Of a stretch of DNA of 32,949 bases, positions 1 through 32,949 are shown one piece after another. Every line of letters begins with the position of its first letter. Position 1 is the first letter of the stretch. Source of the DNA: Stentor roeselii (lineage: Eukaryota > Ciliophora > Heterotrichea > Heterotrichida > Stentoridae); contig RSEH01000375.1 in NCBI GenBank assembly GCA_006503475.1, forward strand, positions 1-32,949, written 5' to 3'. The notes under the pieces were generated by a model, which was not told the origin of the DNA, made no database searches, and saw nothing but the letters and a program-made list of their open reading frames with translations. A program made the position numbers and the translations under genes.

Positions 1-3000
1 TGAAGAACTTGATGAACTAGACGAACTGGACGAACTCTTTTTCTTTGGTAATTCGACTTTCACCTCAGGTTTTGTTACGTTTATATCAATCTTTTTCTTT
101 GAAGAACTTGATGAACTTGATGAGCTCTTTTTCTTGGGAATTTCGACTTTCACTTCAGGTTTTGTTATGTTAATATCAATCTTCTTTTTATTTGAAGAAC
201 TTGATGAACTGGACGAACTCTTTTTCTTAGGAATTTCGACTTTTACGTCAGGCTTTTTGATATTTATGTCAATCTTCTTCTTTTTACTTGAAGAACTTGA
301 TGAACTCGATGAGCTGCTCTTTTTCTTAGGAACAACAATGTTTACATCAGGTTTTTTGAGATTTATATCAATTTTTTTCTTTTTACTTGAAGAGCTTGAA
401 GAACTGGATGAGCTCTTTTTCTTAGGAACATCAACTTTCACCTCAGGCTTCTTGATATTGATTTCAATCTTCTTCTTTTTGCTTGAAGAGCTTGAAGAAC
501 TCGATGAACTGCTCTTTTTCTTGGGAACAACAACGTTCACATCAGGTTTCTTGATATTGACTTCAATCTTCTTCTTTTTGCTTGAAGAGCTTGAAGAACT
601 CGATGAGGTTTTCTTTTTCTTAGGAACTTCAACTTTCACTTCAGGTTTCTTGATATTTACGTCAATCTTCTTCTTTTTGCTTGAAGAACTAGAAGAACTC
701 GATGAACTACTTTTTTTCTTAGGAACAACAACGTTAACTTCAGGCTTCTTGATGTTTACATCAATCTTCTTCTTTTTGCTTGAAGAGCTTGAAGAACTGG
801 ATGAGCTGCTCTTTTTCTTTGGAACATCAACTTTCACCTCAGGCTTCTTGATATTGATTTCAATCTTCTTCTTTTTGCTTGAAGAACTTGATGAACTGGA
901 TGAGCTGCTCTTTTTCTTGGGAACAACAACATTCACTTCAGGTTTCTTGATATTTACATCAATCTTCTTCTTTTTACTTGAAGAGCTTGAAGAACTGGAT
1001 GAGCTCTTTTTCTTAGGAACAACTACGCTTACCTCAGGCTTCTTGATGTTTATTTCAATCTTCTTCTTTTTACTTGAAGAGCTTGAAGAACTCGATGAGC
1101 TCTTTTTCTTGGGGACAACTATGCTCACTTCAGGCTTCTTGATGTTTATATCAATCTTCTTTTTTTCGCTTGAAGAACTTGATGAACTGGATGAGCTGCT
1201 CTTTTTCTTTGGAACAACAATGTTCACTTCAGGTTTCTTGATGCTTATATCAATCTTCTTCTTTTTGCTTGAAGAACTTGATGAACTGGATGAGCTGCTC
1301 TTTTTCTTGGGAACAACAACGTTCACTTCAGGTTTCTTGATATTTACATCAATCTTCTTCTTTTTACTTGAAGAGCTTGAAGAACTGGATGAGCTCTTTT
1401 TCTTAGGAACAACTACGCTTACCTCAGGCTTCTTAATATTTATGTCAATCTTCTTTTTGCTTGAAGAACTTGATGAACTCGATGAACTACTCTTTTTCTT
1501 TGGAACTTCAACTTTCACTTCAGGTTTCTTGATGTTTACTTCAATCTTCTTCTTTTTGCTTGAAGAACTTGATGAACTGCTCTTTTTCTTAGGAACAACA
1601 ACTTTCACCTCAGGTTTTTTGATGTTTACATCAATCTTCTTCTTTTCGCTTGAAGAGCTTGAAGAACTTGATGAGCTCTTTTTCTTGGGAACAACAACTT
1701 TTACATCAGGCTTCTTGATGTTTATGTCAATCTTCTTCTTTTTACTTGAAGAGCTTGAAGAACTGGATGAGCTCTTTTTCTTAGGAACTTCAACTTTCAC
1801 TTCAGGTTTCTTGATATTTACTTCAATCTTCTTCTTTTTACTTGAAGAACTTGATGAACTCGATGAGCTCTTTTTCTTAGGAACAACAACTTTCACTTCA
1901 GGTTTCTTGATATTTACATCAATCTTCTTCTTTTTGCTTGAAGAGCTTGAAGAACTTGATGAGCTCTTTTTCTTTGGAACTTCAACTTTCACTTCAGGCT
2001 TCTTGATATTTACTTCAATCTTCTTCTTTTTGCTTGAAGAGCTTGATGAGCTCGATGAGCTCTTTTTCTTAGGAACAACAACTTTCACTTCAGGTTTCTT
2101 GATATTTAAGTCAATCTTCTTCTTTTTGCTTGAAGAACTTGATGAACTACTCTTTTTCTTCGGAACAACAACTTTTACATCAGGCTTCTTGATGTTTACG
2201 TCAATCTTCTTCTTTTTGCTCGAAGAACTCGATGAGCTCTTTTTCTTTGGAACAACAACTTTTACCTCAGGCTTTTTGATGTTTATGTCAATCTTCTTCT
2301 TTTTACTAGAAGAGCTTGAAGAACTTGATGAGCTCTTTTTCTTTGGAACAACAACTTTTACATCAGGTTTCTTGATGTTTATGTCAATCTTCTTTTTGTT
2401 TGAAGAACTTGATGAACTACTCTTTTTCTTGGGAACAACAACTTTCACTTCAGGTTTTTTGATGTTTATATCAATCTTCTTCTTTTTACTTGAAGAGCTT
2501 GAAGAACTCGATGAGCTGCTCTTTTTCTTGGGAACAACAACTTTTACATCAGGTTTCTTGATGTTTACTTCAATCTTCTTCTTTTCGCTTGAAGAACTTG
2601 ATGAACTGCTCTTTTTCTTAGGAACAACAACTTTCACCTCAGGTTTTTTGATGTTTACATCAATCTTTTTCTTTTTACTTGAAGAACTTGAAGAACTCGA
2701 TGAGGTTTTCTTTTTCTTAGGAACAACAACTTTCACTTCAGGTTTCTTGATGTTTACATCAACCTTCTTCTTTTTACTAGAAGAGCTTGAAGAACTTGAT
2801 GAGCTCTTTTTCTTTGGAACAACAACTTTTGCCTCAGGCTTTTTGATGTTTACTTCAATCTTCTTCTTTTTACTTGAAGAACTAGATGAGCTCTTTTTCT
2901 TAGGAACAACAACTTTCACTTCAGGCTTCTTGATGTTGACATCAATATTTTTTTTGCTTGAAGAACTTGATGAGCTACTCTTTTTCTTAGGAATAACAAC

Positions 3001-4065
3001 TTTTGCTTCAGGCTTTTTGATGTTTACTTCAATCTTCTTTTTATTTGAAGAACTAGAAGAACTAGACGAGCTCTTTTTCTTAGGAACAACAACTTTTGCC
3101 TCAGGTTTTTTTATGTTTACTTCAATCTTTTTCTTTTCGCTCGAAGAACTTGATGAGCTACTCTTTATCTTAGGAATAACAACTTTTGCCTCAGGTTTTT
3201 TTATGTTTACTTCAATCTTCTTCTTTTTGTTTGAAGAACTAGATGAACTGGAGGAGCTCTTTTTCTTAGGAACAACAACTTTTGCCTCAGGTTTCTTGAT
3301 GTTTACTTCAATCTTCTTCTTTTCGCTTGAAGAGCTTGAAGAACTACTCTTTTTTTTAGGAATAACAACTTTTGCCTCAGGTTTTTTGATGTTTACTTCA
3401 ATCTTCTTCTTTTCGCTTGAAGAACTCGATGAGCTACTCTTTTTCTTGGGAATAACAACTTTCGCCTCAGGTTTTTTGATGTTTACTTCAATCTTTTTCT
3501 TTTCGCTTGAAGAACTCGATGAACTAATTTTTTTCTTAGGAACAACAACTTTAGCCTCAGGCTTTTTGATGTTTACTTCAATCTTCTTCTTTTCGCTCGA
3601 AGAACTTGAAGAACTACTCTTTTTCTTAGGAATAACAACTTTTGCTTCAGGCTTTTTGATGTTTACTTCAACCTTCTTCTTTTTGTTTGAAGAACTAGAA
3701 GAACTGGAGGAGCTCTTTTTCTTAGGAACAACAACTTTTGCCTCAGGTTTCTTGATGTTTACTTCAATCTTTTTCTTTTTGTTTGAAGAACTAGAAGAAC
3801 TAGACGAGCTCTTTTTCTTGGGAATAACAACTTTTGCCTCAGGTTTTTTTATGTTTACTTCAATCTTCTTCTTTTCGCTTGAAGAACTCGATGAGCTACT
3901 CTTTTTCTTGGGAATAACAACTTTCGCCTCAGGTTTTTTTATGTTTACTTCAATCTTCTTTTTATTTGAAGAACTCGATGAACTCGACGAACTCTTTTTC
4001 TTTGAAACTACAACTTTTACTTCAGGTTTTTTAATATCCACATTTATTTTTTTATGGCCACTACT
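1..4065 (-). repeat. Tandem coding repeat, about 43 copies of a 29-33 residue unit
   Basis: In the sense of the minus-strand gene each unit reads as a Ser tract (about 6-10), then KKKK, a core close to IEVNIKKPEVKVVVP, then KKK. Unit length varies by whole codons, mainly from changes in the Ser tract, so the frame is never lost. Units nearer the N-terminus (about 2820-3990) tend to have KPEAKV and short Ser tracts. Units further left have KPEVKV and longer tracts. Positions 871-1043 and 1261-1433 are almost identical (a 390-base offset, about four units; I see one difference), which suggests recent unequal exchange. The boundary at about 4065 is approximate, because the last unit degenerates into the next zone. 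Confidence 0.9.
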
Positions 4066-7000
4066 TGCAGAGCTTGATCGCTTTTTACCTTTCACAACTT
4101 TTGAAGTAGGAATTTTTGGTTCAGGTAGTTTAACATCAACCTTGGCTTTTTTCTCACTAGAAGATGAAGAGCTCTTTTTCTTTGTTTTAATATCGATAGT
4201 CGGCTTTTCAATCACAATTTTGGCCTTTCTTTTAGAGGATGATGAACTGGAACTTGATTTTCCTTTGCCCTTGACAACTTTAACAGAAGGTACTTTTTGT
4301 GGTTTTGGTTTTTTATCCTTGTGACTTGAACTAGAGCTCTTTTTATCTTTAGTTTTAATTTCAACTATTGGTACAGGAACAGCTATTTTTCCTTTTTTAT
4401 GAGAAGAACTTGATGAAGAGCTTGACTTTCCTTTCCCTTTCACAACTTTGGATTTAGGAACTTTTGGTTCAGTTACTTTGATATCAGCTTTTACTTTCTT
4501 ACTTGAAGATGATGAGCCAGTTTTCTTTATTTTAACATCGATATTAGGCTTTTCAATTTCAATTTTAACTTTCTTATCAGAAGATGATGAGCTAGAACTT
4601 GATTTTCCTTTGCCCTTTAAAACTTTGGCAGACGGAATATCTGGCTTTTTGACTTTGTTCTCAACCTTTTTCTTTTTATCACTTGAGCTAGATCTCTTTT
4701 TATCTTTAGTTTTTATTTCTATATTCGGCTTGGTTATAATTATTTTTCCTTTTTTATGAGATGAAGAACTTGATGAAGATGATTTTCCTTTGCCTTTCAC
4801 AACTTTTGATTTAGGAACTTTCGGTTCTACGACTTTTACATCATCTTTTACTTTCTTGTGGCTTGATGATGATGAGCCGCTTTTCTTTATTTTGATATCT
4901 ATAATCGGCTTGTCAATATCGATTTTAACTTTCTTATCAGTAGATGATGAGCTAGAACTAGATTTTCCTTTACCATGAATAACTTTCGCAGAAGGGATTT
5001 CTGGCTTTTTGACTTCCTTCTTAACTTTTTTCTTTTTATCACTTGAGGATGAACTCTTTTTATCCTTTGTTGTTACTTCGATGCTTGGAATTCCAATAGA
5101 AATTTTTCCTTTTTTATGAGAAGATGATGAGGAACTTGTATGTTTTTTCCCTTTTACTACCTTTACAGAAGGTATAACAGGTTTTTCAGGAATAATTTTC
5201 TTCTTTTTATGGCTAGAACTTGAAGAACTTTTACCTTTTACTTTGATATCAACAGCGGGCTTTGGCACTTCAATTTTTGCTCTTCGCTTTGAAGATGAAC
5301 TTGATGAAGAGCTTGATTTACCTTTGCCTTTCACAACTTTCACTGAAGGAATTTTCGGTTCAATAATTTTGACATCGGCCTTGACTTTTTTCCCACTAGA
5401 CGATGATGAACCGCTTTTCTTTGTTTTTACATCGATAATCGGTATTTCAATGTCAATTTTTGCCTTTCTTTTAGAGGACGATGAACTCGAACTCGATTTT
5501 CCTTTGCCTTTTACAACTTTAACTGTAGGAATTATTTTAGGTTTTTTCTTTTTTTCTTTATGGCTTGAGCTAGAGCTCTTCTTGTCTTTTGTTTTTAATT
5601 CTAAATCTATCAATGGGATTGTAATTTTACGATTTTTGTGAGATGAAGAGGAACTTGAAGAGGAGTTTGATTTGCCTTTCACAACTTTAGATTTCGGCAC
5701 TATTGGTTCAGTTGTTTTGATTTCAACTTTACCCTTTTTGTTGCTGGTTGATGAGCTTGAAGATGATGAGCCACTTTTCTTTGTTTTATATTCAAAATTT
5801 GGCTTCGAAATCTCAATTTTTGCCTTTTTACTTGATGAAGATGAGCTGGATTTTGATTTTCCTTTACCGTGGACAACTTTTGCAGAAGGAGTTAAAGGTA
5901 TTTTAACATCTTTATCAAGTTTCTTTTTCTTTTTGCTTGAACTAGAGCTCTTTTTATCTTTAGTTTTTATTTCAATACTTGGCGTGATAATTGAAATTTT
6001 CCCTTTCTTATGAGACGATGATGAAGAGCTAGATTTCTTTTTGCCTTTCACAACTTTCACAGAAGGTATAACTGGGATTTCAACATTAATTTTCTTCTTT
6101 TTGTCACTAGAACTTGAAGAAGTTTTGTTTTTTCCTTTGATATCAACAGTGGGCTTTGCAATTACGATTTTTCCCTTTCGTTTGGATGAGGAACTCGATG
6201 ATGAAGCCGATTTTCCCTTGCCTTTAACAACTTTGGCTGAAGGTGTTTTTGGTTCAATGATTTTTACATCAGCTTTAATCTTTTTGCCACTTGATGATGA
6301 AGAGCCTTCTTTCTTTGTTTTTATATCAATATTTGGCTTTTCGATAATAACTTTGGCTTTTCTGGTTGAAGATGATGAACTGGAACTCGATTTTCCTTTA
6401 CCCTTAACGACTTTAACAGAAGGAACCGTTTTTGATTTGGGTTTTTTCCGTTTATGACTTGAGCTTGAGCTCTTGTTAACTTTAGTTTTTATCTCGATGC
6501 TTGGAATAGGAATCAATATTTTTCCTTTTTTATGTGTTGAAGAACTCGAAGAAGAAGATTTCCCTTTACCTTTCACAACTTTAGATACAGGAATTTTTGG
6601 CTCAATCACTTTGGTATTGGGTTTTACTTTTTTATTGCTGGATGATGAACCACTTTTCTTTGTTTTAATATCAATGCTCGGTGTAGAGATCACAATTTTT
6701 CCCTTCTTGTTAGAGGATGACGAACTAGAAGATTTTCCTTTACCCTTCACAATTTTCACAACAGGAATTTCAGGTTTTTTTACTTCCTTTTCAACTTTTT
6801 TCTTTTTATCACCTGAGGTAGAGCTCTTCTTATCTTTTCTTTTTATAATGAAACTTGGATTGAAAAATGAGATTTTTCCTTTCTTTTTCGATGAAGATGA
6901 AGAACTAGACTGGCCTTTTCCTCTTACGACTTTTGCAGATGGTGTTTCAACTTTCTTTTTATTTTTAGAACTAGAAGAATTTCCAGTTGTTAGATTGATA

Positions 7001-9507
7001 TCGATAGCGGGATTTGTGATTATAACTTTTCCTTTTCGTTTTGAAGAAGTACTAGATGATGAACTTGATTTTCCTTTGCCTATCACAACTTTTGATGATG
7101 GAGTTTTTGGTTCAGTTATTATGATATCAGTCTTGATCTTTTTGCCTTTAGATGATGATGAACTACTAGAAGATCCGCCTTTCTTTCTTTTGATATCAAT
7201 AACAGGCTTGGTAATCTTAACATTGGCTTTTTTTCTTGAGGATGTTGAGCTGGAACTTGATTTTGCTTTACCTGCAACAACTTTTGCAGTAGGAATTATT
7301 GGAGTTTTTGCTTTCTTATCCTTTTTTTTCTTTTTATGACTAGAACTTGAGCTCTTTTCACCTTTTCCTTTTATATCAAAGCCTGGAATGCCAATGGAAA
7401 TTTTCGCTTTTTTATCAGATGATGACGAAGAATTAGACTGATTTCCACCTCTTATCACTTTAGCATTAGGTACGGTTGACTTTTTGATATTTTTTCGTTT
7501 TTTACTGCTAGAATTAGAGCTAGAAGTCTTTGTCAACTTCTTTTTTTTATAAGCACCAGAAATTTCCGCCTTTGATTTCAATTTTTTACTAGAAGAAGAA
7601 CTGGAGCTTGACTTTCCCGTGCCAACAACTTTTTTCGCTGATGGAGTAAGGACAATAACTGGTATACCTATAATCTTTTTGCGTTTTTCACCGGAACTAG
7701 ATGTTCCTTTCTTCTTATGACTTTTCTTTTTGTCACTTGAGGAAGAAGAGGATGAAGAACTTGAAGTTCCTTCGTGTTTAACTTTTTTCTTCTTTTTCTT
7801 AGTTTTTGAGTGATCTGAGCTGCTTTTAGTAAGTCTTGGAATTTTTAAGTTAATTCTCTTTATTTTTTCTTTAGACGAGCTGGTACTAGAGCCAACTTTT
7901 TTTCCAGTGACCACCTTTGCCTTAGGAGTTTTAACAGTTTTCGCTTTTTTCCTTTGTTTTCGATGTTGATCGTTTTGACTTAAACCTGCAGCTGCTCCCA
8001 TTTCGAGTGTATAAGAAACTGATTCAGATGATGATGATGAACTTGAGGATGATGAACTAGAGGATGATGAACTAGAGTTTGATGGCTTGGAGAAAATGTT
8101 AAGAGAAAAACCTTTCGCCTTCTTTTTATGTTTTTTGTGCTTATCATTAGAAGACTTTTTCTTTTTTGAATGTTTTTTCTCTTTATCAGAACTACTAGAA
8201 GACGAAGATTTTTTTTTCCCTTCAAATCCTAAAACCCCAGCAGCCTCCAAATTTCCTTCTTTATGTTTCCTCTTATGTTTCCTTTTATGCGAATTCGAGC
8301 TGGATGAGCTCACTTGCCTTCCAGCAACAACTTTCGGCTTAACTTTCTTCTTTTCATCAGAAGAGTCCCCCCCAGTTAAAAACTGAAGTCCAGGTAAAAA
8401 AAATCCTTTCGAATGTTTTTTTTTCTTAGAACTCGACGATTCCGATCTACTCGAAATATCCGAACTAAAAGATTCAACATTTCCATCTCCATTAACAACT
8501 TTCTTATTTTTTCTCTTTTTATGTCCTTTATTTTTCGCTTCAACTTCTTCATTTTTCGCCTTTTTCTTATTTTTCTTCCTGTTTTTTTCAAACTTTAAGT
8601 CGACTTGGTTGATTCTAAATTGATTCCAGTCCTTATCCTCCCTAGTCCTACATGCAACGAAAGGAAAAGAGACAAAAACAAAATATCCTTGATTAACAAA
8701 AGGTGGGTAATCTTCATTCAATTCAAATTTAATCGAGTTGATTTTCTTGAACTTGAGTCCATCATCATCAACATTAAGTTCAAAAATATTTTTATTATAT
8801 CTTCCAGTTTTCAAGTCTTTTCCTCCAGCAAGAATGGCATAGTTCTGACTAGCGACAAGTGAAGGACGACTTACTTTTAACCCAAACTTAACATTTTCAA
8901 CACCCAGTTCAAAACTTTCATTCATCAAATCCAATGAAAAAATCTGTTCATTCGGGAAAAGTGATTCATTTTCCTCCACCTGTCCTCCAACAAAGTAAAT
9001 TTTATTTCCCATAAGACAACACCCTGCGTTTTTTAAGGTTTTTAAGTCTTTTAAGGTAGAATTTGAAGAGTATCGAATAACGACTTCTTCCCAACGATTT
9101 GATTCAAGATTGAACCGGAAGACAGGCGCGATTGAAGAGGACTGGACTTCTCCGAAGACGTAATAAATCCACCCTGAATGTGAAAATAATCTTCCTGCTT
9201 TTGATGGTATTGGCAAGTCGGCTTTTGGAGTGATTGAAGAGGCTTCTGCGTTTAGAAGGTGCACTTTGGACTGGTACTTTCCTGAGATGCTCCCTCCTAC
9301 TGATAAAAATATTGAAGACTCCAGGTGAAGGATCGAACTGTCTTCTGCGATTTCGAAGGACTTTGGGAAGGGCAAGGATCGAACACCTTTGCTGGATGAA
9401 TGCAAACAGGTTAGCTGTTTGCGATGAAAGTAAAAGAAATTAGGAACTCCTCCTGAGATTGAAAGAGTCACTGTTGACGAGCTATCTTTACTAGAACGTC
9501 CACCCAT
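1..9507 (-). CDS. Giant kelch-like protein with Ser/Lys repeat tail (3' end outside window)
   Basis: One frame runs from an ATG at 9507 to the left edge: 3,169 codons with no stop. A TAA lies immediately upstream in frame (9508-9510), which fixes the start. I checked the triplets from 7321 to 9507 one by one and found no stop. Residues about 15-305 look like a degenerate kelch propeller, with double-glycine strands such as SVGGSISG, YFVGGQVEEN and AILAGGKDLKTG spaced about 45-60 residues apart. From about residue 306 the protein is lysine-rich, then becomes serine tracts of 5-16 residues alternating with Lys-rich segments up to the edge. No signal peptide or membrane segment is visible. The propeller suggests protein binding. 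The tail recalls the Ser/Lys alternation of Nopp140/SRP40-type proteins only in style, without their acidic residues. Function unknown. The C-terminus is missing. Confidence 0.88.
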   Translation of the reverse strand, partial: MGGRSSKDSSSTVTLSISGGVPNFFYFHRKQLTCLHSSSKGVRSLPFPKSFEIAEDSSILHLESSIFLSVGGSISGKYQSKVHLLNAEASSITPKADLPIPSKAGRLFSHSGWIYYVFGEVQSSSIAPVFRFNLESNRWEEVVIRYSSNSTLKDLKTLKNAGCCLMGNKIYFVGGQVEENESLFPNEQIFSLDLMNESFELGVENVKFGLKVSRPSLVASQNYAILAGGKDLKTGRYNKNIFELNVDDDGLKFKKINSIKFELNEDYPPFVNQGYFVFVSFPFVACRTREDKDWNQFRINQVDLKFEKNRKKNKKKAKNEEVEAKNKGHKKRKNKKVVNGDGNVESFSSDISSRSESSSSKKKKHSKGFFLPGLQFLTGGDSSDEKKKVKPKVVAGRQVSSSSSNSHKRKHKRKHKEGNLEAAGVLGFEGKKKSSSSSSSDKEKKHSKKKKSSNDKHKKHKKKAKGFSLNIFSKPSNSSSSSSSSSSSSSSSSSESVSYTLEMGAAAGLSQNDQHRKQRKKAKTVKTPKAKVVTGKKVGSSTSSSKEKIKRINLKIPRLTKSSSDHSKTKKKKKKVKHEGTSSSSSSSSSSDKKKSHKKKGTSSSGEKRKKIIGIPVIVLTPSAKKVVGTGKSSSSSSSSKKLKSKAEISGAYKKKKLTKTSSSNSSSKKRKNIKKSTVPNAKVIRGGNQSNSSSSSDKKAKISIGIPGFDIKGKGEKSSSSSHKKKKKDKKAKTPIIPTAKVVAGKAKSSSSSTSSRKKANVKITKPVIDIKRKKGGSSSSSSSSKGKKIKTDIIITEPKTPSSKVVIGKGKSSSSSSTSSKRKGKVIITNPAIDINLTTGNSSSSKNKKKVETPSAKVVRGKGQSSSSSSSKKKGKISFFNPSFIIKRKDKKSSTSGDKKKKVEKEVKKPEIPVVKIVKGKGKSSSSSSSNKKGKIVISTPSIDIKTKKSGSSSSNKKVKPNTKVIEPKIPVSKVVKGKGKSSSSSSSTHKKGKILIPIPSIEIKTKVNKSSSSSHKRKKPKSKTVPSVKVVKGKGKSSSSSSSSTRKAKVIIEKPNIDIKTKKEGSSSSSGKKIKADVKIIEPKTPSAKVVKGKGKSASSSSSSSKRKGKIVIAKPTVDIKGKNKTSSSSSDKKKKINVEIPVIPSVKVVKGKKKSSSSSSSHKKGKISIITPSIEIKTKDKKSSSSSKKKKKLDKDVKIPLTPSAKVVHGKGKSKSSSSSSSKKAKIEISKPNFEYKTKKSGSSSSSSSTSNKKGKVEIKTTEPIVPKSKVVKGKSNSSSSSSSSHKNRKITIPLIDLELKTKDKKSSSSSHKEKKKKPKIIPTVKVVKGKGKSSSSSSSSKRKAKIDIEIPIIDVKTKKSGSSSSSGKKVKADVKIIEPKIPSVKVVKGKGKSSSSSSSSSKRRAKIEVPKPAVDIKVKGKSSSSSSHKKKKIIPEKPVIPSVKVVKGKKHTSSSSSSHKKGKISIGIPSIEVTTKDKKSSSSSDKKKKVKKEVKKPEIPSAKVIHGKGKSSSSSSSTDKKVKIDIDKPIIDIKIKKSGSSSSSHKKVKDDVKVVEPKVPKSKVVKGKGKSSSSSSSSHKKGKIIITKPNIEIKTKDKKRSSSSDKKKKVENKVKKPDIPSAKVLKGKGKSSSSSSSSDKKVKIEIEKPNIDVKIKKTGSSSSSKKVKADIKVTEPKVPKSKVVKGKGKSSSSSSSSHKKGKIAVPVPIVEIKTKDKKSSSSSHKDKKPKPQKVPSVKVVKGKGKSSSSSSSSKRKAKIVIEKPTIDIKTKKKSSSSSSEKKAKVDVKLPEPKIPTSKVVKGKKRSSSASSGHKKINVDIKKPEVKVVVSKKKSSSSSSSSSNKKKIEVNIKKPEAKVVIPKKKSSSSSSSSEKKKIEVNIKKPEAKVVIPKKKSSSSSSSSSNKKKKIEVNIKKPEAKVVVPKKKSSSSSSSSSNKKKKVEVNIKKPEAKVVIPKKKSSSSSSSSEKKKIEVNIKKPEAKVVVPKKKISSSSSSSEKKKIEVNIKKPEAKVVIPKKKSSSSSSSSEKKKIEVNIKKPEAKVVIPKKKSSSSSSSSEKKKIEVNIKKPEAKVVVPKKKSSSSSSSSSNKKKKIEVNIKKPEAKVVIPKIKSSSSSSSSEKKKIEVNIKKPEAKVVVPKKKSSSSSSSSSNKKKIEVNIKKPEAKVVIPKKKSSSSSSSSKKNIDVNIKKPEVKVVVPKKKSSSSSSSKKKKIEVNIKKPEAKVVVPKKKSSSSSSSSSSKKKKVDVNIKKPEVKVVVPKKKKTSSSSSSSSSKKKKIDVNIKKPEVKVVVPKKKSSSSSSSSEKKKIEVNIKKPDVKVVVPKKKSSSSSSSSSSSKKKKIDINIKKPEVKVVVPKKKSSSSSSSNKKKIDINIKKPDVKVVVPKKKSSSSSSSSSSKKKKIDINIKKPEVKVVVPKKKSSSSSSSKKKKIDVNIKKPDVKVVVPKKKSSSSSSSSKKKKIDLNIKKPEVKVVVPKKKSSSSSSSSSSKKKKIEVNIKKPEVKVEVPKKKSSSSSSSSSSKKKKIDVNIKKPEVKVVVPKKKSSSSSSSSSSKKKKIEVNIKKPEVKVEVPKKKSSSSSSSSSSKKKKIDINIKKPDVKVVVPKKKSSSSSSSSSSEKKKIDVNIKKPEVKVVVPKKKSSSSSSSSKKKKIEVNIKKPEVKVEVPKKKSSSSSSSSSSSKKKIDINIKKPEVSVVVPKKKSSSSSSSSSSKKKKIDVNIKKPEVNVVVPKKKSSSSSSSSSSSKKKKIDISIKKPEVNIVVPKKKSSSSSSSSSSSEKKKIDINIKKPEVSIVVPKKKSSSSSSSSSSKKKKIEINIKKPEVSVVVPKKKSSSSSSSSSSKKKKIDVNIKKPEVNVVVPKKKSSSSSSSSSSSKKKKIEINIKKPEVKVDVPKKKSSSSSSSSSSSKKKKIDVNIKKPEVNVVVPKKKSSSSSSSSSSSKKKKIDVNIKKPEVKVEVPKKKKTSSSSSSSSSKKKKIEVNIKKPDVNVVVPKKKSSSSSSSSSSSKKKKIEINIKKPEVKVDVPKKKSSSSSSSSSSKKKKIDINLKKPDVNIVVPKKKSSSSSSSSSSSKKKKIDINIKKPDVKVEIPKKKSSSSSSSSSNKKKIDINITKPEVKVEIPKKKSSSSSSSSSKKKIDINVTKPEVKVELPKKKSSSSSSSSSSSS
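4066..7975 (-). repeat. Higher-order modular coding repeat (Ser tract / KVVKGKGK modules)
   Basis: This zone of the giant gene cycles through several distinct modules: one with PSIEIKTKDKK, one with a basic segment ending PSVKVVKGKGK, one with IEKPNIDIKTKK, and one with VKADVKVIEPKIP. All are separated by Ser tracts. The KTKDKK-type module recurs near 4336, 4693, 5053, 5575, 5949, 6471, 6825 and 7343. The spacings are about 357, 360, 522, 374, 522, 354 and 518 bases, so a short and a long composite unit are interspersed. Copies are more diverged than in the zone to the left and grow less regular toward 7900. Edges are approximate. Confidence 0.75.
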
Positions 9508-10654
9508 TTATAAGAACATTTGTGATTCATATTACATAGATTGAAGAGGCTTTAGAAGAAACTAGCCGTTGGATGATAGGTTTTGATTGTTATGGGGAGT
9601 TGGGTTTGGTTTTTTTTGGATTGATGGATTTTAAGGGTTTTTTAGGGGTTTAGGAGTTGGATGGTTTGGGATTTTTTTGGAATAGTGGAGAATTGGGTTT
9701 AGGTGAGGTGGATTGGGTTTGATTGTTTTGTAAAACTGGATGATTTTTAAAGATGTTTTAGAATTTTTGGATTTTTAGAGTTTAATTTTTATTAAGTTTA
9801 GAAGGTTGGTCGTTTTGGTTTAAGTAGGGATTTTAGAATATTGGTGAGTTTTCGGTTTGAGTTTTATGATTGAAGATAGGACTTGTAAGGTTTTGACTCT
9901 CATTGGCTTTGAAGTGAAAACTCGATAAGATATTTGAATTAATCATGTTTCATTACTATTTATTATTAGTTAAAAGTTAGTTGAATTAAGAAATAATTAG
10001 GAATCGAAAGTGTTCTTATAGAAAGTTAGACCTAATAAGAACTCTAATGAGAGAAAATCCCTTAATTATAGAGGAGGTTAGATAAAACTCAGTAAGACTT
10101 CAAATAATAAAAATTTGATTAATGGGCGATTTTTTTGAACTGACTTCTCTTCTGTTGCCCACCACAAGGAATTATAAAATAAGGGTTATATAAGTCTTCT
10201 TAAAGAAATCTGCGTTAGTGTGATAACATGATGAGAAAACTTCTAGGCTATATTAATTTTACTGTAAATATCACCACATTAAAATTCTCTGCCTTAAACT
10301 CTTATTGATGGAGTTCAATACAAAAGAAGGGATGACTTATCTTTCTGCGAAGTGTTCAAACTTTAATTAAAACTTCACTCAATTAAAACATCAAGATATA
10401 TCATTCAAAAAATTCAACAATAATCCTTTCTAGTTACACTTGATTTAACAGATGAAAACTCATAGTTACTCCAATAATCTTCTATATTCAATGACAATAT
10501 TCATCCCTATTAAAATGTATCATTCCTATCAAGCTTCCAATAAAAACTCTCTAAAAACCCTAAACCTCTAAAATCTCTAAAACCTCTAAAAAATCCTTCT
10601 TAATCACTAAAACATAATTCCAATCAAATTCTTCTCCGTAATCTTAAACCTAAT
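9508..10654. other. 1.15 kb without a recognisable gene
   Basis: No ORF of convincing length or composition and no tRNA-like sequence is visible. The part next to the giant gene (about 9540-9900) is rich in G and T on the plus strand, so it is C- and A-rich and poor in G in the sense of the giant gene, like the leaders of other genes here. The part next to the calmodulin-like gene (about 10540-10650) has the opposite bias for that gene, as expected for a 3' flank. A 7-bp inverted repeat (10012-10018 with 10036-10042, 17-base loop) is the only small structure I noticed, and it may be chance. Confidence 0.6.
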
Positions 10655-11125
10655 TCACTTATTAGCCTGCTGTTCTTTAGCATTCATGATTCCCAAAAAC
10701 TCTTCAAAACTAAGTTTACCGTCTTGATCAGCATCTCCAATATCGAAAATTTCATAAATTTCGTCATCAGTTAAATTTTCTTGCAAACTTTTCATCACAT
10801 ACTTGACTTGAGCCATTGAAATAAATCCAGACCTGTCCTTATCAAAAACCATGAAAATTTCTCGAAGTTCTTCTTCGGTGTCGATATCTTTATGAGACTT
10901 TGATGCAATATTTATGAATTCAGCAAAGTCTACTCGTCCGTCTTGGTCTAAGTCGAGTTCAGCCATTAAACCATTCAACTCTTCAGTGTTTATTTGAATA
11001 CCTCCATGCCGAAGAGCAGCGTAAAGCTCAGAAGCTGAAAGACTCCCGTCACCATCTGTGTCCATTGAAGCGAAGGCTTTTCGTAGTTCTTCAATTTGCT
11101 CATCTTTTAGCATGTCATTGTTCAT
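10655..11125 (-). CDS. Calmodulin-like protein with four EF-hands
   Basis: The product is 156 residues, close to calmodulin length. It has four EF-hand loops at residues 22-33, 58-69, 95-106 and 131-142, in two pairs joined by a linker around 75-90. Loops 1, 2 and 4 have Asp at positions 1 and 3 and Glu at position 12. Loop 3 (DKDRSGFISMAQ) ends in Gln106 where the bidentate Glu normally sits, so that site should bind calcium weakly or not at all. Known proteins of this type bind calcium and then grip target helices. The sequence is diverged enough from conserved calmodulin that I call it calmodulin-like; a centrin-type role cannot be excluded. The start ATG sits in CTATAATG, and the stop is TGA. 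Confidence 0.9.
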   Translation of the reverse strand: MNNDMLKDEQIEELRKAFASMDTDGDGSLSASELYAALRHGGIQINTEELNGLMAELDLDQDGRVDFAEFINIASKSHKDIDTEEELREIFMVFDKDRSGFISMAQVKYVMKSLQENLTDDEIYEIFDIGDADQDGKLSFEEFLGIMNAKEQQANK

Positions 11126-11222
11126 TATAGCGAAAAGTGAGAGGAAAAAGGATTATTTTTCAATGAAACTTTGAAGATTTTATCAAAACTTTTAAAAAAT
11201 TAGTAGTTTCGATCATTGATTT

Positions 11223-12149
11223 CTAATAACGCAAACTTGCGAATTCACTTCGAAGGTTACATGCTTTAAAAGAAATCGAAGGAGTAGGTGTAGACCTGGA
11301 AGAAGGAGAGACCTTCCAAGGAGTGCTTTCATCAGGTTTTCTCCTTTTAATAATCGGAAGAGGACTGGGCATATATTCCGGGTGTTTTTCAAAGCAGTCT
11401 ACTCCTCGAGTAGTAGACTTAAAAGGCAAGTCATGTTTAGCAAATGAATGAGAATAGCTGACCTGTCTCTTCTTTGGCCTTATTTTCGAATCACTTCCAT
11501 ATATTTCCATATCTTTCGAAAAACTTCGAAGGCCGAAGTCTGTCGATTTGAACGGACTGTCGTGATTCGCTATTTTTATCCCTTTGGTCAAGTTAGCTTT
11601 GGAAAATTTCAAGTTGTATGGGTCTGCCATGTGCTCAGGGTATTGACCGAATGTTACTCCTGGGGTCACTGATGCATGGCCTTTTTTCATTGGAGAGGTT
11701 AGAAAGTTCTTTGGACCCAATTCAGTCGTTTTTAACTTTTTTTGGTTAGGTTTTTCTGGTTCTGGTGAAATAAACTCGAAGGGATATATCTCTTCTTTTG
11801 CCTTTCCAGCTGGTTTCCATACTTCTCCATGAACATCTTTTTCTTTTTTAACCCTTTTTCGTTCTTCCTGGAAGTAAGTCGTTCTTTCCTTGAACTCTTC
11901 AGCGGATTCTTCAGGATATGAAAATAGTGCATCTTTTAACTTACCCTTCTTGGGCGAAGTTGTAATAAAATTCCTAAGCCCAGCATCCACAGTTCCATCC
12001 TTATTTCTCCTACTCTTCCTCATCTGAAAATACGAGTGCTTTGCGACAGCCAAAGTTCCAGGAAACGAGAAAAGTCCAAATTTTCTATTTTCAGGGTCAA
12101 ATTTGGACTCCTCAAATATTTTCTGTCTCAACATCTCCAGTTCAGCCAT
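11223..12149 (-). CDS. Probable CFAP96/UPF0602-type ciliary protein
   Basis: This 308-residue basic protein has no membrane segment. It begins with a segment containing KFGLFS. It repeats a motif of the form G-(L/P)-(R/K)-NF-hydrophobic-TSP-x-KKG, once near residue 57 (GLRNFITTSPKKG) and again near 144 (GPKNFLTSPMKKG). The second copy is followed by TPGVTFGQYPEHMADPY, and later there are two DxPFKST segments. This resembles the C4orf47/CFAP96 family (UPF0602), conserved in ciliated eukaryotes and associated with ciliary or centrosomal microtubules. The match rests on remembered motifs. About 97 bases separate its stop from the downstream calmodulin-like gene on the same strand. A generic microtubule-binding repeat protein is the alternative. 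Confidence 0.6.
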   Translation of the reverse strand: MAELEMLRQKIFEESKFDPENRKFGLFSFPGTLAVAKHSYFQMRKSRRNKDGTVDAGLRNFITTSPKKGKLKDALFSYPEESAEEFKERTTYFQEERKRVKKEKDVHGEVWKPAGKAKEEIYPFEFISPEPEKPNQKKLKTTELGPKNFLTSPMKKGHASVTPGVTFGQYPEHMADPYNLKFSKANLTKGIKIANHDSPFKSTDFGLRSFSKDMEIYGSDSKIRPKKRQVSYSHSFAKHDLPFKSTTRGVDCFEKHPEYMPSPLPIIKRRKPDESTPWKVSPSSRSTPTPSISFKACNLRSEFASLRY

Positions 12150-12707
12150 TTAAATACTAACAGTCTATAAAAAAATCTTCAGAATTTCTTTTAGAAGACT
12201 TTGAAAGTACTTCTGTGGATGCTTAATATCACAGTCACCTTGAGTATTTGAGTTTAGATTAAAGTGAATGTAAAGACTTAGTTGATGATAAATTTATAAG
12301 ATTTGAGAATTGCCAAATACAAATTTTTTCGATTTTAAGAGTTTATGTTTAAATTTAGCAGTTTTAGTTAAATTATTGACGATTTTATTATCTTCTATTA
12401 AAAATATTCAAGTTACAGCTCTGGAAAATTATAGAAGGGCGAAAAGGTTTTTTATTATTCGAGTTTGAAGTGATATAAAAATTACTGGAATCTCAATATA
12501 AAAGCTATAAATAATAATAACAATCTAAACTCAATAAGAAAATTATAATCGACATTTAAATCATATGCATCCCTTGATTCATGTAAAGTTGAGTCTTTCA
12601 CAAAACCCAACAACTTCCAAAAAACATTCAACCCTTTAAAATCTCAAATCCATCCCCTATACCCAAACCCCTGGAACTCCATTAAATCCTAAAAAATCCT
12701 TAGATAA
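12150..12707. other. Divergent intergenic region, 558 bases
   Basis: This lies between the divergent CFAP96-like (minus) and TPR (plus) genes, so it should carry both promoters. It is very AT-rich. The last 110 bases before the TPR start (about 12600-12707) are rich in C and A and almost free of G on the plus strand, with several CCTAAA- or ACCC-type stretches, like other leaders in this window. I see no gene or RNA in it. Confidence 0.5.
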
Positions 12708-14588
12708 ATGTTCACATCAAGTCTCCTCAGATCTCTAAACCCATCAATCAAATTCCTTTCAACCGCTCGATTTTTTTCATCCTTTCCCGAGATTTCCAAG
12801 CAAGCCCTTGACTCTTTGCTAGAACAAGGTCTAACCCTTCTGCGAGAACAAAAAACAAAAGAAGCCAGGCCCCATTTAGTAAAAGCTGCCGAGTTAAGTG
12901 GAAAGCTTTACCCACCCCACAGCAAAGAAAACTCTGAACTACTTAACACCCTAGGAAGACACTTCGAGAACGGAGAAGATCTAGAAACAGCTCTTGGCTT
13001 TTACTTAAAAGCTTATCAAGTCGATAAAGTTTTACATGAAAAAGACGAAGAGTTACTTGCTTCTCATTCAAATAGAATTGGTGCAATTTTAGCAGATTTA
13101 GGAGAACTTGAAAAAGCTCAAGAGTACCTCGAGTCGATATTAAAAACAATAGAAAAATCAAGTAACAATGAGTTAAAAGCAGCTTATTTCGGTAATTTAG
13201 GACATGTCAAGATGAGACTTTCTGATCAACAAGCAGGTTTAGAGAACTTTTTAAAGGCGAAAGAATTGCAAATCGCTCTTGACCCGAAAGATGAAATACT
13301 TGTCAAGTACCTGCAAAGTATCGGAATGTGTTACTGGGTAAGAGGAGACTTTTCACAGGCAAAGGAAAGCTTCGAAGAAGCTCTTGAATTTCTTTCAGTA
13401 GATCCTGAAAAGTACTGCTTTGGAATGGTTGACGTTTATAGTCATCTTGGTTATCTTCATAATGACATGAAAATGCCTGATGAAGCTTTTAAATATTTCG
13501 AATACGCGATTTCTACTTTTGAGTCAACAAAAATACCTGAAAAAACAACGAAAATCCTTGAATTTATTAAAAATGTTGTGGAAGCCATGAAATCTGTGAG
13601 CGAGGCACAAGCCTCGCGATATATCAACCTTTACCTGACCTTTTCTCGAAAGTACTTCGGAGAAAACTCAAGAGAAACAGCAGAAGGGTACAACATGTAT
13701 TCAGCTCTTTGGTTAAAACAAAAGGCTTATAAAGATGCACTGGAATATGCTGAAAAAAGTATCAATATCTGTAAAACTTTAAAAGATAATCATTATGATT
13801 TATTGCAATGTTTCAATCAATTCGCACAAATCATGCATAAAATGGGAGAACTTGAAGCAGCAAGTCGATTTTTAGCTCAATCTGGAGAAATTCTTGAAAA
13901 TCACCCAAATGAAAAGATGAAAACAAGTCATTATCATAACTTAGCACTGCTTAATAGAGACCAAAGAAAGTACAGTGAAGCTGAATCAAACATGCTTCTT
14001 CATATTAAAGGTGTTAGGGACCAGTTCGGTGAACAACACCCTGCAATGGCTTCAGCTTATTTAAACATTGGACATATTTACCGAGTAAGTAAAAATTACC
14101 CAAATGCAAAAGAGTATTATTCTAAAGCTTTATCTGTTTTTGATGCGACTTTAGGAAGAGAACATCTGAATACTGCTGATACTTTGGAGTTCTTAGGAGA
14201 AGTCTGCAGGTTAAGTGAAAGTTTTCATGAAGCTCTTGATATGCATAACGAATCTTTAAGAATAAGAGTAAAGTTTGTAGGCTTGCAACACCCTACACTT
14301 CATATTCCTTATTTCAACTTGGCTTCTACTTATATGGAAATGGAAAATTTCAGTCAAGCAGAGGTTTTTGCATTGAAAAGACTAGAAATTCTTAAAAAAA
14401 ACTGGGGAAATGACTCTGTTAATGTCGCTGGAAATCATAGCTTTTTAGCTGAAGTTTACCTTTCTCAAGGTCAGAAGTCAAAAGCTGTTCAGTCATTAGA
14501 AGAAACCTTGCGTATCTTAAAAACAACAGGAAATCAAGAAGCGATAAATTCTTTAGAAACAAGATTAAAAGATATCAAAAATAACTAG
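12708..14588 (+). CDS. Tetratricopeptide repeat protein, probably mitochondrial
   Basis: The 626-residue protein starts with a Ser/Arg-rich, acid-free N-terminus (MFTSSLLRSLNPSIKFL, then ARFFSS) typical of a mitochondrial presequence. TPR helices fill the rest, from about residue 34 to 620. The C-terminal half has the 42-residue kinesin-light-chain/nephrocystin type of repeat, for example GEQHPAMASAYLNIGHIYR near 440-460 and GLQHPTLHIPYFNLASTYM near 525-545. Such repeats form a superhelical scaffold for protein partners; no catalytic domain is present. The start lies in GATAAATG after a G-poor leader, and the stop is TAG. SPO11 begins 15 bases downstream on the same strand. The mitochondrial location is inferred from the N-terminus only. 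Confidence 0.85.
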   Translation: MFTSSLLRSLNPSIKFLSTARFFSSFPEISKQALDSLLEQGLTLLREQKTKEARPHLVKAAELSGKLYPPHSKENSELLNTLGRHFENGEDLETALGFYLKAYQVDKVLHEKDEELLASHSNRIGAILADLGELEKAQEYLESILKTIEKSSNNELKAAYFGNLGHVKMRLSDQQAGLENFLKAKELQIALDPKDEILVKYLQSIGMCYWVRGDFSQAKESFEEALEFLSVDPEKYCFGMVDVYSHLGYLHNDMKMPDEAFKYFEYAISTFESTKIPEKTTKILEFIKNVVEAMKSVSEAQASRYINLYLTFSRKYFGENSRETAEGYNMYSALWLKQKAYKDALEYAEKSINICKTLKDNHYDLLQCFNQFAQIMHKMGELEAASRFLAQSGEILENHPNEKMKTSHYHNLALLNRDQRKYSEAESNMLLHIKGVRDQFGEQHPAMASAYLNIGHIYRVSKNYPNAKEYYSKALSVFDATLGREHLNTADTLEFLGEVCRLSESFHEALDMHNESLRIRVKFVGLQHPTLHIPYFNLASTYMEMENFSQAEVFALKRLEILKKNWGNDSVNVAGNHSFLAEVYLSQGQKSKAVQSLEETLRILKTTGNQEAINSLETRLKDIKNN

Positions 14589-14603
14589 TTAGTGAATCTT
14601 GTA

Positions 14604-15746
14604 ATGGAAAACTTTTCAGATACTCCTTCATCGATTCAGACTCTTCAACGTAAAAGTTTCGAGTTTTGGACAGCTTATAAAACCCTTCCAAACCAAAAAA
14701 TCTTCACAAATCTTATATCAAGTCAAGAAGTTCTAAACAGAATAGAAGTAATTTTCTTAGACTTAATTCAACAAATCAACTCAACAGGAACAATAAAACT
14801 TTCATTTTTAAGTTCAATAAAAAGTGCATCTTTCGACTCTTTAACAAATACCAACCGTCTTCAAAACCCGTCAAATATTTCCTTATCCAGTTCAAAAGAG
14901 CTAAAAACCATCGCATTTATAGTAAAAGTTTTACAAATTTCTTATAATCTTCTATTAACAGGAAGAAAAGCTACAAAAAGAGAAGTTTTTTACATGAACT
15001 CGAAATTATTCCAAAATCAAAAAACTTCAGATAAAGCTATTGATTATGCTTGTTATATTTTAGAAGTTCCTCGTGATAGACTCAACATTTTCGCTTCAAG
15101 TAAAGGTCTCGTTACCGGATCAATCTCCTTTTACGAGCAAGGTATTTTCACTGAAGTTGGAGAAAGAACAGTAAAAATCCCTTCAGACATGGATTCAATC
15201 AGTGACCTTTCAACTAAAGCAGATTTTATCCTTGTCGTTGAAAAAGACACAGCACTTTCCCGTTTAGTCCAAGAAGGTTTCTTCGCCGACGCATCCTGCG
15301 TCGGGGTGACAGGTTGTGGGTACCCTGACCTTGCAACTCGTCAATTTTTACGTCGTTTAACAAGTGAATTTCCTTGGCTTCCTGTTTTAGTCTTGACTGA
15401 TTTTGACCCTCATGGGTTTAAAATTCTTTCGACTTATACATTTGGAAGTAGAAAAATGGCCTTTGAATGTGATTATCTTGCATTACCATTCGCTCATTGG
15501 CTTGGAGTCCATAATGAAGGCAGTTGTCCTTTACCACTCACGGGACAGGATAAGAAACTTTTAAAGAGTCTTCTTAGGCTTCCTCAGATTAACTCCCCTC
15601 CAGACTCGTATCAACATAAAAGGTTTTGCTTGTGGAAAGTTCAGATGAAAGAAATGAAAAAAAAAGGGGTTAAACATGAAATTGATAATATTCCGGATTT
15701 GAAAAGATATGTTTTGAATAAGGTCTTTAATGAGAATTGGATTTAA
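14604..15746 (+). CDS. SPO11: SPO11 meiotic DNA double-strand-break protein (TopoVIA-like)
   Basis: The 380-residue product has the TopoVIA/Spo11 architecture. The winged-helix/CAP part carries the catalytic tyrosine in KREVFYMN (Tyr130; the preceding residue is Phe, so the choice is clear). The Toprim part has the metal-binding glutamate in VVEKD (Glu213) and the acidic pair in DFDPHG (Asp266 and Asp268). Also typical are SSKGLVTG, TGCGYPDLATR and the WLGVH segment. Family members cut both DNA strands through a tyrosyl-DNA link to start meiotic recombination, in the nucleus. All key residues are intact. I place the start at the ATG at 14604, after an in-frame GTG at 14592. The gene lies 15 bases after the TPR gene and 2 bases before the next. 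Confidence 0.96.
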   Translation: MENFSDTPSSIQTLQRKSFEFWTAYKTLPNQKIFTNLISSQEVLNRIEVIFLDLIQQINSTGTIKLSFLSSIKSASFDSLTNTNRLQNPSNISLSSSKELKTIAFIVKVLQISYNLLLTGRKATKREVFYMNSKLFQNQKTSDKAIDYACYILEVPRDRLNIFASSKGLVTGSISFYEQGIFTEVGERTVKIPSDMDSISDLSTKADFILVVEKDTALSRLVQEGFFADASCVGVTGCGYPDLATRQFLRRLTSEFPWLPVLVLTDFDPHGFKILSTYTFGSRKMAFECDYLALPFAHWLGVHNEGSCPLPLTGQDKKLLKSLLRLPQINSPPDSYQHKRFCLWKVQMKEMKKKGVKHEIDNIPDLKRYVLNKVFNENWI

Positions 15747-15748
15747 TA

Positions 15749-17092
15749 ATGCTTAAGTGTAAATGGAAACCGAAATTTTACAGGTATAGTGATAAGGTCA
15801 TTGCAGAGATACTGCCGAAAGTGATGAATTCTGAAAATGTTTTCATTAAAAGATTCACTTTAGACCATTTGAAGTACTGGAAATCTTCAAGACTTGATGA
15901 ATTTCAGATAATTTCTAAGTCACTTCTAGAAAAACATGATAAACTTGACTCGGAATCTTTAGTTTCACTTTTTAAATACGGGGTACTTTCTGAAGATAAA
16001 GGAATTATCAAGGTTTTAGGTCAGAAGTTACCTTCATTTGCCTTCGCACTTGGAGAGAATGACCGATTAAAACTTTTAAGTTCTTTGAAAGTCGGCGAAG
16101 ACAAAACGATAAAAGAATCACTTGAGAAAAATGACAGTAAATTTAAAAGTCAACTTTTTCATCAATTCATCGGAAAGAACAAAGTAGACTACTTAGAAAT
16201 TTCTCCTGAGTCAAACATAGTCCAAACAACTAACAACAACCGAATCACATTGTTTTACTCTTTAAGTCACTCAGAAGAAGCATTTTCAGACATTCAAGAA
16301 ATCTTAGAAAAATTCAAGATAAATTCAATTGTCCTGCCTTTTCAACATAAAACTTCTGAAATAAGCAAAAAAGAAGCCCAAGCTTTACTAAACGAGAAGC
16401 TAAGAGACTCAGATAATTACAAAACAACTGAAATTCATAAACTTGTCTTTCAAAATAAACTTGGAGTCAAGTCTTTAAACGTTCCTCTTACTCTTCTCAT
16501 GAAAAATCCAGAAGGAAGGTTTTTCAGTCTTTTCCCAGATGTGAATATTTTTAAACTTCTCAGTCAAGACTTCTTCCAAGTTGAAGAAAACGTGAAAAAT
16601 TGCATGATTATTGACTCTTGTCGAATTCTTGATAGTGCTTCTGAATATGGGTGTTATTTATGCAGTAAATATCGACTTGCTCCTACTGATTATCAAGATT
16701 TTGCCTTGTTTTCTTCACCTTTTGCAAATGATGTGCAGAGACTTTGTATTCAAAATATTTTTAAAGCGAAAAAAGCGAGTTCTGGAAATGTTTTAGTTTT
16801 TGTTCCGAAGAATTGGTTGTTTGAGATTGTGGAAGGGTTTTTAAATAACAGCAAGCCGAGGACTTTAAGTAAAAATGAACTTTCAACGGAAAATGATTTA
16901 CTTGCAAGATTTTTTTTTGATAGGGAAAAGTAACTGATAGTCAGAAAGTTTGTAGCTCCTTTTGATTTTAAGATGAATTTTGAAGAGATCCTTAGAAGTT
17001 TTCATGTTTCTTCTGTTGTGCCTTGGAAAAAAGAGAAATTTGATTTTAACTGTTATACGATTAAACAGGTTATTAAGAAGGTAAATAATTGA
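15749..17092 (+). CDS. Unknown protein, two exons with a 15-base intron
   Basis: Exon 1 is 15749-16929 and exon 2 is 16945-17092, joined by removing GT...AG bases 16930-16944. This gives 442 residues and avoids a TAA inside the intron. Without splicing the protein would end at REK. With splicing it gains about 48 residues (KKFVAPFDFKMNFEE and on) of similar composition. The N-terminal third is helical and Leu/Lys/Ser-rich. The middle has an alternating hydrophobic segment (NRITLFYSLSH, then INSIVLPFQHKT) and the C-terminal part has NVLVFVPKNWLFEIVEGFL. I considered a FAST/RAP-type or diverged TraB-type protein, but neither is convincing. The ATG follows the SPO11 stop by 2 bases, so the two may share a transcript. 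Confidence 0.75.
16930..16944 (+). other. 15-base spliceosomal intron
   Basis: The sequence is GTAACTGATAGTCAG. It has canonical ends, is a multiple of three, contains an in-frame TAA, and its removal extends the open frame by 48 codons to a TGA. Length and form match the 15-16 base introns known from heterotrich ciliates. Not tested by RNA. Confidence 0.85.
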
Positions 17093-17187
17093 GAGGGTTG
17101 AAAGTGGTTTTTTGATTTTTTTGTTTTTGAGTTATTTTAGGAGGTTTATTTTGGGATTAAGATTTTTGGTTGGAGAGAAAATAATTA

Positions 17188-17379
17188 ATGGATACAAGGA
17201 TTGTTTTGAAGACTGGAATTTTTTATATCAGAAGTAAATTGCATAAGACGATACCTCCTAGTCCTAAACTAGCTACTAAGGATTCATATCAGCCAATATC
17301 AGGCTCGATAACTAGAAGTTTCCTTGATAGTGATTGTAAATTCCAAGGTAACCTAACTATAAATACTCCAAACCTCTAA
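17188..17379 (+). CDS. Small basic protein, paralogue of the ORF at 18092
   Basis: This ORF of 63 codons starts at an ATG in AATTAATG and ends in TAA. The product is basic at its N-terminus and Ser/Pro-rich, with no membrane segment. It aligns without gaps from Met1 to the 56-residue product of 18092-18262. Shared residues are Met1, Arg15, Lys17, Lys20, Pro23, Ser25, Pro26, Leu28, Asp32, Gln35, Pro36, Gly39, Arg43 and Leu46. Two small ORFs on either side of CWC25 sharing this pattern are unlikely to be chance, which is my main reason to call it a gene. Weak point: its upstream flank is G-rich, like a 3' flank rather than a leader. Function unknown. Confidence 0.5.
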   Translation: MDTRIVLKTGIFYIRSKLHKTIPPSPKLATKDSYQPISGSITRSFLDSDCKFQGNLTINTPNL

Positions 17380-17446
17380 CCTCCAAAAAAATCCTAAAAA
17401 CCCTTCCCAAAAAAATCCCAATCCTTCCAATTCAAACCTTCCATAA

Positions 17447-18061
17447 ATGGGTCTCGCTTTCCTAAACAAAAAAAGTTGGCACACGGGTAGTTTCCAAAAC
17501 ATCGAAAAAGTCTGGATTGCCGAACAAAAAGAAAACGAGCGAAAACGACAAATAAAAGAAGCTCAAAGACGTTTAAAAGAAGAACGTCACTACGAAGACC
17601 TGAAAAGACTTCAAGTCGAAGCAGGTCTAATTCCAAAGTCTCATCTTCAAAGACTAGACTGGATGTACGAAGGTGGCGCCATAAAAAACACGAGCAGCGA
17701 AGAGTACCTTTTAGGAAAACCTTTAAAATCAAATGAAAACTCTTCAGGTGAATGGCGTCCAACACTGTTTAAAGAAAGTACAGCAAACCCTGGCAATGAA
17801 GTCTTTACAAAGGTCCATGAAGACCCGATGTTCGCCATTATGCAAGAAGAACAACGTCGTCGAAAGGAAATAATGCAAAATCCTCAGAAAATGAACAAGG
17901 TGAAGAAAGAAATTGAAAAAATGAAGAAAAAAAGAAAAGTTTCTGATGTTTCTTCTGTTATTAGTGAAGATTCTACGAAAAGTCAGAAAAAAAGAAGGGA
18001 ACGGTCGAGGTATAAAGAAATTCAAGAAACTGAAAAATTCGCACCGGATTGGAAATCGTAA
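17447..18061 (+). CDS. CWC25: Pre-mRNA splicing factor CWC25
   Basis: The 204-residue protein begins with the Cir_N-type segment (KKSWHTGSFQNIEKVW then AEQKENERKRQ) at residues 8-45. Next come LDWMYEGG (about 70-77) and SSEEYLLGKPL (about 83-93), all signatures of CWC25. EDPMFAIMQEEQRRRKE and a Lys-rich tail follow. CWC25 joins the activated spliceosome after Prp2 action and promotes the first transesterification, acting at the branch site in the nucleus. This version is short, lacking the long RS/RD-rich tail of animal proteins. The start is in CATAAATG after a C/A-rich, G-poor leader. In a genome with introns of about 15 bases, a branch-site factor is of special interest. Confidence 0.95.
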   Translation: MGLAFLNKKSWHTGSFQNIEKVWIAEQKENERKRQIKEAQRRLKEERHYEDLKRLQVEAGLIPKSHLQRLDWMYEGGAIKNTSSEEYLLGKPLKSNENSSGEWRPTLFKESTANPGNEVFTKVHEDPMFAIMQEEQRRRKEIMQNPQKMNKVKKEIEKMKKKRKVSDVSSVISEDSTKSQKKRRERSRYKEIQETEKFAPDWKS

Positions 18062-18091
18062 GTTTTAGGATTTTATGGAATTTGGATATAA

Positions 18092-18262
18092 ATGGAAAGG
18101 AAAAGTCTTGTTTTGGAACGGAACTTGACTGGCAGGAACAAAGCAATGAAACAACCGCCTATTAGTCCTATTTTAACTGCTCGTGATATTCTACAACCTT
18201 CTCAAGGGTGCCTTCAAAGACGTATACTTCATCCGGAACTTGCAAAGTACTCTTTAGTTTAA
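18092..18262 (+). CDS. Small basic protein, paralogue of the ORF at 17188
   Basis: This ORF of 56 codons starts at an ATG in TATAAATG, the context used by several other genes here, and ends in TAA. The product is basic (Arg/Lys at 3, 4, 10, 15, 17, 20, 31, 43, 44) with a PPISPIL stretch at 22-28 and QPSQG at 35-39. It matches the product of 17188-17379 at 14 positions in an ungapped alignment, densest at residues 15-46. It begins 30 bases after the CWC25 stop on the same strand. No known family recognised. A chance ORF is possible; the paralogy and start context argue against it. Confidence 0.55.
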   Translation: MERKSLVLERNLTGRNKAMKQPPISPILTARDILQPSQGCLQRRILHPELAKYSLV

Positions 18263-18502
18263 GATTTTACACATATAGATAACAGGTTTAAGGATTAAGG
18301 GTTTTGAAAGATGGGATATTTAAGATTGATACTTTAGCAGGTGATTTTAGAAGAAGATCAGGAAACGGCTGAAAATTTTTTTCTGGAAAATTGTTTCATT
18401 TTCAGGTGTCATGAATCACTATTACAGAATCCATTTCTTATCATATTGATCCATGATACCTCTATAAACTCACCTATTTAACCTAATCTCTTAAAAACCC
18501 TT

Positions 18503-19627
18503 CTACAACAACACCTCATCATTCCCTAAATTTTCACAGAAACTTTTACTTCCATCTCGTCCTTGAAAACCTTCTAAAACTTCCTCTTTAATTTCAATCA
18601 AATCTCCAAAAAAAACTCCATTAAACTCATCAATTTCCTCTTGAGTATCAAAATTCCTTTCAAATTCACTTCCCCTCATCTTTTCACTAATATCATGAAA
18701 AATCCTTTGATCAGCTCCACTTTGACTTTCCAAGACACTAAGTCTTCTTCTTGACAAGTAAAGCCTTTCAAGTCTTTTCCTTTCTTCTAAATATTCCCCG
18801 CGGGTCTTAAAGTTCGGGTCTTTCGGACAATCAACGAAAAGATGTCCTGTTTTTTTACAATCAGTGCAAAACTTGACAGGACTTAATTCTTCAAAAGTTT
18901 CACTTTTTTCCTCTTGTGCCACATGTTTGCTTAAAACGCATCCAGGTGAAGTTTTTCCTTGTTTTCCACAACACCAAAAAAAGCCATTTTGAAGAAGTCC
19001 TAAATGAGTCCTGCAGGACCAGTTAAAATTGTCTTTCTCGTAAAAAGACTGAGAACATTTTGAACAGAATTTTTCTTCTTCTAAGTCGATGCCTGAGGTT
19101 TTTCGCTTTTTTAACTTTCTTAGTTTTTTTAGCTCTTTTGAACAGTCGAATAGTTTTTTTTCTAGTTCTGAAGATTTTGACTTGAACTGGTCTTTTTCTT
19201 GAAGTGCTTGTGAAAGAGAAGATTGAAGAAAATTTACTTTTTCTTTAAAAACTCTGAAAGTTTTTTCATAGTTTTTCTTGAAAGTTTCTTTTGTTGATAG
19301 AAAATCTTGACATTCTGTTAGGAAATTGTCTTGTTTTTTTAAAGTTTCTTCAAATTTTGAACTAGTTTCTTGAGTTTGAAGTAGAATTTGTTGAGTTAAT
19401 CTTGAATTCATCACAAGTTTTTCTTCAACCTGTTTAAAAAAATAAGCGAAATGGTGAATTGAGTCGAAAGAACTGAAAATTGATTTGACTCGGTCGCAGA
19501 GGATTTCTTTTTCGAAGCTGATTAAATCGTTGTGGCTTTCTAGTTGAATTGCAATGTTTTTTAACTTGTTTGAGAGAGTTAAGGAAAATAGAAGATTATC
19601 GGATATCGTTATTGGCTTTTTCGTCAT
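18503..19627 (-). CDS. Coiled-coil protein with zinc-binding domain and zinc knuckle (probably the 3' part of a larger gene)
   Basis: Read from the first ATG (19627) this gives 374 residues. A coiled coil spans about 60-175. A Cys/His cluster at Cys188, Cys191, Cys205, His208, Cys219, Cys220, Cys230 and His235 resembles a CHORD-like zinc module (CxxC...CxxH...WCCG...GC...H). A CX2CX4HX4C zinc knuckle follows at Cys254, Cys257, His262 and Cys267, then a charged helix and an acidic C-terminus. Zinc knuckles often bind nucleic acid. The ATG lies inside the end of the upstream ORF (19596-20252) in another frame, and there is no leader-like sequence. I think both ORFs belong to one gene separated by a one-base frame change near the 8-A run (19632-19639). 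Confidence 0.7.
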   Translation of the reverse strand: MTKKPITISDNLLFSLTLSNKLKNIAIQLESHNDLISFEKEILCDRVKSIFSSFDSIHHFAYFFKQVEEKLVMNSRLTQQILLQTQETSSKFEETLKKQDNFLTECQDFLSTKETFKKNYEKTFRVFKEKVNFLQSSLSQALQEKDQFKSKSSELEKKLFDCSKELKKLRKLKKRKTSGIDLEEEKFCSKCSQSFYEKDNFNWSCRTHLGLLQNGFFWCCGKQGKTSPGCVLSKHVAQEEKSETFEELSPVKFCTDCKKTGHLFVDCPKDPNFKTRGEYLEERKRLERLYLSRRRLSVLESQSGADQRIFHDISEKMRGSEFERNFDTQEEIDEFNGVFFGDLIEIKEEVLEGFQGRDGSKSFCENLGNDEVLL

Positions 19628-20252
19628 GAAGTTTTTTTTCGGAATCATCGCTTTTTGAGATGAGTTTCTTGAAAATAGTTTCGTATTCGTTTAGTTGTTG
19701 CTTTGATTTTTCGAGGTCAAGGGAAACTGAGGATAGCCGAGACTCGAGTTTGAAGTTTTCAAAGTTCAAGACTTTTAAAGTCGCATTTAGTGAAGCAATC
19801 ATCTCCTCAGCAGCGGCAAGTTTTTCTTCAACAACGAACTGACTTTGTTTCAGTTCTTTCATATTTTTTTTCATCCAAAAGCCTTCTTCCTGCATTTTTT
19901 TCATTTCATTAGCCAACTGTTCACTCATCCTAAGTTCAGTGTAAAGAGTTCCATCAAATGAAGCTGAATATCGATGTTTAACTTGTCGTATTCCAAAAGA
20001 TTCTCGTCTTTTATTATGAGACTTCTCTTTCGAGTCTTTTTCGAACATTGGAAGAATATATTCTCGGACCACCTTTGAAGCAAGCTCTGGATTTATCTCA
20101 ACTTCTGAAGAATTTGAACGGTTCCGAACTGAACTCAGAAGACGAGTGTTTGAAGAGATTTTTGTTGAAGTGATGCTTAGACGAGGGTTTTCTATGCTGC
20201 ACTTCGAGTTACGCACTGAGAAGGTCTTGTTCAAGTTTGAAATTTTTTGCAT
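19596..20252 (-). CDS. Coiled-coil protein N-terminal ORF, overlapping the next ORF by 32 bases
   Basis: The 218-codon ORF has a Ser/Asn/Arg-rich N-terminus (about 1-50), a basic segment around 75-95, and a coiled coil from about 110 to the end (for example KLAAAEEMIASLNATL). It starts at an ATG in AAATTCATG, after a long leader that is C/A-rich and G-poor in the sense strand. The stop TAA comes just after DIR, within the 5' end of the next minus-strand ORF. Omitting one A of the run at 19632-19639 would join the two ORFs into a protein of about 580 residues. No enzymatic domain; function unknown. Confidence 0.7.
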   Translation of the reverse strand: MQKISNLNKTFSVRNSKCSIENPRLSITSTKISSNTRLLSSVRNRSNSSEVEINPELASKVVREYILPMFEKDSKEKSHNKRRESFGIRQVKHRYSASFDGTLYTELRMSEQLANEMKKMQEEGFWMKKNMKELKQSQFVVEEKLAAAEEMIASLNATLKVLNFENFKLESRLSSVSLDLEKSKQQLNEYETIFKKLISKSDDSEKKLHDEKANNDIR

Positions 20253-20662
20253 GAATTTATTTTAGTAAGTTTATCGAAAATTTTTTGGTTTAGAGAAGGT
20301 TTATGGGTTTTGATTTGGTTGAAATTTTAGGAGTTTTTTTGAAGACTTTTAAGGATTTTTTGGTTAATTTTGAGGTATTTGGATTTTTTTAAGTTATAGA
20401 AGGTTTTTAATATTGGTAAATGTTGAGTTATTTTAATAGTTTTTAAGTGACAAAAGGTTTTAAATAATGGTAATGTTAATTTATTTGAACTGAAAGAAGG
20501 TTTTTAATATTGGTAAATGTTGAGTCCTTTTAATATTTTTTAAGTGAAAGAAGGTTTTATTTAATGGTAAATGTTGAAGTTTGATTCATGAATGTTAATA
20601 AAGATATCTAGGAAATATTAGAATAATAAATAAAACTATTTAGGTAACCAATTTATCTTAAT
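20253..20662. other. Intergenic region containing leader and direct repeat
   Basis: 410 bases lie between the kinase gene's stop (20663) and the start of the coiled-coil gene (20252), both on the minus strand. The 20253-20395 part is C/A-rich and G-poor in the sense of the coiled-coil gene, as expected for its leader. A duplicated unit of about 97 bases fills much of the rest. No gene seen. Confidence 0.55.
20399..20577. repeat. Imperfect direct repeat of about 97 bases, two copies
   Basis: The 30-base start of the unit, beginning GAAGGTTTTTAATATTGGTA, occurs at 20399 and again at 20496. The following parts also match with small changes. Each unit contains a shorter, weaker internal copy (AAAGGTTTTAAATAATGGTA-like) about 54 bases in, so the array has an alternating 54/43 base pattern. 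It lies upstream of the minus-strand coiled-coil gene. Confidence 0.7.
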
Positions 20663-22285
20663 CTAGTTAGCAATAGTAGCTAAGCTCTGATCCACAGTAC
20701 TAAGACATTGCATAAAATTAAACCTTCCTTTTATATCGCAATTAAGCATCCTATTCAAAAGAGTTTTCAAATACTGATCCTTCACTTCACAATTAATCAA
20801 ATCTTTCAGTATTTGATTATTTTCAGGATAGTTCAAAGTTTCAAGTTTTTTCCTATCTAAAACCACTAAATACAAAAAAGTCATTCCAAGTGAAAAAACA
20901 TCAGCTTTTTCATTAGATCCCTGAATAACTTTCTTTCCTTCCAAAAAAGCCTTCCGTAATTCCGGTGCCATAAAAAATCCACTTCCAATAACTCTCACCT
21001 CTTCCTGTTCTTCAAAGTCATTTTCACCTTTACAATAAGCGACATTATAATCAATGATCTTCAAATCTCCATTTCGACTTACTAAAATATTATCAGGTTT
21101 TATATCCCGATGAAAAATTCCTTTAGTCCTCATCATTTGAAATGAATTCAAAAGTTTTTCAATGAAATTTCTAAGTTCATTATCTTCAAACTTCAAATTA
21201 TTTTCCAACTTTTCTTGAATCAATGATTCAAGACTTTTCTCATGAAATTCCATAGCGATATATGCAGAGTTTCCTTGAAAAAACTCCCAATAAAACTCTA
21301 GAAAACAAAAAGAATTTTGATTAGGTTTTGGTGTTAAAGCTTTTAAAACATTTATCTCAGAAAAGACTCGGTTGAAGTTTTCAGTTTTTACTTCTTGTGT
21401 GTAAGATTTGATTGCCATTGAAAAATCGCCTGATATGAACTTGTAAACTTTTACCTCTAAACCATCTTCATCAGAACGAGAGGAATAAATAGAAGAATTT
21501 AGTTGTAGTCTTGGAATCACGAATTCAGGAACTGGGACTGTCTTGTTAAAGACCTGCATTGAAGTACTTGTCAAGTGACATATTCCGAATTTTTCTACTA
21601 AACTTTGAATTATTTCTTTAAGGTCTTGATGAATTTCTGGAAAAGTAATCAAAATGCCTAAAATCATTTGTTTTTCTTTCAGGTTAAATAAATCCTTCTC
21701 AATCAGAAGTAAAACTCGATTAATAAAAGAAGATTCGGCTGGGTTTAAGTTGATTTCTAATCTTTGAGACTCGCTTAAAGCTTGAAAAATGCCGAAAATA
21801 TGGTCAAAGTCAGGTTTTTCTATTTTTAAGCTTTCCCAGAGCCAAGGAATCATTTTTAACTTGTAAATATTTTCAAAGCTTTTCAGATTTTCCCCTTTTT
21901 TCATAGTTTCTGATGCTCTTAACCGAGTAAGACACTTGAAAGCCTCTTTCAAGTCGATGGGCTTGGTGATAAACTGGATAGTCCTAGAAAAAGTAATAAA
22001 AAAAGCAGAAAGTGCTTCAAAAAGTACAAATTTTTGCAAGTTTTCTCCACAGTTATCAAGATATTCCAGCAAAAGGTCTAAGATTAGGGTGGTTTGGGAA
22101 AGATCTGAAGAAATAATCGAGTTTTGACAGATTCTGAAAAGAATTAAACAGTTCTCGTCTCGAAGGTGCCCTGATTGGATCTGAGACTTTAAAAGTTCAG
22201 GTAAAAGTTCATTGTCTTGAATGGGTTTTAGAGAAATTGAATGAATTTCAAGACGATGTAAGAGCTGCTGATAATTTGAAGACAT
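20663..22285 (-). CDS. Atypical protein kinase with N-terminal helical region
   Basis: The product is 540 residues. Residues 1-250 are helical and Leu-rich, without a recognised domain. The kinase domain spans about 270-535. Present are Lys293 in MAIK, a catalytic loop HRDIKPDN at 392-399 (Asp394, Lys396, Asn399), APE at 440-442, and DVFSLG at 462-467. Unusual points: no glycine-rich loop is visible before MAIK (YKFISGDFS), and DFG is replaced by DYN (412-414), keeping the metal-binding Asp. It may therefore be a weak or specially regulated Ser/Thr kinase rather than a dead one. The start ATG is in TATAAATG. The next minus-strand gene ends 36 bases upstream of it. Confidence 0.85.
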   Translation of the reverse strand: MSSNYQQLLHRLEIHSISLKPIQDNELLPELLKSQIQSGHLRDENCLILFRICQNSIISSDLSQTTLILDLLLEYLDNCGENLQKFVLFEALSAFFITFSRTIQFITKPIDLKEAFKCLTRLRASETMKKGENLKSFENIYKLKMIPWLWESLKIEKPDFDHIFGIFQALSESQRLEINLNPAESSFINRVLLLIEKDLFNLKEKQMILGILITFPEIHQDLKEIIQSLVEKFGICHLTSTSMQVFNKTVPVPEFVIPRLQLNSSIYSSRSDEDGLEVKVYKFISGDFSMAIKSYTQEVKTENFNRVFSEINVLKALTPKPNQNSFCFLEFYWEFFQGNSAYIAMEFHEKSLESLIQEKLENNLKFEDNELRNFIEKLLNSFQMMRTKGIFHRDIKPDNILVSRNGDLKIIDYNVAYCKGENDFEEQEEVRVIGSGFFMAPELRKAFLEGKKVIQGSNEKADVFSLGMTFLYLVVLDRKKLETLNYPENNQILKDLINCEVKDQYLKTLLNRMLNCDIKGRFNFMQCLSTVDQSLATIAN

Positions 22286-22321
22286 TTATAGTTGTGTTAA
22301 GAAGTGGATGTTAGATTTGAT

Positions 22322-23554
22322 TTAACTATCTATGATAAATACCTTCAACATCTCGATTTCACTATCTTGGTATTTGTACTTGCATCGAATGCACTCTTTT
22401 GTTAGGATCGTCTCGTAGTAACATTGGACACATAATTGGCAAGGGTGAGGGTTTCCTGGAATAAGAACTGGAGTTTCTTTGCATCCTTTGCATCGGTGAC
22501 TAGAAAATAGAAAAGGAGGGGGAGGGGGATGGGGAGGAAGGGGGAGAGAAGGAGGAGAAAAGGGTGGCATCAAAGAATTCAAACCAACTCCAGGCACATT
22601 AATCCCAGGAAGACTATTTTGACTAAGGTAATCGTCTTGAGAAAACCCTAAAGGTTTGTATTTTTTCCAAAAATCAAATTTTTTCTTATTTTTTTGGATT
22701 TTTTTGAAGTTTTTTCGATATTTTCCTTCAAATTCGTTCATGAATTCCAAAGTTTCTTTAACAGTTAAAGGAATGCTTTTTTCATTTTTACAATTCGAAT
22801 CTAAATTTCTCTCATTTTTCAATTCTTTGAGTATAGGAGGAGGTCTTAGTATGATATTCGGGGTTCTTTTAAGAATTTCTTGAATTTCTTCTTGAAGGTC
22901 ATCAGGAAGAACTTTCAAATACTTTCTCAAGTCTTCAAAAAAAACAGGAAAATTCGCAAGTTCTTTGATTTGATTCAAACTTTGACGAATGATTTGAAGT
23001 AAAATTTCTTCTGGTTTATTAAAACTTTCAATGATTGGATCTTTGTCACTATAAAGCAAGTTTACTTTAGAAAGTTCTTCAAAAGTTATGCAGACTAGCA
23101 CAGGTCCAGGTAAAGTGCTTTTATTAATTTCGATGACTTGGTCTTGATAAAAAATAATGATTCTAGAATTAACCATCTCTGAAAAGTTTCTTAAAGACCT
23201 GGAAATCCTCGAAAAAGATTCATCAGGAAAAATTTCACTAGCAAGCACCTTCAATTCCTCAACAACCTCAAGACAGTAAAGCTCTTCAAGTTTCGAAATA
23301 TCATAACCCCTACAAAACCCCAGCACTTTTTCCTTCAAACCCTTAAACCTGCCATTCTGAAAAGCAGGAAAACTTCTAAAAAGTTGTAATCCATACCTAT
23401 TCTCCTTCGTAGTAATACATTGAAACAAGTACCCAAAAGTCACAGCAAGTCCAACCGATTCAAAAGCAAGATTAGAAATATTATTAAATCCAACTTTCAG
23501 ATACTTTCTATTCTCTTCAGAGTCACTCAAATGAATAAAGTCAAAACTTTCCAT
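22322..23554 (-). CDS. Proline-rich protein with C-terminal RING-like Cys cluster; possible otubain-like N-terminal part
   Basis: The ATG at 23554 gives 410 residues; an in-frame GTG further upstream is not used as a start. The C-terminus has Cys355, Cys358, Cys372, Cys375, Cys378, Cys388 and Cys391 in CxxC pairs, suggesting a small zinc-binding, RING-like module. A proline run of PPP-type segments precedes it (about 325-345). Residues 20-190 include a segment (IIIFYQDQVIEINKS, then LLYSDKD) reminiscent of the C-terminal part of otubain (C65) ubiquitin peptidases. I cannot locate a convincing catalytic Cys, so this is a weak suggestion. A link to ubiquitin would fit both parts but is inferred. 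Its start lies 11 bases from the divergent gene at 23566. Confidence 0.7.
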   Translation of the reverse strand: MESFDFIHLSDSEENRKYLKVGFNNISNLAFESVGLAVTFGYLFQCITTKENRYGLQLFRSFPAFQNGRFKGLKEKVLGFCRGYDISKLEELYCLEVVEELKVLASEIFPDESFSRISRSLRNFSEMVNSRIIIFYQDQVIEINKSTLPGPVLVCITFEELSKVNLLYSDKDPIIESFNKPEEILLQIIRQSLNQIKELANFPVFFEDLRKYLKVLPDDLQEEIQEILKRTPNIILRPPPILKELKNERNLDSNCKNEKSIPLTVKETLEFMNEFEGKYRKNFKKIQKNKKKFDFWKKYKPLGFSQDDYLSQNSLPGINVPGVGLNSLMPPFSPPSLPLPPHPPPPPFLFSSHRCKGCKETPVLIPGNPHPCQLCVQCYYETILTKECIRCKYKYQDSEIEMLKVFIIDS

Positions 23555-23565
23555 TATTTCTATAA

Positions 23566-24270
23566 ATGGGTTCTTCACAGTCACAACGCCGAGTAAGTAC
23601 TAAAAAGAATCATTCAAAATACGACATGGGTAACCTGCAAACCAGCGCAAATCAACAAGCAATATCTCTTCGGTTTCGAGATAAACCATTCAGGAGAGAA
23701 CCCGATTTGCACCTTCCAAGAGTCGCTTTACACTCCTTTTCTCAGCATTTCTCGAATTTCATGTAAATTTAAACAGTCTACCAATTCAACGGGTTCATTT
23801 CCGGTTTTAAATGTTTGACTGTGACTGAAAATAAAACTCGTAGTTTTCAGTTTTTTAATAAAAAACAAAAACATGAAGACTTTATTACTTTAGAACTGGG
23901 AAAAGAAGAAAGTATTGTAAAGGTCAAGTTTGGGTATAACTTACTTGGTGCCACTGCTGTTAAGATTGTTACTGATTATCAGAAAAAAAGACTTGGAGAT
24001 ATGAAAAGTGCTGAGTTTAAAAGTGAATCGATTAGTCAGAACGATACTGGAATTGTTGGGTTTGAATTCGTTTTTGATTCTAATCGACTTGTAGAAGCTG
24101 AAGTGTTTTTAGCTCCGATTCTTATGAAGTCCAGGACGATTAAGAGAAAAGCGAGCCTTGCACCTTTTAATGATGCTGCTAGTCATAATGTTAAGTTGTC
24201 TGCTAGTATTGCTTTGGTAAGGCATGTGTTTAAAGCGTATAAAAACTTGAAAATGAATTCTTCGTTTTAA
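23566..24270 (+). CDS. Small protein needing removal of 16- and 14-base introns; possible jacalin-like fold and N-myristoylation
   Basis: Proposed exons are 23566-23629, 23646-23762 and 23777-24270, giving 224 residues (219 if bases 23593-23607, also intron-like, are removed). No unspliced frame links an ATG to the long 3' ORF, whose frame is open from 23773 with no ATG near its 5' end. The join moves the reading frame twice and yields a smooth sequence: MGSSQSQRR, then MAQINKQYLFGFEI, SISRISFYQFNGFISGF and ITLELGKEESIVKVKF. The N-terminus MGxxxS fits N-myristoylation. The pattern of beta-strand segments with ELGKEESIVKV and TGIVGFEF loosely recalls jacalin-like domains, at low confidence. 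The ATG is in TATAAATG, 11 bases from the divergent ATG at 23554. Confidence 0.65.
23593..23607 (+). other. Possible 15-base intron (in frame, optional)
   Basis: GTAAGTACTAAAAAG has a strong 5' end (GTAAGT) and an AG end at exactly 15 bases. It contains no stop in the frame used, so translation works with or without its removal (five residues, VSTKK). It could be a retained or regulated intron or simply coding sequence. Confidence 0.4.
23630..23645 (+). other. 16-base intron
   Basis: GTAACCTGCAAACCAG has canonical ends and the 16-base length known in heterotrichs. Removing it joins ATG-G to CG-CAA and shifts the frame into the one that continues through 23762. Confidence 0.65.
23763..23776 (+). 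other. Candidate 14-base intron
   Basis: GTAAATTTAAACAG is 14 bases with GT and AG ends. Its removal is required to join the frame before 23762 with the 3' ORF from 23777, producing a TTC (Phe) codon across the junction. No 15- or 16-base GT-AG alternative ends at this acceptor. A base lost in assembly inside the intron would not alter the exons. Confidence 0.55.
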
Positions 24271-24364
24271 GTGAAGGTTAGAATAGGTAGATGAAATTCT
24301 TTGTTTCATTAAAATAATTCAAGGATTTTCATTAACTTGGCAGAAACTGATTGAATATATTTAA

Positions 24365-27316
24365 ATGTTGAACAAACATTATTCTTCGGATCAACCTTCA
24401 AAGAATCCAAGTTCTCATAAATTGAACTTTCCTTATCTTTCTCATAAGGTGTCGGAAAATCATCAGAGGGAAAAAAGTCTTGACCTTGCATTTCTTCCCT
24501 TTTATGTTGATAATCAGTCAGCTACTGACTGCTCTTCTGCAGGAAGGTTCTTTAAAAATCCGGAATTCCCGAAAACTACAAGAGCAGTGAGTCACTCTTA
24601 TAAAATGCCTAAAGTTCAGAAAACTAGGGAGTCTTTCTTGAATCATGCTGAACCTCGAGCTTTACTTTCTTCTGACCAGTCATGGGAAGTAAGCGAACGA
24701 ATCGAATCCTTTAAAATCCGAGGCGAAAACTGTCCATTTCCAAGCCAATCATCCGAAAGTCTCACTTATCACCTCTCATTATGGAAGTCCTGTTCATCAG
24801 AGATCCTATCAGTAATAAAATCATCAAACACCGAGTTGCACTCAAGTCTTTCCTTTCTTTTTTCAAAATACTCTGGACTTTTCGACGACCTTCACTGTTT
24901 CCAAAAGCTTCAAAGTTTAAAACTAGAAGAAAAATTAGAAGAACTCTCTTCAAAAGTAAAAAAACTTCAAAAAGAACTTCTTCGAGTCCAAAACGAAAAC
25001 AGCGAACTTCTTTCCTTCAAACGTCTCGACCAAGAAAAAATAAAAAAAGAAATCGACGACCTTTTCCCCAACAACGACGAAGAAATCAAGCGACTGAAAG
25101 AAGAATCTTTAAACCTTCGTCGAAAAGACGGTAAAAACGTTCCAGAAGCTCTTGAAAAGTTGTGGAATTCAATGCAAGTCGATGAAAAAATTCCAGAAGT
25201 GACTGAAATCGATTTGGAACAGTTCAACTCAGGCCAAGTCCTGATGAACTTACAGGAAAACTACAAGTTTATCATCAATAAGACTGTAAAACATGTAAAA
25301 CAAGCAGCACCGAAACCTTCCTGGTCTTTAAGAGAAGTTCAAACTGATGCACCTTGGGTGGACCCGAAGATTCATGATGATCTTCAAAAACAACTTGAAA
25401 AATTACATCTTTCTCTTCAGTCTTGCCAGATGCAATTGGAAAATTTCAAAGAAGAGTCTTTTGCGAAAAATTCAGCTTTTGAGAAGTTTGAAAGTGAAAA
25501 ACAACTGATGAAAAATGAAACTTTGCAAGGAAAACGAGAAGTTGAAATGATTCATAAGGAAGCTCAAAATTTGAAGATTGAGTTGGAAATGAAAAAGGGA
25601 GAAATTCAGAAGTTAAAAAGACAAAATGATGAAAAAACGGTTTTAATTGTAGAAATGGAAACGAGGATTGAAAATTTAACTGATAAAATGATTGATTTGA
25701 ATTATGAACTTGATAAAAGTAAAAGGTCTAGACCGCCTAGTTCTTTTGTTGTGAGGAAGTCGGAGAGAATGGTTGGGAGAGAGAAGGAAGAGGAAGAAGT
25801 GAAAAATAAGGCTGAAAATAATGTGAAAAATTCAAGGTCTATTAGAGATGAAATGGAGAAAATGTTTAATTTGGTTAAAGCAACTAAAAATTTGACTGAG
25901 AAGGAAAAAATTAGTGAAAAGGATAAAATTAGTGAAAAGGATAAAATTAGTGAAAAGGATAAAATTAGTGAAAAGGATAAAATTAGTGAAAAGGATAAAA
26001 TTAGTGAAAAGGAAAAAGATTCTATTGAAAAGGAAAAAGGCTTCTCAGATGCAAAATTCCCCAGTTTTGAATTCTCAAAAAGCCTCGACAATGAAGAAAT
26101 CAGAAAACTTCCCGAAAAATCCTCAGAAATCTCAAAAAACGAAGAAATTCCCAAAAAACCAACTGAAAAAGAAGACCAAAAGTTAAAATTCAAAGATCAA
26201 AACTATTTAAAGCCTTTCGAAATCGACAAGAAAAGTTTCGACCTCGAAAAAAAAGCAGAACAAGTAAAACCTGTGAAAACCGAAAATTTAAAAACAACTG
26301 AAAATCCTCAAACAAAACAAAAGCAATTAAAAGAAGAAGTCGAAGTCACAAGCCACTCAAAGCCGCCCTTAAAAGACTCCAAATCTTCAAAACCTTCAGA
26401 ACCTTCAAAGCCCGAAGAAAAAAAAGCAAAAAAATCACTTCCTAAAGCCTTGCAAAAGTTTCAAGCAGTAAAAACTCAAATCACTGTAACGAAAAAGCTC
26501 GAACAGGTAAAAAGGTCTTCAAATACTGAAAACATTGAAAAATTTTCAGCTTACAACTCTTTCGCCCCTGTCGGCGAGATGAGAGACTCAGAGTCTCTTG
26601 ATTCTGAAGAAAATAATAACAGGATTTCAACGTCAAGATACAATGAAACTTCTCAAAATGACGGAAAATTGCAACGTGAAGAAGTTTCTAATGTGGTAAG
26701 AGAAAATTTCATTGAAAAGTCTAAAGAAAAAGAAGAGAAGGATTTGAAAAATTCTGAAAATCAAACAAGTGATGAGGAATTCGATGATATCAACCCAGAT
26801 AATGAAAAAAGTCTGGAAAATGAGAGAAACTGGCAAGAAAATGATACAAAAGTCTTGAATCATGAAGAATTTGAAGAAAAATCAAAAGATTTCCAAGAAA
26901 AAAAAAAAAGTTTCAAAGAAAACGAGAAAAATTTTACAGAAAATGAGAAAAATTTTAGAGAAAATGAGAAAAAATTTAAGAATATGGATGAAAATATATC
27001 AGAAGGAAAAAACTTGAAAAGATATCCGAAAATAGTTTTGACGAGTCAGCCGATTTTGATGGAAAATGGAAAAGATCAGTGTTTGGGGACTGACTTGATT
27101 GAGACAGTTTCAGTCGGTATTCAAGTAAATATGAACAAGAAAGACGACTCTTACTTAAGTGAGTCGACGACTTACTTCTTACCATATAATCCAAACAATA
27201 TTTATGGTCTTCGAGGAGATGTTTATTATCAAGGCTCTTCTTTCCAGCCTCAGGCCAGGATTCCAGACCTGTCATCAAGTTTATTATTCAATCCTCCTTA
27301 TAAACTAAATAACTAA
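24365..27316 (+). CDS. Large coiled-coil protein with short internal repeats
   Basis: The 983-residue hydrophilic protein starts at the ATG in TTTAAATG. Residues 1-130 are Ser/Pro/Lys-rich and probably disordered. Coiled-coil stretches lie at about 165-275 (for example LEEKLEELSSKVKKLQKELL) and 340-480. A very Lys/Glu/Ser-rich region follows, with six consecutive ISEKDK-type hexapeptides at 516-551 and heptads of the FTENEKN type near 850-872. The last 60 residues (from about SVGIQVNMNKK) are less charged and end in NPPYKLNN. There is no enzymatic domain or membrane segment. A structural role in the cortex or basal apparatus is a guess from the coiled coils. The CDPK gene starts 30 bases downstream on the same strand. 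Confidence 0.8.
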   Translation: MLNKHYSSDQPSKNPSSHKLNFPYLSHKVSENHQREKSLDLAFLPFYVDNQSATDCSSAGRFFKNPEFPKTTRAVSHSYKMPKVQKTRESFLNHAEPRALLSSDQSWEVSERIESFKIRGENCPFPSQSSESLTYHLSLWKSCSSEILSVIKSSNTELHSSLSFLFSKYSGLFDDLHCFQKLQSLKLEEKLEELSSKVKKLQKELLRVQNENSELLSFKRLDQEKIKKEIDDLFPNNDEEIKRLKEESLNLRRKDGKNVPEALEKLWNSMQVDEKIPEVTEIDLEQFNSGQVLMNLQENYKFIINKTVKHVKQAAPKPSWSLREVQTDAPWVDPKIHDDLQKQLEKLHLSLQSCQMQLENFKEESFAKNSAFEKFESEKQLMKNETLQGKREVEMIHKEAQNLKIELEMKKGEIQKLKRQNDEKTVLIVEMETRIENLTDKMIDLNYELDKSKRSRPPSSFVVRKSERMVGREKEEEEVKNKAENNVKNSRSIRDEMEKMFNLVKATKNLTEKEKISEKDKISEKDKISEKDKISEKDKISEKDKISEKEKDSIEKEKGFSDAKFPSFEFSKSLDNEEIRKLPEKSSEISKNEEIPKKPTEKEDQKLKFKDQNYLKPFEIDKKSFDLEKKAEQVKPVKTENLKTTENPQTKQKQLKEEVEVTSHSKPPLKDSKSSKPSEPSKPEEKKAKKSLPKALQKFQAVKTQITVTKKLEQVKRSSNTENIEKFSAYNSFAPVGEMRDSESLDSEENNNRISTSRYNETSQNDGKLQREEVSNVVRENFIEKSKEKEEKDLKNSENQTSDEEFDDINPDNEKSLENERNWQENDTKVLNHEEFEEKSKDFQEKKKSFKENEKNFTENEKNFRENEKKFKNMDENISEGKNLKRYPKIVLTSQPILMENGKDQCLGTDLIETVSVGIQVNMNKKDDSYLSESTTYFLPYNPNNIYGLRGDVYYQGSSFQPQARIPDLSSSLLFNPPYKLNN
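25910..26017 (+). repeat. 18-base coding repeat, six units (ISEKDK)
   Basis: Six consecutive 18-base units beginning ATTAGTGAAAAGGATAAA. The first five encode ISEKDK and the sixth ISEKEK. The units look identical at the DNA level except for the last, suggesting recent expansion by slippage or unequal exchange without loss of frame. Confidence 0.9.
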
Positions 27317-27346
27317 AGTTTTATCAATATTTCATATGCTAACAAT

Positions 27347-28864
27347 ATGGGCTGCGGCAAGACATCAGTTCAAAACAAAATCATTCAAATCCTTCCTCCT
27401 GCAACAAACGAAGACGAACAAGTCGCGATTCCATCGCGACCCACTCAAAAATCCCTTTCAAACAAAGACAAAAACATTCAAAGCAGTTTATTTGTAGCCC
27501 ATAAAAAGTCCAACATCCACGAAGACTACCTAATAAGCGACTGCATCTGCATCGGAGGCCTGGGTTCAGTTCGCCTGGCCGTTCATCGTCTAACAAAACA
27601 AGAGCGAGCCTTAAAAACAATAAAAAAAATCGGAATAAATACAGATTTACGAGTAAAAGCTCAATTCATAAATGAAATCGACATCTTAAAAAAGACTTCT
27701 CATCCAAATATCGTAAAATTATTCGAATTTTACGAAGACGACTTAAATTTTTACCTTGTTTTAGAACTGCTAAAGGGAGGTGACCTGGTATCTTACTTGT
27801 TGAAACATGGAAAACTGTCAGAAAGGGCAACGGCTTATTTTTTTAGACAGGTTTTAGCAGCGGTTTCTTATTGTCACTCGCAGGGAATCGTGCATCGTGA
27901 TTTGACTTTAGATCATTTGATGCTCGAGACTCAAGATGTGAATGGTACTTTGAAGGTTGTGGACTTTGGAACTGCCGCATGGTTTGATCCTAGGAAAAGA
28001 TTGACTCGCAAGTATGGGACTACTTATTATATTGCTCCTGAAGTACTTTGTCATAGTTATTCAGAAAAATGTGATGTTTGGAGCTGTGGGGTTGTTTTGT
28101 TTATTTTGTTGTCGGGATGTCCGCCTTTTGATGGCGATAATGAAAGGGAGGTACTGGGGAAAGTACTTAAAGGGAATTATTCGTTTAGTGCACCTGTTTG
28201 GGCTCATATCTCACCTGAAGCTCGCAACCTCATAAATCGTCTTCTTACCTACGATGACAAACTCCGACCATCCGCTTCAGAAGTGCTTCAAGACCCGTGG
28301 CTGGTAAAAAATTCACAAACATTTGGAAAAAGTTCATTTGATCTACTTCCAATCTTCAACAACCTTCGTCAATTTTCATCAAAACAAAAACTCCAAAGAG
28401 CGATTTTGACTTTTATTGCAAGCCAACTACTCAGTAAAGAAGAAACTCAAGAACTTTCTCAACATTTTCGAGGAATTGACGCTGACTGTGATGGAAAAAT
28501 AACAAAAGAAGAGCTGATTCTAGAGTATGAAAAAAAACTATCAAAGCAAAGAGCGAAAGAAGAAGTTGAGAAGATTATGGACCAGGTAGACACCGACAAG
28601 TCAGGTTTTATCGACTACACAGAGTTCATAATCGCTACAATGACAAAAGAAAAGCTTCTCTCACGAAAAAACCTTGAAAGATCCTTCAAAGCATTCGACA
28701 AAGACTCCTCAGGAAAGATAACCTTAGATGAGTTAAAAGACTTCCTCGGCAACGAGACAATGGGTTCTCAATCAGCCTGGTCAGAGATCCTGCGCGACGA
28801 CAACGGTGACGGTGAGTTAGACCAGAAAGAATTCATGAAAGTAATAACAAAAATGTTTCAATAA
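27347..28864 (+). CDS. Calcium-dependent protein kinase with altered catalytic loop
   Basis: The 505-residue protein has the full CDPK layout. N-terminal MGCGKTS fits myristoylation at Gly2 and palmitoylation at Cys3. The kinase domain spans about 61-319, the junction region about 330-365, and four EF-hand loops lie at 378-389, 415-426, 451-462 and 484-495, all with Asp at position 1 and Glu at 12. Kinase residues include Lys90 (ALK), DFG 206-208 and APE 230-232. The catalytic loop reads HRDLTLDH (183-190) instead of HRDLKPEN. Asp185 is kept, but the conserved Lys is Thr187 and the metal-binding Asn is His190. The first glycine of the P-loop is Cys67 (CIGGLGSV). Calcium binding should still occur, but catalysis may be weak or lost. 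It ends directly against the convergent gene. Confidence 0.93.
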   Translation: MGCGKTSVQNKIIQILPPATNEDEQVAIPSRPTQKSLSNKDKNIQSSLFVAHKKSNIHEDYLISDCICIGGLGSVRLAVHRLTKQERALKTIKKIGINTDLRVKAQFINEIDILKKTSHPNIVKLFEFYEDDLNFYLVLELLKGGDLVSYLLKHGKLSERATAYFFRQVLAAVSYCHSQGIVHRDLTLDHLMLETQDVNGTLKVVDFGTAAWFDPRKRLTRKYGTTYYIAPEVLCHSYSEKCDVWSCGVVLFILLSGCPPFDGDNEREVLGKVLKGNYSFSAPVWAHISPEARNLINRLLTYDDKLRPSASEVLQDPWLVKNSQTFGKSSFDLLPIFNNLRQFSSKQKLQRAILTFIASQLLSKEETQELSQHFRGIDADCDGKITKEELILEYEKKLSKQRAKEEVEKIMDQVDTDKSGFIDYTEFIIATMTKEKLLSRKNLERSFKAFDKDSSGKITLDELKDFLGNETMGSQSAWSEILRDDNGDGELDQKEFMKVITKMFQ

Positions 28865-30397
28865 TTACATACTTTTATGTCTAGGGTAAACCTGCACCAT
28901 TTTACTAAACTTTTTATACAAAAAGTTCTCCCTAAACAACCTGACCTGCCTCTTATAAGGCGACGAGTTTAAATTTCCACTGATAGGTTCACTTAAAGCC
29001 ATCAAATATTTCTCTTCTTTAAACTTCGGCGTTGCTGTTCCTGAGTCTTCCGGCACATTTGCTTTAATATCCCAGATATTCCTCACATTTGCCTTTACCT
29101 GTCCACAGTCATCAACGAACTGAACCGCGTTTTCTTTAAGTCTAAATAAAAGTTGAGTGATTTTTTCCTCATTTAGCTCCTCGGCTATAGCCGAGGAGTT
29201 TATAATAGGCAAGTTTCCCGCATTTTTCCTGTTAAACTTGTCTAAAGCTAGTAAAGTAACTCGAGCTTTTTTACCTAAAGCGTCATTTCGGTACTTTGCC
29301 CCTGCGATCATGAGTTTTCTTTGTAAAATCGCGAGTTTTAACCGCATTGAGAACTCTTCACAGTTCATTGTGGTTAAAAAATCAGCGACATTGTAAAGAC
29401 AAGCTTTAAGGACACTTTTCAAGAAGATCTTTTCAAAGGAATAATAAGAAAAGTAACTTGAGGAGTCAAATGACTTCGCCATTGCTCTGCCTTCATGTTT
29501 ATTTGAAGCGATTCCTTTTTCTGATAGAAACTCGCCGATACGGCTTATGTTTACCTGAACAGCGTCTTTCGCAAGGTCTTCCCACCATTTTTTTACAAGT
29601 TTTATCAGGTCTTCAACGCTGGGGAACTTGGAAGAAGGTGGTTTTTCTGTTAATGAAACTTGAGAAATAAGAGATGCGCGTTTATTGGCAGCTTGTTGGG
29701 CGATTTTTTTATCTTCTTCTTCTTTTAAGAGATGGTTGCAGGAGAGGTGAAGGACTTTCAAGATCACGTCGACTTTTTTATCTGTTTTGAAAGAATTGAT
29801 GAAGGCTTCTTTGTCAAATGACAGGGTTTTTAAGTCTGATGACTGGAACATGAAGACCAGGGCTCGCTCGATGTGAACTGAGTCACTTGTAAGTCCGAGA
29901 CTTAAAAGAGGTACAATCACTTCATTCGCTGTAAGACTTCCTGAGGCACTTTCATCGAGAGCATCGAAAAATTGCTTTAAAAAAGAGAGAAAAACTCTTG
30001 ATTCTCCTGAATTTGGCTCATTTCCATGCTTTTTCATCCACATTGAAGCGGAATTTGTCGCCCATTTTGCCTCAGGGTGCTTTATTGAAGGAGTTATTTC
30101 TTTTAGGTTTTTCTCGTCGTATAAGCCGATGTTTTCTGCAACGATTGATAAGCATTTTTCTTTGTTGGTACCTGTCAAGTAGTTTATTCCTGCTGACATC
30201 CTTTTGAAACTCTTTGCGAAGTTTGACTTGTCTTTTAAAGCGTCTTGCTCGTTTTCTAAGGAGACCATTGCACGGATCATCTCGTGGCTTGTGTTTAGTT
30301 TTAGTTTGTGTTGCTTTTTGGTTAACTCTAGGTTTGGAAGCTTTGGTTTTGGTTGTGGATGGTCCAGGAATTGGTTTAGGGAACCGAAGGCTGACAT
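28865..30397 (-). CDS. EF-hand-like protein of unknown function
   Basis: Read from the ATG at 30397 (MSAFGSLNQFLDH) the product is 510 residues. An in-frame ATG at 30460 is less likely, because the bases between look like the C/A-rich, G-poor leader of other genes, ending CCTAAAATG. One EF-hand-type loop, DESASGSLTANE at residues 148-159, has acceptable positions 1, 3, 5 and 12. The preceding helix FLKQFFDAL and the following VIVPLLSLGL fit an EF-hand. The rest is helical and Lys-rich without a known domain. A second, degenerate EF-hand may follow (LVFMFQSSDLKTLSFDKEAF). The role may be calcium-related, but this is inference. Its TAA stop abuts the CDPK stop with no base between. Confidence 0.75.
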   Translation of the reverse strand: MSAFGSLNQFLDHPQPKPKLPNLELTKKQHKLKLNTSHEMIRAMVSLENEQDALKDKSNFAKSFKRMSAGINYLTGTNKEKCLSIVAENIGLYDEKNLKEITPSIKHPEAKWATNSASMWMKKHGNEPNSGESRVFLSFLKQFFDALDESASGSLTANEVIVPLLSLGLTSDSVHIERALVFMFQSSDLKTLSFDKEAFINSFKTDKKVDVILKVLHLSCNHLLKEEEDKKIAQQAANKRASLISQVSLTEKPPSSKFPSVEDLIKLVKKWWEDLAKDAVQVNISRIGEFLSEKGIASNKHEGRAMAKSFDSSSYFSYYSFEKIFLKSVLKACLYNVADFLTTMNCEEFSMRLKLAILQRKLMIAGAKYRNDALGKKARVTLLALDKFNRKNAGNLPIINSSAIAEELNEEKITQLLFRLKENAVQFVDDCGQVKANVRNIWDIKANVPEDSGTATPKFKEEKYLMALSEPISGNLNSSPYKRQVRLFRENFLYKKFSKMVQVYPRHKSM

Positions 30398-30531
30398 TTT
30401 AGGATTATTGAGGGTTTTAGCTTTGGAGGAGTTGGTTGGAGTGGTTAGGGTTAATATCATCAACTACCATATTTCTAAATCTCTAGCTATCATTAACAAT
30501 CTTAAACTAATTTACCCTAAATAACCTCCAA

Positions 30532-32466
30532 CTACACATAAATCGATTTCCTTCTATCGGTCGTTTTAAAACTAGGTCCTTTTTTGCTATTATAATCATT
30601 ATATTCAACCTTCACAATCTCCCTCATAAGTTCAGTAGTACTCTTATTAAAATCATGAACAACATCACTTTTTCCAATATCCTTAATCTGAGTATAAACA
30701 GTCTGCATTTCCTCAGTATACATATAATTCACTTTTTCAAATTCCTTCAACTTCTGCTGGTCAATCCCGTCACTATAATTAAAAAACCTCTTCAAAAACT
30801 CATACTTATCCACCAATTCCCTCACATTTTTCCAGAACATGAATTTGACCCAAATATAAAGAAACCAAACATTAATGACAATAATAACAATACTTGAAAT
30901 TACAACAAGCCAATCTCTTTTCGACTTACTGCTTTCATTCAAAATAATCCCAGCTAAAATCGTGATAATAGCAGCGAGTGATGAGAGTAGTTCCAAGTTA
31001 TTCAGTTCTTTTGTGATATAAGGATTAAAGTGCACATGAAGTACTAAAAAGACTAACAAAGACGTGATCAACAACAGTGATTGAATAGTAGGATCATAGT
31101 CACTTTGCATGATGATAGTCAAAACAACTAAAATGAACTTCTTACCAATTATCACAAATTCCCAGAAATACCTTTTCCGAAGATACCCACTGAACAAGAA
31201 GCCATATCGATACTTAATCTTATGAATATGTAAATTTCTTCGATTTCTAAACAACTGCAAGAAAATCAACCCTGGAACTAAAATTCCCCAGATGAACAAA
31301 CCAATGAAAGTAGCAGGGTAGCCTTTTTGTCTATGTAAATCTTCAGAGCACCAGATATCGCGATTTTCGATAAGGTAAGAAGGATAGGATTCCCCCTCAT
31401 TAAGCTCTTGGAAACCTGAAGGCCTTCCTTGTTCAAGTGACTCACAAGCGATGGGCGATAAGGAATAACTGAGGACGTAAGGGTAGATCAAGAAAAAGGG
31501 AACCATGATTGTGATACTTTTGTAGTGTTTTAAACGTTTTTCCTTTTTTGTGAAAAAATTGATGAAAATTATGCAAATTGTAGAGCAGATAAGACTGATG
31601 ACTGGAAGAGAGACCATGAAATAAACCCGGTAATAAAATAAATTGTTTTCATCCATATCTGGATTTAGAAGGCATTTTATAGAGAAATAGTAATATTTTA
31701 AGGAATTTGCTTTTCCACTGCTTTTACTGCCTACTATTTCTTTTATGCCTCTTGGCCAGCTGATACGGTATTGAAGGCAAAGGTAAATCACTTGGATGTA
31801 GTTTATGAAGATTTTTAAACCTACTGAGTGGAATTTCGCTGGGTCGAAACAGACGGTTAGGGTTGTTGTTATCAGGTAGTAAGTAATAACTCCCACTAAG
31901 AAGATTATTACCAGAGTGATTATTATATTCACTATCTTGTCTGGACATTCTGCGCAAGTATGAAGAGATGTTTTTGTATATTTAGGATTGCAGGAATGAC
32001 ACATTTTTCCTTTATATGCAGCACCACAGGTTGTGCTGAATACTTCCTTAGCTTTATTTTCTTTTGTTTTGATTTCTTTTACATCATAACCTTTACATGC
32101 ACCTGGTTCTGGACACTTTCGGAAGATTTTAAGGTACTTCTCTGATCTGTCTTCACATCCGAATCTGAAAACATTTTTTATTGGCTTCAATTCATTATTT
32201 GTACAATTCATTGTATCATTAAAGCATTCAAAGCAAGTTTTTGATGTTGGGTTAAATACTGAATAGGTATTCTCAGGACATTGAAGGCATTTACCAATTA
32301 ATATTTGACCATCATCGCAATCGGTAGAATTTGTTTCACTCTTAAGGTCCCTTTCGAAATCTATCATTGAAAATGGTTCATTTTGATACGATCGGTCGAC
32401 GAATTCTTCTAAAAACCGAGCAGAAACTGAATACAAGATTAAAGACAACACAGGGAAATTTTTCAT
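30532..32466 (-). CDS. Multi-pass membrane protein with Cys-rich N-terminal domain
   Basis: The 644-residue protein starts with a signal peptide (MKNFPVLSLILYSVSA). An ectodomain to about residue 177 has CxxC-type cysteines (Cys50, 60, 63, 78, 81, 88, 104, 118, 124, 147, 156, 159, 171, 174) and several NxS/T sites. About nine hydrophobic segments follow, near 178-204, 215-234, 279-305, 316-340, 385-406, 434-453, 459-483, 491-509 and 519-545. A cytosolic tail of about 100 residues ends the protein. The segment HFNPYITKELNNLELLSSLA (479-498) resembles a motif in large protist membrane-protein families with GCC2/GCC3-like ectodomains and a TRP/Flc-like membrane core. That relationship is tentative; channel or receptor function is not shown. 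The start is in TATAAAATG. Confidence 0.85.
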   Translation of the reverse strand: MKNFPVLSLILYSVSARFLEEFVDRSYQNEPFSMIDFERDLKSETNSTDCDDGQILIGKCLQCPENTYSVFNPTSKTCFECFNDTMNCTNNELKPIKNVFRFGCEDRSEKYLKIFRKCPEPGACKGYDVKEIKTKENKAKEVFSTTCGAAYKGKMCHSCNPKYTKTSLHTCAECPDKIVNIIITLVIIFLVGVITYYLITTTLTVCFDPAKFHSVGLKIFINYIQVIYLCLQYRISWPRGIKEIVGSKSSGKANSLKYYYFSIKCLLNPDMDENNLFYYRVYFMVSLPVISLICSTICIIFINFFTKKEKRLKHYKSITIMVPFFLIYPYVLSYSLSPIACESLEQGRPSGFQELNEGESYPSYLIENRDIWCSEDLHRQKGYPATFIGLFIWGILVPGLIFLQLFRNRRNLHIHKIKYRYGFLFSGYLRKRYFWEFVIIGKKFILVVLTIIMQSDYDPTIQSLLLITSLLVFLVLHVHFNPYITKELNNLELLSSLAAIITILAGIILNESSKSKRDWLVVISSIVIIVINVWFLYIWVKFMFWKNVRELVDKYEFLKRFFNYSDGIDQQKLKEFEKVNYMYTEEMQTVYTQIKDIGKSDVVHDFNKSTTELMREIVKVEYNDYNSKKGPSFKTTDRRKSIYV

Positions 32467-32490
32467 TTTATAGGATTTTTAGATATCTAA

Positions 32491-32949
32491 CTAAATTTTA
32501 GTATGTCTAACTATTATCAGACCATTCTTGGCATCATCTATAATTTCTAAGTCTTCGAATGAATCTAGTTTAAAACCAGAATTCCAAAAGCTCAGTGTAT
32601 TTTTATTTTCATTCTTTTTTAAGTACTTTTTTGAAGTACCAAGAATTTCATTGACAATTTTTTCGAATTTATTAAAACTTTCCATAACAGTTTTTCGAAG
32701 ATTTTCAATCAAGTTAGCTCCAATTTCATTTTTTCCAGAAATAAGTGTTTTTAAGCAATTTTTAATGTTTACAGGATTTTCAGAGATTTTCCTTGAAAAT
32801 TCTTTTGCAATTTTTTCAAGTAAAGAAATATTGTTCCAAGACCCTCGAATAATTTGAAGAGTTTCTAAAAATTTTTGAGATTTAAACAATTCAGAGAAAG
32901 GTGACTCTTCAGTGATCATGTCATAGACAAGTCGTTGCTTTAACTCAAA
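32491..32949 (-). CDS. 3' end of an unknown gene (5' end outside window)
   Basis: The frame is open from the right edge (starting FELKQRLVYDM) to a TAA at 32491, so at least 152 codons are visible and the ATG at 32919 is probably internal. The product is helical and Lys/Asn/Glu-rich, with a mixed C-terminus (GLIIVRHTKI). No family recognised. The downstream membrane-protein gene on the same strand starts 24 bases after this stop. Confidence 0.65.
   Translation of the reverse strand, partial: FELKQRLVYDMITEESPFSELFKSQKFLETLQIIRGSWNNISLLEKIAKEFSRKISENPVNIKNCLKTLISGKNEIGANLIENLRKTVMESFNKFEKIVNEILGTSKKYLKKNENKNTLSFWNSGFKLDSFEDLEIIDDAKNGLIIVRHTKI

Follow-up and report, generated by a model that had tools for sequence, protein, structure and literature searches.

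A giant gene for a kelch protein with a long serine/lysine array in the ciliate Stentor roeselii

A single giant protein, in which an N-terminal kelch head is joined to a very long array of serine tracts and lysine-rich blocks, is encoded on the minus strand of the DNA analysed here, and it is confirmed as the product of a real gene. The window, i.e., the whole stretch under analysis, is one entire contig of 32,949 bp, labelled C316, in an assembly of 44.4 Mb and 522 contigs, and all sequences discussed below come from this one genome. The protein is tentatively read, with a probability of roughly 0.45, as a regulated membrane-associated tether or scaffold in which a lipid-anchored kelch head would carry a giant positive tail acting as a multivalent, MARCKS-like switch.

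Open reading frame and kelch head

The frame of the window gene is stop-free over its whole length and still open at base 1 of the contig (Table 1). The original prediction had described a giant minus-strand frame from a well-bounded ATG, encoding a kelch-like N-terminus joined to Ser/Lys repeats. Both descriptions hold: the 3,169 codons and the bounding TAA are present, three kelch motif models pass their cut-offs, and residues 306-3169 consist of 27.2% Ser and 27.9% Lys. The frame had been followed as far as the window edge, where it is indeed open; this edge, however, is an assembly break inside the array, which very probably continues on a second contig, C496.

Table 1. Features of the giant gene in the window
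Feature	Position	Strand	Basis or remark
5' part of the giant gene, 3,169 codons	1..9507	-	Runs off the contig end; remainder very probably on C496
In-frame TAA abutting the ATG upstream	9508..9510	-	Sequence
First seven codons, MGGRSSK, N-myristoylation-type start	9487..9507	-	Pattern fit
Kelch head, residues 1-305	8593..9507	-	Kelch_6, Kelch_2 and Kelch_1 above cut-offs; aligned with the heads of 18 further members
Diverged part of the Ser/Lys array (residues 306 to ~1825): compound units whose spacers are of the KGKGK type	4033..8592	-	
Homogeneous array; in each unit of ~31-33 residues, a Ser tract is followed by two Lys blocks with a spacer of the IDVNIKKPEVKVVVP kind between them	1..4032	-	

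Among the Pfam motif models run on residues 1-305, Kelch_6 reaches 35 bits for a cut-off of 25.3, Kelch_2 27.3 for 21.3, and Kelch_1 24.5 for 20.1, whereas the whole-propeller models stay below theirs (PF24681 with 39 vs 50 bits and PF24981 with 25 vs 50). The expectation that a kelch profile search would recognise this region was thus borne out by the motif models and not by PF24681. In NCBIfam, TIGR03548 scores 29.8 bits, far under its cut-off of 243.2. Matches of the head in the PDB include SAKeCEref (E 1e-07), presumably, from its name, a designed propeller, as well as KLHL20 (E 3.3e-04) and KLHL17.

Continuation on a second contig

Contig C496 (10,166 bp) begins inside the same array, whose open frame of 2,175 codons runs from 10166 down to a TAA at C496:3639. 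There, the array continues for about 2,000 codons and is followed by a conserved C-terminal domain of 125 residues. From these sequences, C496 very probably holds the 3' part of the window gene. The ends of the two contigs match over 105 bases with 5 mismatches and are not one identical copy, because the match is only 95.2%; no single sequence bridges both, which leaves room for neighbouring copies or for an intervening gap. Among the 41 x 47 = 1,927 cross pairs of units, the most alike are the last C316 unit and the first C496 unit (0.926), and units with TKP occur only as the last two of the 41 and the first two of the 47. The last five C316 units score 0.783 with the first five C496 units and 0.771 with the others, all other pairs scoring 0.780. 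Since the five-unit blocks are no closer than others, it is the end units and the family that speak for the join.

If no gap intervenes, the joined protein would count 5,309 to 5,344 residues, according to whether the 105-base match is an overlap or a pair of neighbours, with a mass of about 570 kDa (parts of 340 kDa from C316 and 235 kDa from C496). It would contain 149 Ser tracts (86 and 63), or fewer if the ends overlap. The layout is well supported in all but the physical link between C316 and C496. The kelch part and the repeat array had been taken to be contiguous, and the unbroken paralogue C106 bears this out: a single frame of 3,204 aa holds its full layout, from the head through 74 tracts to the C-terminal domain. 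The C-terminal domains of C106 and C496 are 47-49% identical.

Composition, selection, and charge of the array

The C316 array includes 86 Ser runs of at least four residues with a median period of 31 residues (32 in C496). Tandem Repeats Finder detects a period of 96 in 41.8 copies at 90-4029 and a period of 360 in 2.8 copies at 4084-5079. Most tracts are framed by basic residues, with a Lys at most three residues before and at least two Lys/Arg at most four residues after the tract in 76 of 86 cases in C316 and 56 of 63 in C496. The tracts draw on all six Ser codons, with AGY accounting for 244 of 683 in C316 and 147 of 631 in C496.

Over all pairs of codon-aligned spacers, dN/dS is 0.172 among the 41 units of C316, 0.112 among the 47 units of C496, and 0.109 across both. 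The units thus evolve as protein (dN/dS 0.10-0.17), these values being a guide and no proof because repeated homogenisation or concerted evolution leaves the units non-independent. In the six-frame comparison of pN/pS, the sense frame is lowest, with 0.225 vs 0.299 for the best antisense frame in C316 and 0.160 vs 0.277 in C496. An open frame of 1,440 codons lies on the plus strand at 2-4324. It was rejected as an antisense gene on the grounds of the lower sense pN/pS and of the kelch head and C-terminal domain lying on the sense strand, and would be a by-product of the repeat.

The array has a net charge of +998 over 4,914 residues, or +0.20 per residue, and the addition of doubly charged phosphate to about 34% of its Ser residues would, by calculation, bring this charge to zero. 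The drastic shift in charge that had been anticipated upon phosphorylation is thus possible by arithmetic, a result that concerns the charge side only. CK2-type sites are rare, D/E standing at +3 for 37 of 1,433 Ser. In the spacers, hydrophobic residues alternate every second position in a beta-strand-like manner in five array stretches of four genes whose sequences differ; the lag-2 autocorrelation is 0.13-0.42 vs -0.02 to -0.04 for shuffles, over units that are not independent. Neither C316 nor C496 displays a transmembrane-like stretch by hydropathy. When array pieces were compared with Pfam, the only matches were DUF5902 (E 0.027) and, for C135, DUF5564 (E 0.003), both below cut-off.

The gene family and its C-terminal domain

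Searching the genome with the head yielded 57 matches. Twenty-five genes were read, 19 from the 20 best-match loci (two loci being parts of C106) and six picked ones. The gene at C106:68000-71200, whose head is split between two frames, was left out of the counts, and the 24 remaining heads are not a random sample. With its alignable head and its Met-Gly start, the window gene has both marks of this Met-Gly kelch family. No described family matching it was found in Pfam, NCBIfam, the PDB, and the open literature searched, the titles of which include nothing on such Stentor kelch proteins or on ciliate kelch myristoylation.

The C-terminal domain is also found in C106, C209, C19, and C53, and more weakly in C6, C132, C391, and C67. 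C297, with a head, and C209, with a C-terminal domain, each run off the end of their contig with an open frame, and 20 residues are identical between the two ends; from their sequences, they look like a second broken gene. The complete C135 gene (2,001 aa) consists of a head and an array, its frame ending in a Ser run, and no match to the C-terminal domain was found in it. C172 ends within its array at the contig end and C349 probably does likewise, as judged from its start and its frame length of 1,341. Three members are short, C132 with 496 aa, C67 with 518, and C391 with 528, and combine a head with a weakly similar C-terminal domain (hmmsearch against a small ORF set: 1e-05 for C132, 0.01 for C67, and 1.3e-05 for C391; hhalign for the group of three: 95% probability). 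None of these three contains a Ser tract of at least four residues, while C19 has five and C53 three. In all five members checked, an acidic SSDVSD motif stands just N-terminal of the C-terminal domain.

Against the PDB, the profile of the C-terminal domain reaches a best E value of 0.26. Against Pfam, the domains of nine members gave seven families, each matched by a single member and none common, DUF1389 (0.0027) and ASLyase_C (0.0046) being the best. The C496 C-terminus matches TFIIF_alpha in Pfam with an E value of 0.4, and NCBIfam gave no match for the domain. A stretch similar to the C-terminal domain (E 0.004) lies near a telomere end at C36:131300-132356; with three TGA and four TAA in frame, it is perhaps a decayed member of the family.

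Querying the genome with 200 residues taken from the window array gave at least 61 matches on at least six contigs (C316, C496, C297, C106, C135, and C172), a lower bound as only the best candidates are scored; C209 and C349, which hold arrays too, are not among the matches listed. Among these matches, each contig carries a kelch member or, for C496, an orphan 3' end. On the tree of the 24 heads, the six array members need three state changes, of which at least two are forced by well-supported branches and which may be gains or losses. The array label is nevertheless clustered beyond chance, as shuffled labels need a mean of 5.4 changes and only 4 of 500 shuffles are as low. Supported groups unite C106 with C297 (99/98), C172 with C349 (100/100), and C135 with the array-less C150a and C150b (98/95); the place of the window gene is unsupported (32/70), C106 and C297 being its nearest rows, and C45, C502, and C88 form long branches. 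The sequence of the unit differs among the arrays of C316, C106, C297, and C135, which suggests separate growth of the arrays; separate origin does not follow. If this is right, the family also shows repeats growing on several of its branches while selection acts on the protein.

Other members differ in what follows the head. At C502:6600-9527 on the minus strand, a Met-Gly kelch member is fused to a cholesterol oxidase (PF09129 with 282.7 bits and FAD_binding_4 with 31.1 bits), and a relative at C106:68000-70945, the one with the split head, is either broken or intron-bearing. In C38 and C66, the kelch part precedes a Cys/His-rich region that is zinc-finger-like by eye, only kelch being matched in Pfam at E 0.001.

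Met-Gly start and membrane side

Counted strictly from the first Met, 21 of the 24 family members start with Met-Gly, the window gene included. Fifteen of these 21, again with the window gene, fit the myristoylation pattern, which we take to be PROSITE PS00008, and 13 have a Cys at positions 3-5. The exceptions to Met-Gly are C150a, C172, and C349; as C172 and C349 are array members starting with MVEA, the array does not need a Met-Gly start. Among the other ORFs of at least 200 aa in the family loci, one of 38 starts with Met-Gly, and the corresponding Fisher value of 2e-12 is only a guide because this background set was not curated and has antisense frames in it. The genome also contains a gene for an N-myristoyltransferase (228.6 bits).

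With a start of the N-myristoylation type, the protein would lie at a membrane, facing the cytosol. Signal-peptide-like starts were absent from the seven members considered, the highest 12-residue mean hydropathy within the first 35 residues being 0.94 (hydropathy was used, with no dedicated predictor). Since the start is of the N-myristoylation type and not signal-peptide-like, the "matrix" of the original prediction is unlikely if an extracellular one was meant.

Relation to known proteins and proposed mechanism

The window protein shares its head with kelch beta-propeller proteins such as KLHL20 and KLHL17, three Pfam motif models being above cut-off, and differs from them by its Met-Gly start, its giant tail, and another C-terminal domain. 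BTB or BACK domains gave no match in the parts scanned for this comparison. Passages of PMC5964646 describe the switch of MARCKS, in which myristate works together with an effector domain that is rich in Lys and phosphorylated on Ser. Proteins of the MARCKS/GAP43 type resemble the window protein in an N-myristoylation-type start, as far as the sequence pattern goes, and in Lys-rich, Ser-containing blocks, but MARCKS has one effector domain, whereas more than 100 blocks and a kelch head are present here. The MARCKS Pfam profile found no match in the head (E up to 1), nor in four array pieces of the window, one of C496, and one of C135 (E up to 0.1). The MARCKS switch is the closest working analogue and AHNAK the closest analogue in layout; by the features tested, the window protein belongs to neither.

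The reading as a lipid-anchored, MARCKS-like tether builds on the layout, complete on C106, on the family, on selection on the protein, and on starts that are not signal-peptide-like. The N-terminus would be myristoylated, as the start motif and the N-myristoyltransferase gene suggest, and the head would thereby be held at the membrane. The unphosphorylated tail, with a net charge of about +1,000, could then attach at many points to polyanions, acidic phospholipids among them. Kinases acting on the Lys-flanked Ser tracts would flip the charge, so that the tail would be released, loosened, or swollen, while the kelch head and the C-terminal domain might bind partners at opposite ends.

A bolder version, which is doubtful, would have a lineage of ciliates build, perhaps repeatedly, a giant lipid-anchored polyelectrolyte, in the form of a kinase-switched brush under the cortex with a kelch head at the membrane and more than 100 Lys-Ser-Lys blocks. 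That membrane binding and extension of the tail of such a charge-switchable brush would respond steeply and in a graded way is likewise a speculative idea. If the main reading is right, cells noted for fast and extensive changes of shape would have a natural, very long, regular, phosphorylation-switchable polymer anchored to a membrane, for which the short relatives of about 500 aa in the same family would be built-in controls.

Alternative readings

The protein might instead be a membrane-anchored mechanical spacer or scaffold of the AHNAK type, working by length and multivalent binding with no phosphorylation switch, although this seems rather unlikely. Such a spacer would suit the alternating hydrophobic residues described above for five array stretches from four genes. 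The beta-like V/I-K-P spacers may resemble AHNAK repeats, as may C135 spacers such as VDVKLDAPKAKIETPK; for the regular Ser tracts, we know of no AHNAK counterpart. The giant three-part plan is also alike, AHNAK and AHNAK2 having, according to sections of PMC10682155, an N-terminal domain, thousands of repeat residues, and a C-terminal domain, but the N-terminal domain there is a PDZ domain and the repeat counts ~128 residues, in contrast with the kelch head, the median period of 31-32 residues, and the Ser tracts found here. Indeed, the head has no PDZ match, and the unit counts ~31-33, not ~128, residues. Length without any function, as would result from neutral or selfish repeat growth within a kelch gene, is improbable. 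The array sequences do differ between paralogues, while units are alike within one array, and the family tree requires the array to be gained or lost at least twice, all of which such growth would produce; it is at odds, however, with the low dN/dS between units, the use of all six Ser codons, the single physical plan of the array stretches in four genes, and the frames of 2,001 and 3,204 codons that remain open.

Other locations in or out of the cell were also weighed. The Lys blocks could equally be nuclear signals, and the protein would then be a nuclear or nucleolar polyampholyte condensing with RNA in the manner of Nopp140, which is distinctly unlikely. Ser-rich and Lys-rich blocks alternate in Nopp140/NOLC1 (SRP40), so the array follows a Nopp140 theme, and the SSDVSD motif in five of five members checked adds an acidic element before the C-terminal domain. 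The Ser tracts here, however, are without acidic residues (the 37 of 1,433 Ser above), the end domains are others, and a kelch head with a Met-Gly start would be ill-suited to a nucleolar protein. SRP40_C matched neither the C-terminal 160 residues of C496 nor nine aligned C-termini of the family; its absence from the genome does not follow from the search without a match, as 14 controls likewise gave none. The Nopp140 homologue DAO-5 is described in part of PMC3388055 with Ser stretches that alternate with acidic ones and with an SRP40 domain, and neither was found here. A secreted adhesive or silk-like polymer of a holdfast or case, built on phosphoserine and lysine, is very improbable: its Ser/Lys composition would fit, but the family starts with Met-Gly and seven members have no signal-peptide-like start. 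Caddisfly silk and tube-worm cement contain phosphoserine and lysine, and some heterotrichs have holdfasts.

Neighbouring genes, contig ends, and genetic code

Next to the giant gene, a calmodulin-like gene with four EF hands lies at 10655-11125 on the minus strand and adjoins a CFAP96-like gene at 11223-12149. The EF-hand neighbour was rejected as a centrin, its best PDB matches being calmodulin. No link of the giant gene to contraction was found among these neighbours, the adjacency of a calmodulin-like gene carrying no weight by itself. Further along the window, a Spo11/TopoVI-A-like gene is located at 14592-15746 on the plus strand, a repeat of 54/97 bases at 20360-20577 between ORFs, and an 18-base repeat in 7.7 copies at 25897-26038 inside the ORF 24365-27316.

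Contigs C316, C496, C297, C209, C172, and probably C349 end inside Ser/Lys arrays. Breaks in arrays thus explain several contig ends of the assembly, and because contigs break there, array genes are likely to be lost or truncated in annotation.

Telomere, code, and intron features together point to a Stentor-like heterotrich as the likeliest source. Contig C36 ends in repeats of GGGTGTTA, i.e., CCCTAACA on the other strand, and repeats of this CCCTAACA/GGGTGTTA type are those reported as telomere repeat for Blepharisma in a passage of PMC9942806. The same source, in part, gives TGA as Trp for the Blepharisma code, whereas the standard code is reported for Stentor in a section of PMC9505925. 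Of the 57 kelch matches, 56 are stop-free and one holds a TGA, which argues against TGA as Trp and agrees with a standard code. A scan for short introns gave no 15-base candidate on the minus strand, while on the plus strand 15 bases is the commonest length, with four candidates, against zero to two at any of the remaining lengths between 12 and 23. This intron evidence is weak; all four candidates have an A at position 10, as do most Stentor introns of 15 bases according to part of PMC9505925.
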